Part shown: positions 1 through 63,646 of the stretch, piece by piece
How the letters are laid out: every line of letters begins with the position of its first letter
Position numbering within the stretch: position 1 is the first letter of the stretch
Assembly: GCA_021804355.1 (NCBI GenBank)
Contig: JAJZHP010000002.1
Location: 1 to 63,646 of the forward strand
Source of the DNA: Pseudomonadota bacterium
Lineage (GTDB): Bacteria; Pseudomonadota; Gammaproteobacteria; Pseudomonadales; Moraxellaceae
Reading direction: 5' to 3'
Length of the DNA stretch: 63,646 bases
Made by a program: the position numbers and the translations under genes
Notes under the pieces: model-generated
Database searches by the model: none
What the model saw: the letters and a program-made list of their open reading frames with translations, nothing else
What the model was told of the DNA's origin: nothing

Positions 1-138
1 TTGAAAACATGAGAACACACACGCAAGGCCAAAGCAAAGTCAAAATCCAAACCGTCCGCTTGACCCCCTCTTGGCGCAATGCTGGTATCGCCTAAGAAGG
101 GGAATGCGCGGACAGGTGTTCACCCTGACGCAGGGTAG

Positions 139-442
139 CGTCAAAAACAAAATATCAATGAAATCAAGGTTGATTTTCGTGAGGCTGCGGAACTCGTGGG
201 TGTTTGTTTGGCGTGCAAGAAAAAACCCTCATATGGAGGGCTTTTAGAAGCGCGAAGAGCAGTCAGGCGGCTTTCTTATCGGTAGATTTCCAACGATTCT
301 TAGCGGAAATTATGAAATCACCACCGATTTTCATGTGCGTGTTCCTGAGGATGTCGGTAAAAACCTCGGGAAAGCGCGTCTTTGTTGGCTACATCAAGCC
401 TGTGAAACTCCATCCAATCGCTCTGCGACTTGGGTGGAGTAG
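139..442 (+). pseudogene. possible decayed coding fragment of unknown identity
   Basis: Two consecutive plus-strand frames read like protein. The first runs from about 139 to a TAG at 283-285 and contains IKVDFREAAELVG. The second is open from 248 to a TAG at 440-442 and contains NYEITTDFHVRVPEDVGKN. They overlap at 248-285 and are offset by one base, as expected if a frameshift split one gene. Neither has a convincing start codon or ribosome binding site. I do not recognise the family. A different frame, 204-473, is open for 89 codons but its translation looks unlike a protein. Bases 1-138 show nothing I can name. This is an inference from composition only. Confidence 0.2.
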
Positions 443-473
443 TTCATTTGTCTTTCATATGGACGCGATATAA

Positions 474-511
474 AGTTACAATTGGACGATATTCTGAGTT
501 ACAATTGGACG
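474..511. repeat. 15-bp direct repeat upstream of the AAA/DUF4143 gene
   Basis: The sequence agttacaattggacg occurs exactly twice, at 474-488 and 497-511, with starts 23 bp apart. The second copy ends one base before the ATG of the next gene, so it covers the place where a ribosome binding site should be, and no Shine-Dalgarno-like sequence is present. The copies could be binding sites for a repressor or the edge of a rearrangement. No function is shown by the sequence itself. Confidence 0.7.
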
Positions 512-512
512 C

Positions 513-1760
513 ATGAATAATCCGACTCTTTATCCCCGATTCTCGCTTGCTCACTTGATTGAGGCCTTGCAAGATACGCCCGTGGTGCTGATTCACGGCC
601 CACGACAATGCGGTAAAACTACGCTCGCCCGTGTTGTTGGCAATAGGGCTGGCTATGCCTATATTAGTTTTGACAACGATGTATTGAGGGCGTCGGTTCT
701 GGCTGATCCCATAGGGTTTGTGGCAGACTTGCCGGACAAGGTGGTATTGGATGAGGTACAGCGGGTTCCTGAGTTGTTTACTGCGTTGAAAGTGGTGGTT
801 GATCGTGACCGACGACCAGGACGGTTTATTCTAACGGGTTCGGCAAATGTATTGTTGGTGCCGAAGTTGGCAGACTCGCTGGCAGGACGCATGGAGATTT
901 TACGACTGCATCCACTTGCACAGTCTGAGCTGGCAGAAAAGCAGCCGAATTTTCTGGAGGCCTTGTTCGGAGGTGGTTTTAAGGCGAAGCAACAGGAAAG
1001 GTTGGGTAAAGAGCTCGCTGAGAGGATTGCTGCCGGTGGTTATCCAGTTGCGCTAACTCGATTGTCATCGCGCAGGCGTGTTACCTGGTATCGTGATTAT
1101 ATTGAAACGCTGGTCCAGCGCGATGTGCGAGAAATGGCACGCATCAGCTCGCTAGATGTTTTGCCACGCTTGCTTACACTGGCTTCTGGGCAAACGGCAA
1201 GGTTGCTTAATGTGGTCGATCTGGCATCGCCTTTTCAATTGAGTCGCCCGACTATTCGTGATTATGTGACTTTACTGGCTCGTGTTTTTTTGCTGGAAGA
1301 GTTGCCGCCATGGCATAACAATCGACTGAATCGGCTGGTGAAGACACCCAAGCTGCACATGGGTGATACGGGACTTGCCTGTGCTTTGCTGGGTGTGGAT
1401 GCCTCTGCACTGTGGGCAGATCGCGCGCTGTTAGGACAGTTGTTAGAAACATTTGTTTTCCAGGAGCTTCGTCGTCATGCGAGCTGGCAGGATGATCCGA
1501 TTACTTTTTGTCATTTCCGAGATAAAGACGGTGTAGAGGTAGACATCGTATTGGAAGGCCGTGGTCAACGCGTGGCAGGTGTTGAAGTGAAATCTGCTGC
1601 AACGGTAACGGTGAATGATTTTCGTGGATTACGAAAATTGAAGGAAAGTACAGGCGAGCGCTTTGCTGGAGGGGTTGTTTTATACGATGGTGAAGTCACG
1701 ACTCCCTTTGGCGAAAAATTATTCGCGGTGCCCATACGCAGTCTGTGGGATGGCATCTAA
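513..1760 (+). CDS. AAA family ATPase with DUF4143 domain
   Basis: This 415-residue protein belongs to the AAA_14/DUF4143 ATPase family. A Walker A motif GPRQCGKTT lies at about residues 29-37, and a Walker B-like VVLDEVQ near residue 76. The C-terminal third carries the DUF4143 region, with VEVDIVLE and GVEVKSA resembling the D-ExK core of restriction-nuclease-like folds. Members are widespread in bacteria and archaea, often sporadic and mobile; their cellular role is poorly defined and some have been discussed as toxin or defence components. The gene stands alone next to a non-coding, possibly decayed region. No ribosome binding site precedes the ATG, which follows the second copy of a direct repeat directly. 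Confidence 0.85.
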   Translation: MNNPTLYPRFSLAHLIEALQDTPVVLIHGPRQCGKTTLARVVGNRAGYAYISFDNDVLRASVLADPIGFVADLPDKVVLDEVQRVPELFTALKVVVDRDRRPGRFILTGSANVLLVPKLADSLAGRMEILRLHPLAQSELAEKQPNFLEALFGGGFKAKQQERLGKELAERIAAGGYPVALTRLSSRRRVTWYRDYIETLVQRDVREMARISSLDVLPRLLTLASGQTARLLNVVDLASPFQLSRPTIRDYVTLLARVFLLEELPPWHNNRLNRLVKTPKLHMGDTGLACALLGVDASALWADRALLGQLLETFVFQELRRHASWQDDPITFCHFRDKDGVEVDIVLEGRGQRVAGVEVKSAATVTVNDFRGLRKLKESTGERFAGGVVLYDGEVTTPFGEKLFAVPIRSLWDGI

Positions 1761-1975
1761 TAGTCGTACGTATAGTTACATATTTATCGATAGTTTAGCC
1801 AAACTCACGAGTGATGAGCATTAATCCGATAAATTTTGCATGGAAGTCATGGACCAGCAACTTCAGGTCTCAAGAAACAGTAGGCGTTAACATCAATTAA
1901 TTGGCCGGTTTTCGAAATAAATGAGCAAAACAGGATGGTTACGCTATCCTAGGGTGGGATATTCAACAGGAGACT

Positions 1976-2620
1976 ATGATGAATTTAGGACGAACTGTAG
2001 TGTTGGCTGGTGCGTTGATGCTGTCAACGGTACCTGCTCTGGCGGATAAGATAATTCAGTATACCTTGGATCCTTGGCATACGCAGGTTCGGTTTACCTG
2101 GGAGCATGCTGGGTTTTCTACACCGGGCGCGGCCTTTACGGATGTTACTGGTACGATTCAGGGGGATCAGGATGCTCCTGAAAAATCAACCGTCGATGTG
2201 GTGATTCCGGTCAAATCGCTTGATAGTTATGTGCCTGCCTTGAATGAGCATTTGCTGGATTCAGGTGATTTTTTTAAGGCCAAACAATATCCAGAGATAA
2301 CCTTTAAGAGTACAGAGATTACGGATGTTAATAAGACAGCACGGACTTTCAAGTTGCATGGCGTGTTGACCGTGAATGGTATCAGCAAAGCGGTAGTTCT
2401 GGATGCTAAAGCTAACAAGGTGGGAGGACATCCTTTTTATAACGATGCCCCCGCGGCAGGGTTTGATGCCACGACCATGCTTAAGCGCACAGATTTTGGC
2501 ATGGGAGCCTATGTGCCTCTGGTCAGTGACGAGTTGAAAGTCGTGATCACGGTCGAAGCTATCGAAACAGCAGCTTATCAGAAAAAGATGGAAGAAATGA
2601 TGAAGAAGGCTGCCCACTAA
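1976..2620 (+). CDS. YceI family periplasmic lipid-binding protein
   Basis: The 214-residue product starts with a signal peptide ending near PALA at about residue 23, so it should be periplasmic. The remainder matches the YceI lipocalin-like fold: YTLDPWHTQVRFTWEHAG near the start, then VDVVIPVKSLDS, a central DFFKAKQYPEITFKST block and the typical late DFGMGAYVPLVSDEL. YceI proteins bind polyisoprenoid or other long hydrophobic molecules; some are induced by base stress. Two ATG codons are adjacent (1976 and 1979) behind an AGGAG. It is a single gene, convergent with the flavin reductase gene and separated from it by a strong hairpin. Confidence 0.9.
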   Translation: MMNLGRTVVLAGALMLSTVPALADKIIQYTLDPWHTQVRFTWEHAGFSTPGAAFTDVTGTIQGDQDAPEKSTVDVVIPVKSLDSYVPALNEHLLDSGDFFKAKQYPEITFKSTEITDVNKTARTFKLHGVLTVNGISKAVVLDAKANKVGGHPFYNDAPAAGFDATTMLKRTDFGMGAYVPLVSDELKVVITVEAIETAAYQKKMEEMMKKAAH

Positions 2621-2628
2621 AGGCTCGT

Positions 2629-2663
2629 TATCAGGTGAGGGCTTGTTGCGTCCTCACCTGATA
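2629..2663. terminator. perfect 12-bp hairpin between convergent genes
   Basis: The arms tatcaggtgagg (2629-2640) and cctcacctgata (2652-2663) are exact inverse complements around an 11-base loop. The hairpin lies between the stop of the YceI gene and the stop of the convergent flavin reductase gene. It can serve either strand, but there is no clean run of T on either side, so the terminator role is inferred from position. Confidence 0.5.
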
Positions 2664-2677
2664 TCTCTATGTTCTTT

Positions 2678-3307
2678 CTATGTTTCTTGTTGGTTGCGTT
2701 CTGACCAGGAGGCATAGCTGATGCGTGGACGGTCAAACCTGTCTTGGGTGCGACAATACACGGAGGGTGAGCCCATGCGTCCAAGGGGTGCAAAACCGTG
2801 GATGTGCATCTTGGGTCCCAGCAAATGATCAGCGACATAGAACATCACCACTTCGCCGATGATCAGTTGATTCTCCCCTAGCATCTGCGTGCTGTGTAGA
2901 CGGCATTCCAAGGCAGCTTGCGCGTTAGCTACGCGAGGAACAGGTATGCGTAGCGAGGCTGCAGCGGTTAAGCCGGCCGCCTCAAATTCGCTGATCTCAG
3001 GAGGAAAGTCAGCAGCAGACAGGTTCATGGCGTCGAATAAATCCTCCGTCACCATGTTGACCACAAACGACTTGTGATGTTCAACATGGCGAGCCGTATC
3101 TTTTAAGCGGCCTGAGTCGTAGCGACCTACGCTGAACAATACATACAGAGGATCAGCGCCTACGGCATTAAAAAAACTAAACGGTGCCAGATTGAGTATG
3201 CCTTCAGGGCTTAGGCTGCTGATCCAGGCAATAGGACGAGGCACCACCAGGTTGGTCAGTAATTTGTAATTGTCGGCTTTGGAGTTTTGCTGGGGATCGA
3301 TGTGCAT
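2678..3307 (-). CDS. flavin reductase family (FMN-binding split barrel) protein
   Basis: The 209-residue product matches the flavin reductase-like FMN-binding family. The N-terminal part contains NLVVPRPIAWISSLSPEG and NLAPFSFFNAVG, the usual flavin-contact region, and LFSVGR follows. A late VMFYVADHLLG segment matches the family's last conserved strand. Such proteins reduce or bind FMN and often partner with monooxygenases, but no oxygenase is adjacent here. It is a single gene, convergent with YceI. The start at 3307 gives the normal family N terminus MHIDPQQ. The physiological partner cannot be read from the sequence. Confidence 0.85.
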   Translation of the reverse strand: MHIDPQQNSKADNYKLLTNLVVPRPIAWISSLSPEGILNLAPFSFFNAVGADPLYVLFSVGRYDSGRLKDTARHVEHHKSFVVNMVTEDLFDAMNLSAADFPPEISEFEAAGLTAAASLRIPVPRVANAQAALECRLHSTQMLGENQLIIGEVVMFYVADHLLGPKMHIHGFAPLGRMGSPSVYCRTQDRFDRPRISYASWSERNQQET

Positions 3308-3459
3308 GCAGATATCCTCTCAGGTCGGGTGCATGGGGGCTGTCTAAGCCTTGCATACAGCGTGCGTCTGGCATAGAAAGTCAAAATTATGGGTTCTTGG
3401 GTCATGCCCGCATCAACACAAGCCTTTATGCTGGCGTGAACACATGAGCCTAAGACAGG

Positions 3460-4104
3460 GTGACTAGGATGATGGCGGCTTCGGCAGCGCAGGCGCAAGC
3501 GATTTTACGCGATCCTTCGCATTTTCAGTGGTATGTCATTCCTTTGTTATTGTTGGTATTGCATGCCTATGGTGAACAGATCGCTGAAAAGCGCTGGAGC
3601 GTGGTGCTGGGGGGCATAGCCTTCTGGTTGATGGATTGGGTCAATGAGATCTGGAATGGATTGCTGTTCCATTTTTCGCACTATGCCCCCGCTTGGGGGA
3701 CGCCAGGAGCTTCTGCCTATGTCATTCTCATTGGATTAAATGTAGAGATTACCTTGATGTTTGCTGTCATGGGGCTGCTGGCGGTTCGTGCCTTGCCGCA
3801 AGACCGTGAACTTAAGATTATGGGGATCAATAATCGCTGGGTCTTGGCCGGTATTAGTTCATGGCTGTGTGTCGGCGTCGAGATCTGGCTACATCATATC
3901 GGAGCTTTAACCTGGGAGTGGGACGGTTGGAACCTGCGTGCTCCCTGGTTAATATGGCTATTGGGCTATATGCCATTTTTTGTGGTGGCCTATTATGTCC
4001 ACGATCTGCCCAATCGGCGTCGACAGATACAGGTCGTGGCGGGGATAGGTGCCAGTGTTATCGCTGCATTAACCCTGTTTTCCGGGGTATTGGGTTGGAT
4101 ATGA
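3460..4104 (+). CDS. hypothetical multi-pass membrane protein
   Basis: I do not recognise a family. The product of about 211-214 residues has roughly six hydrophobic segments, near residues 25-42, 48-65, 85-112, 128-146, 160-182 and 190-213, separated by short loops. Tryptophan is frequent in the loops, for example FWLMDWVNEIW. It has no signal peptide other than its first membrane segment. Possible starts are GTG 3460, ATG 3469 and ATG 3472, the latter two following a weak GACAGGG. It is a single gene between divergent and convergent neighbours. Its length, membrane pattern and codon use suggest a real gene. Confidence 0.65.
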   Translation: MTRMMAASAAQAQAILRDPSHFQWYVIPLLLLVLHAYGEQIAEKRWSVVLGGIAFWLMDWVNEIWNGLLFHFSHYAPAWGTPGASAYVILIGLNVEITLMFAVMGLLAVRALPQDRELKIMGINNRWVLAGISSWLCVGVEIWLHHIGALTWEWDGWNLRAPWLIWLLGYMPFFVVAYYVHDLPNRRRQIQVVAGIGASVIAALTLFSGVLGWI

Positions 4105-4112
4105 CCCTTGCG

Positions 4113-4964
4113 TTAAAGTAGGCGCATCGATAAATCAATGGCCTGTATATGTTTGGTCAGTCCTCCTATGGAAATGAAATCCACACCGGTCAGGGCGATT
4201 TCGCGCAGGTTTGCCAGCGTAATTCCTCCTGAGGCTTCCAGAAGGCAGCGCCCTGACGTTTCCTGAACGGCCTGAGTCATGTCAGTGAGATTGAAGTTGT
4301 CGAGCATGATGATGTCTGCGCCTGCGGTGATAGCATGATGCAACTCTTCAAAGCTCTCTACTTCGACTTCCACGGATTTGCCTGGTGCCATGAGACGAGC
4401 AGCTTGCACTGCCTCCGGTATGCCTCCTGCCGCTGCAATATGGTTTTCTTTAATGAGGAAAGCATCATAAAGACCCATACGATGGTTTTTGCCGCCACCA
4501 CAGGTGACTGCATATTTTTGTGCCCACCTCAGTCCTGGAATAGTCTTTCGCGTATCTAATAGTTTTGCTGAGGTGCCCTCCAGCTCTTGGACGTAGCGGT
4601 GTACGGTCGTTGCTGTGCCTGAAAGCAGTTGAAGGAAGTTAAGGGCGGTACGCTCGCCAGTGAGCAGGCTGCGTGCTCGACCTTGCAATTGGAATACTTC
4701 ATCGTCAGGCTGCAGTGAGTCGCCATCAGCATGGTTGAATTTTACTTGAACCTCGGGATCCAGTTGCCGGAATGTTTCGACGACCCATGCCTGTCCACAT
4801 AAAACCATGGCTTCACGGGTTATGACACGCCCATGCGCATGGCGATCAACAGGAATCAGGCGAGCACTGAGATCGCCCTGCCCCATATCCTCGGAGATGG
4901 CCTGAAAAACCTGATTAATCATGGCCTGACGTAAAAGAAGATGGTCCAAGATGCTATTCACCAA
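4113..4964 (-). CDS. nadC: nicotinate-nucleotide pyrophosphorylase (carboxylating)
   Basis: NadC converts quinolinate and PRPP to nicotinate mononucleotide, CO2 and pyrophosphate, the last committed step of de novo NAD synthesis. The 283-residue product has the family length and hallmark segments: [23 protein letters not shown] around residue 140, [38 protein letters not shown] and a terminal [16 protein letters not shown]. All catalytic Lys, Arg and Asp or Glu positions expected in these blocks are present. It is divergent from the DUF1631 gene, with ampD two genes away; nadC-ampD proximity is common in gammaproteobacteria. nadA and nadB are not in the window. Confidence 0.97.
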
Positions 4965-5016
4965 GCGTTATACGGTTTGCCAAAACAACAGGATGCGTTA
5001 GTCTAGGCATTATAAC

Positions 5017-7908
5017 ATGCCTAGGCTGCTGCTGGTACGACACACAATGACTCTGGAAGATAGCCGCTCTCCGCTACCCGCTGCGATCACTGAACTGATG
5101 CCAGGGTGGATCCATGCCTTTTTAACGGGTTATGATCGATTGATGGATGAATTGCTGCTCCATCTCCATGATCAAGATGAGAGCCATGAAGGGCATGAGG
5201 CTCTGATGGATGCTTTGCTGCCCCATCGTGCCGCCTTGCGCCGGGACTTAAGTGATGCCCTGGAAACTTCCTGGAATGTGGTCGTGCCCTCTCGTGCCAT
5301 GCCAGCTCCGGAATGGTCTGCCGATAGTATGCAGTTGGTAGATACAGCTGATGTAGAAGAGGAAGTTCGTATTCGCTTGCTGGTGCAGCGACTCAAGAAC
5401 TCTATGGCCCCGCGTATGCCTGCGTGGCAGGATGCCCTGCTGAAAGTCTATAAACTACGCCGTTGGCCTGATGTTCCTTTACCCTGGGATCCAGAAGTAT
5501 TGGTGTTAGCTGCACGTGTAGCGCTTATGAGCAGGCTAGCTATCAGCGTTCAGGATCGTCAGCTTTGGTTGCAGGCCTATGTCGCCGTTGTGCTGAATAA
5601 TTTGCCAGAACTGCTGGAACGTTCATTCAGCGATTTGCGTCACATGGGTGCGCTGCCTGATGAGGCGGAATCTGTATCCGCGCCGCGTGAGGCAGGGCGT
5701 AGTGTTTTACAGCTTCCTGAAATTCTAGACCTCGTGCGTCAAAAAACTTCCGATGCCCTCGGCGGTTTGTTTGAAGGCATGTTGCAATCCGTAGCGGGAA
5801 CCTTTTATGAGCGGCTGCGAGATGCTGATGACGCAGAGCAAAGCCGGGTCATGGGTCTAGTGCAGGAGATAGAGCTTAAGTCGGCGGATTCCCTTCGATT
5901 ATTTATGGAAACTTATCGCTCGATATTTCTCGGGCTGGTCAATCCCAAGCGTCATGGCCCGGGGGAAGGCTTGGAGTTGCTTGATGAAACAGCGATACAG
6001 TGGCGCGTTGAAACACAGTCGGTAGTCGTTCGTGCCCGACGATTGCATAGCCAAAGTCTTCAGGCATTGACGCAGCGTCTTGCTCATGTCCTCAAGAAAC
6101 AGGAGGTCCATGAACGCAATATGCCCCTGGATCCAGAGCAGCTGATTCAGGCCCTGGATCATGTGCTGGCTACCTGGACGCTGACTTGGCAAGATCAACG
6201 TTTGATGCTGGCGCTGTTTGAGAAACAGGTACTGACTGACTGCTCGGTCGTTATTGACGCCGCCAATGAAATGCTGGCCGATGCAGGGGTTCTGCCAGAA
6301 CTACCACGACGCAAGATCATCAAGGGGCCCTCGACGACTCCGGTGCGCAAGCCGGCAGTGCCATCAGGGCCCATAACGACGGCAACCGGTGGCGGAGCAG
6401 GCGGTGGGAGTTCATTGAGTTCTGAAGAAGTTTCCCTGTTACGAGAGTTAATGCAAGGCTCGGGAGGAGGGTTTCAAGCCATCCAGGTCGATGGCCGTAG
6501 GGTCGGTGTGTCTGTCGAGGCTGTGCCTTTAGCCCCTGCACATATTCCTGAGGGGGCAGAGGTAATCTCGCTGCCGACATCACAACTGCTGGATATGCTG
6601 TCGCAGTTGCAACAACGTATGCCCACCACGGCGCTGTCGCAAGATGCCAGTTCTCCCTCGGTACAAGAAGTTCGTGGCGCTTTAAAGGCAGAACTGAAGC
6701 AGACGGATGAAGAAGTTCAGACGGTTCGCTCAGCCGATGAGGACGTCATCAACCTGGTCTCCATGCTTTTTGACTTTATTCTGGATGATGACGAACTGCC
6801 TACTCCCATGAAGGCTTTGTTGGGGCGGTTACAGATTCCCCTGCTCAAAGTAGCCATGCTGGACAGGCATTTTTTTGATCCCGAAGATCATCCTGCCCGT
6901 GCTTTGCTCAATTTATTGGCTAAAGCGGGTATGGGCTGGAGCCAGAATACAGAAGATAGCGAAGCGTTATATCATCGGATCGAAGCCACGGTTTTTCAGA
7001 TCCTGCATGATTTTACGGATAATTTAAGTCTTTTTGAAGATTTGCTGGCAGACTTTTCTCAGTACTATGCTGTTTATAGTCAGCGTCAGGATTTAATTGA
7101 AAAGCGAACGCGTGAAGCAGAGGAAGGCAAGGCCCGGTCAGAAGTTGCCCGAGCCATGGTGCAGCAAACCCTGAATCGTCGCTTGCAAGGCTTACAGCTG
7201 CCTCGCGTGGTACTCGATATATTACAGCAGGGATGGCATCAAGTGCTTTATGTGGTTTGCTTGCGCGAAGGTGTGGACTCTGATGGTTGGCGTCAGGCCG
7301 TTAAAGTTATTGACGCTTTGCTATGGAGCGTTCTGCCTCAACCTACCACAGTCTGGCGAGACCAGTTGATGGTGGTTAAAGGACGGTTGACCAATAGCTT
7401 GCGCAAAGGGTTGATGTCGACGGCCGTGGAGCCAGCAGCGATAGAATCTTGGTTGCGCCAGCTGGAGAGCGTTCATGCCGACGTCCTGGCACGCACTGCC
7501 ATTAAACGCGTACAGGTTCTGGCGGAAGATGCCAGCCCGGAAGTACAGGTTAGCGATTCAAGCCTGCGTTTACAGCGTGTCGAGGTACCCCAAGTTGCCG
7601 AGGTTTTAGGTGTAGAAGCTGACCAGGTCAGTCAGGTCGTTGATGCCTTGCCCGTGGGGGCGTGGGTTGAGCGGCTAGATCGTGAGCCTGCAGATCGTTG
7701 CAAGTTGGTCGCCAGAATTCGTCTTGTTGATAAATTGATTTTCACCAACCGTCGAGGTATCAAGGAGTTGGAATTATCAACGCGGCAGGTTGTTGATAAG
7801 GTCAGAGTAGGTCATTGGCGATTGCTCGACAAGCAGGGGCAGGTATTTGATCGGGCTTTGGATGGCATACTTACCGCTTTGCGACAGCGCCGGACGGAGC
7901 AGGCATGA
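5017..7908 (+). CDS. DUF1631 family large cytoplasmic protein
   Basis: This 963-residue protein is assigned to the DUF1631 family, found mainly in gamma- and betaproteobacteria and sometimes mis-annotated as thymidine phosphorylase. It is mostly alpha-helical, with no signal peptide or membrane segment. A glycine/serine linker lies near residues 457-472 (GGGAGGGSSLSS). The C-terminal half contains VINLVSMLFDFILDDDELP and LKVAMLDRHFFDPEDHPARALLN, which I take as the family core. An alternative start is ATG 5047 (MTLEDSR). Its stop overlaps the ampD start by 4 bp (ATGA), so the two are translationally coupled. Its function is unknown. Confidence 0.85.
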   Translation: MPRLLLVRHTMTLEDSRSPLPAAITELMPGWIHAFLTGYDRLMDELLLHLHDQDESHEGHEALMDALLPHRAALRRDLSDALETSWNVVVPSRAMPAPEWSADSMQLVDTADVEEEVRIRLLVQRLKNSMAPRMPAWQDALLKVYKLRRWPDVPLPWDPEVLVLAARVALMSRLAISVQDRQLWLQAYVAVVLNNLPELLERSFSDLRHMGALPDEAESVSAPREAGRSVLQLPEILDLVRQKTSDALGGLFEGMLQSVAGTFYERLRDADDAEQSRVMGLVQEIELKSADSLRLFMETYRSIFLGLVNPKRHGPGEGLELLDETAIQWRVETQSVVVRARRLHSQSLQALTQRLAHVLKKQEVHERNMPLDPEQLIQALDHVLATWTLTWQDQRLMLALFEKQVLTDCSVVIDAANEMLADAGVLPELPRRKIIKGPSTTPVRKPAVPSGPITTATGGGAGGGSSLSSEEVSLLRELMQGSGGGFQAIQVDGRRVGVSVEAVPLAPAHIPEGAEVISLPTSQLLDMLSQLQQRMPTTALSQDASSPSVQEVRGALKAELKQTDEEVQTVRSADEDVINLVSMLFDFILDDDELPTPMKALLGRLQIPLLKVAMLDRHFFDPEDHPARALLNLLAKAGMGWSQNTEDSEALYHRIEATVFQILHDFTDNLSLFEDLLADFSQYYAVYSQRQDLIEKRTREAEEGKARSEVARAMVQQTLNRRLQGLQLPRVVLDILQQGWHQVLYVVCLREGVDSDGWRQAVKVIDALLWSVLPQPTTVWRDQLMVVKGRLTNSLRKGLMSTAVEPAAIESWLRQLESVHADVLARTAIKRVQVLAEDASPEVQVSDSSLRLQRVEVPQVAEVLGVEADQVSQVVDALPVGAWVERLDREPADRCKLVARIRLVDKLIFTNRRGIKELELSTRQVVDKVRVGHWRLLDKQGQVFDRALDGILTALRQRRTEQA

Positions 7909-8474
7909 TGCTGGAGGATGACCTGAATTGGAGTGAGGTTATTTGCCGGTCTTCGCCCCACGCTGATGATCGTCCAGAGGGCATGATATTGAGCTTGCTG
8001 GTTATCCATGGCATTAGTTTGCCGGCAGGTGTATTTGGTGGAGAGGCTATCGATCAGCTCTTTATGGGGACCTTGAGCGCTGAGGCGTATCCTGAGCTTG
8101 CCAGTCTGGTTGGCCTCAAAGTCAGTTCGCATCTTTTGATCCGTCGAACAGGCCAAGTCCTGCAATACGTACCCTTGCATCGCAGGGCCTGGCATGCGGG
8201 CGTTTCCAGGTGGCGAGGACGGGAGCGTTGTAATGATTTTTCCTTGGGCATTGAGTTAGAAGGTTGTGATGAGCTTCCGTACGAGCCAATCCAGTACCAT
8301 CAACTTGAACGTATTATGCGGGCCCTTCACCCCCAATTCCCTGACCTGCGGGAGATCGTAGGGCATTGCGATATTGCCCCTGGGCGAAAGACGGATCCCG
8401 GTCCCGCATTTGAATGGAATGCACTGCAATTGCCCCAGGGCTGGTGTTGCGGTCATGCGCAGGAGAAGTATTGA
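7905..8474 (+). CDS. ampD: 1,6-anhydro-N-acetylmuramyl-L-alanine amidase AmpD
   Basis: AmpD is a cytoplasmic zinc amidase that cleaves the stem peptide from anhydromuropeptides during cell-wall recycling. The 189-residue product has the amidase_2 fold with zinc ligands visible as LLVIHGISLP (first His) and GHCDIAPGRKTDPGP (second His and Asp, plus the catalytic Lys). NDFSLGIELEG supplies the conserved Glu block. There is no signal peptide, which separates it from periplasmic AmiD. It overlaps the upstream DUF1631 gene by 4 bp and its TGA shares a base with the ampE ATG. AmpG, the importer of its substrate, is encoded at 22099-23349. Confidence 0.96.
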   Translation: MMLEDDLNWSEVICRSSPHADDRPEGMILSLLVIHGISLPAGVFGGEAIDQLFMGTLSAEAYPELASLVGLKVSSHLLIRRTGQVLQYVPLHRRAWHAGVSRWRGRERCNDFSLGIELEGCDELPYEPIQYHQLERIMRALHPQFPDLREIVGHCDIAPGRKTDPGPAFEWNALQLPQGWCCGHAQEKY

Positions 8475-9307
8475 TGAAACTTTGGATTGTCATGCTGGCG
8501 CTGTGGTTGCAGCATCGCTCATCTTTGCCAGCACTGGATTTGATGCGAGACATACTGGGTTCCTGGAGCCAGTCTTTGCGCGACCGCAGGGGAACCCAGG
8601 GCTCAGGCTGGTCGACATTCCTGCTGTGGATGCTGCTGCCTTTGCTGGTTGCTGGATTCGTGTTACATCTGCTGCAGGGTGTGCTGTGGGGGCTGCCCGC
8701 AGATGGCGTGTTCTTGCTGCTAGCTCTGTTGTTTTTAGTTCCGGTACGACCATCCACGTGGCAGACGTTTGCAGAAACGATACCGAAGGCAGAGGATGCT
8801 TTGCCTAATACATCCAGCAAAGGGCTGGAGCTTCGTTATGCCGATGTTCAGGCTCAGGTATTTAATGTCGTCTTGCGTCATAGTCTGGCCCCTTTTTTCT
8901 GGTTAGTGGTATTGGGGCCGCTAGGTTTACTGGCTTATGCACTACTGGTCCTGGCGCAGGAGACTCTGCCAGCAACGGAGCCTTGGGTTCTGCCGTTACC
9001 TCAGTTGTTGGCTTGGGCGGACTGGTTGCCTGGGCGTTGCTGGCTTGTCAGTGCTGCCATGATGAGCGATTTTGCTCAAGGCATCGATCAACTTAAGCGC
9101 GAGACGGTAACCAAGCGGCCTGCACAGGACTTACTTGCCGAACTTCTGAGCCAAACCCTAAAGCACACAGAGTTTAGCGATGATGATGAGGAAGGAGGGG
9201 CTGCCTGGTCGCTTCGGGTGCAACGTGTGCAGGCTTTGCTGAGGCGAGTGCAAGTATTCTGGATTGTGATGCTGGCCATTTTGACTATTTATGCGCCGCT
9301 GTCATGA
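8474..9307 (+). CDS. ampE: AmpE-like inner membrane regulatory protein
   Basis: AmpE is an inner-membrane protein encoded beside AmpD and linked to beta-lactamase regulation. Starting at ATG 8474, which overlaps the ampD stop in TGATG, the protein has 277 residues and begins MKLWIVMLALWLQHR; the longer open frame upstream runs inside ampD and is not expected to be used. Hydrophobic segments occur near residues 50-95, 145-170, 180-200 and 255-275. The central GLELRYADVQAQVFNVVLRHSLAPFFW segment, with ANN-to-FW spacing, fits the family. Its 3' end overlaps the next gene by 17 bp. Sequence identity within the family is typically low, so the call leans partly on gene order. Confidence 0.85.
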   Translation: MKLWIVMLALWLQHRSSLPALDLMRDILGSWSQSLRDRRGTQGSGWSTFLLWMLLPLLVAGFVLHLLQGVLWGLPADGVFLLLALLFLVPVRPSTWQTFAETIPKAEDALPNTSSKGLELRYADVQAQVFNVVLRHSLAPFFWLVVLGPLGLLAYALLVLAQETLPATEPWVLPLPQLLAWADWLPGRCWLVSAAMMSDFAQGIDQLKRETVTKRPAQDLLAELLSQTLKHTEFSDDDEEGGAAWSLRVQRVQALLRRVQVFWIVMLAILTIYAPLS

Positions 9308-10076
9308 AGCACTTATAGCGGTACTGCTAGGGGCGGTGCTAAGCGCTCACGTTCAGGCTGCGCGATTGGTTAGCTTGGCGCCGGCATTGACGGAAACCTT
9401 AGCAGCTTTGCATGCCTGTGACCAAGTGGTGGGGCAACTAGGGGGGCAAGGGGTCACCAACTATTGTCCGCAGGCACCGATATTGGGGACTGCCACAGGC
9501 TGGAGTGAAGAGGCTTTACTGGCAACGCATCCTGATGCGGTGCTGGCCTGGCCCGAGGGTATGCAGTCCGCACGTCTGGAGGCGTTGCAGCAGCGGGGAC
9601 TGGTGGTCTATAGGTATTCCGTGCGACATATGGTGGATGTGCAGTCACAGATATGGCGACTGGGAGTACTGACGGGACACCAGCATGAAGCCCTGATACT
9701 GATAAATAACCTGGAAGTTGAACAACGCGAAACGGCAAGGCGCTATCAGTTCAAGCCCTGGTTGCGCGTATTTTATCAGGTATGGCCTGTACCTTTGATG
9801 ACCTTGGGGCAGGACCATTATGTGACGCATGCCTTAGCTTTATGCCATATTCATTTGCTGGTACCGCAGACGACCTTGGCTGCACCATCGGTGGATCCAG
9901 AGTGGGTGCTTGACCAACATCCTGATCGAATACTGGTGCCTGCTGATCAAGACATTCCTTCATGGTGGGCGCACGGGCACGTGCCCGTGCGGCGGGCTGA
10001 TGTTGCTCGCTTGGAGCGCCCGGGACCTTTTATGCTGAATGATTTGCCAACGATCTGCGATAAGTTGCGGCAGTGA
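9291..10076 (+). CDS. BtuF-like periplasmic cobalamin/metal-chelate binding protein
   Basis: The 261-residue product has a signal peptide (about residues 1-23, ending VQA) and the helical-backbone periplasmic-binding fold of the BtuF/FhuD class, with RLVSLAPALTETLAAL, a central DAVLAWPEG, and a C-terminal DRILVP. Such proteins deliver cobalamin or iron chelates to an inner-membrane ABC transporter. No btuC or btuD is nearby, but the riboswitch-controlled btuB and adenosyltransferase 4 kb away favour cobalamin as ligand. The gene overlaps ampE by 17 bp and ends 59 bp before aceE. Within the gene, 9971-9990 is a perfect 20-bp palindrome (gcacgggcacgtgcccgtgc) that is probably chance in coding sequence. 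Confidence 0.8.
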   Translation: MRRCHEALIAVLLGAVLSAHVQAARLVSLAPALTETLAALHACDQVVGQLGGQGVTNYCPQAPILGTATGWSEEALLATHPDAVLAWPEGMQSARLEALQQRGLVVYRYSVRHMVDVQSQIWRLGVLTGHQHEALILINNLEVEQRETARRYQFKPWLRVFYQVWPVPLMTLGQDHYVTHALALCHIHLLVPQTTLAAPSVDPEWVLDQHPDRILVPADQDIPSWWAHGHVPVRRADVARLERPGPFMLNDLPTICDKLRQ

Positions 10077-10135
10077 GTAGGCAGGGGAACTATGATAAGG
10101 GTGGGTGTTGGCAGGATGGTATAGGGAGGGTCAGG

Positions 10136-12784
10136 ATGGTGAGCGAAAGTCGTGATGTCGATCCTGAGGAAACTCAGGAGTGGCTGGATGCCCTGGCATC
10201 TGTCCTTGAGCATGAGGGGCCTAGTCGGGCTCAGTACCTGCTGGAAAGGCTATGGGCACAGGGTTGGGTGCGCGGCCTGCATCCACCCGGCCTTAATACT
10301 CCGTATATCAACACCCTGGGCCGTGCCCAAGAGGCACTACGGCCTGGTGATCCCTGGATGGAGCGCCGTCTCAGATCCTTGATCCGCTGGAATGCCCTGG
10401 CTATGGTCATGCGTGCCAACGATAATCAGGATGAATTAGGAGGACATATTGCTACGTTTGCCTCCAGCGCCACCCTCTATGATATAGGCTTCAATCATTT
10501 TTTTCGTGCGCCTAAAGATGATTTCGCGGGAGACCTGCTTTATGTGCAGGGTCACTCCTCCCCGGGTATTTATGCGCGTTCTTTTCTGGAAGGCCGTATC
10601 AGTGAAAAGCAGCTGGAAAATTTTCGCAGGGAGGTAGGTGGCAAGGGCCTGTCCTCTTACCCACATCCCTGGTTGATGCGCGATTATTGGCAATTTCCAA
10701 CGGTATCCATGGGCTTAGGCCCCATCATGGCGATTTATCAAGCACACTTTCTCAAGTACCTCATTAATCGAGGTTTGTTGGCCGAGCAAGGACGTCGAGT
10801 GTGGGCTTTTCTCGGTGATGGGGAAATGGATGAACCGGAATCCCTGGGCGCCCTGGCCTTGGCAGGGCGCGAACGACTGGACAACCTGACCTTCGTCGTG
10901 AATTGTAATTTGCAGCGACTGGACGGCCCAGTACGAGGTAATGGCAAGATTATCCAGGAACTGGAATCCGTATTCCGCGGCGCTGGTTGGAATGTCATCA
11001 AGGTGGTCTGGGGTAGTGGTTGGGATGCTTTGCTGGAAAAAGATAAATCGGGCTTATTGCTGCAACGCATGCAGGAATGTGTCGATGGGGAATATCAATC
11101 TTACAGCATGCATGGTGGTGCCTATACCCGCGAACATTTTTTTGGCAAACATCCTGAGTTGCTCGAACTGGTCAGTGATTTGAGCGATGAGGAAATCTAT
11201 CAGCTTAAACGTGGTGGACACGATCCGCAGAAAGTTTATGCCGCTTACCATGCTGCGGTGAAACACCAGGGTCAGCCTACGGTAATCCTGGCTAAAACCG
11301 TCAAAGGTTATGGTACCGGTCATGCGGAGTCTGTCAACAAGACTCACCAGATCAAGCATCTTGATCTGGAGTCGCTTAAGGTATTCCGTGATCGTTTTGG
11401 TATGCCATTTGATGATGATACGCTGGCTAAAGTACCGTTTTACCGTCCTGCCGAGGATAGTCCGGAGTTGCGCTATCTTCAGGAGCGTCGGCAGTCTCTG
11501 GGTGGCTATTTACCGCAGCGTCGCCATGATTCCCCGTTGCTGCCGGTGCCTGATGATGTGGAACTAGCACCGATGTTTGCTGCCATCGAACGGCCAATTT
11601 CCACGACCATGGCTTTCGTGCGGTTGCTCAATATTCTCCTTAAGAAAGAAGGGTTAGGTGATCGCATAGTTCCCATTGTTCCTGATGAAGCTCGTACCTT
11701 TGGCATGGAGGGGTTGTTTAGGCAGCGCGGTATTTATTCCAATGTCGGACAATTATATGAGCCTGAAGATCGCAGTCAGGTGATGTATTACCGTGAAGAT
11801 GTGCGTGGTCAGATCCTGCAAGAGGGGATCAATGAAGCGGGGGCGATGAGCGCATGGATTGCAGCAGCGACTTCCTATAGCGTCAATCAGCTACCCATGG
11901 TGCCATTTTATATTTACTACGCCATGTTCGGTTTTCAGCGCATAGGTGATCTGGCCTGGGCGGCAGGGGATAGTCAGGCGCGAGGTTTTATGCTGGGTGC
12001 TACCAGCGGGCGTACAGCGCTCAATGGCGAAGGCTTGCAGCATCAGGACGGTCACTCACCGGTCTTAGCCAGCACGGTGCCTAACTGTATTGCCTATGAC
12101 CCTGCTTATGCTTATGAAGTAGCTGTGATTATTCGCGATGGTTTGCGGCGCATGTATCAGAAGCAAGAGTCAGTTTATTTCTACCTGACACTGGCCAATG
12201 AAAATATCACGCATCCAGCCATGCCTGACGGCGTGGAAGAGGGTATATTGCGCGGTTTATACCAGATACGTACGGCAGAGTCAGGTCATCGTCGCGTGCA
12301 GATCCTAGCAGCGGGCGTCATGGTGCCAGAAGCCCTGTTGGCAGCTGAAATATTACGCGATGCTTTTGCGGTGCAGGCTCATGTTTATAGCGTGACTAGC
12401 TTCAATGAGTTGCGCCGCGATGGACTGGAAGTGGATCGCTATAACATGTTACACCCCTCGGATCCTCCTCGCGTATCGTGGGTGACGCAACAGTTACGAG
12501 GCCAGAAAGCAGCCGTGGTGGGAGTATCTGATTTCATGAAAATTCATGCCGATCAGATTAGGGCCTGGGTGCCGGACGTTTATCATGTGCTGGGTACGGA
12601 TGGTTTTGGTCGATCGGACACGCGTGAACGTTTGCGTGAGCATTTCGAAATCAATCGCAATTACATCGTGGTAGCCGCGTTAGCAGGACTGGCAGAGCGC
12701 GGTGATATCGGTCGTAGTGTGGTGGCCGATGCGTTGCAGCGCTTTCGAATTCCTGTCGATGCCCTCTACCCTGGACGAGCCTGA
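10136..12784 (+). CDS. aceE: pyruvate dehydrogenase E1 component, homodimeric type
   Basis: AceE is the thiamine-diphosphate-dependent decarboxylase of the pyruvate dehydrogenase complex. The 882-residue protein fits the homodimeric E1 family. Key segments are HIATFASSATLYDIGFNHFFR, YVQGHSSPGIYARSFLEGR, the TPP/Mg motif GDGEMDEPES near residue 228 with NCNLQRLDGPVRGNGK after it, and KTVKGYGTG. I chose ATG 10136 because a GGGAGGG lies 5 bases upstream and the family N terminus begins near there; the frame is open back to 10073. It is followed 16 bp later by aceF. No lpdA is in the window, so E3 must come from elsewhere. Confidence 0.97.
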   Translation: MVSESRDVDPEETQEWLDALASVLEHEGPSRAQYLLERLWAQGWVRGLHPPGLNTPYINTLGRAQEALRPGDPWMERRLRSLIRWNALAMVMRANDNQDELGGHIATFASSATLYDIGFNHFFRAPKDDFAGDLLYVQGHSSPGIYARSFLEGRISEKQLENFRREVGGKGLSSYPHPWLMRDYWQFPTVSMGLGPIMAIYQAHFLKYLINRGLLAEQGRRVWAFLGDGEMDEPESLGALALAGRERLDNLTFVVNCNLQRLDGPVRGNGKIIQELESVFRGAGWNVIKVVWGSGWDALLEKDKSGLLLQRMQECVDGEYQSYSMHGGAYTREHFFGKHPELLELVSDLSDEEIYQLKRGGHDPQKVYAAYHAAVKHQGQPTVILAKTVKGYGTGHAESVNKTHQIKHLDLESLKVFRDRFGMPFDDDTLAKVPFYRPAEDSPELRYLQERRQSLGGYLPQRRHDSPLLPVPDDVELAPMFAAIERPISTTMAFVRLLNILLKKEGLGDRIVPIVPDEARTFGMEGLFRQRGIYSNVGQLYEPEDRSQVMYYREDVRGQILQEGINEAGAMSAWIAAATSYSVNQLPMVPFYIYYAMFGFQRIGDLAWAAGDSQARGFMLGATSGRTALNGEGLQHQDGHSPVLASTVPNCIAYDPAYAYEVAVIIRDGLRRMYQKQESVYFYLTLANENITHPAMPDGVEEGILRGLYQIRTAESGHRRVQILAAGVMVPEALLAAEILRDAFAVQAHVYSVTSFNELRRDGLEVDRYNMLHPSDPPRVSWVTQQLRGQKAAVVGVSDFMKIHADQIRAWVPDVYHVLGTDGFGRSDTRERLREHFEINRNYIVVAALAGLAERGDIGRSVVADALQRFRIPVDALYPGRA

Positions 12785-12800
12785 ATGGCAGGAGATCGGC

Positions 12801-14381
12801 ATGACACTTAAAACGCTGCACTTCCCCGATCTGGGGACAGAAGATGCTTCGGTGATTGAGGTCAAGGTTTTGCCTGGTCAGTATTTACAGCCTGAGCAGA
12901 CCGTGATGGTGCTGGAGTCGGCCAAAGCCACCATGGAGATTCCTGCTCCTCTGGCGGGTCAGGTCGTCGAAGTGTTGGCCGTTCTGGGTCAGAGCGTTCG
13001 GTCGGGTGACCCCATGGTGAGGGTGGAAGTAGCGGAGATGAGCAACTCGGGGCTGGATCTTGAAACTGTGCTGGAGCAGGCGACACAGAAGCTGGCATCC
13101 CTGGAAGCTAAAGCCGATATTCAGGCAGAACGTATCCTGACGGCTCCTGAGTTGGGTTCGGAAGATGCTCATGTGCTGGAGTTGTTAGTCCAGCCAGGGC
13201 AAATGATTGCAGCTGAGCAATCCATCATGGTGTTGGAGTCGGCCAAGGCTACGATGGAGGTGCCTAGCACCATGACGGGTACAGTCATCCGCTGGTTAGT
13301 TCAGGTCGGCGATGCCGTAGCCTCGGGCCAGCGTTTATTGGTTCTGCACAGCAAGGCTGACGAAAAGGGTCTGGCATTACCTCAACCTGAACCCATCCTG
13401 CCATCGCCAGAGAAGGAACTGCCCTCGTCGTCGCTGCAGCAAGCGCCTGTGCTGACTCGTCTTCAAGTTTCTGGCCCGCATGCGGGTCCTGCCGTACGTC
13501 GTATGGCGCGTGAGCTCGGTGTGGATTTGGCGCGTGTCGATGGACATGGGCCCCATCAGCGCATCGTCAAGGAAGATCTTCAGTCCTATGTCAGGCAGCA
13601 GTTGCAGCAAGCCCCGATGGCTTCCCTGGTGGCAGGGCCTGCAGCTCGATCCTGCGCTGATCAGGAAGCCGCCTTACGTCGCTTGGGTGAAATTGAGAGT
13701 TTGCCCTTTTCGCGCATCCAGCGTTATAGCGCCCAGCATCTGGCTCATGCCTCTGCTGAGGTCGTGCCGGTTACGCAGTTTGATCTGGCGGATATCACCG
13801 ATCTGGAAGCCTTTCGTTTGCAGGAGAAATCTTCCTTGAAAGCCCAGGGGGTTAACCTGACCCTACTGGCATTTCTGGTGCGGGCCTGCACCCATGTCCT
13901 GCAACGATATCCTCGCTTTAACAGTGAGCTGCGTGCTGATGGGGAAGGTATCTTGCTTAAGCACTGGATACACATCGGTGTGGCGGTAGATACGGAAGGA
14001 GGTCTGGTTGTTCCTGTGTTGCGAGATTGTGATCGCCGTGGAATTAGCGATATCGCCCGGCGTCTGGGTGAGGTCTCTGCAGCGGCGAGAGATCAGCGTT
14101 TACGTCCTGAAGATATGACTGGTGGATGTTTTACCATCTCCTCTTTGGGAGGGATCGGTGGAACGGCTTTTACGCCGGTTGTTAACTGGCCTCAGGTCGC
14201 AATTCTTGGCGTTTCGCGGGCCAGCTTGCAGCCGGTATGGGATGGCGAGGGTTTTCGTCCCCGCCTGATGTTGCCTTTGTCATTGACCTACGATCATAGG
14301 GTCATCGACGGCGCCTTGGCGGCACGTTTTACCACCGCTTTGGCAGAGGTGCTTGGCGACGTGCGACGCCTATTGCTTTAG
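12801..14381 (+). CDS. aceF: dihydrolipoamide acetyltransferase (E2 of pyruvate dehydrogenase)
   Basis: AceF transfers acetyl groups from E1 through lipoyl arms to CoA. The 526-residue product has two lipoyl domains, each with the lipoylation motif ESAKATM, near residues 40 and 147. The two copies are about 321 bp apart and are still similar at DNA level. A peripheral subunit-binding domain follows (about 225-262, AVRRMARELGVDLARV), and then the catalytic acetyltransferase domain ending with the active-site DHRVIDG near residue 498. ATG 12801 has a GGAG in front and begins exactly at the first lipoyl domain. It ends in a 4-bp tail-to-tail overlap with the cobalamin adenosyltransferase gene. 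Confidence 0.97.
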   Translation: MTLKTLHFPDLGTEDASVIEVKVLPGQYLQPEQTVMVLESAKATMEIPAPLAGQVVEVLAVLGQSVRSGDPMVRVEVAEMSNSGLDLETVLEQATQKLASLEAKADIQAERILTAPELGSEDAHVLELLVQPGQMIAAEQSIMVLESAKATMEVPSTMTGTVIRWLVQVGDAVASGQRLLVLHSKADEKGLALPQPEPILPSPEKELPSSSLQQAPVLTRLQVSGPHAGPAVRRMARELGVDLARVDGHGPHQRIVKEDLQSYVRQQLQQAPMASLVAGPAARSCADQEAALRRLGEIESLPFSRIQRYSAQHLAHASAEVVPVTQFDLADITDLEAFRLQEKSSLKAQGVNLTLLAFLVRACTHVLQRYPRFNSELRADGEGILLKHWIHIGVAVDTEGGLVVPVLRDCDRRGISDIARRLGEVSAAARDQRLRPEDMTGGCFTISSLGGIGGTAFTPVVNWPQVAILGVSRASLQPVWDGEGFRPRLMLPLSLTYDHRVIDGALAARFTTALAEVLGDVRRLLL

Positions 14382-14929
14382 CCGTTGCTACGATCCCATT
14401 GTATTTCCTGGCCACCTGCCAAACTGACCAACTGCCGGGAGGCCACAAAAAGCCAGTCAGACAAGCGGTTCATATAGCGCAGGAGGCGGGGGGGCAGGGG
14501 CTGCTCCCTGTTCAGGCTTACCATACGCCGTTCGGTGCGCCGTGCTATAGCCCGTGCCAAATGGCAGGCTGCTGCTGCTCGAGTGCCCCCGGCCAGTATG
14601 AACTCCTTTAAGGGGGGTAGCGTCTCGTTCATACGGTCTATACCCTGTTCCAGTTCCTGCGTGACTGTCTCAGAGAGCAGCAACATGCCTGGCATGGCCA
14701 GGTCACCACCTAAGTTCAACAGTTGATGCTGAATGTCGCGTAAGACCGGGGAGAGGTGATGGTCATCGGCTAGCTCACAACGTATCATGCCCAGGGCAGA
14801 GCTCAGTTCATCTATACAACCGAGCACTTCCATGCGCATATCATCTTTGGCAACACGGCTACCGTCAGCCAGACCTGTCGTGCCGTCATCGCCGGTGCGG
14901 GTATAAATCTTGCTCAAACGGTAGCCCAT
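14378..14929 (-). CDS. PduO-type cob(I)alamin adenosyltransferase
   Basis: This enzyme transfers the adenosyl group of ATP to cob(I)alamin to make coenzyme B12. The 183-residue protein begins MGYRLSKIYTRTGDDGTTGL, the ATP-binding motif of the PduO family, and continues with VLGCIDELSSALG. The late AIARRTERRM and YMNRLSDWLF blocks supply the conserved Arg and Asn. I chose ATG 14929, preceded by AAGGAG, rather than upstream in-frame codons inside btuB. It lies 10 bp after the btuB stop and is probably cotranscribed with it under the cobalamin riboswitch. It ends in a 4-bp convergent overlap with aceF. Confidence 0.95.
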   Translation of the reverse strand: MGYRLSKIYTRTGDDGTTGLADGSRVAKDDMRMEVLGCIDELSSALGMIRCELADDHHLSPVLRDIQHQLLNLGGDLAMPGMLLLSETVTQELEQGIDRMNETLPPLKEFILAGGTRAAAACHLARAIARRTERRMVSLNREQPLPPRLLRYMNRLSDWLFVASRQLVSLAGGQEIQWDRSNG

Positions 14930-14939
14930 GGTGAACTCC

Positions 14940-16736
14940 TTAATAGGTGATATCGAGGCCAGCTGTGTACAGCCGAGGCTGGGCACGATAGAAAGATGTA
15001 CTGCTGTTGGCAGCCTGACCATAGGTACGATTCGCTATGTTCTGGATGCCGCTTTGCAACTTCAACCATTTCAGGGCCTGCCACTCAGCGGCTAGATTAA
15101 CGATGCCATAGCCTGCTAGATGGATGCCACTATAATCCTGGCTTTGGCTAGCTGTCAGCCAACTGGCCTGGAAGTGCCAGGCTTTGTGGCTATAGTCGAA
15201 ATCCGATGTCCAGGTTTGTCGTGGGCGGCGCTGCAGGTCCTGCTGGTTGCTCAGGTCGGTAGCTCGCGTCAGATCCAGCTCGGAATGTACCCCCCAAGGA
15301 CCTTGATGGTAGCCCAACGTTGTTTCAAAACCGCGCAGCAAGGCCTTATTGACGTTTTCATATTCACCGCTATAGGTGACGGGATTGATCGTGACCAATT
15401 GAATCAGGTTGCTGACATGATTTCGGTACATGGCCAGATTAAGTTCCCAGGCGTTCCACTGGTTTTTGCTGCCCACTTCATAATTACTGGCTGATTCAGG
15501 GTGCAGCAAGGGATTGGCGCCATAGCCATACAGCTGATCGCCGGTGGGCGCGCTGAAGGCGGTGTTGTGGGTAGCATAGAGTGAACTGCTGGCGGATAGC
15601 GCATACCCTAAGGTCAACTCACCCGTGAGATGGTGTCCCCAGGTATCGCTAGATTCATAGCGTCCAGCTACCTGTGTGCTGAAGTCACCTAGTTGCCAGC
15701 GATCCTGTAGGTAGTTGGCCCAGGTATTGAACGTGTTGTTATACAAGGTGCCATATTCACTGGCGTTATTATGTTGATCCGTATAGGTGCTGCCCACGGT
15801 CAGGTTATTGCCTGGGTGCAGTATGATGTCATTTTGCCAGTCGACGCGATTCTGCCCGGTATAGGCAAAATCAGAGCTTTGCCGCTGGGCTATATTGTCA
15901 ATCGTGCGTGAGGAATTAAGAATCGATTTCCATGCTGCGATCGGTTGCCATTGTATGTTGACGTCACCTTGGCTATTGTAAAAATTTTGTTCTGCAGGAT
16001 TGTTGTTAAAGTCCAGATATTGATTGACGCCTAGCTGTTGATGATAGGCAGCATCAACTTGCGTCGTTTGATCATGCCAGGATAGCGAGGCACTGCCGTG
16101 ATGCTGATAGTTCCCATCGGGCATTGTTGGGTTGAGTGCCGTGGGGTAGAACTGTGGATAGCCTTGCGTGTTGTCATTGCCAATATTGGCGGAGGCACGG
16201 AAGGCCCCTGCTTGTATATCCTGACGCAGGTCGGTTTGCCGGGTCTGCTCAGTACCGGTGGTTAGCTGCAGTTCTGTGGAGGTTTTACCAGCACGGTGCG
16301 TGATGATGTTAATAACGCCGCCCACCGCCTGCGATCCATAAAGGCTGGAGCGGGGACCGCGAACCACTTCGATATGGTCGATGTCCATGGGGTTAAGCAG
16401 GTACTGCAGATTGACGCCTCCGGAGGTGCCCGTATTGACAGGAACGCCATCCACCATGACCAGGGTCTGGTCGGAGTTGGCGCCGCGCATGAATACGGAC
16501 GTTTGCTGGCCTGGGCCACCGCTACGCACGACATCAAGTCCCGCAAAATTAGCCAGAAGCTGGCCGATATCCATGCTGGGGTTGGCCATGATTTGTTCAT
16601 GGCTGATTACGGTGGTAGCTGCCAGGGTTGCTTCGATGGGTTGTTGCACGCGGTCAGGCGTGATGACCATTTCATCATCGGCGTAAGCCGCTGATGATAA
16701 AGCTAGGATTGCACTTAGATACTTGTATTTATTCAC
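14940..16736 (-). CDS. btuB: TonB-dependent vitamin B12 outer membrane receptor
   Basis: BtuB imports cobalamin across the outer membrane using TonB energy. From GTG 16736 the protein has 598 residues, with a signal peptide ending SAAYA and a TonB box-like DEMVITPDR immediately after it. The plug domain shows QTSVFMRGANSDQTLVMVDG and VVRGPRSSLYGSQAVGG. The rest alternates like a 22-strand barrel and ends in an aromatic (GLDITY). I prefer GTG 16736 because GAGG lies 8 bases upstream and gives a proper signal peptide; the frame extends to 16802 without a better start. A cobalamin riboswitch lies in its leader. Confidence 0.93.
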   Translation of the reverse strand: MNKYKYLSAILALSSAAYADDEMVITPDRVQQPIEATLAATTVISHEQIMANPSMDIGQLLANFAGLDVVRSGGPGQQTSVFMRGANSDQTLVMVDGVPVNTGTSGGVNLQYLLNPMDIDHIEVVRGPRSSLYGSQAVGGVINIITHRAGKTSTELQLTTGTEQTRQTDLRQDIQAGAFRASANIGNDNTQGYPQFYPTALNPTMPDGNYQHHGSASLSWHDQTTQVDAAYHQQLGVNQYLDFNNNPAEQNFYNSQGDVNIQWQPIAAWKSILNSSRTIDNIAQRQSSDFAYTGQNRVDWQNDIILHPGNNLTVGSTYTDQHNNASEYGTLYNNTFNTWANYLQDRWQLGDFSTQVAGRYESSDTWGHHLTGELTLGYALSASSSLYATHNTAFSAPTGDQLYGYGANPLLHPESASNYEVGSKNQWNAWELNLAMYRNHVSNLIQLVTINPVTYSGEYENVNKALLRGFETTLGYHQGPWGVHSELDLTRATDLSNQQDLQRRPRQTWTSDFDYSHKAWHFQASWLTASQSQDYSGIHLAGYGIVNLAAEWQALKWLKLQSGIQNIANRTYGQAANSSTSFYRAQPRLYTAGLDITY

Positions 16737-16854
16737 AATAAAAACCTCAAACATGACGGATGACATGGCTTGAGGGAGGGACGTGGGGTGTTCTTGAGGC
16801 AAAAGTCAAGATCAACGACACGGGTGTAGCCCTCCGCAACACCTTGAATGTTCA

Positions 16855-17025
16855 CAGAGGGCCGGTATCCGGGCTGACAGATGCTTTCAGGAAAAGCGGC
16901 CAGACCCTTCCCAGGTCCAAGGACCCAGTGGTGACGTCTAGCCTTCATCTGTTGACCGTTGCGGGGGCAGCGCTCCTGGCCTTAAAGGCCTGAGACTTCC
17001 CGTTTAACCGATAAAATCGGCACCC
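16855..17025 (-). ncRNA. cobalamin (AdoCbl) riboswitch in the btuB leader
   Basis: Read on the minus strand, the leader contains the conserved pieces of a cobalamin riboswitch in order: GGTGCCGATTTTATCGG with AAACGGGAAG, then CTGCCCCCGCAACGGT, then CACCACTGGG, and the B12 box-like TCAGCCCGGATACCGGCC at 16860-16877. Cobalamin binding to such RNAs usually shuts off translation or transcription of uptake genes. Downstream, a short stem GGTGT/ACACC (around 16822-16844) lies before the btuB start and could be part of the expression platform. The boundaries are approximate. The control of btuB plus the adenosyltransferase gene is inferred from position. Confidence 0.9.
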
Positions 17026-17042
17026 GCTGCGCGAACGCGGCG

Positions 17043-17070
17043 ACTTTACCAGATGTGCTGGAATTAACAA
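17043..17070 (-). promoter_or_regulatory. candidate sigma-70 promoter for the btuB riboswitch transcript
   Basis: On the minus strand, TTGTTA (17065-17070) and TAAAGT (17043-17048) are separated by 16 bases. They lie about 17 bases before the first conserved riboswitch stem. The match to the consensus is moderate, and the position is what makes it convincing. Confidence 0.5.
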
Positions 17071-17091
17071 GCCAGAATTGGTGTGACGTGT

Positions 17092-18135
17092 TTACCTGCC
17101 AGGAGATATCGATTGATTGATAGTCTGACCATCAATCAAGATGGCTTGCAGATGATCAGGTCGGGATGAGGAAGAGTACTTGACGGGAGGTAAAGTGATC
17201 CAGGCTTTTGCTCCCACGGGAGCTTGCAAGCTCATGATGCCTGGAGCGAACTTGTTGTAGGGGTAGTCATTGATAAAAGCAGAGGGGGGCAAGTGTTGCA
17301 GATCCAGCCCCTGCCAGCTAGCCAGGGGCCTATTATGGTTGTCGGTTAAGTTTATGCTCATAATATGAGCCGGTACATCAGCCGTGCCGCCATCGAGATA
17401 AGCATGAAAGACCCAGGAGCCATCAGGGTTTTGGTGGATATGAGAGAAGCTGACGTGGTGCTTGGCGGGACTCACCGGGCCGCCATGAAAGGGGCCCCAT
17501 ACGGAACCACGGTAGTAGCTGTAGGTAGCGATGACAAAAATCATGGTGACGATGAAGGTGCCACGAGACAGGGGAGCTATCCAACGCTCTGGCAGGGGAT
17601 CACTGGCGGCCCAGCCCCAAAGGTTAGATGCTTGATGGTCATGTTGACGTAGCGCATCGATGGACCATGCCCCGGCGCCTGCCAGAAACAGGGTGGCACC
17701 CATACCGAAATTGGCAGCTGCCATGGTCCACTCATCGATACAGGTAGCGCCTTGCCATCCAAAAAGTAGCATCAGAAAAAAACTTAAGCCCATGCTGACC
17801 AAGGCGCTGGCTCGTGTCATAAAGCCGATGAGCAAGCACACACCCACCACCAGTTCGACGGCACTAAAAAAAATCACGGCGGCATAGAGAAGTGCAAAGT
17901 GGGTCAATAGGTAGCTGACGATATGATCCATGCCTAGCAGGGCGCCGGGCATGGCTGTCTGGAATTTATAAGCCATCCAATGATGTGCTGAAGGATCAAG
18001 TTTGCTGGGTGCGTAGATAAAACGTCGGCTACCTCCGCCCCAGTAAATCCAACCTTGCACAAATCGTATGCTGGGCAATGACCATGCCAGGTATTGCCAG
18101 CCTTGATGTTTGTCAGCAGGGAGCGTTGTAGTCAT
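17092..18135 (-). CDS. doxDA: DoxD-DoxA fusion, thiosulfate:quinone oxidoreductase-like membrane protein
   Basis: The 347-residue protein resembles the fused DoxDA subunit of thiosulfate:quinone oxidoreductase, which passes electrons from thiosulfate to the quinone pool and forms tetrathionate. The N-terminal half is the DoxD/DoxX-type membrane part, with RFVQGWIYWGGGSRRFIY, an AVELVVGVCLLIGFMTR helix and WTMAAANFGMGA. The C-terminal half, after a membrane segment near residues 190-208, is the DoxA part with WGPFHGGPVSPAKHHV and later ASWQGLDLQHLPPSAFINDYP. It is the last gene of a minus-strand trio, 9 bp after a binding-protein gene. The thiosulfate substrate is inferred from the family. Confidence 0.85.
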   Translation of the reverse strand: MTTTLPADKHQGWQYLAWSLPSIRFVQGWIYWGGGSRRFIYAPSKLDPSAHHWMAYKFQTAMPGALLGMDHIVSYLLTHFALLYAAVIFFSAVELVVGVCLLIGFMTRASALVSMGLSFFLMLLFGWQGATCIDEWTMAAANFGMGATLFLAGAGAWSIDALRQHDHQASNLWGWAASDPLPERWIAPLSRGTFIVTMIFVIATYSYYRGSVWGPFHGGPVSPAKHHVSFSHIHQNPDGSWVFHAYLDGGTADVPAHIMSINLTDNHNRPLASWQGLDLQHLPPSAFINDYPYNKFAPGIMSLQAPVGAKAWITLPPVKYSSSSRPDHLQAILIDGQTINQSISPGR

Positions 18136-18144
18136 AGCGGGATC

Positions 18145-19092
18145 TCAAGGTTGGACAGGTTCAAAGCCATAGCGTTGTAGTATCTGTTGCGCTGTGGGTG
18201 ATACCAGAAACTGGAGCCATCGCTGTGCGGCTTGTGGGTGCGGTGCATCGCGCAATTGACCGGCGGCATACGTGGCCGTGATGTTGTTTTGCGCGGGAAT
18301 TTTTATCATCGCCAAGGGATGCTTGATCATGCTCTGAAAGACGGCTTCGGATAACCAGGTGACACCGGCATCACCTTGGTGCTGCATAAGCCATAGAGGT
18401 GTCTGGCGATGATGTATGCGCGTGAGTTTTGTCGTGCCATCGTTGACTTTGGTGACGTAAACCTGGTGTAACAGGGTATCACCTCCGGCAGAACGCAAGG
18501 CTTGCTGGATTTGGCGGCCTATGCCTTCGAAGGCTGGGTTCGGCAGTACCACGCGTACCTGAGGCTTGCCTAGGTCAGTTAGGTCATGAATGTGTGCAGG
18601 GTTGTCAGCAGGAATCATGATGGCCAGAACATTGCGGGCATACATCGTTTTATGGATGAGCAAACCCTGTTGTTCCAGAGCAGTAACCCGCTTAAGCCCG
18701 GCGGCATAGATATCTGCATGTACCGTCCAGGTCATGTTGCCTACGGTAACGGTGCCTCCTTGCTGAATTTGCTGAGCCAGCAGTCCCGGGGGCAGAGTCT
18801 CATAGTAAACGTGTTGTCGATATTCAGGGTAAATGTCGATAAATGCATGAACCAGAGGGGCCATGGCAAAAAAATAATTGCCTCCTACCAGGAGTGAGAG
18901 CTGACTGTCCGCGGGATTGCCGTGGAAGTCCGGAAGATTGTCGATGTCAGGGACGGTAAACTCGAGGCCATGCTGGCTAACAGGGTTGTTCTCGCCCTTG
19001 CTCCATGGCGGATAAAGGTCATCGGCCTGTACGATCGTGCTTAAGATAACCAGGACAGGCCATAATCGTTGCAGTAATCTGGGTATGAACAT
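18145..19092 (-). CDS. periplasmic solute-binding protein, ModA/sulfate-binding-like
   Basis: The 315-residue product begins with a signal peptide ending near VQA (about residue 23). The rest fits a type II periplasmic binding fold: LSLLVGGNYFFAMAPLVHAFIDIYPEY near the first lobe, NVLAIMIPADNPAHIHDLTDL in the hinge region and a C-terminal AQRWLQFLVSPTAQQILQRYGF, which is typical of molybdate/sulfate-class binding proteins. No ABC permease or ATPase is linked to it. Instead it sits between a Tat-signal DsrE-like gene (13 bp upstream) and doxDA (9 bp downstream), so it may present a sulfur oxyanion to the DoxDA enzyme or sense it. That role is inference. Confidence 0.75.
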   Translation of the reverse strand: MFIPRLLQRLWPVLVILSTIVQADDLYPPWSKGENNPVSQHGLEFTVPDIDNLPDFHGNPADSQLSLLVGGNYFFAMAPLVHAFIDIYPEYRQHVYYETLPPGLLAQQIQQGGTVTVGNMTWTVHADIYAAGLKRVTALEQQGLLIHKTMYARNVLAIMIPADNPAHIHDLTDLGKPQVRVVLPNPAFEGIGRQIQQALRSAGGDTLLHQVYVTKVNDGTTKLTRIHHRQTPLWLMQHQGDAGVTWLSEAVFQSMIKHPLAMIKIPAQNNITATYAAGQLRDAPHPQAAQRWLQFLVSPTAQQILQRYGFEPVQP

Positions 19093-19105
19093 AGGAAATC
19101 CCTCC

Positions 19106-19906
19106 CTACTTGGCGTACATGAAACCTGCGAGTTGCAGTTCAGGTAGCGTACCTACGATGCCGGGCGTTAATACCACATCAGGAATCAGGTGGTTGGTAA
19201 GTTCAGCGGCAAGGTGAGGTAACGATAATTGGTCCGGATTATTCCCCTGAGCGTGCATTTTGCTGGACAGTTCAAATATTGCATTATGACAGGCGAGAAA
19301 TACGACACCCCGCGCCTGTAGGGTTGGAATGCTGTTGTCTTGGGGAGAAAAAACGCCTGCCGTGTTTTGCAAGTCATGAGGATCGGCGGATAGGGCGACA
19401 GGAATGTTCATCAGGGTGTTGTTTTTGAAGTCGGGGCCAGCTATCTGGCTGAGGTGATATTTGTCCCAGATGTAGTTGTCATAAAGGGCAAGATGCGCTG
19501 TGCCATGTGTGCCTGCCAAGACGAGGAAGTCAGCATGGCCAAAAGCAAAAACCTGGGTGTTAAGGGTGTTACGCATCAAGTTAAGCCAGGGGCCATGCAA
19601 GTCTGTGGCATCCCACACTTGTTTGTAGGGTGCCGCGTAGTTCATGATCAGGGTTAACGCTTCATGATCCCATTGCGAGGGATGATTGAGGATCATGTCA
19701 ACCGAGGTGAACTGACGCCGCCGTGGCGTGGCCTTCAGGGTGGTGATCAGTTTTTTTAGCAGTCCTTTATCAGTGATCAGGTCGGTGGGTATTGCCGATG
19801 AAGGGGAGGCTAACGCGCTGGCGCTGGCGGTGGCTCCTGCAATAGCAGCACTGGTCATCAGTCCCAGTAAGTCTCTGCGGCTCATTTCCATGGTCATCAG
19901 TTCCAT
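19106..19906 (-). CDS. Tat-exported DsrE-like protein
   Basis: The product, up to 266 residues, has a twin-arginine signal (MSRRDLLGLMTSAAIAG) near residues 9-25, so it should be exported folded and perhaps carry a cofactor. The C-terminal 120 residues resemble DsrE/DsrF-like sulfur-carrier proteins: ARGVVFLACHNAIFELSSKM, with a Cys in the position often used as sulfur-binding residue, and a final VVLTPGIVGTLPELQLAGFMYAK. The N-terminal part (LKATPRRRQFTSVDMIL) is unassigned. Three in-frame ATGs before the Tat motif leave the exact start open. It is first in the three-gene operon with a binding protein and DoxDA, supporting a sulfur role. Confidence 0.65.
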   Translation of the reverse strand: MELMTMEMSRRDLLGLMTSAAIAGATASASALASPSSAIPTDLITDKGLLKKLITTLKATPRRRQFTSVDMILNHPSQWDHEALTLIMNYAAPYKQVWDATDLHGPWLNLMRNTLNTQVFAFGHADFLVLAGTHGTAHLALYDNYIWDKYHLSQIAGPDFKNNTLMNIPVALSADPHDLQNTAGVFSPQDNSIPTLQARGVVFLACHNAIFELSSKMHAQGNNPDQLSLPHLAAELTNHLIPDVVLTPGIVGTLPELQLAGFMYAK

Positions 19907-19963
19907 ATAGGCATAAGAGTATGATGGCTAGTGTAGTAGAGCAAAAGCATACCGGGCATTAAA

Positions 19964-20320
19964 TCAAGCAGCTACCATCAATCCCAGGGTCATAGCGGCT
20001 GGAATAAACTGAATGAAAAGTATTTTGCGGTTAGCGGTTGCCGCTCCGTAAAGCCCAGCAATGGCAATGCAGCTTAAAAAAAAGATCTCGTCAGCTCGCC
20101 CCGAAGCGCCTTGTGCTGCGCCCCAGAACAGCCCTGCCGCCAGAAAGCCATTATATAAGCCTTGGTTGGCAGCCAGAACTCGGCTTGCCATGGCGGACTC
20201 CAGGCTTTGACCAAAAGCGCGCAGACCATACGGGCTGGTCCAGAGAAACATCTCCAACACTAAAATATAAACATGCAGGAGAGCTATCAGTATAACAAGG
20301 GCTTCGGTCAGGATTTTCAT
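19964..20320 (-). CDS. DUF1304 small membrane protein
   Basis: The 118-residue product matches the DUF1304 family: a short N-terminal helix, LHVYILVLEMFLWTSPYGLRAFG, then ANQGLYNGFLAAGLFWG and two more hydrophobic segments. About four membrane segments are visible, near residues 5-25, 50-68, 75-93 and 100-117. The role of the family is unknown. It is on the same strand as and just downstream of the transposase-related gene (4 bp gap), and lies upstream of the sulfur trio, separated by 57 bp. Confidence 0.85.
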   Translation of the reverse strand: MKILTEALVILIALLHVYILVLEMFLWTSPYGLRAFGQSLESAMASRVLAANQGLYNGFLAAGLFWGAAQGASGRADEIFFLSCIAIAGLYGAATANRKILFIQFIPAAMTLGLMVAA

Positions 20321-20324
20321 GAGG

Positions 20325-21035
20325 TTAAGAGGCTCCCAGCACAGTTTGTAGGTGTTGTCTTAGGTGACGCCATGGCGACTTAGGCTTAGGTCGGTCAGTG
20401 ATCATGTCTAAGGGCGGGGCGGGCAGCAGTCTGGTGAAGGGGGCCGTTACCTGCTCCGGAGCCACCCATGCCAGAAAATAGTGGTGATTGCCCTGTAAAA
20501 GTTCGGGAAGAGGGGCGGTCGGTAATCGCATTAACCATGCATAGCTTTTTTGTTCTTGCGCGAGCTGATTTAACAAGCGGTGGGTATCTACCCAGGGGAC
20601 ATCATGGGGGCGAAGGTAGGCGCTATGACTGCTCGCAGGATAACGTTCAAAGTTTTGCTGACAGTTGACTTGAACGGGCAGGTGATGCACATGCCGCACC
20701 ACTTCTTTTAAATAACGTTTTTCATCGACCCACAAGCTATGCCAATGACGTATAGAGGTAGGGTCATCATCAGCGGGTCCATGAGGGTATTTTATCGCTA
20801 AGCTAAATTCCAGGTTAAAAGCAGCCAGCCCCTGAGTGCCCGAATACAAGACCAAGTGCAGTTCATCGGGCAGTAAGCAATAAGCGTATAAGGAACAACC
20901 GCTGGCGCGCAAACTTGCACGCAGGCAGCGTTGCACATGGTGTACCCAGGATAGGCTCAGTACGGCGCTGCGCTGCAACCGAATTTGCACATAGTAGGTA
21001 CTGTTAGCGAGGTGTAGGGCATGTTTTTTTGGCAT
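20325..21035 (-). CDS. REP-associated (Y1/HUH) transposase-like protein, HUH motif altered
   Basis: The 236-residue protein resembles REP-associated tyrosine transposases (RAYT). It has the opening HLANSTYYVQIRLQ, a LRASGCSLYAYCLLPDELHLVL segment where family members have MPNHVHLL, and YLKEVVRHVHHLPVQVN followed by YPASSHSAYL as in RYIHLNPV-type helices. The HUH metal motif reads E58-L59-H60, so its first His is missing. Tyrosine is present in the YLKEV helix. I see no flanking inverted repeats or REP palindromes. It could be a domesticated or inactive relative. The stop lies 4 bp before the DUF1304 start. Confidence 0.75.
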   Translation of the reverse strand: MPKKHALHLANSTYYVQIRLQRSAVLSLSWVHHVQRCLRASLRASGCSLYAYCLLPDELHLVLYSGTQGLAAFNLEFSLAIKYPHGPADDDPTSIRHWHSLWVDEKRYLKEVVRHVHHLPVQVNCQQNFERYPASSHSAYLRPHDVPWVDTHRLLNQLAQEQKSYAWLMRLPTAPLPELLQGNHHYFLAWVAPEQVTAPFTRLLPAPPLDMITDRPKPKSPWRHLRQHLQTVLGAS

Positions 21036-21072
21036 CCACCCAGACTAGACGAGATTTTTAGCTTCGCAAGTC

Positions 21073-22035
21073 TTAAGTGGGTTGCCAGTGGTCGCAGGTG
21101 ATCAAACCGGTTTCCAGCGCTATGGGTACCCGCGAATCAGCCAGCTGCATGAGAGTTTCTGCCGCGGGTAAGGACAGTTCTGAGTCACTGGCCACAATAT
21201 TTAACGTGGTTTTGATGGAAATATAACCACCCGTGGTTTTATAGGCTTTCAGGTTGATACTGTCATGGATGCGGCGATAACTCTGCGCATTGCAGTATTC
21301 GATATCAGGCTGGTGCGTGATCACAGCAATCTGGTGAGGAGCAACCCTGGCTACTTCATCGAGGGGACGTACCAGTTGGCGCAAGCGACGGGAGGTGGCG
21401 ACGATCAGCTGACTAATGACGCTGGCATTGTGTTGTTTGCGCAGCGCATCCAAATTAGTCAGCGTGATAAGCAGGTAACAGCAAGCACCGCCGCGCGATG
21501 CACAGTGCTTGATGGTATCGCCCAGTCTGCGTACGGCTTGGGCGCGATTGCCCAGTCCGGTCAGCGGGTCCAGCGAACTCATTTTCTTGAGTTTACCATT
21601 GGCTTCAATCAGCGCCTGATTGTCACGCAACAAGCGATTGTACATGCTGCTGGTTCGTTCAGCGGCCCAGAGTCGAGGCAGTAGCTGTTCGTTCATCAAG
21701 GATTTATTGAGGAAGTCATCAACGCCTTGTTCAAAGGCATATAGTAGGGCGTCGCCGCCTTCTTTGGCGGTGAGCAAAATAACATAAGTAAAGTGATTCG
21801 AGGCTTCGTCGAGCTGACGAATCGATTGTGTCAGGGCGAGTCCATCCATTTCAGGCATAAGCCAATCAGCAATTAAAATGCTGGCGGGGCGTGCTTCCTG
21901 CTTGATCAGAGCATCCGATGCAGAATGGGCGTGACGTACATCAAGGTAGCCTGCACCCTTGATCAGACGGTTGATCATGACACTTGAAAACTTGGCATCA
22001 TCGACGACTAGTATGGAGATGTCGGTGTTGGGCAT
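21073..22035 (-). CDS. response regulator with degenerate GGDEF domain
   Basis: The 320-residue protein has an N-terminal receiver domain (residues about 6-125) with ILVVDD, phosphoacceptor Asp57 in IADWLMPEMDG, and the conserved LLTAKEGG Lys region. A coiled linker near 125-155 leads to a GGDEF-family domain beginning SSLDPLTGLGNR. At the catalytic loop, where active cyclases read RxGGDEF, this protein reads RVAPHQIAVI. It should therefore not make c-di-GMP, though it might still bind GTP or a partner. No histidine kinase is next to it. It starts 37 bp upstream of the RAYT-like gene's start codon end on the same strand. Confidence 0.85.
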   Translation of the reverse strand: MPNTDISILVVDDAKFSSVMINRLIKGAGYLDVRHAHSASDALIKQEARPASILIADWLMPEMDGLALTQSIRQLDEASNHFTYVILLTAKEGGDALLYAFEQGVDDFLNKSLMNEQLLPRLWAAERTSSMYNRLLRDNQALIEANGKLKKMSSLDPLTGLGNRAQAVRRLGDTIKHCASRGGACCYLLITLTNLDALRKQHNASVISQLIVATSRRLRQLVRPLDEVARVAPHQIAVITHQPDIEYCNAQSYRRIHDSINLKAYKTTGGYISIKTTLNIVASDSELSLPAAETLMQLADSRVPIALETGLITCDHWQPT

Positions 22036-22098
22036 GTCCAGTAATCCTTAACATCAGCGTAAGTAAGTAGTCAGCGAGTGCATCATAGATTATTTGAA

Positions 22099-23349
22099 TT
22101 ATGAACTCTTCCCGCCTCTGCAGTTAACTTTAGGCCAGTGCAGCATGCTAAGCAACAGGAATAGTCCAGGGAAACTGAGTAAAAGACAGAGTAGAAAAAA
22201 ATGGCTCCATCCTAAATGCTCGACCAACCACCCGCTGCTGGCATTGATCAGCGATCGTGGTAAAGCGGCCGCCGAGGTTAGCAGGGCAAATTGCGTAGCG
22301 GTATAACGCATGGATGTTTGTTGGGCCATGTACGCAACCAGCGCTGTCGTGCCCAGTCCTACGCCAAAGGCTTCGCCGGCGATAACGCCAGCCAGCGCAA
22401 AAATGCCGTGATGGCCCCAACTCAGCCACCAAAAACCCAGAATGGAGCTGGCCTGTAAAACGCCATAAATCCACAACGAACGAACTATCCCTAAGCGCAG
22501 CATGCCCATACCACCCACTAATCCACCGGTGACGCTGGCGATCAGGCCGGCTTGTTTGGCGACTAAACCCAGCGTGCTACGGCTGAATCCCATATCAAGG
22601 TAAAAGGGTGTGGCCAGTGTCGTGGCTAAACCATCGCCCAATTTGTAGATCATGACGAACAGTAAAATAAGCAGGGCTTGTCGTACGCCATGGCGTTCAA
22701 GAAAATCCTTGAAGGGAAAAACAAGGGCTTCGCGCAGATGCTGAGGGGCAAAATTTGAGCTTGCAGGCTCGCGCATGAGCAGGCTCATGGCTATGCCGGG
22801 TAGTAAGAACAGTGAACAGATCATAAATACCCAGGGCCAGGCGATCACGTCAGATAGCACCAGGGCCAGCGATCCAGGAATGAGTCCGGCAATTTTATAA
22901 GCATTAACATGCAGGCTACTGCCCAGGCCTAGCTCTTCATCAGGCAGGATTTCTCGTCGCAAAGCATCCAGCGCGGTATCCTGACTGGCGCTAAGCAGGC
23001 TGATGAGTAGTGCCCAGGCGCTGACCGCCCTCAGGTCGTGAGGCGATGTCCAGCCCAGGCCAATGAAGGCGATGATCAAGCCTATCAGGCAACCCAGTAT
23101 CCAGCTGCGACGCCGCCCTAGTGATGCTATGGACCAGCGATCCACCCAGGGCGCCCAAACCACCTTCAGGGCATAAGGCATCATCAGTAGACTGGTTAGC
23201 CCTATGCTGGTCAGGTTAATGCCAGCACTGCGTAGCCATGCCGGCAACAAATAGATAAACATGAACAGGGGGAGTCCTGAACTGAAGCCGCTGACGAGAC
23301 AGATCAGCATACGGCGCGAGCAAAGCACGCGATTCCAACGCTCAGTCAT
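22099..23349 (-). CDS. ampG: AmpG-like muropeptide permease (MFS)
   Basis: The 416-residue product has about 12 membrane segments and AmpG hallmarks: RMLICLVSGFSSGLPLFM near the start, LKVVWAPWVDRW, then SASQDTALDALRREILPDEE and LGLGSSLHVNAYKIAG. AmpG imports anhydromuropeptides from the periplasm for recycling, feeding the AmpD enzyme encoded at 7905-8474. I chose ATG 23349 because it restores the family N terminus (MTERWNRV); its first 8 bp overlap the stop of the upstream alkyltransferase-like gene, so the two are likely translationally coupled. The frame is open to 23400 only within that gene. Confidence 0.9.
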   Translation of the reverse strand: MTERWNRVLCSRRMLICLVSGFSSGLPLFMFIYLLPAWLRSAGINLTSIGLTSLLMMPYALKVVWAPWVDRWSIASLGRRRSWILGCLIGLIIAFIGLGWTSPHDLRAVSAWALLISLLSASQDTALDALRREILPDEELGLGSSLHVNAYKIAGLIPGSLALVLSDVIAWPWVFMICSLFLLPGIAMSLLMREPASSNFAPQHLREALVFPFKDFLERHGVRQALLILLFVMIYKLGDGLATTLATPFYLDMGFSRSTLGLVAKQAGLIASVTGGLVGGMGMLRLGIVRSLWIYGVLQASSILGFWWLSWGHHGIFALAGVIAGEAFGVGLGTTALVAYMAQQTSMRYTATQFALLTSAAALPRSLINASSGWLVEHLGWSHFFLLCLLLSFPGLFLLLSMLHWPKVNCRGGKSS

Positions 23350-23638
23350 GGATAAGTTTCCCGCGACACAGATGCCAGCCCTCCAAGTGCAGTCGCTCAC
23401 ATTGGGTACGCCCTTCGCGGCTGTGCTCGTCCAGCCCTAAGCGCTTATCTGCGCGCACGACCCTCCACCAGGGCAGGTGATCTGGGCAGTCACGCAGCCA
23501 GCGTGCAACCAGTCGGGCCGAGCCAGGATAACCGCTGCGTCTTGCCAACTCACCATAACTGCATAACTCTCCGGGCTTAAGGCTGGCGAGGGTTTGCAAA
23601 ATGATATGCTTTTTCTCCAGGGCATGATCGCGTAACAT
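23342..23638 (-). CDS. alkyltransferase-like (ATL/MGMT-like) DNA-binding protein
   Basis: The 98-residue protein has only the DNA-binding domain of the O6-alkylguanine transferase family: LKPGELCSYGELARRSGYPGSARLVARWL, then LPWWRVVRADKRLG. Active transferases read PCHRV at this loop; here it is PWWRVV, so Trp stands in for the catalytic Cys. ATL proteins of this kind bind bulky O6-alkylguanine and channel it to nucleotide excision repair. ATG 23638 begins MLRDHALEKKHIILQTL, the usual ATL N terminus. It overlaps the ampG start by 8 bp and is divergent from the HugZ-like gene, 40 bp away. Confidence 0.9.
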   Translation of the reverse strand: MLRDHALEKKHIILQTLASLKPGELCSYGELARRSGYPGSARLVARWLRDCPDHLPWWRVVRADKRLGLDEHSREGRTQCERLHLEGWHLCRGKLIHD

Positions 23639-23678
23639 GGGTTTGGGGTGAAATCTCAAGTCGAGGGGGAGGTTTAGT

Positions 23679-24341
23679 GTGGTGAAGTCTGCCGATCTTC
23701 GCAAGGCCCAGTTGTTGCTGTATGGGCATCATGCCTTGGCTCTGGGCACCGCCTCCTTGCAAGTGCCTGGGTATCCGTATGTGTCATTGGCTAGCTATGT
23801 GATGGGTTCGGATGGTTGTCCTTTGGTTTTGATATCTGAATTAGCAGAACACACCAACAATCTGAGACAGGATGCGCGTTGTTCGCTGTTGGTAACAGAT
23901 GAGGGGGCGGCGGGGCCGGAGCAGGCGCGGCTGACTCTCATCGCAGACGCGATGCCCCTGGCTGCAGACGAGGTGGCTCTGGAAGCTCAGCGTTTTTATC
24001 GTTATTTTCCGCAGATGCAGGACTTTCATACACGGCTGGATTTTAGGTTTTTTCGTCTGCATCCCTTGCAAGGGCGCTTTATTGCTGGTTTTGGGCGTGC
24101 CTATTGGTTAGATTGGGAGCCCCCCAAGACAAGTTTGTCCGTTGAGGCTGAAGCGACTTTAATTCGTCGTATGAACGAACAATCCTCATTGTCCGTGGTG
24201 GGGATCGATCCGCTGGGTATGGACTGGCGGCATGGTGAAAGTAGGCATCGTCATGTTTTTGAGATCGCCGTGGCCAGTGGAGAGGAGTTAGAACGCCGTG
24301 CCTTGGCGGCCTGGTCAGGAATTTTTACGGATCTCTCTTGA
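23679..24341 (+). CDS. HugZ-like pyridoxamine-phosphate-oxidase-fold protein
   Basis: The 220-residue product belongs to the HugZ/PNPOx-like split-barrel proteins with a C-terminal DUF2470-like helix domain. The barrel part includes LGTASLQVPGYPYVSLASYV, LISELAEHTNNLRQDARCSLLV and RLTLIADAMPL. The middle has FRFFRLHPLQGRFIAGFGRAYWL. The C terminus shows MNEQSSLSVVGIDPLGMDWR. HugZ relatives bind or degrade heme. The start is GTG 23679. The sigma-32 -35 element of groESL overlaps its stop codon, so expression of the two can interfere. Confidence 0.85.
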   Translation: MVKSADLRKAQLLLYGHHALALGTASLQVPGYPYVSLASYVMGSDGCPLVLISELAEHTNNLRQDARCSLLVTDEGAAGPEQARLTLIADAMPLAADEVALEAQRFYRYFPQMQDFHTRLDFRFFRLHPLQGRFIAGFGRAYWLDWEPPKTSLSVEAEATLIRRMNEQSSLSVVGIDPLGMDWRHGESRHRHVFEIAVASGEELERRALAAWSGIFTDLS

Positions 24342-24364
24342 AATGCATAGGCTCAGCCCCATCT
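24337..24364 (+). promoter_or_regulatory. sigma-32 heat-shock promoter of groESL
   Basis: CTTGAAA at 24337-24343 and CCCCATCT at 24357-24364 are separated by 13 bases and match the sigma-32 consensus (CTTGAAA, 11-16 bases, CCCCATnT) at every defined position. The -35 element contains the TGA stop of the HugZ-like gene. No CIRCE inverted repeat is present, so control by sigma-32 rather than HrcA is expected. Confidence 0.93.
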
Positions 24365-24478
24365 CGCTAACAGCCGTGTGGCGACCTGAATTAGGGTCAC
24401 GCGGGTTTCCCCTGGTTTTGCGGTAGGGACCGCACCGGGAAGACTGGAACCTTGAACCAACTGATAGGAGTGAACACG

Positions 24479-24769
24479 ATGAAGATGCGTCCTCTACATG
24501 ATCGCGTCGTTATTCGTCGCGTGGACGAAGAAGCTAAGACGGCTGGTGGTATTTTGCTGCCAGGTAATGCTGCTGAGAAGCCCTCACAAGGCGAAGTGAT
24601 CGCAGTAGGTAAGGGTATTTCCTTGGAAAATGGCGACCTGCGCGCTTTAGACGTCAAGGCTGGCGATAAGGTGTTGTTCGGTCAGTATGCCGGGTCTACG
24701 GTGAAGATCGATGGTCAGGAGTACCTGATCATGAAGGAAAGCGAAATTTTCGCTATCCTCGAAGCCTGA
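24479..24769 (+). CDS. groES: co-chaperonin GroES
   Basis: GroES is the 10-kDa heptameric lid of the GroEL chaperonin. The 96-residue product starts [18 protein letters not shown], with the mobile loop at [19 protein letters not shown] (about residues 17-35) and the closing [19 protein letters not shown] 24479 is chosen because it gives the exact family N terminus and has an AGGAG upstream; the open frame to 24452 is leader. A 115-base leader separates it from the sigma-32 promoter, and groEL follows after 43 bp. Confidence 0.98.
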
Positions 24770-24809
24770 TTTCCGCTAGTTCCACTTGGATGAATTAATG
24801 AGGTCGTAA

Positions 24810-26459
<1,650 letters not shown>

Positions 26460-26488
26460 GCTATAGCCCTCTTAAGGCTGTAGGAGTA

Positions 26489-26517
26489 GGCTCCGGGGTT
26501 ATTCTCGGGGCCTTTTT
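26489..26517 (+). terminator. rho-independent terminator of groESL
   Basis: A stem GGCTCCG (26489-26495) pairs with CGGGGCC (26506-26512), with one G-T pair, around a 10-base loop, and five T follow at once. It starts 30 bases after the groEL stop. Confidence 0.8.
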
Positions 26518-26597
26518 GTTGTTGGTCGGCAGCGGGATGCATGTGCGAATAAGATCTGTTATCATTCAATAATCGTATACATTCGTATTGAGGTGAC

Positions 26598-26801
26598 ATG
26601 ATGCATGCTGAACGTGAAATTACAGCTCTAGGTCTGCACATAGGTATACCTGCACTGATCCTCTTCATGTTGTTTATTGTGGGTGATCTGGCCTATAAAG
26701 CTAAGGCGGGGCGCTTTGGTACCCTGGTATTATTTGGTGCTCTGGGTATGGGTGCTTTAGGTTTTGTCGTGAAGGTTGTCGTTTCTCACTACGTCGTCTA
26801 G
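26598..26801 (+). CDS. DUF2788 small membrane protein
   Basis: The 67-residue product has two hydrophobic stretches (about residues 14-32 and 42-63) joined by YKAKAGRFGTLVLF, the conserved block of DUF2788 proteins found in gammaproteobacteria. The function is unknown. Two adjacent ATG codons (26598, 26601) follow a GAGGTG. It is a single gene downstream of groESL and ends in a 4-bp convergent overlap with the cyclase gene. Confidence 0.85.
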   Translation: MMHAEREITALGLHIGIPALILFMLFIVGDLAYKAKAGRFGTLVLFGALGMGALGFVVKVVVSHYVV

Positions 26802-28237
26802 GCGATTTCGAAACGACCTTTGCCCTTGGACTTGGCTCGGTACATCGCTGAATCAGCATCGCTGAGTAGTTGGTCTATGCTCACATTCTGATTTTTTTCG
26901 GCAATGGCTATGCCCATGCTACAGGTGAGTCGGGTTGGAATCTTGGCGATGAGAGCAGGATCCTGCAGGCTATCTTGAATCTTGTTAGCAATAAGTGTGA
27001 CGTCCTGCTGAGGATTGTCCAAGCCCTCTAGGGCAATGATGAACTCATCCCCAGCCCAGCGAGCGACCGTATCGGTTTGTCGGATAGCCGCAATGAGGGT
27101 GCGACTTAGGTGCTGCAGAACCTGATCACCGTATTGCTGCCCATGTTGGTCGTTCAATGCCTTGAAGTTATCAAGATCCAGGAACAGTAAGGCTAGGCCG
27201 CGGTCAGCTCGTTGACGACGCGCCAGGGCGCCGCGCAGCTGAGTCGTAAAAGCGCGACGATTAGGCAGCGATGTTAAGGGGTCGTGCGTGGCTTCGTAGG
27301 AAAGTTGATCTTCCAGTGCTTTGCGGTCGCTGATATCAAAAACCAGAACATAAAAACCTTGAACAACACCCGCTTGTACATCAGGGATATAGCTGGTTTG
27401 TACATAGGTATGTCCTTTCAAGGTCTCCATCTCATTTTCAAACTGAGTTTTTAGACCGCGTAGGGCTTTGCGTATATGAGGTTCAGCGCGAGCGTAAGCA
27501 ATTTCATCAAGAACCTGGCTTAAATGTTGGCCGACCAGGGTATCAGCTTCATAACCTAACCAGTCGGTATACATCGCATTGCAGAACTTATAGCGAACTT
27601 CCGTGTCGACATAGGCTACCAGGGCGGGCACATGCTGGGTCAACAGGTGAAAACCATGTTGGCTCGCCTTAAGTTGCTGGACATAAGCATCCATGACTTT
27701 CTGATGCGAGGAGATAAGGTTCTGCTCTTGTTCAAGACGATGAAAAAACTGTTGAGCTAAATCAGCAACGTCGTGTAGCGATTGCAAGTCTTGTGCGCTG
27801 AATGTTCGCGGTTGATTGTCTAACAGGCACAAGGTTCCTAGCGCATGCCCCTGCTGTGAACGCAGGGCTAGTCCGGCATAAAACCTGAGGTAAGGTTCTC
27901 CCGTAACCATGGGGTGTCGTGAGTAGTTGTTGTCTTGAAGTGCATCCGCAATGATCATGGGCTGAGATCGTTCTAGGGTATGAGCACACAACGCAAGATG
28001 GCGCGGAATTTCAGATAATTCGGTACCACAGCGAGCAACGAACCATTGCCTGTCCTGATCAATCAGCGAGATAAGAGCGATGGGGACTTTGAACAGTTGT
28101 TGAGCCAGGCGCGTGATACAGGCTAGTTCTTCAGGCAAAGGCTGATCGAGTAATTTAAGCTGATGTAGCACCTGCAGTCGCTGCGCTTCATCAGTAGGTT
28201 CTTGGGGGTTGATCACGCGCGTAGTCTGCCCTGACAA
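26798..28237 (-). CDS. GAF-PAS-GGDEF diguanylate cyclase
   Basis: This 479-residue cytoplasmic protein likely makes c-di-GMP. A GAF domain occupies about residues 25-175 (FKVPIALISLIDQDRQWFVA, AGLALRSQQGHALGTLCLLD). A PAS domain follows at about 195-310 (VPALVAYVDTEVRYKFCNAMYTDWLG). The C-terminal GGDEF domain has DPLTSLPNRRAF and an intact AGDEF active loop (RWAGDEFIIALEGL); AGDEF variants are usually active. The last residues YRAKSKGKGRFEIA are family-typical. There is no membrane segment, so it senses an internal signal. A two-PAS sensor kinase reading is excluded by the GGDEF end. Confidence 0.93.
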   Translation of the reverse strand: MSGQTTRVINPQEPTDEAQRLQVLHQLKLLDQPLPEELACITRLAQQLFKVPIALISLIDQDRQWFVARCGTELSEIPRHLALCAHTLERSQPMIIADALQDNNYSRHPMVTGEPYLRFYAGLALRSQQGHALGTLCLLDNQPRTFSAQDLQSLHDVADLAQQFFHRLEQEQNLISSHQKVMDAYVQQLKASQHGFHLLTQHVPALVAYVDTEVRYKFCNAMYTDWLGYEADTLVGQHLSQVLDEIAYARAEPHIRKALRGLKTQFENEMETLKGHTYVQTSYIPDVQAGVVQGFYVLVFDISDRKALEDQLSYEATHDPLTSLPNRRAFTTQLRGALARRQRADRGLALLFLDLDNFKALNDQHGQQYGDQVLQHLSRTLIAAIRQTDTVARWAGDEFIIALEGLDNPQQDVTLIANKIQDSLQDPALIAKIPTRLTCSMGIAIAEKNQNVSIDQLLSDADSAMYRAKSKGKGRFEIA

Positions 28238-28351
28238 ATCCGTACGCTAACTATAGCTGTTTTATGAGAAAGCTGCGTGGTGTTGTTGTGAATTTCAGCC
28301 TAATCTTGGTAGAGGTGGACATCCTATAAATCTAACTTAAGGAGGTTTTTT

Positions 28352-28675
28352 ATGCAGAACCAACAAGTTACCACCGCATTTGAACTGCTTGGCGTGCGTG
28401 TTGTTCGAAGCCTGGGATTGGTGAGAGGGATTACCGTGCGTTCTCGTTCACTCGTCGGTAATTTTTTCGGGATGTTACAGACCTTATTTGGCGGCAATAT
28501 CTCTATCTATACCCAGTTATGCGAGCGAGCTCGCCAAGAGGCTTATCAGGAGATGTGTCGACATGCCCTGAATATGGGCGCCAATGCCATCATCGGCGTA
28601 CGCTTTGATAGCACTGATTTGATGCAAGGGCTGACGGAAGTTTTGTGTTACGGGACCGCTGTGGTGGTTGAGTGA
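28352..28675 (+). CDS. YbjQ family (DUF74) protein
   Basis: The 107-residue protein matches the YbjQ/DUF74 family of small pentameric proteins, once called heavy-metal-binding. It shows GVRVVRSLGLVRGITVRSRS, a central arginine-rich helix ARQEAYQEMCRHALNMGANAIIGVRFDS, and TEVLCYGTAVVVE at the end. The true role is unclear. A strong AAGGAGGT lies 5 bases before the ATG. The stop TGA shares one base with the next ATG, so the small membrane protein that follows is coupled to it. Confidence 0.9.
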   Translation: MQNQQVTTAFELLGVRVVRSLGLVRGITVRSRSLVGNFFGMLQTLFGGNISIYTQLCERARQEAYQEMCRHALNMGANAIIGVRFDSTDLMQGLTEVLCYGTAVVVE

Positions 28676-28881
28676 TGTGGCCAGCTCCCTCTGAACTCTT
28701 GGCTGGAATTTTGTTCGGCACGATAGGTTTTATGGGTTGGCGTTATGGCAGGAGGCATCAGCAACCTACGACCTGGGCCTTGGGTATTGCGCTGATGGTT
28801 TATCCCTATCTGGTCAGTGGACCTCTTATGCTCTGGGGGACGGGGGTGTTATTGACGATTTTGCTCTGGGCATGGCGATGA
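28675..28881 (+). CDS. small two-segment membrane protein
   Basis: The product, 68 residues from ATG 28675, has two hydrophobic stretches: LLAGILFGTIGFMGW (about residues 8-22) and a long ALGIALMVYPYLV to VLLTILLWAWR, with GRRHQQP between them. Many similar small proteins of amino-acid-transporter-like annotation exist, but I cannot assign a family. It begins in the stop codon of the YbjQ gene (GTGATG), which supports cotranslation. GTG 28672 is an alternative start. Confidence 0.7.
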   Translation: MWPAPSELLAGILFGTIGFMGWRYGRRHQQPTTWALGIALMVYPYLVSGPLMLWGTGVLLTILLWAWR

Positions 28882-28998
28882 CTGTGCAGTCAGTATACGT
28901 TTGCATTTTGAAGTTGGGTCATCTTTGATCTGCGACATAAATAGGTTGTGGCGTTATGGCAAACTTCTCTGATCTTTGGGAGCGAGGAGTGTAGGTTG

Positions 28999-30312
28999 AT
29001 GACCGCAAGCATGGCGTTTGATCCAGAAAATACAGAGTTTTGGGAGCGACAGGGAAGAAAGCTGGCGCAACGTAATCTGTTGATCTCTAGTCTGAGCCTG
29101 ATGTTGGCGATCGCTGTTTGGATGAGTTGGTCAGTTTTGGTGCTGTGGTTGCCGCAGGCAGGGTTTCATCTGGATGCAACACAGTTATTTATGCTGACGG
29201 CAGCTCCTGCCTTCTCGGGAGCCATTTTGCGCTTAATTTATGCGGTGGCGGTAACCCGCATGGGAGGGCGTATGTTCACCGTGTTATCTACCCTGAGTTT
29301 ATTACTGCCCGCACTGGCCATGGGTTGGGTGGTACAGGATACCGCTACCCCCTTTGTGCTGTTATTAGGAGTCGCTTTATTGGCTGGGTTGGGGGGCGGC
29401 AGTTTCGCTTCAGCGATGGCTTATACCAGCCAGATGTTTCCTGGGCGTAGTCAGGGATCTGCTTTGGGGATGACAGCAGGGCTAGGTAACCTGGGTATTT
29501 CACTATTACAGGGGGTCGGGCCCTGGGTGATGCAGCACCCCATGTTTGGTCTCTTGAGTGGTCATTCGATGTTGATGCAACATCATGGTTTCTGGCTGCA
29601 GAACCTGGGCTGGATATGGATTCTGCCCATTGTTTTTGTGGTGATGCTGGCGGAGTTAGGCATGGAAGATATCAGGCCTGCGCCCATTACCCTGAAGGAT
29701 ATACGCCAGGCCTTTCGACACGGTGAAAATGCTTGGTTGGCCTGGTTGTATTTAGGTAGTTTTGGTTCATTTATTGGCTTTTCAGCGATTTTTGGTTTGT
29801 TGGCAAAAAATCAGTTTCCGCATGAGGATCTGGGTATCTATCTTGTTTTGGGGCCTATGTTGGGAGCCCTATGCATGCCTCTGGGGGGGCGCATGGCCGA
29901 TCGAGCGGGAGGAGCGCGGTTATCGTTTGTCCTGTTCATGCTGATTATGCTGGCAGTTAGTGGATTGTTTTTCAGCCTGCCTTCGGGAGATGATGGCAGT
30001 CTGGATGGATTTGTTGCGGCATTTTTCGGGTTGTTTCTGTTGACGGGTATGGCGCATGGCGTTGTTTTAGCCATGCTACATGCCGTATGCCAACAGCATC
30101 AGGGCAGTGATGTGGCCAAGGAACGTGCTGTATTGCTGGGTATATCAAGCGCCTTAGGTGCCGTGGGTGGATTTTTTATTCCGGTCATGCTCGCGTCATC
30201 ACTGGCCTTATGGGGCGGCGCGCAATTGGCTTTATTCGGGTTCCTGCTGTTTTATGCCAGTTGCTGGGTAGCATCCTGGTGGTTCTGGAGAATGCGGGAT
30301 ACCTTATTGTAA
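28999..30312 (+). CDS. NarK/NasA-type nitrate-nitrite MFS transporter
   Basis: The 437-residue protein has 12 membrane segments and features of the nitrate/nitrite porter family: FWERQGRKLAQRNLLISSLSL, WMSWSVLVLWLPQAGF and AGLGGGSFASAMAYTSQMFP, the glycine-rich nitrate signature, followed by GSALGMTAGLGNLGISLLQG and a second signature-like block later. It moves nitrate, nitrite or both across the inner membrane. No nitrate reductase lies in the window. ATG 28999 with GGAG upstream gives the family N terminus. A 13-bp hairpin follows the stop codon. Confidence 0.87.
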   Translation: MTASMAFDPENTEFWERQGRKLAQRNLLISSLSLMLAIAVWMSWSVLVLWLPQAGFHLDATQLFMLTAAPAFSGAILRLIYAVAVTRMGGRMFTVLSTLSLLLPALAMGWVVQDTATPFVLLLGVALLAGLGGGSFASAMAYTSQMFPGRSQGSALGMTAGLGNLGISLLQGVGPWVMQHPMFGLLSGHSMLMQHHGFWLQNLGWIWILPIVFVVMLAELGMEDIRPAPITLKDIRQAFRHGENAWLAWLYLGSFGSFIGFSAIFGLLAKNQFPHEDLGIYLVLGPMLGALCMPLGGRMADRAGGARLSFVLFMLIMLAVSGLFFSLPSGDDGSLDGFVAAFFGLFLLTGMAHGVVLAMLHAVCQQHQGSDVAKERAVLLGISSALGAVGGFFIPVMLASSLALWGGAQLALFGFLLFYASCWVASWWFWRMRDTLL

Positions 30313-30329
30313 AGGCTTGCGACCCCATA

Positions 30330-30359
30330 GAGAGTGCCTGAAATTGTTCAGGTGCTCTC
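30330..30359. terminator. 13-bp hairpin between convergent genes
   Basis: GAGAGTGCCTGAA (30330-30342) pairs with TTCAGGTGCTCTC (30347-30359) around ATTG; two of the 13 pairs are G-T. It sits 18 bases after the NarK stop and covers the stop of the convergent small gene. There is no T run, so the terminator reading rests on location and stem strength. Confidence 0.45.
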
Positions 30360-30560
30360 AAAGCGTCTGATGCTAATGCCCGCGATACTGGCCATCTGGC
30401 AATGGATGCCGCGCTTTTCAAATTCAGCCAGCATTTCATTCATAATGATTTTTTCCACTTCGGCTTCAACATCGGTCACGAGCTTACCTATAATGGCAGT
30501 GAGCGGGCCTCGATGTTCCTTGACCAAGTCATCTAGGTTGGTAATTTCAATGGCGATCAT
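30348..30560 (-). CDS. hypothetical 70-residue protein
   Basis: I do not recognise this small acidic protein. It begins MIAIEITNLDDLVKEHRG and contains a probable helix VTDVEAEVEKIIMNEMLAEFEKRG followed by a strand-like CQMASIAGISIRRF. No membrane segment or signal peptide is present. It is convergent with the NarK gene and divergent from the next one. Its good codon pattern and the clean start give moderate support. Confidence 0.5.
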   Translation of the reverse strand: MIAIEITNLDDLVKEHRGPLTAIIGKLVTDVEAEVEKIIMNEMLAEFEKRGIHCQMASIAGISIRRFEST

Positions 30561-30625
30561 GGCGTTGTCTCAAAGCCTTTGGTTCGTGATGATAGCGATT
30601 GCCCACAGGGCTGTATAGATGAGGG

Positions 30626-30934
30626 GTGTTTCGGGTGCTAATCGTAACCACAGCATTGCTGTCAGCGTTTCTATCGTCCCTGATCACTTTGGTGGTGGGT
30701 AGTTATTTGTATGTTCGCTATGTTCGTCCTCGCTGGGAGAGGCGTTTGCAGGATTTGCATCAGGAAATCGGACGCTTGGTGGAAACCCGTGTACGTAAGG
30801 CTATGGCAGAAGCATTGAGTGATACCTCGGCTGCCGATGTGCTGCGTGATCGTACCTGGCAGGTTGCTCGCAGTGGTGCGGATATGGTGAATGATGGCTT
30901 GAATGTATTGTTAGGTAGGCGCAAACGGGACTGA
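30626..30934 (+). CDS. small single-pass membrane protein of unknown function
   Basis: The product of about 100 residues has one N-terminal membrane segment (VLIVTTALLSAFLSSLITLVVGSYLYV) and a basic, helical cytoplasmic tail (YVRPRWERRLQDLHQEIGRLVETRVRKAM). I cannot name a family. The start is GTG 30626 or GTG 30635; a GAGGGG at 30621-30626 has better spacing to the second. It ends 5 bp before the convergent SCP2-like gene stop. Confidence 0.6.
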   Translation: MFRVLIVTTALLSAFLSSLITLVVGSYLYVRYVRPRWERRLQDLHQEIGRLVETRVRKAMAEALSDTSAADVLRDRTWQVARSGADMVNDGLNVLLGRRKRD

Positions 30935-30939
30935 TCGTA

Positions 30940-31701
30940 TCAGGTGAGCGTGCGGCTCAGTAGCAGGGCAAAGGCAATGAGCAAAATGATCTTGTAACCT
31001 GACTCCAAGTGTCCCTGTTCTACGCCGGGGAGCCAGAGTGCAGCTGCAGCCAGAGCCATCAGTAGGGCCAGGTCAAAGCGACGTTGACGTCGCATCTGCG
31101 AGGCGTGTTGTTGTAATTGTTCTTGTTGCTGTTCTAGTCGCTGATTGAGCGTCTTAAGCTGTAGCAAGGTGTCACGGAGCAGTCCGGGTATAGGCGTAAG
31201 TTCTTGTAGCCAGCCAGCATCATTACGGCGTAATCGTTCCAAAATATCGCCTACATTGACATGCTCACGTAGCCATCGGGTAAAGGCTGTTCTTAGGTCA
31301 AATTCGCGCAGGATATGGGTCAGGGCTAATATTTTCTCAGACTTGCCCCAGATATTGATGTCTTCAAACGAAATTTTCAGGCCTAGCAAGTAACGGCCCA
31401 GGGTATTCAGACTGGTAATGATACGGATGTCGGCGTGGCCTGGATATTCATCACGCACTTCCATGCCTTCATGATCTATGATCAGATAGAACACCATATA
31501 AGGTTCGCGAATTTTAAGTTTGATAACGGTGCCAGCATGGGCTATTAACGATGTCGTCGTTTCAGGATCGAGTGCCAGGGCGGTGTTGAGCAAAGCCTCC
31601 AGGGTGCCTAGGGCGACGTAGTGTCCAAGGCTGGAGGGTTGCTGGTCAGAATGTTCGCTGGTATCGGGCATGTTGGAAAGAAGGCCATCAGTTCGGGTCA
31701 T
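30940..31701 (-). CDS. SCP2-like domain protein with C-terminal coiled coil and membrane segment
   Basis: The N-terminal half resembles the SCP2 lipid-binding fold as seen in UbiJ-type proteins: LEALLNTALALDPETTTSLIAHAGTVIKLKI, YMVFYLIIDHEGMEVRDE, then ADIRIITSLNTLGRYLLG and FEDINIWGKSEKILALTHIL. A glutamine-rich coiled coil follows (LKTLNQRLEQQQEQLQQHAS), and a hydrophobic C terminus (LLMALAAAALWLP and IILLIAFALLLSRTL) likely anchors it. Such domains carry hydrophobic molecules such as quinone precursors. The exact start is uncertain: ATG 31701 and ATG 31671 are possible and neither has a clear ribosome binding site. Confidence 0.65.
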   Translation of the reverse strand: MTRTDGLLSNMPDTSEHSDQQPSSLGHYVALGTLEALLNTALALDPETTTSLIAHAGTVIKLKIREPYMVFYLIIDHEGMEVRDEYPGHADIRIITSLNTLGRYLLGLKISFEDINIWGKSEKILALTHILREFDLRTAFTRWLREHVNVGDILERLRRNDAGWLQELTPIPGLLRDTLLQLKTLNQRLEQQQEQLQQHASQMRRQRRFDLALLMALAAAALWLPGVEQGHLESGYKIILLIAFALLLSRTLT

Positions 31702-31865
31702 TGTAGTATTTAAGGGGCTAAAACATCCACTTGCCGTTGAGGCTGTGCACGAATGGCCCGCTTGCCACTGTAACCGTTGTTCCCATAGCACTACAATCAC
31801 CGGCATGACAATTCCATGACGACAGCATCGTCAGATTCAAACCGACTCTTTGAGGGAGAGATGGC

Positions 31866-32993
31866 TTGCCACAGCTTGTCGGGTTAGTGCATACGCACAG
31901 CTTGCTGCCGTGCTTGCCCATCCTGCTATCGTTGGTATCAGGTTTGGCATTGCGGTTCATGTTGCTATATCCAGGTCAGCCCTCGCGGTGGTGGCCGTGG
32001 CTGGGTTTTATTCCTGCTCAGGCGCCAAGGTATGCCTGTCGTTTGTGGCAGACGGTATTTCCCGGAGCATCGAGTACGGATATCTGGCTGGAACGTATGC
32101 AGCCGGAGCGTATGGCTAAACATCTGTCACGCTTGGCGGCGCAGCGCATGCCTTGGATCATGGATCAATGTTTTTCGGGTGAAGATGCTGTTCGTTGGGA
32201 AAATCTGCCACCCTGGGTCAAGGAGCCCATATATCGCCATGCCCGGCATGAATTAGAGCGTTGGTTTGATGATTGGATAGAAGATGTTCTTAAAAAAAGT
32301 CGTGCCTGGTTGGATTTTCAGTCATGGGTTGCTCAGGATATGCTGCGTTCAGGGCAGTTAGTGGATGGTTTTTCTGCCTTATTGCCTTTAACTCCGCGCG
32401 TATTAGGGGTGTGGGTGGCTGGAGGTTTTTTATGCAGTCTGCCCGGATGGTTGCCTGGGGGATTAAGCCCCGTGCATTTTTTTCTGGAAGTATTCATGGC
32501 CCTGTCATGGCCATGGTGGCTAGCTGCTTGGTCATGGCGTTGGGAGCCTGCAGCAGAATTACCTGTGGGCTGGACAGCCTGGTTATTGCGGGATGTCCTT
32601 GATACAAGGAAGATTCTGGGGGCTCTGTTTCTCAGTCATGAAGAGGGTATGGAAAAGCTGTTGGCCCAACATATGGATCGTTTGTTGAGCCCGGATGTGT
32701 TTACCCGGTTGTTTAAACGGTGGTTGGGTCATGCCGCATGGATACGCTTACAGCACCGGGCACGTGCTTTAGCGCGTCCCATGCTGCTCAGTGGTTTGGC
32801 GGAACCCACCTGGAAACGGGAAGCGACAGAGTACGTAAGGCCTTATGTGCAGGAAAGTCTGTCCGAGCAACATCGGCCCGCCTTGCGTGAGTTTCGAGGC
32901 TGGTTACTCGCTTCGCCGCATGGACTATGGGGTTTGCCCTGGGCGATTTTGCTGGCCATGATTTTTAGTCAGTTAACCCACTTTGTCAGTTGA
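31866..32993 (+). CDS. DUF445-like membrane protein
   Basis: The 375-residue product is only loosely like DUF445-family proteins: repeated amphipathic helices with AQRMPWIMDQCFSGED and ARHELERWFDDWIEDVLKK, plus membrane segments at the N terminus (near residues 12-35), middle (about 180-225) and C terminus (about 350-372). TTG 31866 follows GAGGGAG at normal spacing and is my preferred start; GTG 31887 is possible. It is upstream of the phasin gene by 40 bp. Role unknown; a polymer-granule or envelope link is only suggested by the neighbour. Confidence 0.55.
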   Translation: MPQLVGLVHTHSLLPCLPILLSLVSGLALRFMLLYPGQPSRWWPWLGFIPAQAPRYACRLWQTVFPGASSTDIWLERMQPERMAKHLSRLAAQRMPWIMDQCFSGEDAVRWENLPPWVKEPIYRHARHELERWFDDWIEDVLKKSRAWLDFQSWVAQDMLRSGQLVDGFSALLPLTPRVLGVWVAGGFLCSLPGWLPGGLSPVHFFLEVFMALSWPWWLAAWSWRWEPAAELPVGWTAWLLRDVLDTRKILGALFLSHEEGMEKLLAQHMDRLLSPDVFTRLFKRWLGHAAWIRLQHRARALARPMLLSGLAEPTWKREATEYVRPYVQESLSEQHRPALREFRGWLLASPHGLWGLPWAILLAMIFSQLTHFVS

Positions 32994-33033
32994 AGGGGGT
33001 TGTGTACAATTCGTTTTTTGGGGAGGTGACCTG

Positions 33034-33474
33034 ATGAGTGATGCAAAGCGCAGAGCAGAGCGTAGCAAGATCAAGGGGGCAGGAGCTCAGGGTGGGGACT
33101 TGCGTCGATACACCCAACAGATCTGGTTGGCAGGGCTAGGTGCATTTTCCCGCAGTGATGAGGAGGGGGGTAAATTTTTTGATGCGCTGGTCAAAGCGGG
33201 TGAAGAAATTGAGCATAGAACCCGCGAGGCTGCAGGGATGGTTGAAGAGGTACGCGGACGTATGCGGGAAAAAGCCAGTGATACCCTGGGCAGGGTTGAA
33301 CGTGTACTGGATGATGGTTTGAGCAGTACCCTGGGGCGTTTGGGTATTCCATCGCAGCGTGATATTGAAACACTGCATTCTCGACTGGATGCCTTGACAG
33401 ACCTTTTGCAAGAGCTTAGAAGTCATGAAAAGCCCTCCAATGCATCCAAAACTGATAAAAATCAGGAGAATTGA
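33034..33474 (+). CDS. phasin family (PHA granule-associated) protein
   Basis: The 146-residue protein fits the phasin family that coats polyhydroxyalkanoate granules: a lysine/arginine-rich N terminus, YTQQIWLAGLGAFSRSDEEGGKFFDALVKAGEEIE, and a long helical region VRGRMREKASDTLGRVERVLDDGLSSTLGRLGIPSQRDIETLHSRLDALTDLLQ. The last block is typical of the family. ATG 33034 is preceded by GGGAGGTG and gives the expected N terminus. No PHA synthase gene is in the window. Confidence 0.88.
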   Translation: MSDAKRRAERSKIKGAGAQGGDLRRYTQQIWLAGLGAFSRSDEEGGKFFDALVKAGEEIEHRTREAAGMVEEVRGRMREKASDTLGRVERVLDDGLSSTLGRLGIPSQRDIETLHSRLDALTDLLQELRSHEKPSNASKTDKNQEN

Positions 33475-33601
33475 TGCGCTGAGATGTGAACTGATTCATG
33501 TCTTGAGCAAGTGATGAGCTGAGGGGCTGGTCTTAAACATTTAATTGACGTTATAGTACTGACAGTGTTATCTGGAGTATAGACTCCCTGGGGATGGCAT
33601 C

Positions 33602-34828
33602 ATGGCCGTTGAAATGCGTAAATTGTCTGTGGATCATCTGAGCAAGGGCATGTTTGTGTCCAGGCTCGATAGGCCGTGGATCGAAACGCCGTTTCCCCTG
33701 CAGGGCTTTTTTATCCGTGAACTTTCAGAGATTGATACTTTGCGGCGCTATTGTCGTGAAGTTTATATTGATGTTGCTCGAAGTGCTGGCGTGGCGATGG
33801 GGGATTCAGGTTCTGTACGTCCCCTCAGTGCTGCAAGCAAACCCAAAGCAGGTAATTACCCTACGCTAGTAGCCATGCCTGATGAAGTGGCCTCGGGTGC
33901 CATGATTTTTGAGCAGTTCACTTCTACGGTCAGCCAGGTTTTTGATCAGATGAAGCAGGGGCATTATCAAGCCCTGTCAGCAACTCAGGATGTGGCTTCG
34001 GGTATCGTGGACAGTGTGATCCGCAATCCGGATGCCATGGTGTGGTTAGCCCGCATGCGTGATAAAGATGGTTATAGTTATGCACATGCTATAAGGGGCT
34101 CTATCTGGGCTATTGTATTTGGCCGTTACCTGGGCTTAAGCAAGGCGACCCTGGATGGGTTGGCTTTGGCCGTGTTGTTGATGGATGTGGGTAAAACACG
34201 CCTACCTACGGAACTTCTGCGTAAGCCTCGCCTGACTGCGGAAGAGCGTGAGGCCATGAAGACGCATGTCAATTATAGCCTTGAAATTCTGGGTCAGTCG
34301 CCGTGGGTTAATCCCGCCATGCTGACTGTGGTGGCGCAGCATCATGAACGTTTTGATGGATCAGGCTACCCCCGTGGGCTGGCGGGCAATGCTATAGCTC
34401 CCCTGGCCAAAATAGCGGGTATCGTTGATACCTATGATGCGATGACCAGTCCACGTCAACATAGTCAGGCGTTAACTTCGGTCGAGGCGGTTTCCCGGTT
34501 GTATGAGCTGCGGAATCAGACCTTCCAGGCGAGGCTGGTTGATGAGTTTATACAAGCCATAGGCGTCTATCCCACGGGAACTTTGGTGCGACTGAGCTCG
34601 GAACAAGTCGGTATTGTCATGGAGCAGAATCAACAAAGACGATTGCGTCCGAAAATTCTGTTGCTGCTTGATCGGCAGAAGCAACGTTTGTCCAGTCCAG
34701 CGATACTTGATTTGAGCTCGATAACGCATGATGATCGCGGTGAACCTCTTAAAATTGCGGGCAGTCTGCTAGCGGGTAGTTTTGATCTATATCCTGAGCA
34801 GTGGCAGCTGAACGCCGCTGCCGCCTAA
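33602..34828 (+). CDS. HD-GYP domain protein with altered HD motif
   Basis: The 408-residue product has a DUF3391-like N-terminal domain (residues about 5-120, KLSVDHLSKGMFVSRLDRPW) and an HD-GYP domain (about 150-330). HD-GYP enzymes hydrolyse c-di-GMP using a two- or three-metal site. The GYP part is intact (HHERFDGSGYP near 247) and so is DTYDAMTS, but the HD motif reads LLMDVGK near residue 194 where active enzymes have LLHDIGK: Met replaces the metal-binding His. Activity is therefore doubtful. It ends in a 4-bp convergent overlap with the TetR gene. Confidence 0.88.
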   Translation: MAVEMRKLSVDHLSKGMFVSRLDRPWIETPFPLQGFFIRELSEIDTLRRYCREVYIDVARSAGVAMGDSGSVRPLSAASKPKAGNYPTLVAMPDEVASGAMIFEQFTSTVSQVFDQMKQGHYQALSATQDVASGIVDSVIRNPDAMVWLARMRDKDGYSYAHAIRGSIWAIVFGRYLGLSKATLDGLALAVLLMDVGKTRLPTELLRKPRLTAEEREAMKTHVNYSLEILGQSPWVNPAMLTVVAQHHERFDGSGYPRGLAGNAIAPLAKIAGIVDTYDAMTSPRQHSQALTSVEAVSRLYELRNQTFQARLVDEFIQAIGVYPTGTLVRLSSEQVGIVMEQNQQRRLRPKILLLLDRQKQRLSSPAILDLSSITHDDRGEPLKIAGSLLAGSFDLYPEQWQLNAAAA

Positions 34829-35427
34829 TGTTCTGCGTTGCCAGATAATCCTTGAAAGCATACGGCCAGCATATGCTGGCGTATGTCTTCCTGGCTTAAG
34901 TCACTAAAAGTTTGCAGGAACTCTACCGTAGGGTCGCAGGTTCGTGCGTAATAACTGAACAAGATCACCATGTCGGGTAGTGCAGGACTGAGATCCCCTG
35001 CTGCTTTGGCTTCTTGAATCAGCTGCAGAATGCGTAGGTTTAACGGGGTCATGGCAGCCATATAGTCTGAGTTACGCATGAGCATGTCGCGTATAGTGGC
35101 ATGGGTCGAAGGGAGAAAGGGTAGCCCTCCCTCGAGTCGAACATCTATGGCCCAGGCCAATAAGGCGCTTAGTTGGCCGTAGGCAGACAGGTCTGGCTGC
35201 AGCGTATTAAGGGTGTGCTGAGCTTGAACTAACAAACGAGTCATCGTTGCCGCGACCAAGTCCTCTCGGCTTTTAAAGTGTTTATACAGGCTGGGTTTGG
35301 ATATCCCCACACGTACAGCAATATCATCCATGGTTAATTGATCAAAGCCACGTTGTGCAAGCGCGTCCGTCGTAGCATCCAGGATAGCTGTTTCGCGTAG
35401 TCGAAACGCATGATCTTTAAAGCTCAT
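34825..35427 (-). CDS. TetR family transcriptional regulator
   Basis: The 200-residue protein has an N-terminal TetR helix-turn-helix (residues about 13-60: ILDATTDALAQRGFDQLTMDDIAVRVGISKPSLYKHFKSREDL) followed by an all-helical ligand domain. It is transcribed away from the FAD-oxidoreductase/Cfa operon, with a 94-bp gap that holds an operator-like palindrome, so it probably represses that operon and itself. The ligand is unknown; fatty acid derivatives are the natural guess from the operon it faces. Confidence 0.9.
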   Translation of the reverse strand: MSFKDHAFRLRETAILDATTDALAQRGFDQLTMDDIAVRVGISKPSLYKHFKSREDLVAATMTRLLVQAQHTLNTLQPDLSAYGQLSALLAWAIDVRLEGGLPFLPSTHATIRDMLMRNSDYMAAMTPLNLRILQLIQEAKAAGDLSPALPDMVILFSYYARTCDPTVEFLQTFSDLSQEDIRQHMLAVCFQGLSGNAEH

Positions 35428-35443
35428 ATTACTCTCTCATAAA

Positions 35444-35467
35444 AAATTTTACTAATGAGTAGATTTT
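35444..35467. promoter_or_regulatory. candidate TetR operator palindrome
   Basis: The arms aaattttact (35444-35453) and agtagatttt (35458-35467) are inverse complements at 8 of 10 positions around aatg. It lies in the intergenic region between the TetR gene and the divergent lipid operon, the usual place for an autoregulatory operator. Binding is inferred. Confidence 0.45.
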
Positions 35468-35521
35468 TTTTGCCCTTAGTGTTTATATGATACCACATCG
35501 TTAAAAGAACTACTGAACGTT

Positions 35522-36805
35522 ATGAGTATTAAAAATAGACGACATCCAGGTCAGCGTATTGCTGTGGTGGGTTCGGGAATAGCCGGTTTAGCTTCGGCCT
35601 ATTTGCTGAGCACACAACATCATGTCACGTTGTTTGAAGCGGATTCGCGCATGGGTGGCCATGCCCATGCCGTTGATATCACGCTGGAAGGTAAGACCTG
35701 TGCGGTGGATACCGGATTTTTGGTGCTGAATGAACACACTTATCCAAATTTATTGGGACTATTCAAGGAGTTGCAAGTTGCAACCTGTCCCAGTGATATG
35801 AGCTTTTCAGTCAGCTTGGGTGAGGGGGCGCTGGAGTGGTCAGGGACCAGTCTCGACACGGTTTTCGGGCAGCGGCGTAATCTACTCAATCCTGAATTTT
35901 GGGGAATGTTGCTGGATCTGTTGCGTTTTAACCGGCTCGCTGAGACTAATCTGCTCATGGCCAGGCAGCGTGAACTTTCTCTCGGTGACTTGCTGCAGGA
36001 GCAAGCCTATGGTGAAGCCTTTCGTCATCACTACTTGTTGCCCATGGCTGCCTGTATTTGGTCAAGCCCTAGTCAGGAGATTTTGCGATATCCTGCGGCC
36101 AGTTTTTTACAATTTTGTATGAATCATGGGTTGTTGCAGATCAGTGGTCGACCGAAGTGGTTAACTGTGGTTGGCAGTTCTCGCAGTTATGTGGAAAAAC
36201 TACTGGCTGAGGTTGCCAGCCCCAGAACCTCCAGTCCTGTAGACTCCATCGAACGCGATCATCAAGGAGTTTGGATAACAAGTCGGGGTCTGCGTGAACA
36301 CTTTGATGCTGTCGTGCTCGCAGCCCATGCTCCAGATGCTCTTGCCATGCTGCATGATGCTGACGAGGATGAGCGCTCCCTATTGGGAGCCATACATTAC
36401 CAAAAAAATCAGGCTTGGTTACATACCGATACCCGTTGGCTACCTGCCATGCATAAGTTATGGGCGGCTTGGAATTATCGTGCCGAACAAAATCTGCCAG
36501 GGCAGCCAGTCTGTGTCAGTTATTGGTTAAACAAGCTGCAACCTCTGCCTTTTCAAACGCCTGTCCTAGTGACGTTGAACCCCAGCAGTGAGCCAGAAGG
36601 GGTGTTAGGACAATATACCTATGAACACCCTTTGTTCGATACGGCAGCGTTACATGCGCAGCGGCAGTTGCCAGGTTTGCAGGGTAGACGTCACACCTAT
36701 TATGCCGGTGCTTGGACACGGTATGGATTTCATGAGGATGGCTTACGCTCGGCGCTACAAGTCGCCAAGTGCTGGGGCATTGAACCGGCATGGTCGCAGC
36801 TGTGA
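35522..36805 (+). CDS. FAD-dependent amine-oxidase-fold oxidoreductase
   Basis: The 427-residue product starts with an FAD-binding Rossmann motif (IAVVGSGIAGLASAYLL, residues about 14-30) and a second FAD contact (ADSRMGGHAHAV). It belongs to the NAD(P)/FAD oxidoreductases that accompany Cfa-like methyltransferases and DUF1365 in many proteobacteria. Members of this group are thought to desaturate or oxidise lipid acyl chains. The C-terminal TYYAGAWTRYGFHEDGLRSAL block is family-typical. It is first in a six-gene operon and its end overlaps the DUF1365 gene by 16 bp. Confidence 0.88.
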   Translation: MSIKNRRHPGQRIAVVGSGIAGLASAYLLSTQHHVTLFEADSRMGGHAHAVDITLEGKTCAVDTGFLVLNEHTYPNLLGLFKELQVATCPSDMSFSVSLGEGALEWSGTSLDTVFGQRRNLLNPEFWGMLLDLLRFNRLAETNLLMARQRELSLGDLLQEQAYGEAFRHHYLLPMAACIWSSPSQEILRYPAASFLQFCMNHGLLQISGRPKWLTVVGSSRSYVEKLLAEVASPRTSSPVDSIERDHQGVWITSRGLREHFDAVVLAAHAPDALAMLHDADEDERSLLGAIHYQKNQAWLHTDTRWLPAMHKLWAAWNYRAEQNLPGQPVCVSYWLNKLQPLPFQTPVLVTLNPSSEPEGVLGQYTYEHPLFDTAALHAQRQLPGLQGRRHTYYAGAWTRYGFHEDGLRSALQVAKCWGIEPAWSQL

Positions 36806-37563
36806 AGACTTCCCCCATGGGCTGGGTCTATCAGGGGCATGTCATGCATGAGCGTTTGCGGCCCCATCGTCACGCTTTTGTCTATCCGGTTTTCTTTTTG
36901 CGTATAAACCTCAAGTTCTGGAAGGAATTGGATCAGTTTTGGTTGGGTATAGATCGCTGGGCACCACTCGCCTTATATCGCTGTGATATGGGGCCCCGTG
37001 ATGGTTCGGACTTAATGGTATGGGCACGCCAACTCTGGTCCAGTCACGGCATAGAAATCCAGGGGGACATTCATCTGCAGACGTTTCCTCGTGTATGGGG
37101 TTATGCCTTTGTGCCGGTAAGTTTTTTCTATGGCTATGACGATCAAGGCTTGCTCAGGTCGGTGATTGCTGATGTCAATAATACGTTTGGTCAGCACTGC
37201 CATTACATCGTAGCCGATGCTGAAGGTCGGCCACTCACCGAACAAAGCCAACTGCGCGTTGAGAAAACCATGCATGTTTCGCCTTTTTTTAAGGTGGAAG
37301 GCCATTATGAATTTCATATCCGTGAGAAAGATTCTAGTTCTTGGATGGGCATTAACTATGGTGATGGTGCTGGATGTCTGATTAAGACTGCCATTGCGGG
37401 TCAACGGCAGCCTCTCAGTGCTGGAAGCCTGAGGCTGGCTTGGATGAAGCAGCCTTTGCTGACCTTGGGGATTACGGCACGGATACTGGGACAGGCTTGC
37501 CGGCTATGGGCTCAGGGTTTGACATTTTACAGTCTGAATAAAATTAATCGCAGGCATAGGTAA
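36790..37563 (+). CDS. DUF1365 family protein
   Basis: The 257-residue protein matches DUF1365: YQGHVMHERLRPHRHAFVYPVFFLRINL at the start, then FPRVWGYAFVPVSFFYGYD, the run EKTMHVSPFF, and YEFHI. The family always travels with the FAD oxidoreductase and Cfa-like genes and its chemistry is not settled. It overlaps the upstream gene by 16 bp and ends 5 bp before the methyltransferase gene. The start at ATG 36790 places the family N terminus about 10 residues in; ATG 36817 is an alternative. Confidence 0.88.
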   Translation: MVAAVKTSPMGWVYQGHVMHERLRPHRHAFVYPVFFLRINLKFWKELDQFWLGIDRWAPLALYRCDMGPRDGSDLMVWARQLWSSHGIEIQGDIHLQTFPRVWGYAFVPVSFFYGYDDQGLLRSVIADVNNTFGQHCHYIVADAEGRPLTEQSQLRVEKTMHVSPFFKVEGHYEFHIREKDSSSWMGINYGDGAGCLIKTAIAGQRQPLSAGSLRLAWMKQPLLTLGITARILGQACRLWAQGLTFYSLNKINRRHR

Positions 37564-37568
37564 ACACC

Positions 37569-38768
37569 ATGAACGAACCACAAGACATGACGTTCCGCAG
37601 CTCCTCAGTAACGGCTAGTGCTAAAGTATTTTTGGATCTTTTAAGTCATGCTCAACATGGACATATGACGCTGGTAAGTCCTGGGGGATCTCGTACAGTT
37701 TTTGGTGATGCCAGAGATGAGCCTGGAGCACAGTTGCAAATTGCTGACTGGCGTGCTTGTTCGCAAGTATTGGCGCACGGAGATATTGGCTTTGCCGAAG
37801 CATATCGCCAGGGCTGGTTGGATTCTCCAGACCTGACCGCGGTACTGCGTTTTGCCATGCAAAATGAAGAACACATGAAGCAGGCGGTTTGGGGGCAGCG
37901 CTGGGGTCAGCTGTTTTTTGTGTTGTTGGATAGGTTGCGTTCCAATACCCGCCGAGGTAGTCGTCGCAATATCCATGCTCATTACGATATCGGTAATGAA
38001 TTTTACCGGTTATGGTTGGATGAGGGGTGGTCCTATTCAAGTGCCTGGTTTGAGGGTCGCTATGACATAACGCTGGAACAGGCTCAGGAAAATAAATATC
38101 GCAGAGTTTTTGAGCAACTGAATTTGAAGCCTGGTCAGCGTGTCCTGGAAATTGGTTGTGGCTGGGGAGGGTTCGCGGAGTATGCAGCGCAGCGTGGTGT
38201 ACAGGTTCATGGCATAACACTTTCTACAGAGCAGTTGTCCTTGGCACAGCAGCGCATCAAGTCGGACTTGGTCGAGCTGGAGTTGTGTGATTATCGCGAT
38301 GTACAGGGGCAATATGACGCGATTGTCTCTATAGAGATGTTTGAAGCCGTGGGTGAGCCCTATTGGCACAAGTACTTCAAAGTGGTGCACGATCGACTTG
38401 TACCAGGTGGTAAGGCATTGATTCAGTCCATAACTATGGAAGATTCACGATTTGCTAATTATCGCCGAAGTAGCGACTTTATTCGTCAATTTATATTTCC
38501 TGGGGGGATGCTGCCTTCCGTCAGTCGCTTTGTTGGTATAGCTGCACAACAGCAGTTAGCGCTGGTGCAAAGTCTGGAGTTTGGCAAGGACTATGCGGAA
38601 ACCTTGCGGCGCTGGCGTCAGCGTTTTGAGTCCGTGTTACCTGCTGTAAAGGCATTAGGTTTTGATGATACGTTTATCAAGACGTGGCGACTTTACCTGG
38701 CCTATTGTGAGGCTGGTTTTGATGAACAGCGCACGGATGTCGTGCAATTTCTGATGCAGCGAAGCTGA
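37569..38768 (+). CDS. cyclopropane-fatty-acyl-phospholipid synthase family methyltransferase
   Basis: This 399-residue SAM-dependent enzyme methylates or cyclopropanates unsaturated acyl chains of membrane phospholipids. An N-terminal lipid-binding part (residues about 15-125) includes WRACSQVLAHGDIGFAEAY. The catalytic domain begins near IHAHYDIGNEFYRLWLD, has the SAM motif VLEIGCGWGGFAEYA near residue 195 and the family's GITLSTEQ and SIEMFEAVGEPYWHKYF. Near the end YRRSSDFIRQFIFPGGMLPS is intact. In this type of operon the enzyme may make methylated or furan-type fatty acids and not cyclopropanes. It is the third gene of six. Confidence 0.93.
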   Translation: MNEPQDMTFRSSSVTASAKVFLDLLSHAQHGHMTLVSPGGSRTVFGDARDEPGAQLQIADWRACSQVLAHGDIGFAEAYRQGWLDSPDLTAVLRFAMQNEEHMKQAVWGQRWGQLFFVLLDRLRSNTRRGSRRNIHAHYDIGNEFYRLWLDEGWSYSSAWFEGRYDITLEQAQENKYRRVFEQLNLKPGQRVLEIGCGWGGFAEYAAQRGVQVHGITLSTEQLSLAQQRIKSDLVELELCDYRDVQGQYDAIVSIEMFEAVGEPYWHKYFKVVHDRLVPGGKALIQSITMEDSRFANYRRSSDFIRQFIFPGGMLPSVSRFVGIAAQQQLALVQSLEFGKDYAETLRRWRQRFESVLPAVKALGFDDTFIKTWRLYLAYCEAGFDEQRTDVVQFLMQRS

Positions 38769-38777
38769 GGAGGTATC

Positions 38778-39332
38778 ATGAGATATCGTTATTTGATCAG
38801 CTTGTTGCCATGGATGTTGGGTGCCTGTTCAAGTCAGCAAGTTAAGGAATATTCGGAACTAACGCCCCGTTTTAATGCCCTTGAGTATTTTCAGGGTACG
38901 GTCGAAGGTACCGGAATGTTTCAGGATCGTCATGGCCGGGTCCTGCGCCGTTTTACCGTGCAGGCTCAGGGTATAAGGCAAGGTAACGCGCTGGATCTGC
39001 ATGAAGTATTTGATAACCTGGATGGTACGCATCCTACGCGAACGTGGCATCTATTTTCCCCTCATCCAGGAGAACTCACGGGACATGCTGCTGATGTTGA
39101 GGGAGAGGCCACCGGTCAGATGGCGGGTAATACTTTGCACTGGAACTATATTTTGGATCTTCCTGTCCATGGGTATACGGTTCCAGTTCGCATGGATGAC
39201 TGGATGTACGCTATCGATGCCAACCATGTCCTCAACGTGACGCGTATGAGTTTTTGGGGCTGGACCTTGGGTCATGTCACCTTGGCATTTTCTAAGCCAA
39301 AGGAGGGGGATCATGTTGCGCCCCCTCAATAA
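38778..39332 (+). CDS. DUF3833 family lipoprotein
   Basis: The 184-residue product has a lipoprotein signal with lipobox LGAC (Cys near residue 17). The mature part matches DUF3833: RFNALEYFQGTVEGTGMFQDRHGRVLRRFTV, then GNTLHWNYILDLPV and VPVRMDDWMYAIDANHVLN. Family members occur in the same FAD-DUF1365-Cfa operons. It probably sits in the envelope and could carry or present the modified lipid. Its 3' end overlaps the SDR gene by 20 bp. Confidence 0.85.
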   Translation: MRYRYLISLLPWMLGACSSQQVKEYSELTPRFNALEYFQGTVEGTGMFQDRHGRVLRRFTVQAQGIRQGNALDLHEVFDNLDGTHPTRTWHLFSPHPGELTGHAADVEGEATGQMAGNTLHWNYILDLPVHGYTVPVRMDDWMYAIDANHVLNVTRMSFWGWTLGHVTLAFSKPKEGDHVAPPQ

Positions 39333-40095
39333 ACCTTTGCAGCACTGGAAGGATCAACGCATTTGGTTGATAGGAGCCTCTAGCGGCATTGGTGCCGCCC
39401 TGGCGCGCGACCTTTTGCAAGCCGGAGCTAGGGTTGCCTTGAGTGCCCGCGATGAAATGGGATTACAGACCGTAGCGGGCAGGCATGAACAGGCCATGAT
39501 CTTGCCCCTGGACGTGCTTGATACCACGGCTTGGCAGGTCGCCCATGATGCCATTTGCACGCGCTGGAATGATGTCGACATGCTTGTTTATTGCGTGGCG
39601 GATTATTTGCCTGAGTCGGTATGGGACATGGATCCTCAACAAGCACATCGAACCATAGCGGTGAATCTATCCTGTCTTTACGATGGTTTGGCGCAAGTTC
39701 TGCCGCGTATGTTGCGGCGCGGCAAAGGGAGTATTGCTCTGGTAGCCAGTGTTGCAGGGTATATGGGACTGCCGCGTGCTACCGTCTACGGTCCGACCAA
39801 GGCGGCACTTATCAATCTGGCAGAAATTCTGTATACCGATTTGCATGCGCGCGGACTGAATGTGTTTCTTATCAACCCTGGATTTGTGGCTACTCGGTTG
39901 ACGGCTAAAAATGATTTTGTCATGCCTGCCTTGCAAAGCCCTGAGGAGGCTAGTCGGTCCATCATGCGAGGGATATCGCGCGGCGATTTTGAGATTCACT
40001 TCCCTAAAAATTTTACGTTGCTGATGAAGTTCATTCAGATACTTCCCTACCGCTGGCGTTTTGCCCTGCTGGGCTACTGTTTGGAATCGGCATGA
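39313..40095 (+). CDS. short-chain dehydrogenase/reductase of the Cfa operon
   Basis: The 260-residue protein is a classical SDR: IWLIGASSGIGAALARDL is the NAD(P)-binding motif, and the catalytic set appears as SVAGYMGLPRATVYGPTKAA with the Ser, YxxxK residues. The C terminus is hydrophobic. ATG 39313 with AGGAGGGG before it is the preferred start; it begins inside the DUF3833 gene. The fifth gene of the lipid operon, it could oxidise or reduce an acyl intermediate. Its stop overlaps the next start by 4 bp. Confidence 0.88.
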   Translation: MLRPLNKPLQHWKDQRIWLIGASSGIGAALARDLLQAGARVALSARDEMGLQTVAGRHEQAMILPLDVLDTTAWQVAHDAICTRWNDVDMLVYCVADYLPESVWDMDPQQAHRTIAVNLSCLYDGLAQVLPRMLRRGKGSIALVASVAGYMGLPRATVYGPTKAALINLAEILYTDLHARGLNVFLINPGFVATRLTAKNDFVMPALQSPEEASRSIMRGISRGDFEIHFPKNFTLLMKFIQILPYRWRFALLGYCLESA

Positions 40096-40499
40096 TGGAA
40101 ACTGCACTCATCATATGGTTTGAAACCTTGACGATGGAGTCGTTGGGTGATTTGGAACGCTATTACACAGAAGATGCCGTTTTTCGTGATCCTTTCCAAA
40201 AGGTGTGTGGGCAAGCGGCAATCAAGCGGATTTTTCAACATATGTTCCGTCAGTTGCAGAATCCGCATTTTGTGGTGACTTCATGGCTGCGGCGCGATCA
40301 GGAGTTATGTCTATTTTGGGAGTTTCATGCGGCTTCGGGCAATAAGGCATTTCTGGTGGAAGGCTGTAGCCGTATGCTGCTGAATGCAGAAGATCGCATC
40401 ACCGAACATGTCGATTTCTGGGACCCGAGCGTGATTTGGCGCTCCTGGCCCCTTCTGGGTAGTTGGGTGCGTCTATTGCATCGGGCCTGTCGAGCCTGA
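40092..40499 (+). CDS. nuclear transport factor 2 / SnoaL-like protein
   Basis: The 135-residue product fits the NTF2-like cone fold: WFETLTMESLGDLERYYTEDAVFRDPFQKVCGQAAIKRIFQHMF at the start and FWEFHAASGNKAFLVEGCSRMLLNAEDRITEHVDFWD at the end. Small proteins of this group are the usual last gene of FAD-DUF1365-Cfa-SDR operons, as here. A binding or isomerase-like role is possible. It overlaps the SDR gene by 4 bp and is followed by a 9-bp hairpin. Confidence 0.87.
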   Translation: MMETALIIWFETLTMESLGDLERYYTEDAVFRDPFQKVCGQAAIKRIFQHMFRQLQNPHFVVTSWLRRDQELCLFWEFHAASGNKAFLVEGCSRMLLNAEDRITEHVDFWDPSVIWRSWPLLGSWVRLLHRACRA

Positions 40500-40500
40500 T

Positions 40501-40523
40501 TCGCTTACTCTTTGAGTAAGCGA
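40501..40523. terminator. 9-bp hairpin between convergent genes
   Basis: TCGCTTACT (40501-40509) and AGTAAGCGA (40515-40523) are exact inverse complements around CTTTG. The stop of the convergent epimerase gene lies within the stem. No T run follows on either strand, so this is a likely but unproven terminator for both operons. Confidence 0.45.
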
Positions 40524-41440
40524 TAATGGGTCATGATTTCGCAAAGCGTATATTGGGGGTGAAAGTCAAAGGTGTCACGGAACAGGTGCCCATTGAGGGT
40601 GACTGGATACTTAAAGTATTGCAGCAAATAGGGTGGGAATCCTTTCCATTTCATGCGTCGAGCGATGGCCATGGGCAGGGCTGGAGGAATGGAGGGGACC
40701 CAGATTTTTTTGCAGCCGCACAGTTCAAGGGCTCTTTGGTAAGCTACCCAATCATCCGGAGCAACATTGTAGATGCCTGGCTTATTTTTCTCGTAAGCCA
40801 GTACGATGGCGTCAGCCATATCTTCCAGGTGAATAAACTGCATGATAGGAGAGAAACCGGCCAATACGGGAGCTCTGGCGGATGATAAAAGGACGCTCAT
40901 GCTGTTATTGACGCCTGGTCCCACAATATTGCAGGGGCGTAACACCGTGATATTAAGTTCGGGGTGTTTCCACAGGTAAATATTGGAAAGGTTTTCCAGT
41001 TCTACCGAGTCTACCAAGTCCATGGTAATTTCTGTGGCCTTAAGCGGGGCCTCTTCGGTCAGCATGGCGGGATTGTAAGGACTGGCTCCGTAGACGAAAT
41101 AAGTGGATAAAACCAGGACTTGGTGTACGCCGTACTTCACGCTGAGGTCAAACAAGCGCTGTGTACCCAACACGTTGGCATTATAGCGATGCATACGTGT
41201 GGATTCGTTGGGGCCTATACGCCCCAGGTGGATCACACCGCTGAATGGATATTGACGAAACAGGTCTTCAAAGTGACGTTTGTTAAAATCGATATGAAAA
41301 CTAGGGATGTCAGCGGGCATGCTGACCTCGCGCCGAGCATCGCAAACAACCAAGCGATAATCACGCCGTAAACGCCGGATGACTTGTTGTGTTAAGGCGC
41401 CGGCAGCACCGGTAATCAGTAAGTAGGGGCGTTCACTCAT
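40505..41440 (-). CDS. extended SDR / NAD-dependent epimerase family protein
   Basis: The 311-residue protein has an N-terminal NAD-binding motif (LLITGAAGALTQQVI) and the extended SDR layout with LVLSTYFVYGASPYNP; the YxxxK of catalysis is not clearly visible, as the segment ENLSNIYLWKHPELN reads YLWKH. LRPCNIVGPGVNNSM and FIHLEDMADAIVLA are family blocks. It could act on a sugar nucleotide or a lipid carbonyl. It overlaps the upstream acyltransferase gene by 8 bp, so the pair is probably one lipid operon. Confidence 0.8.
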   Translation of the reverse strand: MSERPYLLITGAAGALTQQVIRRLRRDYRLVVCDARREVSMPADIPSFHIDFNKRHFEDLFRQYPFSGVIHLGRIGPNESTRMHRYNANVLGTQRLFDLSVKYGVHQVLVLSTYFVYGASPYNPAMLTEEAPLKATEITMDLVDSVELENLSNIYLWKHPELNITVLRPCNIVGPGVNNSMSVLLSSARAPVLAGFSPIMQFIHLEDMADAIVLAYEKNKPGIYNVAPDDWVAYQRALELCGCKKIWVPSIPPALPMAIARRMKWKGFPPYLLQYFKYPVTLNGHLFRDTFDFHPQYTLCEIMTHYRLLKE

Positions 41441-42251
41441 GGCGCTTGTTCCTTACAGCCTGACTTTGTTGAATCAGGGTCTCAATGGTGGATTTGACAT
41501 TCATAACCTGTTTTTCAACCATGGCTTCCGTCGGGTTATCTGCCTGAAAGTGCATAGGTTGACCAAAACTGATCACCACGTTGCTGCGTAAAAAGGGAAT
41601 ACCCAAGGGGAGGTAAGGTAGCGCGAGCAGCTTGGCTAAAACAGGAATATTGCCAAACATGGGAAAAGACTCTTCGCATCCAGCTACACCCACAGGCAGG
41701 ATGGGTGTGCCGGTTTCCAGCGCCATATGCATAAAGCCGCGGCCAAAGCGCTGCAATTGGTAACGCTGTTGCCAGCCTTTGCCGGTGCCACGTACCCCTT
41801 CAGGAAATACAATAACAGCTTCTTCATTGCGCAGCATATCCATGCAGTTGTGAACGTCCCCCAGTACCGCACCTAAGCTGTTCATCAAGTTGCCCATATA
41901 AGGCACGGTGGGGAAAAATCGCTCGATCATAGCCCGCGGTATACGCGAGCCATGAGGATTGAGGGCCATAGCTACACCAATCAACACCCCATCCATAGGC
42001 AAAAAACCACTATGGTTGGCGATCACGAGAAGCCGGCCATGTCGAGGGATGTTTTCCAATCCAAGCGCCTGGGTACGGTAGTAGCGTTCGTACAGCACTT
42101 TCATCAGCCCCAAGCCGGTCCGGTTGGTGTCAGCTTGAAACCCCCAGGGGTCATATCCTAGGCTACCGGTTTTTTTGGATGAGGCGGCAACATGCTGCTT
42201 AATTTCATCGCTGAGTAAATATTTGTCGACCAATTGAGTGATATCCATCAT
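41433..42251 (-). CDS. PlsC-type lysophospholipid acyltransferase
   Basis: The 272-residue product is a 1-acyl-glycerol-phosphate acyltransferase family member with motif I ANHSGFLPMD near residue 77, the FPEGVRGTGKGW block (glycerophosphate contact) near 160, and LPVGVAGCEESFPMFGN. HxxxxxxD spacing in motif I is wider than the usual HX4D but is typical of the HSG-LP-DG subgroup. It is probably an inner-membrane peripheral enzyme. The two adjacent ATGs at 42251 and 42248 follow GCAGGA. It is cotranscribed with an epimerase-like SDR. The AGPS-GlpD-kinase operon lies 2.3 kb away. Confidence 0.85.
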   Translation of the reverse strand: MMDITQLVDKYLLSDEIKQHVAASSKKTGSLGYDPWGFQADTNRTGLGLMKVLYERYYRTQALGLENIPRHGRLLVIANHSGFLPMDGVLIGVAMALNPHGSRIPRAMIERFFPTVPYMGNLMNSLGAVLGDVHNCMDMLRNEEAVIVFPEGVRGTGKGWQQRYQLQRFGRGFMHMALETGTPILPVGVAGCEESFPMFGNIPVLAKLLALPYLPLGIPFLRSNVVISFGQPMHFQADNPTEAMVEKQVMNVKSTIETLIQQSQAVRNKRHE

Positions 42252-42333
42252 GCATCCTGCAGGATTTTCGAGCTTGCCGAGATTCTATCATGCCCGATGC
42301 ATCAGGTCAGGGTGCCTGCATGAGCAAAGTTGG

Positions 42334-42362
42334 TTGACAGGATTGAAGCTGGCCCCTAAAAT
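42334..42362 (+). promoter_or_regulatory. sigma-70 promoter of tRNA-Gly
   Basis: TTGACA (42334-42339) and TAAAAT (42357-42362) are separated by 17 bases. The tRNA begins 13 bases after the -10 box, and the discriminator (gcgcccc) is GC-rich as in stringently controlled stable-RNA promoters. Confidence 0.9.
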
Positions 42363-42374
42363 GCGCCCCACTTT

Positions 42375-42450
<76 letters not shown>

Positions 42451-42459
42451 GATATGAAA

Positions 42460-42486
42460 AATAAAGCCGGTACTCCCGGCTTTATT
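42460..42486 (+). terminator. rho-independent terminator of tRNA-Gly
   Basis: AATAAAGCCGG (42460-42470) pairs exactly with CCGGCTTTATT (42476-42486) around TACTC. It lies 10 bases after the tRNA and 13 bases before murI. The T tract is inside the stem's 3' arm. Confidence 0.8.
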
Positions 42487-42499
42487 TGCTTGTGAGGTC

Positions 42500-43309
42500 A
42501 TGGTGAGCGCGCAAGCCAGTCATGCCATTGGCGTCTTTGATTCGGGAATTGGTGGTTTGACGGTCGTCAAGGCGCTGATGGAACGATTGCCCTTCGAAAA
42601 TATTATTTACTTTGGTGATACCGCGCGCGTTCCTTACGGCGTCAAATCGGTAGAGACTATTCAGTCATTCAGCGCTCAAATCGCGGAATTTTTGCTGGAA
42701 AGACAGGTCAAGTTGCTGGTTATTGCGTGCAATACCATGGCAGCCGTGGCCAGTGATGTGGTCCAAGGTTTAGCGGATGTCCCTGTCCTGGATGTGATTG
42801 ATGCGGGCGCACGTGCCGCTGTAGCGGTGAGTCGTCGTCAGGCCGTAGGCATTATAGGAACGCCTACAACCATTAATTCCAATGCCTATGCGCGTTGTAT
42901 ACATGCTCTGGATTCCAGCGTGCGTGTGTATTCACAGGCTTGCCCCTTGTTTGTTCCCTTGGTGGAGGAGGGGTGGTTGGATCATGAGGTGACCCGGCTG
43001 ACCGCTCGCGAATATCTTAAGCCCGTGTTTGTTGAGGCGGTGGATACCTTGGTACTGGGATGTACGCATTATCCTTTGCTTAAACCCCTGTTGCAGGAAG
43101 TTGCGGGGCCGTCCATGCAATTGGTGGATTCCGCCTCCACGGTGGCCGAAGCAGCTGCTAGTGTTCTCCTGGCGGAGGGGTTGGCTAACCCGCAGCGCGT
43201 TGCGCCAACCTATCGTTACTATGTGACTGATATTCCATTGCGTTTCCAGACCATGGGAAGCCGATTCCTGGGCAGGGATATGCCAGCGGTAGAGATGATT
43301 CGGTTTTAG
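42500..43309 (+). CDS. murI: glutamate racemase
   Basis: MurI makes D-glutamate for peptidoglycan. The 269-residue protein has IGVFDSGIGGLTVVKAL, the first catalytic Cys block LLVIACNTMAAV (about residue 75), GIIGTPTTINSNAY and the second catalytic Cys in LVLGCTHYPLL. Length and motifs match the family fully. The start may be ATG 42500 or GTG 42503. It lies directly after the tRNA-Gly terminator and is the start of a separate unit. Confidence 0.97.
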   Translation: MVSAQASHAIGVFDSGIGGLTVVKALMERLPFENIIYFGDTARVPYGVKSVETIQSFSAQIAEFLLERQVKLLVIACNTMAAVASDVVQGLADVPVLDVIDAGARAAVAVSRRQAVGIIGTPTTINSNAYARCIHALDSSVRVYSQACPLFVPLVEEGWLDHEVTRLTAREYLKPVFVEAVDTLVLGCTHYPLLKPLLQEVAGPSMQLVDSASTVAEAAASVLLAEGLANPQRVAPTYRYYVTDIPLRFQTMGSRFLGRDMPAVEMIRF

Positions 43310-43415
43310 CCGTAGCAGGCTTGAAAATGGTTGGTTTTATAGGTGTTTAGCGGTCACAGGGGGTTGGTGAATCAGGTCGCGTCAGTCTATGATGCGTACA
43401 TATAGCTGATAAGGG

Positions 43416-44435
43416 ATGAAGAGTGTGTCCGCAAAGTTCTATCAGGTATTTGTCAGCGCGACATACCTGGACCTGGTCGAGGAACGACGGGTTTTGCTGG
43501 AAGTTTTACCGCAACTGGATTGTTTGCCGGTGTTATTGCCTTCGCAGGGACCAGAAGCGTGGCCCAGTGTACGCCGTCGTATAGAGTCCTGTGATTATTT
43601 TATTCTTCTCCTGGGGAGTCGCTATGGTTCGCTGACGCCGAGTGGCGTGAGTCATACGCATCAGGAATTTGTACATGCCAGCTTTAAACAAAAACCCAGA
43701 TTAGTGTTTATGCATGCTCAGCCTGAGCAGCGTCCGCTGTCGCTCCAGGATGCCTCGGTTGAGGGGCGTTTGAAATTCCAGGATTTTCGACAGCTGCTAA
43801 GACAAGGCGAGTGTTGTCTATGGACCCAGGCAGATGATTTGGCAACGATGTTGCGAACCTGTATGCCAAAGTTGTTGCAGTCTCATCCTATGCCGGGTTG
43901 GGTGTCAGGTGCTGCGGTTACCTCTCCCGGGCAGAACGAGGCATTAGCCCGTTTGGAAGCTCGGGTGGCTGAACTGGAGGCAGAAAAGGAAACCTGGTTA
44001 CAGACGGGCATTCGCTTGGATGAACTGGCACAAGGTCAAGATAAGACAGAATTGTATTATCAGGCTAATGTCTACGCGGGGGGGCATTGTGAATTACTGC
44101 CCTTGGTATCGCGTATAGCCTGGAATGATGTATTTCTGGCAATGGCCTTGGGGTTGCGTGAGCCACAGTCAGAGCGGTTTCTGCATGAACGTCTTGCCGA
44201 GATGCTGAGAACCCGAGGCTTGCAAGATGCTCGCGAACTTCGTCCCAAAGCTCATGCTTTGACCGATATACGTTTGACAGATCTTTGTTTCAGCAGCGTG
44301 CGCATACAGTTAAGAACACTGGGATTGATCACGCGCTCAAGTCTTAGCAGGACGCAGGCTGACCCCCAGTGGCAGCTCACCATGCAGGGTGAACATTTAA
44401 TGAATAAACTCTTGTTGCGTACCCGAAAGGGCTAG
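43416..44435 (+). CDS. DUF4062 domain protein with C-terminal winged-helix-like region
   Basis: The 339-residue protein starts with a DUF4062 domain (residues about 8-100): YQVFVSATYLDLVEERR, then DCLPVLLPSQGPEAWPSVRRRIESCDYFILLLGSRYG and SHTHQEFVHA. DUF4062 resembles TIR-type and nucleoside-binding folds and is often linked to NACHT or AAA proteins in defence or signalling, where it may be an effector or adaptor; here it stands alone. A short coiled coil (ARVAELEAEKE) near 190 leads to an alpha-helical C terminus that may be a winged helix (LTDLCFSSVRIQLRTLGLI). ATG 43416 has poor spacing from AAGGG; GTG 43422 or 43425 would fit better. Confidence 0.8.
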   Translation: MKSVSAKFYQVFVSATYLDLVEERRVLLEVLPQLDCLPVLLPSQGPEAWPSVRRRIESCDYFILLLGSRYGSLTPSGVSHTHQEFVHASFKQKPRLVFMHAQPEQRPLSLQDASVEGRLKFQDFRQLLRQGECCLWTQADDLATMLRTCMPKLLQSHPMPGWVSGAAVTSPGQNEALARLEARVAELEAEKETWLQTGIRLDELAQGQDKTELYYQANVYAGGHCELLPLVSRIAWNDVFLAMALGLREPQSERFLHERLAEMLRTRGLQDARELRPKAHALTDIRLTDLCFSSVRIQLRTLGLITRSSLSRTQADPQWQLTMQGEHLMNKLLLRTRKG

Positions 44436-44566
44436 TTCTTTCATCGTAGAACAGAGCGGGCGCGGTGAGCTTTGTCCTGTTTTGTCTATCCTGACGTCTG
44501 TATTTTGCCTTATAGGATCGTATCAATCAGCGTATGATCGCCGGTTGCTAAAAAAGAGGGTACGTT

Positions 44567-46183
44567 ATGCGCAAGTGGAATGGTTGGGGAGATGAGGCAA
44601 ACAGCTTTCCGGCAACTCAGCAAGCTCAAGATTTTTTGCTGGAGAAGTTAGGTCAGGCACAGCCTTTACGTGATGCATCCCTGGAAGAAGTCATAGCGCG
44701 CGTACCCCCTAGCCGACTTGAGCCGCATCCGGGTATACAGACGGGTGCAGAGATTCGAGTTCGACATGCCCGAGGTCAGAGCCTGCCTGATTGGCTGGCC
44801 ATGCGTAGTGGTGAGATAGGCGTTTTTCCCGACGGCGTGGCTGAGCCGACAACGCGTGCTGAAGTTCGTGAGTTACTGCATTATGCTCGTGAGCATGATG
44901 TGATTGTCATTCCATATGGCGGAGGCACTTCGGTCGTCGGGCATATCAATCCCTTGTCAGGAGGGCGCCCTGTATTGACCTTATCGCTGGCACGCATGAA
45001 TCAGTTGTTATCCTTAGATCCTATATCGCAGCTTGCGGTCTTTGGAGCGGGTACCCCTGGGCCTGAAGTAGAGAAGCAACTTCGCCCGCATGGCTATATG
45101 TTGGGGCACTTTCCGCAGTCCTATGAGTTGTCCACCGTAGGTGGCTGGGTGGCAAGCCGCTCCAGTGGTCAGCAGTCCATGCGCTATGGTCGCATAGAAC
45201 AGCTTTTTGCTGGTGGGCATGTTGAGACCCTGACCGGTAGCCTGGAGTTACCTACGCTGCCTGCTTCGGCAGCTGGTCCGGATTTACGAGAAGTCGTGAT
45301 GGGCTCCGAGGGGCGTTTTGGCATCATCGCGGATGTTGCGCTGCGGGTACGCCCTTTGCCCGAACGGGAAGAGTTTCATGTGGCATTTTGTCCTGATTGG
45401 GAAACAGCCGTCGCCTGTGTGCGAACCATGGCTCAGTCAGATCTTGGTTTGTCCATGCTGCGTTTGAGCAATGCCGAGGAAACTCAAACACATCTTATTC
45501 TGGCAGGCCATGCCCGCGCCGTCCGCTGGTTGGAACGTTATCTTGCCCTACGCGGTATTCGTCAAGGCAAATGTATGATCACCCTGGGTTTGACCGGCGA
45601 TGATGATCAAATCAAACAGGCTCGCGTCGCTGCCTTAAAGGTACTGGGGCGTTTCTCAGGCGTAAGTACGGGTAGTTTGCTAGGTCGTCGTTGGGCGGCT
45701 AACCGCTTTCGGTCCCCCTACCTGCGAGAATCCTTTTGGCAGTTAGGCTATGCCATTGATACGTTGGAAACAGCGGTCGATTGGGTCAAGGTACCGGCAA
45801 CGGTTGAACGTATTGAGTCAGCTCTCAGGCAGGCGTTACAGGATGAGGGAGAGCAGGTCTTGGTCTTCACGCATCTGTCGCATTTGTACGCCCAGGGATC
45901 AAGCATTTACACCACGTATGCTTTTCGTTGCGCTGATACGTATGCACAAACGCTGAAGCGATGGCAAAAGCTGAAGGCGCTTGCCAGTGAAGCGCTGGTA
46001 GCGCAGGGCGCGACGATTAGTCACCAGCATGGTGTTGGTCTGGATCATGCCCCTTATCTTGCTGCAGAAAAAGGAGCGGAAGGCATGGCCTGCTTACAGG
46101 CCTTGTCCCGGCACTTTGATGCGCGCGAGCAGTTAAATCCAGGCAAGCTGTTACCAGCCATCAGCAAGAACAATCTTAAATAA
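44567..46183 (+). CDS. alkyldihydroxyacetonephosphate-synthase-like FAD-binding protein
   Basis: The 538-residue protein carries the PCMH-type FAD domain (residues about 90-270): VIVIPYGGGTSVVGHINPL, then YMLGHFPQSYELSTVGGWVASRSSGQ. The last two blocks closely resemble those of alkyl-DHAP synthase (AGPS), which exchanges an acyl for an alkyl chain to begin ether-lipid synthesis. A late TISHQHGVGLDHAPYLA block with two His matches the AGPS active-site region. It precedes the GlpD-like gene by 15 bp. An alternative is a D-lactate/glycolate-type dehydrogenase, but the sequence fits AGPS better. Confidence 0.8.
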   Translation: MRKWNGWGDEANSFPATQQAQDFLLEKLGQAQPLRDASLEEVIARVPPSRLEPHPGIQTGAEIRVRHARGQSLPDWLAMRSGEIGVFPDGVAEPTTRAEVRELLHYAREHDVIVIPYGGGTSVVGHINPLSGGRPVLTLSLARMNQLLSLDPISQLAVFGAGTPGPEVEKQLRPHGYMLGHFPQSYELSTVGGWVASRSSGQQSMRYGRIEQLFAGGHVETLTGSLELPTLPASAAGPDLREVVMGSEGRFGIIADVALRVRPLPEREEFHVAFCPDWETAVACVRTMAQSDLGLSMLRLSNAEETQTHLILAGHARAVRWLERYLALRGIRQGKCMITLGLTGDDDQIKQARVAALKVLGRFSGVSTGSLLGRRWAANRFRSPYLRESFWQLGYAIDTLETAVDWVKVPATVERIESALRQALQDEGEQVLVFTHLSHLYAQGSSIYTTYAFRCADTYAQTLKRWQKLKALASEALVAQGATISHQHGVGLDHAPYLAAEKGAEGMACLQALSRHFDAREQLNPGKLLPAISKNNLK

Positions 46184-46198
46184 GGATACAGGGTCATT

Positions 46199-47752
46199 AT
46201 GAAAGAGCAGCGACCGGATGCGCGCACGCTTAGCGCTTCTGAATGGGATGTAATCGTCATTGGTGGAGGCATTACCGGAGCTGGCGTAGCCAGAGAAGCT
46301 GCGCGACGTGGTTTAAAGACCTTGCTGCTTGAACAGCGGGACTATGCCTGGGGAACCTCAAGTCGTTCCTCCAAAATGGTGCATGGTGGGTTACGTTATA
46401 TCGCATCGGGTGACATACGCTTGACTTGGCACTCCCTGGTGGAACGTGAACGCTTGATGCGCGAGTCTTCGGGGTTAGTAACGCGCATGGGCTACTGGTT
46501 TGCGCATTTTCGTAAAAAGTTTCCTGGTCCCTTCGTTTTTGGCTTGTTGTTGACTGTTTATGATGTGCTGGCCAGGTATCGGGATCATAGTTACAGCGCC
46601 AAGGATCGTTTTCTGGCGCGCATGCCAGGTTACCTTGCTCAAGATCTGCTGGGAGCCTCACGCTATACCGATGCCTTGGTTGATGATGCCCGACTGGTAC
46701 TACGGGTGCTGGAAGAAGCACGAGCCGATGGTGCTCTCACTCTCAACTACGTGACGGTTCATGACCTGGTGATGCATGAAGGGCGTGTGGCTGGCGTAGA
46801 AGCCAAGGATGATATCAGCGGTATAGCGATGCGCCTGCAAGCTAAGGCCGTGATCAGTGCCACAGGAGCTTGGGCAGACCGTTTGCGGCAGCCTTTGGCG
46901 GGTGAAAAACGCATACGCCCTCAGCGTGGCAGTCATCTGGTCATAGCTTCCCCCCGGTTGCCTGTCGCTGAATCAGTGATCTTTATGCATCCTGATGATG
47001 GGCGTGCCGTTTTTATTTATCCCTGGGAAGGTCGGACGCTGGTGGGAACCACGGATCTGGATCATCGCGAGGATTTGGATACGGAAGCGAGCATCAGTGC
47101 CCAGGAATTTGCCTACCTGCTGCGCGCTGCAAATAGTCAGTTTCCGGCAGCTAAGCTGGTCGCCGAAGACGTCATTGCCACGTTTAGCGGTGTGAGGCCC
47201 ATTGTTTCCTCAGGCAAGGGGCGAGATCCCTCGCAAGAAAAACGTGATCACAGCGTTTTTGTCGATCAGGGACTCATCACGGTAACCGGCGGAAAGTTGA
47301 CGACCTTTCGACAAATTGCTTTGGATGCCCTGCGTGCTGCCAGTAAGCAGTTGGGAAAAACCATTCGTGATGATGGCTCGCCTGTATTTCGGCCGGTACA
47401 ACAACGTGCGTCCTGGCCAGAACGGTTGACCGCCCGCTTTGGCGTTCGCGCTGCAGAAGTGGCTGTTATGTCTGAGGATGGTGACCAGGCCTTGATCCCC
47501 GGTATGACGGTCAGCTGGGGTGAGTTGCGTTGGTCTTTGCGTCATGAGCAGGTTGTACACTTGGATGATCTGCTGCTGCGCCGTGTTCGCATGGGACTCT
47601 TGTTGCCTGAAGGAGGGCAAGAACACTTGCCAAGAATTGCGCAAATCTGCCAGCAAGAATTAGGTTGGGATGAGACGCGCATGGAACAGGAACGCCAGCG
47701 TTACCTGGATATATGGCAGAGGTTTTATGGAACGGCAGCAGGAGTTACTTAA
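46199..47752 (+). CDS. FAD-dependent glycerol-3-phosphate dehydrogenase (GlpD-like)
   Basis: The 517-residue flavoprotein has the N-terminal FAD motif DVIVIGGGITGAGVAREAARRG (about residues 18-39) and the GlpD block GTSSRSSKMVHGGLRYIASGD. FIYPWEGRTLVGTTDLDH and ATFSGVRPIV are further family segments. It should oxidise sn-glycerol-3-phosphate to DHAP with electrons entering the quinone pool at the inner membrane. It sits between the AGPS-like gene and an FGGY kinase, sharing one base with the kinase start. This setting, and not a glpF-glpK operon, suggests lipid synthesis over glycerol catabolism. Confidence 0.9.
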   Translation: MKEQRPDARTLSASEWDVIVIGGGITGAGVAREAARRGLKTLLLEQRDYAWGTSSRSSKMVHGGLRYIASGDIRLTWHSLVERERLMRESSGLVTRMGYWFAHFRKKFPGPFVFGLLLTVYDVLARYRDHSYSAKDRFLARMPGYLAQDLLGASRYTDALVDDARLVLRVLEEARADGALTLNYVTVHDLVMHEGRVAGVEAKDDISGIAMRLQAKAVISATGAWADRLRQPLAGEKRIRPQRGSHLVIASPRLPVAESVIFMHPDDGRAVFIYPWEGRTLVGTTDLDHREDLDTEASISAQEFAYLLRAANSQFPAAKLVAEDVIATFSGVRPIVSSGKGRDPSQEKRDHSVFVDQGLITVTGGKLTTFRQIALDALRAASKQLGKTIRDDGSPVFRPVQQRASWPERLTARFGVRAAEVAVMSEDGDQALIPGMTVSWGELRWSLRHEQVVHLDDLLLRRVRMGLLLPEGGQEHLPRIAQICQQELGWDETRMEQERQRYLDIWQRFYGTAAGVT

Positions 47753-49302
47753 TGGGTAGTCTGTTGGCACTGGATTTGGGTACGCAAAGTGTACGTGCGT
47801 TATTATTTGACGCCCATGGCAATCTTGAAGCGCGTGCTCAGGTCAAGTTCCAGCCCATTTATCATAGCCCTCATCCCGGATGGGCTGAGCAGGACGCGGA
47901 TTACTACTGGTCATGTTTAGGGCAGGCCTGTCGCGAGCTCTGGCCGCAAGGCGTGGATCCGGCCTGTGTGGAGGGAGTAGCCTTAACGACACAGCGGGGT
48001 ACTACCGTGGCTGTCGATCATCAAGGTCGTCCTTTGCTGCCCGCCATCACCTGGCTGGATCAGCGTGAAGCTGAAGGACTGCCTGCATTGCCGCTCTGGT
48101 TACAGGGGGTATTTAATGTGGTGGGCGAAGCGGAGACCATCGATTATTTTCGCCGTCAGGCAGAGTGTAACTGGATCGCCCATCATCATCCTCACGTCTG
48201 GGCACGGACTCACAAGTTTTTATTGATATCGGGTTACCTGAACTTTCGACTATGTGGTCGTTATGTCGATTCGTTAGCATCTCAGGTAGGTTATCTTCCT
48301 TTTGATTTTAAGCGTTTGGACTGGGTCAAGCCCTGGGATTGGAAATGGAAAGCGCTGGCTGTCAGGCAGGAACAACTGCCAGAGTTGGTGCCGCCGGGGG
48401 GCGTGATGGGGCATATAGGTGTCGATGCCAGCCGCATGACCGGTTTAAGGGAGGGTACGATCCTGGTCTCAGCGGGAGCCGATAAGGCTTGTGAAGTCCT
48501 GGGTTCCGGGTGTTTGCATGCAGATCTTGGTGCCTTGAGTTTTGGGACCACGGCGACGATTAATACGACCCAGAGCCGCTATATGGAAGCGACCAAGCTG
48601 TTGCCTCCTTATCCGGCTGCCGTGCCTGGAGCTTTTCTTACCGAAGTTCAGACGTTTCGAGGCTTCTGGATGGTTAACTGGTTTAAGGAGGAGTTTGGTC
48701 ACAAGGAGCAATGGCTGGCTGAGAGTGAGGGGGTGGTCGTAGAAACTCTGTTTGATGCCCTGTTGCGTGAGACCCCTCCGGGCGCTATGGGGCTGATGCT
48801 GCAGCCGTACTGGTCTCCAGGGATACGTGAACCAGGGCGTGAAGCCAAGGGGGCTTTAATCGGGTTTGGTGACGTGCATACACGGGCTCATGTTTACCGT
48901 GCCATCATTGAGGGGCTGGCTTTTGCTTTGCTGGATGGACGTGAACGTATAGAAAAGCGTAGCCGACATCGATTGCGCGCTCTGCGGGTTTCTGGAGGAG
49001 GGGCGCAGTCCGATGAAGTCATGCGTATCACAGCCAATGTCTTTGGTTTGCCTGCAGAGAGGCCACATACGACAGAAACATCAGGGCTGGGTGCGGCGAT
49101 GAATGTGGCTGTAGCTTTGGGATGGCATGCCAATCATGCTAAGGCGGTAGCGGCCATGACACGGGTCAGTGATGTTTTTTATCCTCAGGACGAGGAGCAC
49201 AGGTTATATCAGAAGTTATATAACCGGGTATGGAAACGCATGTACAGCCAGTTGCGCCCTATGTACCAAGAGATTCGTCAGATTACGGGATACCCGCGTT
49301 AA
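47752..49302 (+). CDS. FGGY family carbohydrate kinase
   Basis: The 516-residue kinase begins LLALDLGTQSVRALLFDA, the ATP phosphate-1 motif of the FGGY family, with AITWLDQRE, VSAGADKACEVLGSGC, GALSFGTTATINT and the C-terminal RVSGGGAQSDEVMRITANVFGLPAERP (FGGY signature 2 region). The substrate cannot be read; glycerol, dihydroxyacetone or a related polyol would fit the operon. ATG 47752 shares its A with the GlpD-like stop, and AGGAG lies 7 bases upstream; the frame upstream of this is within the previous gene. It overlaps the GH114-like gene by 4 bp tail to tail. Confidence 0.9.
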   Translation: MGSLLALDLGTQSVRALLFDAHGNLEARAQVKFQPIYHSPHPGWAEQDADYYWSCLGQACRELWPQGVDPACVEGVALTTQRGTTVAVDHQGRPLLPAITWLDQREAEGLPALPLWLQGVFNVVGEAETIDYFRRQAECNWIAHHHPHVWARTHKFLLISGYLNFRLCGRYVDSLASQVGYLPFDFKRLDWVKPWDWKWKALAVRQEQLPELVPPGGVMGHIGVDASRMTGLREGTILVSAGADKACEVLGSGCLHADLGALSFGTTATINTTQSRYMEATKLLPPYPAAVPGAFLTEVQTFRGFWMVNWFKEEFGHKEQWLAESEGVVVETLFDALLRETPPGAMGLMLQPYWSPGIREPGREAKGALIGFGDVHTRAHVYRAIIEGLAFALLDGRERIEKRSRHRLRALRVSGGGAQSDEVMRITANVFGLPAERPHTTETSGLGAAMNVAVALGWHANHAKAVAAMTRVSDVFYPQDEEHRLYQKLYNRVWKRMYSQLRPMYQEIRQITGYPR

Positions 49303-50192
49303 GGGCAGGCATAGCGATAGCTGCCGTTCAGGGTAGGTGGGAGAATCAGGGTCTCTATGCCCAAGGCTTGGTTTTGCTGACAAAGCTGGGTGAATACACC
49401 TTGCAGGTTCTGCAGGTAGCTGGAGTTGTACTCGACATCGACGACAAGTTTACCTGCTTGCAGCAAGGGTTGGTAGAGTGGACATTCGCTGGTCTCCTGG
49501 CATTGTTCATTGATAGCAAAATCGACGTAGTTAGTCAGTAAAGCTATCTGGTGTGTGTCGTTTTTTAAAGCGATCGCAAGGCCGCGGCTATGGGCGGCAT
49601 TGGCTAGATTTACATTGAAATCTAACTGGTCCTGTGCTGTTAAGGGAAAGCCTGTAGCATTGGTATAGCCATTGACATTGTCAGGGTCGACGCCGTCGCA
49701 CCCCTTGCTTGCCGCTAAATCCAGCCGGGCCAGCATAATTTGTCGTACTTGCGCGGAACGGATATCTACCCAGTTTTCACCTGACCACCCGGAATCAGCA
49801 AGGCCGATGACGGCGGCGCTGAAGCTGCTGCTGTCAGGACGCCATGATTCGCGTGTGCCGGCTGAAAAATAACAGATGACATGCACAGCTTGTTGTTGCC
49901 ACTGCCGGATGGTGGTGGACGGTGTGTCAAAAAGATCAATCTCTGCCACTTGGATGGTGGCCGCCAGATTGGGGGTGCCTGTCAATTGCAGGGAGTAACT
50001 GGCATGCGAAGCAGGGGCCCAGCCGCGGGTGCTGGTCAGAGGGGCAGGCTCCAGAGTTAGTTGCGCTGCTCCACTGCCCGCATTTGGGGTGTCTGGATTT
50101 GTCGTTGAGCTTCCGCAAGCAGACAGCCAGCACAAACTGGTTAGGACGATGAGAAAATAGAGCCAGTCATTAAATCGCAAAATTTCATCCAA
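49299..50192 (-). CDS. GH114-like endo-alpha-1,4-polygalactosaminidase family lipoprotein
   Basis: The 297-residue protein has a lipoprotein signal (lipobox LSAC, Cys near residue 26) and a TIM-barrel domain like glycoside hydrolase family 114: VICYFSAGTRESWRPD, then CDGVDPDNVNGY, which holds likely acidic catalytic residues, NLANAAHSRGLAIALKND, and a late VDVEYNSSYL. GH114 enzymes cleave alpha-1,4-galactosaminogalactan-type polymers. Most such proteins lack tested substrates. It is a single gene convergent with the FGGY kinase. Confidence 0.85.
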   Translation of the reverse strand: MDEILRFNDWLYFLIVLTSLCWLSACGSSTTNPDTPNAGSGAAQLTLEPAPLTSTRGWAPASHASYSLQLTGTPNLAATIQVAEIDLFDTPSTTIRQWQQQAVHVICYFSAGTRESWRPDSSSFSAAVIGLADSGWSGENWVDIRSAQVRQIMLARLDLAASKGCDGVDPDNVNGYTNATGFPLTAQDQLDFNVNLANAAHSRGLAIALKNDTHQIALLTNYVDFAINEQCQETSECPLYQPLLQAGKLVVDVEYNSSYLQNLQGVFTQLCQQNQALGIETLILPPTLNGSYRYACP

Positions 50193-50254
50193 AAGGTAGA
50201 CATGGGGTAACTATTTCAGCGATTCAAGGCTAACAAAAATTCAGTGCTTTTGTC

Positions 50255-50283
50255 CTTGTAATCGCTTGTGGGGTGCCCCAAAA
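50255..50283 (+). promoter_or_regulatory. candidate sigma-32 promoter of hsp20
   Basis: CTTGTAA (50255-50261) and CCCCAAAA (50276-50283) are 14 bases apart. They match the heat-shock consensus with one change in the -35 and two in the -10 relative to the groESL promoter at 24337. The small heat-shock gene begins 29 bases downstream, which supports the call. Confidence 0.7.
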
Positions 50284-50311
50284 AATAGTTATCCAATCAG
50301 AAGGAGTAACT

Positions 50312-50770
50312 ATGATGAATCGCTGGAATCCCATTCGTGAACTCGAAGATTTTGTACAGAATTACCAACGCATGATGTCGCCAGCCAAAATGCAAGGTTT
50401 GGTTAATGAACCGGGGAAGGAGGCTATGGCCCATGCGGAGTGGATGCCTGCCGTGGATATCAGTGAGACAGCACAGTCTTATCTGGTAAAAGCTGAAATT
50501 CCGGATGTGAAGAAAGAGGATATCAAGCTAAATGTGCATGAGCATGTACTGAGGTTGACCGGAGAACGGCGTCTGGAAAAGCAGGAAAATGGCCCCAAAC
50601 ATCACCGTATAGAAAGAATCTATGGATCTTTCGCGCGTAGTTTTGCTTTACCTGAGGATGCTGATGAAACACGGGTGGCTGCGGAATATCGTGACGGCGT
50701 GCTGCATGTGACTATTCCCAAGATGGAGCGCGCCCAGCCTCGCGCTATCGATGTTCAGATAGGTGGCTGA
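50312..50770 (+). CDS. small heat-shock protein, Hsp20 family
   Basis: Hsp20 proteins hold unfolding proteins as ATP-independent chaperones. The 152-residue product starts MMNRWNPIRELEDFVQNYQRMM and has the alpha-crystallin domain (about residues 45-140), with VDISETAQSYLVKAEIPDVKKEDIKLNV, GSFARSFALPEDAD and the VLHVTIPK motif. A short C-terminal tail contains RAIDVQI. AAGGAG at 50301-50306 points to ATG 50312 or 50315; the frame is open to 50273 but starts earlier lack a binding site. The gene has its own heat-shock-type promoter. Confidence 0.93.
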   Translation: MMNRWNPIRELEDFVQNYQRMMSPAKMQGLVNEPGKEAMAHAEWMPAVDISETAQSYLVKAEIPDVKKEDIKLNVHEHVLRLTGERRLEKQENGPKHHRIERIYGSFARSFALPEDADETRVAAEYRDGVLHVTIPKMERAQPRAIDVQIGG

Positions 50771-50832
50771 GGAAAAGGGGGTATGATCCAGCCTTATGAA
50801 GGCGAGGCTTATGCCCCTATGTAAAAAAATGG

Positions 50833-50861
50833 TTGTCAAGTGGCTTGGCCTTGGGTAAGAT
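50833..50861 (+). promoter_or_regulatory. sigma-70 promoter of rplM-rpsI
   Basis: TTGTCA (50833-50838) and TAAGAT (50856-50861) are 17 bases apart, close to consensus, and lie 64 bases ahead of the rplM start. The short leader that remains could hold an L13 autoregulatory structure, but none is clearly seen. Confidence 0.75.
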
Positions 50862-50924
50862 TCGCGTCCTGATTTTTTCCGGGGCGGTTTGGCCTCGGAC
50901 TATGCATGTTAAAGGCGTGAAACC

Positions 50925-51353
50925 ATGAAAACGTTCAGTGCCAAGCCCGAAACCGTCACGCGCGACTGGTTTGTCGTGGATGCAGCCGGTAAGACCTTAG
51001 GTCGCCTGGCTAGCGAAATTGCGTCGCGCTTGCGCGGCAAACACAAGGCCGAGTATACCCCTCATGTGGATACCGGTGATTACATCATTGTGGTCAATGC
51101 CGGACAGGTAGCGGTCACGGGCAATAAGGCCCAGCAAAAGATGTACTGGCATCACACCGGGTATCCAGGTGGTATTCGTGGTGTGCGTTATGACAAGTTG
51201 GTTTCAACCAAGCCTGAACAGGTGATTGAAATCGCTGTGAAGGGTATGTTGCCCAAAGGTCCTTTGGGGCGTGCCATGTTCAGCAAGCTGAAAGTGTATG
51301 GTGGTGCCGAGCATCCGCATGCGGCTCAGTTGCCCCAGCCCTTGGAATTTTGA
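50925..51353 (+). CDS. rplM: 50S ribosomal protein L13
   Basis: The 142-residue protein is standard L13: [33 protein letters not shown], then [16 protein letters not shown] and [28 protein letters not shown]. It is an early-assembling large-subunit protein. It is first in a two-gene ribosomal operon with rpsI, 10 bp downstream. Confidence 0.99.
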
Positions 51354-51363
51354 GTAAATAATC

Positions 51364-51753
51364 ATGACCCAGCAGAACTATGGTACCGGCCGTCGCAAGA
51401 CCTCTGCAGCGCGCGTATTCCTGCGTCCCGGTACGGGCAAAATTGAAGTTAATAACCGCAGCCTTGATACGTACTTTGGGCGTGAAACGGCGCGCATGAT
51501 TGTACGTCAGCCGCTAGAACTGGTTGAAGTTACTGATCGATTTGATATTACGGTAACGGTCAGTGGCGGTGGTATCAGTGGACAGGCGGGTGCCATACGT
51601 CATGGCATTACGCGTGCTCTGATCGAATACGATGAGACCCTGCGTTCAGCTCTGCGTAAAGCTGGTTTCGTAACACGTGATGCGCGTGAAGTGGAACGTA
51701 AGAAGCTGGGTCTGCGTAAGGCGCGTAAGCGTCCTCAGTACTCCAAGCGTTGA
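51364..51753 (+). CDS. rpsI: 30S ribosomal protein S9
   Basis: The 129-residue product is S9 with [19 protein letters not shown] at the start, [15 protein letters not shown] in the middle, and the arginine-rich tail [14 protein letters not shown] whose end contacts the P-site tRNA. It follows rplM and lies 21 bp before tRNA-Gln, with which it may share a transcript. Confidence 0.99.
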
Positions 51754-51774
51754 TATTGGCGCTGACATCAGGAT

Positions 51775-51848
51775 TGGGGGATCGTCTAACGGTAGGACTA
51801 CGGACTCTGACTCCGTCTGTCTAGGTTCGAATCCTAGTCCCCCAGCCA
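51775..51848 (+). tRNA. tRNA-Gln (anticodon CTG)
   Basis: A 74-nt cloverleaf with acceptor stem TGGGGGA/TCCCCCA (first position U as in bacterial tRNA-Gln), anticodon stem ACGGA/TCCGT, anticodon CTG at 51807-51809, T arm GGTTCGAATCC and an encoded GCCA end. It lies between rpsI and petA, unlinked to other tRNAs. Confidence 0.97.
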
Positions 51849-51852
51849 CAAC

Positions 51853-51880
51853 AAAACCCGGGATTTCCCGGGTTTTTTTT
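51853..51880 (+). terminator. rho-independent terminator after tRNA-Gln
   Basis: AAAACCCGGG (51853-51862) pairs exactly with CCCGGGTTTT (51867-51876) around ATTT, followed by further T to 51880. It closes the rplM-rpsI-tRNA-Gln transcript and separates it from petABC. Confidence 0.93.
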
Positions 51881-52023
51881 GATCTAGGTTTATTTTTAAT
51901 CAGGTTTCATGGGGCAGCGACGCTATTGCCTTGTACCTTCTGGGTCTTTTACTTATCATTGTTGAGCTTGAGTTGGGCGAGAGCGGTTTTCGTGCGCCCG
52001 TGTCTTACGAGGAGAGTTGATTG

Positions 52024-52614
52024 ATGAGTAATGACGGGGTTGATTCTGGCCGTCGTATGCTGCTCATAGGCGCTACGGCGGCCGTGGGCGCAGTGGGGGC
52101 GGTGGGTGCTGCGATACCGTTTGTCAGGTCATGGTCACCTAGTGCCAAGGCCAAGGCCGCGGGCGCACCGGTGGATGTGGATTTTAGTCAGATACAGCCA
52201 GGACAGCGCATTGTCGTTAAATGGCGAGGTCGGCCGGTATGGTTGCTGCGCCGTACGCCTGAAGAGCTGGCTAGCCTGAAAAAAGTTGAGTCGCTGTTGC
52301 GTGACCCTAATTCTGAAGATCCGCAACAACCTGAATATGCCAAAAATGAATGGCGTTCAATTAAACCTGAACTTCTGGTGCTGATCGGGATATGTACGCA
52401 CTTGGGTTGTTCTCCATTGTATGTGCCCGAAATAGGTAAAGTTGAACCCAGTTGGCAAGGCGGCTTTTTTTGCCCATGCCATGGCTCCAAGTATGACTTG
52501 GCTGGCCGTGTTTATTCTGGAATGCCCGCGCCTAAAAATTTGGTGGTGCCTCCTTATTCTTATACTTCCCCGTCCGTGATTACTATCGGCGTCGACAAGG
52601 AGAATCCAGCATGA
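52024..52614 (+). CDS. petA: ubiquinol-cytochrome c reductase Rieske iron-sulfur subunit
   Basis: PetA carries the 2Fe-2S Rieske cluster of the bc1 complex. The 196-residue protein has an N-terminal Tat-like/membrane anchor ([25 protein letters not shown]) and the two cluster motifs CTHLGC and CPCHGS in the usual spacing (about 30 residues apart), with [14 protein letters not shown] after them. ATG 52024 is preferred over TTG 52021; GAGGAG lies upstream. Its stop overlaps petB by 4 bp (ATGA). Confidence 0.97.
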
Positions 52615-53858
52615 ACAAACTTTGGCAGAATATGATGGGTTGGGTGGATGCTCGCTTTCCGGCGACTGAAACGTTCAAGTACCACATGTCGGAATACTAC
52701 GCACCGAAAAATTTTAATTTCTGGTATTTCTTTGGCGTACTCTCCATGGTTGTTCTGGTTAACCAATTGCTGACAGGCATTTGGCTGACCATGGATTACA
52801 ACCCAACGGGTGATGGAGCTTTTGCGTCTGTGGAATACATCATGCGTGATGTGGACCTGGGCTGGCTGATTCGCTATCTGCACTCGACGGGAGCATCAGC
52901 TTTCTTCGTGGTGGTTTATCTGCATATGTTTCGTGGCATGATGTACGGTTCATATCGTAAACCGCGGGAATTGCTGTGGCTGGTGGGTATGGCCATTTAC
53001 CTTTGCCTGATGGCTGAAGGGTTTTTCGGATATCTGCTGCCTTGGGGAAATATGTCTTTCTGGGGAGCCCAAGTGATTCTTAACCTGGTGGGTGCTATAC
53101 CCTTCATTGGTGATCAGCTGGTGACTTGGGTACGCGGGGATTTTGTGATCTCTGGACTGACCTTGAACCGCTTCTTTGCCTTGCATGTAGTCGCCATTCC
53201 ACTGGTGCTGGTTGCTTTGGTTTTCCTGCACGTGGTGGCTTTGCATCATGTGGGATCCAATAACCCTGATGGTATTGAAATCAAGAAACACAAGGGTGCT
53301 GATGGTAAGCCTCTGGATGGCATACCTTTCCACCCTTATTACACGGTCCATGATCTGGTCGGCATTGTGGTCTTCCTGTTCGTGTTTTTGGGTGTGGTAT
53401 TTTTCTGGCCTGATGGAGGTGGACACTTCCTGGAGGCGCCCAACTTTGAGCCAGCCAATCCGCTTAAGACGCCGCCACATATTGCGCCGGTATGGTATTA
53501 CACGCCTTTCTACGCCATGCTGCGTGCTACTCCCTCGATGTTTGGATCGGCTTTCCCCGGTGTGATGGTGATGGGTGGAGCCATTGCTATCCTGTTTGTG
53601 CTGCCTTGGCTAGATCGTAGTCCGGTCAAGAGTATGCGGTACAAGGGCGGGTGGAGTAAGTTATGGCTGGGAATTTTTGTGGTGAGTTTTCTGGGGTTAG
53701 GGCGACTGGGAATGATTGAGCCAAGTCCGACAGCGACATTGGTAGCTCGCTGCCTGACGGTAGCCTATTTCCTGTATTTCTTGCTCATGCCGTTTTATAC
53801 CTCGATGGAAAACGTCAAGCCAGTACCGGATCGTGTGACCGGAGGGAAGCATTCATGA
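52611..53858 (+). CDS. petB: ubiquinol-cytochrome c reductase cytochrome b subunit
   Basis: The 415-residue membrane protein binds both b hemes and the quinol sites. Two heme-ligand His pairs are seen, [15 protein letters not shown] and [32 protein letters not shown] forms part of the Qo site. The Qo motif reads PVWY where the textbook sequence is PEWY; as far as I recall, this variant is common in gamma- and betaproteobacteria. It overlaps petA and petC by 4 bp each, so subunits are made in ratio. Confidence 0.97.
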
Positions 53859-54520
53859 AAACACTGCTGATTTTAAGCGCTCTGTTATTCGCACCCTGGA
53901 TGGCCCACGCCGAAGAAAGCGACTGTGGTGAGCTCAAAGAGTGTCTGACGGCTCCTGTTGATGCGACGCGGACCGATTCACTGCAGCGAGGTGCCAAACT
54001 GTTCGTGAATTATTGTTTGGGTTGCCATACCGCAAAGTATGTACGCTATGAACGTGTGGCTGATGACTTGGGTATTGATCATAAGCTCATGATGAGTAAC
54101 CTGGTCTGGACTACGGATAAGATTGGCGACCATATGTTGTCGGGTGGTCGGCCCGAGGAGCAGGCCAAGTGGTTTGGTAATGCGCCACCTGATCTTACCC
54201 TGGAGACTCGTTTGCGTTCAGCAGATTGGGTATACAGCTATTTGTTGAATTTTTACTCAGATAGCAAGCGCCCATGGGGTGTCAATAACCGTGTCTTCAA
54301 GGATGTGGCCATGCCCAATGCCTTGGAAACATTAAATATTGAACTTGGTGATGAAGGCTATAAAAAGGCGGTAGGTGATCTGGTCAACTACATGGCTTAT
54401 ATGGCAGAACCGATCAAGACTGAGCGTAAGCATATAGGGTGGTGGGTCTGGGCTTTCCTGGTGGTTCTATTTATTCCGGTGTACTTATTGAATAAGGAAT
54501 ACTGGAAGGATATCCACTAA
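53855..54520 (+). CDS. petC: ubiquinol-cytochrome c reductase cytochrome c1 subunit
   Basis: Cytochrome c1 passes electrons from the Rieske protein to soluble cytochrome c. The 221-residue product has a signal peptide ending WMAHA (about residue 20), the heme c motif CLGCH near residue 56, a distal Met in VAMPNAL, and a C-terminal membrane anchor (WWVWAFLVVLFIPVYLLN). It is last in the petABC operon and is followed by a terminator hairpin. Confidence 0.96.
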   Translation: MKTLLILSALLFAPWMAHAEESDCGELKECLTAPVDATRTDSLQRGAKLFVNYCLGCHTAKYVRYERVADDLGIDHKLMMSNLVWTTDKIGDHMLSGGRPEEQAKWFGNAPPDLTLETRLRSADWVYSYLLNFYSDSKRPWGVNNRVFKDVAMPNALETLNIELGDEGYKKAVGDLVNYMAYMAEPIKTERKHIGWWVWAFLVVLFIPVYLLNKEYWKDIH

Positions 54521-54548
54521 GCGGATAGCTGACCGTTGGTTGATAAAC

Positions 54549-54577
54549 AGGGTGGGCGCATTGTGCCTGCCCTTTTT
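54549..54577 (+). terminator. terminator after petC
   Basis: AGGGTGGGCGC (54549-54559) can pair with GTGCCTGCCCT (54563-54573), with several G-T pairs, around a 3-base loop, and a T run follows (54573-54577). It is close before the sspB start, so sspB may be partly or wholly on its own transcript. Confidence 0.7.
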
Positions 54578-54597
54578 ATTTGTGGGGGTATTTATCT

Positions 54598-54993
54598 ATG
54601 ACGATGACGTCGAGTAAGCCTTATATGATACGAGCTGTCTATGAATGGCTCGTTGACAATGGTATGACGCCGCATATCTTGGTGCTGGCAGCGGTTTCTG
54701 GGGTCGATGTCCCGCAACAGCATGTGCATGAAGGTCGTATCGTGCTTAACATGGCTCCTGCAGCGGTTCATGGTTTACACATGGATAATGTAGCAGTGAC
54801 ATTTTCAGCGCGATTTGGCGGAAGACCTACCTCGATCTATGTTCCTGTGGAAGCGGTACTGGCGATTTATGCCAGGGAGAACGGTCAGGGCATGTTTTTT
54901 GAGGAGGAATCGCCCTTAGAGCCATCGCCTCCTCCTCCCCCCACGCCGCCAGAGCATGAAAAATCCAAACCGGCCTTACGCATCGTGAAATAG
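54598..54993 (+). CDS. sspB: ClpXP protease specificity-enhancing factor SspB
   Basis: SspB tethers ssrA-tagged proteins to ClpXP. The 131-residue product has SSKPYMIRAVYEWLVDNGMTPHILVLA at the start, RIVLNMAPAAVHGLHMDNVAVTFSARFGG, and PVEAVLAIYARENGQGMFFEEE, and ends in a proline-rich linker and LRIVK, the short motif that binds ClpX. ATG 54598 gives the family start. sspA, usually between petC and sspB, is missing here. Confidence 0.95.
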   Translation: MTMTSSKPYMIRAVYEWLVDNGMTPHILVLAAVSGVDVPQQHVHEGRIVLNMAPAAVHGLHMDNVAVTFSARFGGRPTSIYVPVEAVLAIYARENGQGMFFEEESPLEPSPPPPPTPPEHEKSKPALRIVK

Positions 54994-54995
54994 AT

Positions 54996-55616
54996 TCAGG
55001 TTTGCGTTGAATTAAGGACGGTATTGGCTAGTAAGTGCATGTCCGTATCGGTCAGAGCTTTTTTGCTGGCGACGACCCAAAGATCAAAAGCCTGTGGGCG
55101 TTCCGCTCCAGCCATGGAGGCAAAGCCTGCTTCTTTGATGCATCCCATGAGCACATCCAGGGTAAAGCCGCATTTATGGGCCATATAATGGTTGCCTTGG
55201 GCCAAGGGAGGTCGGTGGCCATATAAGATATCGATCGGTGCTATGGGGCCGGCTGGCGAGACATAAGCGGTGTCGATCAGTTTGCCAGCAGCAACCAACG
55301 CAGCCACGGACTTCAGGTCGGGGCATGTAATCACCAGAAAGCCATCATCGTTGAGTACGCGTAGAAATTCACGTAGCACCAACCCCACCTCATGAGCGTA
55401 AACGTGTTCGATATTGTGCGATGAATAGACGGCATCAGCGGTGCCGCTGGACACTGCGGACATATCCAGCATGGTGCCTACAATGTCAGGGTTGACGTCA
55501 GGATTGATATCAACCCGAAGCTCATGCCAGTTATCGCCATGAAAATAAGGTAGCAGGTTCTTTTTAGTGGCTGGCCCACAGCCCACATGTAGCAGGGTTC
55601 TTGTCGCCTGATTCAC
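54996..55616 (-). CDS. class I SAM-dependent methyltransferase
   Basis: The 206-residue protein has a SAM-binding motif LLHVGCGPATK (residues about 8-18), ELRVDINPDVNPDIVG, an AVYSSHNIEHVYAHEVGLVLREFLRVL motif III region, and DDGFLVITCPDL. The target is unknown. There is no signal or membrane segment. It overlaps the DolP-like gene by 4 bp and is convergent with sspB (2 bp between stops), so it belongs to the minus-strand operon starting at lpoA. Confidence 0.85.
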   Translation of the reverse strand: MNQATRTLLHVGCGPATKKNLLPYFHGDNWHELRVDINPDVNPDIVGTMLDMSAVSSGTADAVYSSHNIEHVYAHEVGLVLREFLRVLNDDGFLVITCPDLKSVAALVAAGKLIDTAYVSPAGPIAPIDILYGHRPPLAQGNHYMAHKCGFTLDVLMGCIKEAGFASMAGAERPQAFDLWVVASKKALTDTDMHLLANTVLNSTQT

Positions 55617-56227
55617 GATGATTTTCCTTTGCTGGTTGATTCGTCGTTGACATAGTCAATGATTTTTATAATTTTGACGATGCCATTTATGTTTTTAATC
55701 AAATTGACGGCATGATCAGCTTCAGTGTGACTAATTTTTCCCATAAGGTAAACATTGCCGTTATCTACGACTACCTTAAGGCGAGCATAGGGTATTCCAT
55801 CCGCAAACATCAATCGGGAGCGAACGCGAGTGGCGATCAGCCCATCATTGGCCCGGTCAAGATAGTAATCAGGTTGGGCCACGGTAAGTTCATTGTAGAC
55901 ATGAGTGACGCCACTGATTTGTTGACAGATATTGCCAGCTTTGGCTTTAAGATCGGCCGTTGCAACCTGGCCGGTTAACAAAACCGTCCCATAAAAACTG
56001 ATAACATTGACATTCGAGTCATGAAAACGCTCATCCGCTTTATAAATGTCGATATTAGAGGTGTTTTCAATTTCAATATCAGCCAGACTTTGGCTCAGGG
56101 GGCGGTCATAGGAGGGTTTGTCTACGGGGCCTGGGCCGCTAGCTGTGGCGAGTAGGCTGGTACATCCCGCCAGTGACAAGCAGCTCAACCCGATGGCAAA
56201 TATCCCTGAGTAGGGCAATCTAGGCAT
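55613..56227 (-). CDS. BON domain lipoprotein (DolP/YraP-like)
   Basis: The 204-residue product has a lipoprotein signal (lipobox SLAGC) and two BON domains (about residues 55-115 and 125-190), with FYGTVLLTGQVATADLKAKA and YARLKVVVDNGNVYLMGKISHTEADHAVNLIKNINGI. DolP-type proteins sit in the outer membrane and bind acidic phospholipids, supporting envelope integrity. ATG 56227 follows TGGAG; ATG 56230 is possible. It overlaps the DiaA-like gene by 8 bp. Confidence 0.9.
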   Translation of the reverse strand: MPRLPYSGIFAIGLSCLSLAGCTSLLATASGPGPVDKPSYDRPLSQSLADIEIENTSNIDIYKADERFHDSNVNVISFYGTVLLTGQVATADLKAKAGNICQQISGVTHVYNELTVAQPDYYLDRANDGLIATRVRSRLMFADGIPYARLKVVVDNGNVYLMGKISHTEADHAVNLIKNINGIVKIIKIIDYVNDESTSKGKSS

Positions 56228-56834
56228 CATCAACTCCAAATAGTTGTTCATCAATAAGGTGGGCCAAACAATGCAGAATAGTCAAATGGGAGGCATGGAC
56301 TAAGGCATGTTGGTGTAATGGTGCATGCACAGAGATATCCCCTTCATGCAGCATACGTATGATATCGCCACCATCGTACCCGGTGATAGCGAGGACAGGC
56401 ATGGCTCGATCGTGGGCTGCTTCTATAGCCTGCAGGACATTGCTGGCCTGACCCGTGGCAGAAAGGCAGAGTAAAACATCACCGGGCTTACCAAAAGCGC
56501 GAACAGAACGGGCATAAACATCGGCAAATGAATACTCTCCCACAATGGCACTGAAAGAAGCCAGGTCAGGTGTCAGTAGCAATGCAGGCAGGGCTGGGCG
56601 CTCTCTTTGGTAACGGTTTAACATCAGACTGACAAAGGCCTGGGCATTGGCTGCAGAACCGCCATTGCCACAGACGAGTAGCTTACGATCATGGACCAGC
56701 GCATCAACCAGACATTCGGCACCCAGGGCAATGGCACTGCCTGCGGCCAGAAAAGTTTGTTGCAGGCTGTCGCTAACGACATCAAACCACCAGGCGGTAC
56801 GTTCGAGCAGTGCGGTCAAGGTAAGAGCTCCCAT
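56220..56834 (-). CDS. SIS domain phosphoheptose-isomerase-like protein (DiaA/GmhA type)
   Basis: The 204-residue protein is a SIS-domain sugar isomerase relative: DRKLLVCGNGGSAANAQAFVSLMLNRYQRERPALPALLL, then DVLLCLSATGQASNVLQAIEAA. In gammaproteobacteria the gene at this place is usually diaA, which binds DnaA and controls initiation timing; GmhA is the sugar-isomerase relative. The position between LpoA-like and DolP genes favours DiaA. It overlaps the LpoA-like gene by 19 bp. Confidence 0.88.
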   Translation of the reverse strand: MGALTLTALLERTAWWFDVVSDSLQQTFLAAGSAIALGAECLVDALVHDRKLLVCGNGGSAANAQAFVSLMLNRYQRERPALPALLLTPDLASFSAIVGEYSFADVYARSVRAFGKPGDVLLCLSATGQASNVLQAIEAAHDRAMPVLAITGYDGGDIIRMLHEGDISVHAPLHQHALVHASHLTILHCLAHLIDEQLFGVDDA

Positions 56835-57913
56835 CCTGAATCGTTGATGCGACTAAGCGAGGGTTGGCGAACCAGTAGAGATCCCTCAGGCTTGAGCAAA
56901 CCTGTACGGCCAGCCCAGGGCCATGCCGAGGCAGAACCACGACGCATGAGCTGCCAGGCGTCCAGACCTAAAGCCACTAGCCGTAAATGCGCTGTGCCCT
57001 GCATGGGGTCAACGGCAGTCAGGAGACGATAGATGTCATCAGGAGACTGTGCCAGCCAGGGTATTTCACTATAAATGACGCCTTGTAAATCATGTAAGTC
57101 AGCATGTCCCTTGCCTACATTAACCGCAGTAGAAAGCGCAAAAATGGGTCGGGGTGCATTAAGGTGGAGTAGTGTAGGACGAATCTGTGCGCCTGAGGTA
57201 CTTCCTGTTGCTAGAAAAATACCATCCAGAGGGCGACTGATGAGGGGCTGCTTCTTCTCATGGCGATGCCGATGGTGTTTTTTATGTACAGGGAGGGGAG
57301 CTGGCTGAAAGAGTACACTGCGCATATCCTCCAGGATATGACCATGTGCATGGAGTGTCTGAGACACCGTAATTTCACCACCCGATACTTGCCAGGCGTC
57401 AGCAAGGTGTCGTGCGTGCAGTTGACTGACGGCATCAGGGTCGCTGAGTATGGCCATGTTGTGCAGGCCAGCCTGATGTGCAGCTTGTACCAGTGCAGGT
57501 ATCTCATCTTCAGGGGAGAGGGATAATTCCCATACGTTATTCAGGGCAACGGGGTCATCTGATCTGTTGAGCAATAAGGTGGGAACGGGAAAAGAAGTTC
57601 GCTGGTGCAGCAGCTGCGTGACCTGATCTTTGGCTAAAGGCCCCATGACGGCTAAGGCACCCTCTTGTACCGCTTGTTGATAGACGACCTCAATAGGCGC
57701 TGCGTCGGTATCATAAAACTGCAGAGCCGGGCGTTGCGATAAGGGCTCCGTATCGGCATAGTAGGCAGCAATCAGCCCGGTGCGTACAGCTTCTGCAGCA
57801 CCGGCCTGCATGCCGGTTTCCGGTAGCAAGATAGCGTAAAATGGAATCTGCGCCCAGGTCGGCACACTGCTCATCAGTAAACAGGCCAGGGCCAGATAAA
57901 ATCGCATATTCAT
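56816..57913 (-). CDS. short LpoA-like penicillin-binding protein activator
   Basis: LpoA activates PBP1A from the outer membrane. The 365-residue product has the C-terminal, periplasmic-binding-like LpoA domain (FYAILLPETGMQAGAAEAVRTGLIAAYYADT, GPLAKDQVTQLLHQR and IYSEIPWLAQSPDDIYRLL), but no N-terminal TPR domain. The signal peptide ends near TWA at about residue 20 and no proper lipobox is seen. E. coli LpoA is nearly twice as long and lipidated, so this protein is probably soluble or otherwise attached. yraN, often next in this locus, is missing. Confidence 0.82.
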   Translation of the reverse strand: MNMRFYLALACLLMSSVPTWAQIPFYAILLPETGMQAGAAEAVRTGLIAAYYADTEPLSQRPALQFYDTDAAPIEVVYQQAVQEGALAVMGPLAKDQVTQLLHQRTSFPVPTLLLNRSDDPVALNNVWELSLSPEDEIPALVQAAHQAGLHNMAILSDPDAVSQLHARHLADAWQVSGGEITVSQTLHAHGHILEDMRSVLFQPAPLPVHKKHHRHRHEKKQPLISRPLDGIFLATGSTSGAQIRPTLLHLNAPRPIFALSTAVNVGKGHADLHDLQGVIYSEIPWLAQSPDDIYRLLTAVDPMQGTAHLRLVALGLDAWQLMRRGSASAWPWAGRTGLLKPEGSLLVRQPSLSRINDSGWELLP

Positions 57914-57928
57914 AGGACATACAACCCA

Positions 57929-58771
57929 ATGACACAGGGCGTACTTTATGTTGTGGCGACCCCAATTGGCAATCTCGAAGATATCTCTTTGAGAGCAACC
58001 CGTCAGTTATCGGAAGTTTCCCTGATTCTGGCCGAGGATACGCGCCATACACAAATCCTGTTGCATCATTTGAATATCAGGACCCCTCTATCAGCTTTGC
58101 ATGATCATAATGAAGCCGGACAGGTACCCTTCATCTTGCAGAAATTGAGGTCAGGGGAAGATTTGGCCTTAGTCTCCGATGCGGGGACCCCCTTGATCAG
58201 TGACCCGGGCTACCGCCTGGTGAAGGCGGTTTTAGAAGCGGGTATCCGGGTAAGTCCTGTTCCTGGTGCATGTGCTATGGTGGCGGCCGTGTCGGTTGCC
58301 GGGGTAGCCAGCGATCGTTTTGCCTTTGAGGGCTTTCTGCCAGCTAAGACGACGGCCCGGCGTACACGTCTGGCGCAACTGCGTCGAGAAACGAGAACGC
58401 TGATTTTTTATGAGGCTCCGCATCGTATCCTCGAGACACTTCAGGATATGCGGGAGATGATGGGGGATCGCGAACTGACGGTTTGCAGAGAACTGACCAA
58501 GACCTTTGAGACCGTGCGTAAGGGCGTTTTGTCGGATATCCTGTTATGGGTAGAACAGGATTCACAGCAGCAACGTGGTGAAATGGTCCTTGTGCTCGCG
58601 GGGGCGGATGAAGACTTGGTTGAAGATCAGGAAGAAAATCTTCGCGTTTTGTACGTTTTGTTGGAAGAACTTCCTTTGCGCCAGGCGGTCGATCTGGCGG
58701 TCAGGCTCACGGGATGTCGAAAAAAATGGTTGTATGATGCAGCCTTGGCAAGGGGTAAAAGGGATGATTAA
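57929..58771 (+). CDS. rsmI: 16S rRNA (cytidine1402-2'-O)-methyltransferase RsmI
   Basis: RsmI methylates the 2'-OH of C1402 of 16S rRNA. The 280-residue protein matches the family: GVLYVVATPIGNLEDISLRA, LAEDTRHTQILLHH, ALVSDAGTPLISDPGYRL, PGACAMVAAVSVAG and FYEAPHRILETLQDM. It is divergent from the LpoA-like gene, as in many gammaproteobacteria. Its stop lies inside the first codons of the next gene (8-bp overlap). Confidence 0.97.
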   Translation: MTQGVLYVVATPIGNLEDISLRATRQLSEVSLILAEDTRHTQILLHHLNIRTPLSALHDHNEAGQVPFILQKLRSGEDLALVSDAGTPLISDPGYRLVKAVLEAGIRVSPVPGACAMVAAVSVAGVASDRFAFEGFLPAKTTARRTRLAQLRRETRTLIFYEAPHRILETLQDMREMMGDRELTVCRELTKTFETVRKGVLSDILLWVEQDSQQQRGEMVLVLAGADEDLVEDQEENLRVLYVLLEELPLRQAVDLAVRLTGCRKKWLYDAALARGKRDD

Positions 58772-59816
58772 GCGGATATGGCAAGTCGCAGGATTATGTG
58801 GCTGCTTGGTGCTTGCAGGCTGTGAGACCCTGAGTTACTACCAGCAGGGTCTCGGCGGGCAGATGGCTCTTTGGAAGGCAAGGCAACCTATTGCTCGTGC
58901 TCTTGAAAATCCACAACTGAGTCTGACGCAAAAAGATAAACTTCAGGATGTGCAAAGGATAAGAGCCTTTGCAGATACCGAGTTAGCTATGCATGCTCAG
59001 CATCAATATGATACCTATGCTGATGTGGGCAGACGCTATGTAGCCTGGGCCGTGATGGCAGCGCCTTTATATAGCCTGCAACCCAAACAATGGTGTTACC
59101 CCCTGGTAGGTTGCCTGGATTATCACGGTTTTTTTGCAGAGACTAAAGCGCATCGCTATGCACAGGCCCTCGCTCAGCAGGGCATGGACATTTATGTGGC
59201 CCCGGTTCAGGCCTATTCGACCTTGGGTTGGTTTCATGACTCGGTATTGAGTGGATTTCTGACGCTCAGTGAACCGGATCTGGCCCAACTTATTTTTCAT
59301 GAACTGGCACATCAGCGTTTATTTTTCAAAGGTGATACGGCCTTTAATGAAAGTTTTGCTACGGCTGTTTCAGAGGAGGGGTTGCGTCGCTACGCAGCAG
59401 CCTATCATCTTGATCTGAGTGCATGGGAGCGCCAGCAAGCTGCACAAAGTCGTGTCATGCATTTATTGATGCAAACACGTGCTCAGTTGCAGCAGGTATA
59501 CGCCAAGGCAGGCCCACCCTCAACGATGGCGGAAGAAAAAGCCAGGATATTATCAGGATTACATCAGGAGTTTGCACAGTTGTTGACTCAACTGCCCGAT
59601 GTGGCCGCCTATCGGTCGTTTGTCGAGGATGCCAATAATGCTAGTCTGGCTTCCGTAGCTGATTATCATGATCTTGTACCCAGCTTTGCGGCACTGTTGC
59701 GTCGTGATCACGGCGACATGAACCTTTTTTTTACGGATTGTGCCAGTTTACGCTCTCTGCATCCTGCCGCTAGGCGTCAGGCTTTGCTGGCGCTGGTGCA
59801 AAGCAAGTCTACCTGA
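58764..59816 (+). CDS. zinc aminopeptidase-like lipoprotein (Aminopep/DUF2265 type)
   Basis: The 350-residue protein has a lipoprotein signal with lipobox LAGC (Cys near 20). An HELAHQRLFFKGDTAFNESFATAVSEEGLRR block near residue 178 holds a zinc-protease HExxH and a downstream Glu. Upstream, LSYYQQGLGGQMALWKARQPI is typical of a family of putative aminopeptidases. Substrates are unknown. It overlaps rsmI by 8 bp and precedes the rhomboid gene by 15 bp, so it is part of one operon. The frame upstream to 58575 lies within rsmI. Confidence 0.85.
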   Translation: MIKRIWQVAGLCGCLVLAGCETLSYYQQGLGGQMALWKARQPIARALENPQLSLTQKDKLQDVQRIRAFADTELAMHAQHQYDTYADVGRRYVAWAVMAAPLYSLQPKQWCYPLVGCLDYHGFFAETKAHRYAQALAQQGMDIYVAPVQAYSTLGWFHDSVLSGFLTLSEPDLAQLIFHELAHQRLFFKGDTAFNESFATAVSEEGLRRYAAAYHLDLSAWERQQAAQSRVMHLLMQTRAQLQQVYAKAGPPSTMAEEKARILSGLHQEFAQLLTQLPDVAAYRSFVEDANNASLASVADYHDLVPSFAALLRRDHGDMNLFFTDCASLRSLHPAARRQALLALVQSKST

Positions 59817-59831
59817 AGGCGGAAGTTCATT

Positions 59832-60686
59832 ATGCTGGAGTTACACCGCTTCAGGTTCGTTCGTGAAGCACTGATGTTGCGAGATTATCTGGTTTCTGCA
59901 GGCATTCCCTGTCGTCTTGATAGTCTGGATGGTCAGATTCGATTAGTTATTTTGCGGGCTGATGATTTTAAGCAGGCAGAGGCCGCTTTGGCTGACTTTC
60001 TTGATCATCCCAATTCGGATCGATTCAGAGAAGCCTCATGGCAGTCGGGCGTTATTTTGCCTGAGGGCGCTTTTGCACAAGCTGAGCGTAATTACTGGCG
60101 ACATATCGTGCACATCAGCGGTCGTTGGACCTTGGTCATGATGCTGCTGTGTGCAGGTGTGTTTTTGTTCGAACGCGCCAATCCTGAAGCTGTTATAAGA
60201 GCCCTGTTATTTGCTAGCAGCTGGTCGCAACTGGCATTACAGCCCTATCGATTATTGACGCCCGTGTTGTTGCATTTTTCCTGGTTGCATCTGCTGTTTA
60301 ATATGCTTTGGTGGTGGGAGCTTGGGCGACGACTAGAAATGACCCAGGGTGGTGGGCGTTTGCTAGGGGTAACGCTATTGACGGCCATCGTATCTAATGT
60401 GGCCCAGTTTAGCTGGGCAGGCCCAGGTTTTGGTGGACTCTCAGGCGTTGTTATGGGCTTGGCTGGATACATGGCTGCTTATCGTTGGTATGACCCGGCA
60501 CAAACCTTTGGTATGTCAAGAAGCCTCATCATGGTGATGCTTGTCTTTATGGGGTTAGGGATGTTGGGGTGGTTAGATGCCGTTTTTGGCGCTACAGCGA
60601 ATGCCGCGCATTTAGGGGGTTTTCTGAGTGGTATGATCTTTGGGGGAGCATGGGCTCTCTTGGACAGGAGGCGTTACAACGGATGA
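59832..60686 (+). CDS. rhomboid intramembrane serine protease (GlpG-like)
   Basis: The 284-residue protein has an N-terminal cytoplasmic domain (about residues 1-75, like DUF2007/NRho), then six membrane segments. The rhomboid catalytic Ser is in GGLSGVVMGL (near residue 204) and His in ATANAAHLGGFLSG (near residue 259); HLLFNMLWWWELGRRLE carries the conserved Asn and EL motifs. It should cleave single-pass membrane proteins within the bilayer. Its stop overlaps the next gene by 4 bp. Confidence 0.92.
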   Translation: MLELHRFRFVREALMLRDYLVSAGIPCRLDSLDGQIRLVILRADDFKQAEAALADFLDHPNSDRFREASWQSGVILPEGAFAQAERNYWRHIVHISGRWTLVMMLLCAGVFLFERANPEAVIRALLFASSWSQLALQPYRLLTPVLLHFSWLHLLFNMLWWWELGRRLEMTQGGGRLLGVTLLTAIVSNVAQFSWAGPGFGGLSGVVMGLAGYMAAYRWYDPAQTFGMSRSLIMVMLVFMGLGMLGWLDAVFGATANAAHLGGFLSGMIFGGAWALLDRRRYNG

Positions 60687-62086
60687 AAGTCTGCAGGTAT
60701 CATTCCAGATCCAGGTCATTGCTGATTTGTAATACATGCCAATTAGAACTGTGTGCGGAGTGTGCGGCTGCAGCCTTGAATCCTGCCTCGGAATTATTGG
60801 TTTGTCCGTTATGTGATGGCTTTATGGAGCAACAGGCGGATCTTTCGACAGGGCCAAGTCTATGGGCAACCTTGCCTGATGTCTTGACCTGGCCGTGGTC
60901 ACTGCAGCCTTCGCTTATGCTGGGTGCCATGGCTGTGCTCATGGTGGTTATAGCGCAGATGCTGTCTATTCCCCCTTATCTCTTATGGCTGGTCTCTGCC
61001 CTGGCAGGCGCTTATGCTGTAGCTATTTTGCGCGCATCCAGCCAAGGCAAGGACCAGAGGCTGGTTTTTAAAGACTGGAGCGGACAAGGTCAGGTGGTGT
61101 TGGCAGCCATACTGGTGCAGGTGATCGGGCAGGGGCTTTTGTTGCTGGCCATGCAGGTGGCGATAAGGTATGTCGTATTGGCAGCCTTGCTAGAGGCTAT
61201 GGTGTTGCCTCTGATCTATCTGGCGCTTGGCCAGGGTAAATTGCCTTGGGCCCTCATCGATCGGGATGAGCTGCGTGGCCTGGTAGGCCCGGTGTTAATG
61301 CCGTATTGGCTGCTTAGCGTTGTATTAGTGATATGTGCAGGTCTCATGGGCGTATTTATGGATTTGCTCAGCGATATTTTGCCCTCGTCCTGGAACTGGG
61401 CCTTAGCTGCTGTGCTGATTAATTACTATGCCTGGGTCTGCGCCCGGGCGGTGGGTTTGTTTATTTATCAGGAACCTGCCCTGGGAAAAGAGCGTAAGCC
61501 ACGTGAGTTACGTTTGCGAGCCTCTCCGGCACAAGCTCGTATGTCAGTTTGGTTGCGTGAAGGTGAATATGCTCGGGCTAAACGGCAATTACGAGTTCAG
61601 GCTGAGTCAGCGCAAGCCACCGTAGCCCAGATGGAGGCCTATCACCAATTGCTGATTAGTTTGGCTGATACGGCTGCGCTACAAGCTTATGCTGATCATT
61701 ATTTACGTCGCATCGTGCTTATGGAAGATGAGATACGTCTAGTGTCACTTCTGCGCGAATATCAGGAGAAAATTCCGGGGTTTGTGCCGGGGGATCCTGA
61801 ATTACGCTGGCGCCTGGCGCAAATATTGGTGCGAATGAAGGACTTAAAACAAGCCGCTCATATGTTAAATGGCTTGCATAAAGACTCGCCTAATTTTGGG
61901 CACCTGCCAGAAGCTTATCTGCTGGCAGCAGCCATACTCAACGATCTGGGCTTTACCAGTAAGGCGAAGGCCTTATTACGCTTCCTGATGGATCGTTATA
62001 AGACCCATGCACTTTACCCGATGATCAAGGATCGTTGGCAACGTCTTTTAGATGCTGAACCCAATCCTGGTACTTCCTCGCCATGA
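60683..62086 (+). CDS. zinc-finger (B-box-like) membrane protein with TPR-like tail
   Basis: The 467-residue product begins with a small zinc-binding module (VCRYHSRSRSLLICNTC, ELCAECA, LVCPLCD; residues about 3-45) that resembles B-box fingers. Three to five hydrophobic segments occupy about 75-250, and the C-terminal 150 residues are TPR-like helices (LRWRLAQILVRMKDLKQAAHML, AYLLAAAILNDLGFTSKAKALLRFL). ATG 60683 with AGGAGG is the start. It is coupled to the rhomboid gene and overlaps the convergent pseudo-rhomboid gene by 62 bp at the 3' end. Confidence 0.8.
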   Translation: MKVCRYHSRSRSLLICNTCQLELCAECAAAALNPASELLVCPLCDGFMEQQADLSTGPSLWATLPDVLTWPWSLQPSLMLGAMAVLMVVIAQMLSIPPYLLWLVSALAGAYAVAILRASSQGKDQRLVFKDWSGQGQVVLAAILVQVIGQGLLLLAMQVAIRYVVLAALLEAMVLPLIYLALGQGKLPWALIDRDELRGLVGPVLMPYWLLSVVLVICAGLMGVFMDLLSDILPSSWNWALAAVLINYYAWVCARAVGLFIYQEPALGKERKPRELRLRASPAQARMSVWLREGEYARAKRQLRVQAESAQATVAQMEAYHQLLISLADTAALQAYADHYLRRIVLMEDEIRLVSLLREYQEKIPGFVPGDPELRWRLAQILVRMKDLKQAAHMLNGLHKDSPNFGHLPEAYLLAAAILNDLGFTSKAKALLRFLMDRYKTHALYPMIKDRWQRLLDAEPNPGTSSP

Positions 62087-63440
62087 AGCTGTTTTCCTGA
62101 CGCCTATAGGCCGAGCCGATCGCACGTAGGGCCTGGGCAAGCAGGGGGTGGGGAGGGTTTTGTTGCAGGGACTCCTTGGCCAGTGTGTCAGCTTCCTTCA
62201 AGGCGTCAATTTGTGCAAACCGAATCATCAGGCGAACCTGACTTTCAGCATCCAGTTCAGTGATTGTGCCTTGCTGTATGCCTTCTCGATAAATGCGAAG
62301 TAATCGCCAATGCTGTTCGATATCACCTTCCGGTGAATTAAATATCTTCTGTAACAGTGCGGCAGACTCAGGGGAGGGCTGACGTTTGATAATGTGATAC
62401 AGGGGTAGCAAGACATTCAGGAGGGTGGGGTGACGTTCATAGAGATGGCGCAATAGTTTCTCAGCGTGGTTGTATTGCGCCTCCCCCATAGCCTGAAAGG
62501 CTTGATCCAGCGTTTCTTCAAGTTCCCGAGGCGTTGGCCGAGCAGGATCTGCTTCCTCAGCCTTAGGCGGTATCGCCGGTGTGATGGCTGGGTTCATGAA
62601 TCCAGCTATGCCTAAGCCACAAACTAAGGCACTGGCATCAGCCCATAGGTCCCAGGGTGGGTTCTGCCAGCGCCAAGCCATCCAGGCCATATTGGCCAAA
62701 CCCAAGAGGAGAGGAAGAGCAACGGGCAACCTCAGGGTAAGGGACTCGAAAGTCAGCGTGAACCAAGGCCAGCGCTGATGGCGGAATATATCCGCGCACC
62801 AAGCTCCCATGAGCCCGGCGATTCCGGTTTGTGCTCCATAGTAAGCAAAAACATCATGATCGATATGGAGGTCATGGACCAGGTTGCCCAACACGCCGGG
62901 TACAAGAAACATCAGCATCAATCGGCTTCCACCGTATTGAGTTTCAAGTGGCAGGGCAAGGCATAGCCATAGGACCAGGCTTATGAGCAAGCCAGGCCAA
63001 CCATGGCTTAGAAATAGGGCGGTCAAATAAGTAATAGGACGGCTTTTTTCTGGATCAACGCCCAAGCGCACGGAACTTAATTGGTGGCGCTGTTGGTCAT
63101 AGCTATGCCTGGCCTGTGCCCAGGCATCAAATTGCTCGGCATCCATGTAGTTGTGGCCGTCGTCGTTCAGGTGTTGGACAAACCCGGAATCAGCGCTCAT
63201 ACGTTGGGCCAGGGGCTGCCAGTTACCCTTAGCCATTTCGTTTTCCAGATGCTTGTCCAGAGAGGACAGCCCTTGGCTCAACAAACGAGTTGGGTAGTAA
63301 GGCCACTCCCTTGAAAGCAGGCTGTCATGATATTGCACCAGCAGAGACGGTTCTCGCTTCAAATCACCGAGTTGCAGTATGAGGAATACGGCGATGAAAA
63401 GGACTAACACCGTGAAGGTGGTGCGAAAGGATGTCGTCAT
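62025..63440 (-). CDS. rhomboid-fold membrane protein with TPR tail, catalytic residues missing
   Basis: This 471-residue protein has an N-terminal membrane segment, a periplasmic loop, a rhomboid-like helix bundle and C-terminal TPR helices (ELEETLDQAFQAMGEAQYNHAEKLLRHLYERHP). In the rhomboid core, YGGSRLMLMFLVPGVLGNLVHDLH is intact, but the serine loop reads GAQTGIAGLMG, so Thr or Gln replaces the catalytic Ser, and no AHLGG-type His block is visible. It may be an inactive regulator like iRhoms. ATG 63440 gives MTTSFRTT; ATG 63452 is another start. The 3' end overlaps the preceding plus-strand gene antisense by 62 bp. Confidence 0.8.
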   Translation of the reverse strand: MTTSFRTTFTVLVLFIAVFLILQLGDLKREPSLLVQYHDSLLSREWPYYPTRLLSQGLSSLDKHLENEMAKGNWQPLAQRMSADSGFVQHLNDDGHNYMDAEQFDAWAQARHSYDQQRHQLSSVRLGVDPEKSRPITYLTALFLSHGWPGLLISLVLWLCLALPLETQYGGSRLMLMFLVPGVLGNLVHDLHIDHDVFAYYGAQTGIAGLMGAWCADIFRHQRWPWFTLTFESLTLRLPVALPLLLGLANMAWMAWRWQNPPWDLWADASALVCGLGIAGFMNPAITPAIPPKAEEADPARPTPRELEETLDQAFQAMGEAQYNHAEKLLRHLYERHPTLLNVLLPLYHIIKRQPSPESAALLQKIFNSPEGDIEQHWRLLRIYREGIQQGTITELDAESQVRLMIRFAQIDALKEADTLAKESLQQNPPHPLLAQALRAIGSAYRRQENSFMARKYQDWVQHLKDVANDP

Positions 63441-63471
63441 CTGCGCTAACAAATTATGAAGTCTCCCACCG

Positions 63472-63646
63472 TTAAACGCCTTGCAACGTTGTAGCGGGGG
63501 TTTCTTGGGTCAACGACCAGAGCGCAGAGATGGAGTTACCACCACCACGACTTACCTCGATCTCACCAAGCGTGGGCCGTGCTTCCACAGCCGGTTCGGA
63601 GCCCTCCGCCCCTACCTGGATCCTTGTGATCCTGCACCGCTTCTTT
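63472..63646 (-). CDS. 3' end of an unidentified reading frame
   Basis: The minus strand is open from the window edge to a TAA at 63472-63474. The translated 57 residues include EGSEPAVEARPTLGEIEVSR and end in TPATTLQGV, which reads like a protein C terminus but matches no family I know. The start is beyond the window. It points the same way as the rhomboid-TPR gene and ends 31 bp before that gene's start. Confidence 0.3.
   Translation of the reverse strand, partial: KKRCRITRIQVGAEGSEPAVEARPTLGEIEVSRGGGNSISALWSLTQETPATTLQGV

Follow-up and report, generated by a model that had tools for sequence, protein, structure and literature searches.

The three genes at positions 17092-19906 of the window (the whole stretch of 63,646 nucleotides of contig JAJZHP010000002.1 that was analysed) were identified, with near certainty, as a thiosulfate-oxidation operon of the tsd-sbp-doxDA kind known from Acidithiobacillus ferrooxidans. 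A survey of related loci showed that the first two genes form a constant pair, but that the third place is taken either by DoxDA or by TsdA/TsdB-type cytochromes. It is proposed, tentatively and with somewhat less than even confidence, that a single-cysteine, DsrE-like extracytoplasmic protein and its dedicated solute-binding protein may make up an exchangeable front end, comparable to SoxYZ with another fold, which has repeatedly been plugged into the unrelated DoxDA (towards quinone) and TsdBA (towards cytochrome c) and would thereby give TSD the electron acceptor so far missing for it. The features of the operon are as follows.

19106-19906, minus strand: tsd, Tat-exported thiosulfate dehydrogenase (NF052225), 266 aa, NCBIfam match
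19289-19291, minus strand: codon of C206, read from the sequence, the putative thiosulfate-binding site of TSD
18145-19092, minus strand: sbp, exported solute-binding protein (SBP_bac_11), 315 aa, Pfam match, no cysteine
17092-18135, minus strand: doxDA, fused membrane thiosulfate:quinone oxidoreductase-like protein, 347 aa, Pfam DoxD and DoxA

The gaps of 13 bp (tsd-sbp) and 9 bp (sbp-doxDA) given in an earlier sequence-only reading of this DNA were confirmed from the coordinates, as was the fusion of DoxDA, with DoxD (107.6 bits) and DoxA (36.8 bits) both above the Pfam cut-offs on a single chain. That reading had also noted an absence of ABC transporter genes, and no permease or ATPase was found in a Pfam scan of 12 neighbouring window proteins, a subset of the ORFs. 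One copy of the operon was found in the window genome, searched with both DoxDA and TSD. The arrangement is more than chance, since all five of the 117 related genomes with gene 1 (the window's own genome counted) have tsd, sbp and doxDA in the same order.

The combination had been regarded as outside any standard pathway, which was not supported: the order of Tat protein, binding protein and doxDA has been published for A. ferrooxidans AFE_0042-0044 (Valdes 2008; Quatrini 2009), a comparable layout in Gluconobacter has been pointed out as well (Valdes 2008), and the arrangement is therefore already known. The genes tsd, sbp and doxDA have also been placed in one cluster by Wang (2019). As far as the published descriptions allow a comparison, AFE_0042-0044 and a second copy in the AFE_0047-0050 region agree with the window in all three gene families and in their order, but the A. 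ferrooxidans clusters add rhodanese and other genes. In Gluconobacter oxydans 621H the Tat protein, binding protein and a DoxD-annotated gene are adjacent in this order on a plasmid (NZ_LT900339.1 154357-157319), with a TSD ~57% identical to that of the window (78% of query) and a DoxDA ~52% identical; a Kozakia plasmid shows the same gene order. DoxDA functions or is present without TSD and SBP in the case of archaeal TQO and at loci of A. thiooxidans and A. caldus.

The sequence-only reading overlooked that gene 1 belongs to the curated thiosulfate dehydrogenase family NF052225, which it matches with 351.3 bits (cut-off 300) over profile positions 1-259 of 259. The protein starts with a twin-arginine motif (SRRDLLGL), in agreement with the predicted export through Tat, while the "cysteine block" ascribed to it proved to be a single cysteine, C206, within the motif ACHN. 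Both C206 and H207 were kept in 56/56 aligned rows above 200 bits, near-identical rows being retained.

The DsrE-like character claimed for gene 1 was borne out weakly by structure and profile comparison but not by Pfam, where TSD does not reach the gathering score of DsrE/DsrF (PF02635) and gives no match even at E<=1. Comparison of TSD and DsrE profiles with hhalign gave 78% (E 1.8e-5) with cysteine aligned on cysteine, against 0.1-1.3% for five control profiles; a smaller comparison gave 51% only. The structure model, of low confidence (pLDDT 58), has a strand at 202-206 ending at C206, and when it was compared with 161 chains only four reached Z>=2, all of the DsrE/TusD type and with low scores (Z 3.0-4.9). 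Foldseek returned no match at E<=0.001, and its top rows (maltose-binding fusions, phosphatases) were dismissed as meaningless at this pLDDT; phmmer found no PDB relatives of TSD at E<=10. The model and profiles weakly suggest that TSD may itself be DsrE-like.

The second gene product matched SBP_bac_11 with 163.4 bits. It carries an extra N-terminal motif, PPW..G...F.V...D..DFHG, of which residues P28, P29, G42, F45, D55 and G58 were kept in 61/61 sequences. Its fold (best Z 17.6 against sulfate and molybdate binding proteins) and distant sequence similarity would fit an ordinary component of a sulfate, thiosulfate or molybdate ABC transporter with its permease encoded elsewhere, although several observations make this very improbable. 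The protein falls below the NCBIfam cut-offs for sulfate SBP (TIGR00971, 27.6 against 155.5 bits), NF008106 (29.9 against 308 bits) and modA (TIGR01256, 35.1 against 62.5 bits), so that by these scores it is not assigned to the molybdate or sulfate transport families, membership of which would have spoken against the module idea. Nor do the gene tables of 14 annotated plasmid regions that carry SBP, incomplete as they are, contain an ABC permease or ATPase. Furthermore, the sulfate-binding Ser of 1sbp aligns with a Glu in 61/61 sequences. In the portions available of the published accounts of the cluster, no tested role was found for SBP beside TSD.

Within 597 genomes of three proteobacterial families, the SBP subfamily was present in 25/33 genomes with TSD versus 14/564 without (Fisher 2e-27, uncorrected for relatedness), and tsd adjoined sbp in 23/33 TSD genomes, the other 10 having no adjacent SBP. 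The 33 include two genomes without a match above the NCBIfam cut-off, namely G597 (split gene) and G822 (fragment). The Tat protein and the binding protein therefore appear as a lasting partnership and not as an ABC transport locus, and the two are found together beyond close relatives as well, a point on which the sequence-only reading had made its proposal depend. In a phylum-wide sample, family searches found TSD in 6/398 genomes and in none of 14 control genomes. An earlier contig scan with the TSD alignment had given 8 loci only, since no more than two short peptide patterns underlay it, and was superseded by these family searches.

The SBP subfamily was grouped into 47 sequence clusters; in 36 of them SBP adjoins either TSD or an exported DsrE protein of short length, and 11 have neither by HMM. 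The short DsrE replaces TSD in 10 of the 36 paired clusters. The third slot of these 36, scored up to 6.5 kb away on either strand, was occupied by DoxDA in 13, by TsdA/TsdB-type cytochromes in 22, by neither in one and by both in none; some loci stop at contig ends, so that a missing partner is no proof of absence. At least seven partner switches were counted on the SBP tree. Of the supposed three-gene module, then, the TSD/DsrE-SBP pair stood as the constant part, while DoxDA did not. No description of this wider pattern was found in the literature.

Neighbours were classified by HMMs, as all-against-all clustering of ORFs was discarded because GC-rich genomes yielded false ORFs that overlap one another. 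A few of the loci under study served as seeds for the DsrE and cytochrome HMMs and therefore match them necessarily; the DsrE matches in L180, L181, L182 and L184 are from non-seed loci. Two weak SBP matches (G722 and G790, ~130 bits) are part of the 47 clusters and of the 39 SBP genomes, whereas the 45-genome search for DoxDA described below excludes them, as does the SBP tree, from which the broken copies of L035 and L131 were also omitted.

The cytochrome tested from Bradyrhizobium is a close TsdA relative (PDB 4wq7, E 2e-55; 5lo9, E 1e-89), and the cytochrome HMMs gave no match between positions 10 and 27 kb of the window. As with TSD, thiosulfate is oxidised by TsdA/TsdB outside the cytoplasm; TsdA, however, is a diheme cytochrome, and the comparison of TSD and TsdA profiles gave 1.3%. 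Of 11 annotated TSD regions, 8 have genes for thiol redox proteins (DsbD, DsbA, DsbC, TlpA, thioredoxin) in the vicinity of TSD; such genes were absent from both annotated plasmid regions of the DoxDA type and from the scanned window neighbours.

In DoxDA, C132 lies within TCxDEWTM and was kept in 16/16 sequences, and a crude hydropathy scan placed hydrophobic stretches at 65-133 and 184-205. The protein scored 77.6 bits against the cut-off of 300 for the equivalog NF041179 (DoxD large subunit), and therefore the Pfam label DoxDA was kept and its enzyme activity is presumed. No PDB relatives were found at E<=10 (phmmer). Among genomes with TSD or SBP, 5/45 had DoxDA (E<=1e-10), always at the TSD/SBP locus. 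Of 19 plasmid records with DoxDA, 13 were from Salmonella, with no TSD or SBP match there at the limits used.

According to Wang (2019), identification of the TSD gene dates from 2013, and a thiosulfate dehydrogenase function has been reported for AFE_0042, the relative of gene 1 (Kikumoto 2013, via Wang 2019). The enzyme has measurable activity by itself and does not reduce ubiquinone or horse cytochrome c (Wang 2019), and its electron acceptor is drawn as '?' in a 2024 review; a dedicated partner would therefore be expected. It is suspected that the exported SBP binds a sulfur oxyanion, with thiosulfate as the most likely candidate, and passes it to TSD, where the sole cysteine, C206, in a DsrE-like fold would take up thiosulfate oxidatively to give Cys-S-thiosulfonate. 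Tetrathionate would then be freed by another thiosulfate, and DoxDA would be the membrane partner carrying two electrons to quinone. Elsewhere the same front end (TSD or short DsrE with SBP) may be wired to TsdA/TsdB-type cytochromes and thence to cytochrome oxidases. The chances that TSD and SBP are coupled to DoxDA here and to TsdBA elsewhere are judged to be about even. In favour are the mutual exclusion of DoxDA and the cytochromes at the paired clusters, the partner switches, the confinement of DoxDA to the TSD/SBP locus in the 45 genomes, the invariance of C206 and H207 and the thiol redox genes near TSD; the DoxDA loci lacking TSD and SBP, the TSD genomes with no adjacent SBP, the SBP clusters with neither TSD nor DsrE, the absence of thiol redox genes from the DoxDA-type regions and the weak fold evidence count against it. 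There are precedents for the loaded cysteine: a DsrE protein carrying Cys-S-thiosulfonate is known (PMC4175335), and DsrE3A takes thiosulfate from tetrathionate; that it reacted with tetrathionate and not with thiosulfate, however, speaks against the analogy. In SoxXA-SoxYZ and DsrE3A-TusA thiosulfate is likewise held on a protein cysteine, although these are different proteins from TSD, which has one cysteine and a Tat signal and for which loading at C206 is a prediction.

The picture given in two reviews, with TQO or TSD as alternatives, would instead have TSD and DoxDA oxidise thiosulfate to tetrathionate independently and be merely co-regulated, with SBP concentrating thiosulfate. The activity of the AFE_0042 enzyme alone agrees with this, as do the solitary DoxDA of Salmonella plasmids and the DoxDA of A. 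caldus and A. thiooxidans, where TSD is missing. Such parallel enzymes leave unexplained, however, why DoxDA and TsdA-type cytochromes never coincide in the 36 paired clusters, and why neither ubiquinone nor cytochrome c works as an acceptor for TSD, and this explanation is held to be rather unlikely, at about one chance in four.

TsdA forms tetrathionate and is itself a complete thiosulfate dehydrogenase, and therefore the third slot may hold an oxidase and not an acceptor. TSD or DsrE with SBP would then be a sulfur-carrier pair which receives or splits the thiosulfonate or tetrathionate product, in a role resembling that of SoxYZ towards SoxXA. DoxDA and TsdA are both related to known tetrathionate formers (TQO for the former; TsdA has been described as a soluble periplasmic catalyst of this reaction), and the exchange of TSD for a short DsrE as well as the reaction of DsrE3A with tetrathionate would suit a carrier. 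Against this, the relative AFE_0042 is a reported dehydrogenase, and TSD and the short DsrE are only remotely alike and may thus not share a job; this option is considered improbable, more so than that of parallel enzymes.

For the preferred reading, a TSD-SBP front end with DoxDA or TsdBA as electron partner, the wider pattern suggests how an enzyme with an open electron partner may be wired. The acceptor of TSD being left open in the 2024 review, the proposed coupling is directly testable, and because one TSD/DsrE-SBP pair is found next to DoxDA in some loci and next to TsdBA in others, this acceptor and the role of SBP are both accessible to experiment, for example in the tractable Gluconobacter oxydans. 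It should also be noted that bacteria from soil, plants and food have TSD on plasmids, where its annotation misleads: 11 of 24 plasmid records label it 'transcriptional initiation protein Tat'.

The three adjoining genes were confirmed with the coordinates and gaps (13 bp for tsd/sbp and 9 bp for sbp/doxDA) of the sequence-only reading:

17092–18135, minus strand: doxDA, encoding a DoxD-DoxA fusion (Pfam)
18145–19092, minus strand: sbp, encoding a solute-binding protein (SBP) of the SBP_bac_11 family (Pfam)
19106–19906, minus strand: tsd, encoding a Tat-exported thiosulfate dehydrogenase (TSD) with a twin-arginine motif at the protein start
19964–20320: DUF1304 gene (Pfam), outside the set of three, 57 bp upstream of tsd

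TSD scored 351.3 bits against the NCBIfam thiosulfate dehydrogenase model NF052225 (cut-off 300) and contains one cysteine, C206, in place of the cysteine block previously described. SBP has an N-terminus resembling a signal peptide (judged by eye) and no cysteines. Pfam scans of 12 neighbouring proteins (between 8.4 and 24.3 kb of the window) found no ABC permease or ATPase, in keeping with the earlier view of a binding protein lacking transporter genes.

The tsd-sbp-doxDA set is a known operon type, and the earlier statement that this is not a standard pathway is not supported. In the literature, two clusters of Acidithiobacillus ferrooxidans are described in which doxDA accompanies genes for a protein with a TAT signal and for a periplasmic solute-binding protein, with a similar organisation in Gluconobacter oxydans (Valdes 2008, PMC2621215); AFE_0041–0046 is given as the operon of a thiosulfate-quinone oxidoreductase complex, and its values are interpreted there as exceeding on sulfur those on iron (Quatrini 2009, PMC2754497); and AFE_0042, whose cluster includes sbp and doxDA, is named thiosulfate dehydrogenase (Wang 2019, PMC6335251). 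A Gluconobacter locus with these genes was also observed directly in plasmid sequence annotation. Among 117 related genomes, TSD was found in five (the window's own counted), all with the three genes in the window's order. Strong DoxDA matches were confined to these five, with two weak matches elsewhere, and strong SBP matches to these five and one further genome (G029).

What stays constant in the system is the pairing of TSD with SBP. In 597 genomes from three proteobacterial families, TSD was present in 33 (12/199, 9/198 and 12/200 by family), and 39 (14, 10 and 15) had a match to the SBP subfamily at E<=1e-30. The co-occurrence search proposed with the sequence-only reading found SBP in 25 of the 33 genomes with TSD versus 14 of the 564 without (Fisher 2e-27, kinship ignored). 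SBP adjoins TSD in 23 of the 33; the other ten have TSD without an adjacent SBP, two of them (G394 and G596) with SBP at a distant site or on a different contig. Classification of 64 SBP-anchored loci, forming 47 clusters at 90% SBP identity, placed TSD upstream of SBP in 26 clusters, a short DsrE protein in 10 and neither in 11 (by HMM). All six DsrE clusters submitted to Pfam (L027, L124, L125, L126, L131, L180) exceeded the PF02635 cut-off, as did a DsrE gene adjoining SBP in L173, which the HMM had missed and which is counted among the 11. The DsrE-SBP pair also occurs in Bacteroidota, on Hymenobacter and Spirosoma plasmids, the Spirosoma SBP being split into two fragments.

The third slot at these loci is exchanged between DoxDA and TsdA/TsdB-type cytochromes. 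Where SBP is paired with TSD or DsrE (36 clusters), it was occupied by DoxDA (scored within 6.5 kb) in 13, by the cytochromes in 22, by neither in one and by both in none (Fisher 6e-9, kinship ignored), with the third gene on the opposite strand in some loci (L125, L180, L181, L182). The SBP tree comprises 43 proteins, of which 33 carry a third-slot label, and 13 of its 40 inner branches are open; it requires at least seven third-slot changes and at least two changes between TSD and DsrE. Among the 45 genomes having TSD or SBP, DoxDA (E<=1e-10) was found in five, always at the TSD/SBP locus. The open-access literature searched, as far as its text was available, yielded no account of a DoxDA/TsdBA exchange beside the TSD/DsrE-SBP pair.

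TSD is reported to leave both ubiquinone and horse cytochrome c unreduced (Wang 2019, PMC6335251), its electron acceptor is drawn as "?" (Kanao 2024), and Metallosphaera DsrE3A forms Cys-S-thiosulfonate with tetrathionate and not with thiosulfate (PMC4175335). From these combined, and beyond the gene identities, we infer a mechanism in which SBP would deliver thiosulfate, C206 of TSD would bind it oxidatively and DoxDA would pass the electrons on to quinone, TsdBA removing them in DoxDA's place in other organisms. One main rival explanation is that TSD and DoxDA are independent parallel enzymes. DoxDA does stand apart from the pair: 13 of 19 DoxDA-bearing plasmid records are from Salmonella, none of the 13 having a TSD or SBP match, and their DoxDA-like gene is about 48–53% identical to the window's (in the one region read, L128 of an S. 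enterica plasmid, the gene at 5968–7071 stands alone); A. caldus and A. thiooxidans loci with DoxDA and without TSD/SBP are likewise reported in PMC6335251. The other main rival is a carrier model, in which the oxidase is DoxDA or TsdA. The cytochrome from Bradyrhizobium is closely related to TsdA (thiosulfate dehydrogenase 4wq7, E 2e-55; 5lo9, E 1e-89), and the counterpart in G029 matches both structures too. The cytochrome alignment has an additional cysteine besides two CxxCH motifs in 42/42 rows, as do SoxA and TsdA.

For the proposed delivery of thiosulfate by SBP, this anion would be the ligand. The SBP model (pLDDT 69) matched binding proteins for sulfate and for molybdate to a similar degree (6ddn: Z 17.6, rmsd 3.2, 227 aligned; 4kd5: Z 17.6, rmsd 3.5, 220 aligned; 1sbp: Z 16.8, rmsd 3.5, 233 aligned). 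The protein falls under the NCBIfam cut-offs for both transporter binding proteins and has an N-terminal motif of its own. Residue E189, kept in 61/61 rows, aligns with a sulfate-binding serine of 1sbp. The oxyanion pocket is probably altered.

The description of the Tat protein as DsrE-like was weakly supported. Pfam gave no DsrE match for the window's TSD, and Foldseek with its poor model (pLDDT 58) gave no match at E<=0.001. With the same model, a second structure aligner reached Z>=2 for four of 161 chains, all DsrE/TusD-type (2pd2 and 8uja: Z 4.9, rmsd 2.9, 91 aligned; 1l1s: Z 4.7, rmsd 3.3, 96 aligned; 2d1p_C: Z 3.0, rmsd 3.4, 82 aligned), and three of these were the sole PDB relatives of the short DsrE profile at E<=0.01. 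With hhalign, an alignment of 56 TSDs set against 13 rows of the DsrE profile gave 78% (E 1.8e-5) with cysteine on cysteine, versus 0.1–1.3% for five control profiles; a smaller alignment pair gave 51%. C206 and H207 are kept in 56/56 TSD rows.

It should also be noted that 11 of 24 plasmid records label TSD misleadingly as "transcriptional initiation protein Tat", which conceals a sulfur enzyme. DsbD, DsbA and a two-component regulator lie upstream of TSD on Bradyrhizobium plasmids (L112, L123, L127; additionally an L,D-transpeptidase in L123 and L127) and beside a lone DoxDA on a Martelella plasmid (L129); these gene groups resemble a thiol-maintenance cassette. Some loci carry two binding proteins, since a second, shorter one often adjoins the first (HMM matches in L115, 6007–6771; L124, 6857–7630; L126, 6928–7698; and in L122, L130, L173 and L184). 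Three genomes of one genus (L171, L172, L174) have the SBP subfamily without TSD, DsrE, DoxDA or cytochrome HMM matches nearby, the upstream ORF being AMP nucleosidase-like in two (by eye).

Within the window, a cobalamin riboswitch (RF00174, 72.8 bits; 16843–17042, minus strand) 49 bp past the doxDA stop heads a vitamin-B12-receptor-like TonB gene (14940–16802) and a cobalamin adenosyltransferase gene (14378–15022). A Peripla_BP_2 protein (9291–10076, plus strand), whose gene is flanked by an unassigned ORF and by a gene of the pyruvate dehydrogenase E1 type, is perhaps a cobalamin-related binding protein. Separated by 4 bp from the DUF1304 gene, the stretch 20325–21035 (minus strand) weakly matches a REP-associated tyrosine transposase (19.4 bits, far under the cut-off of 80).
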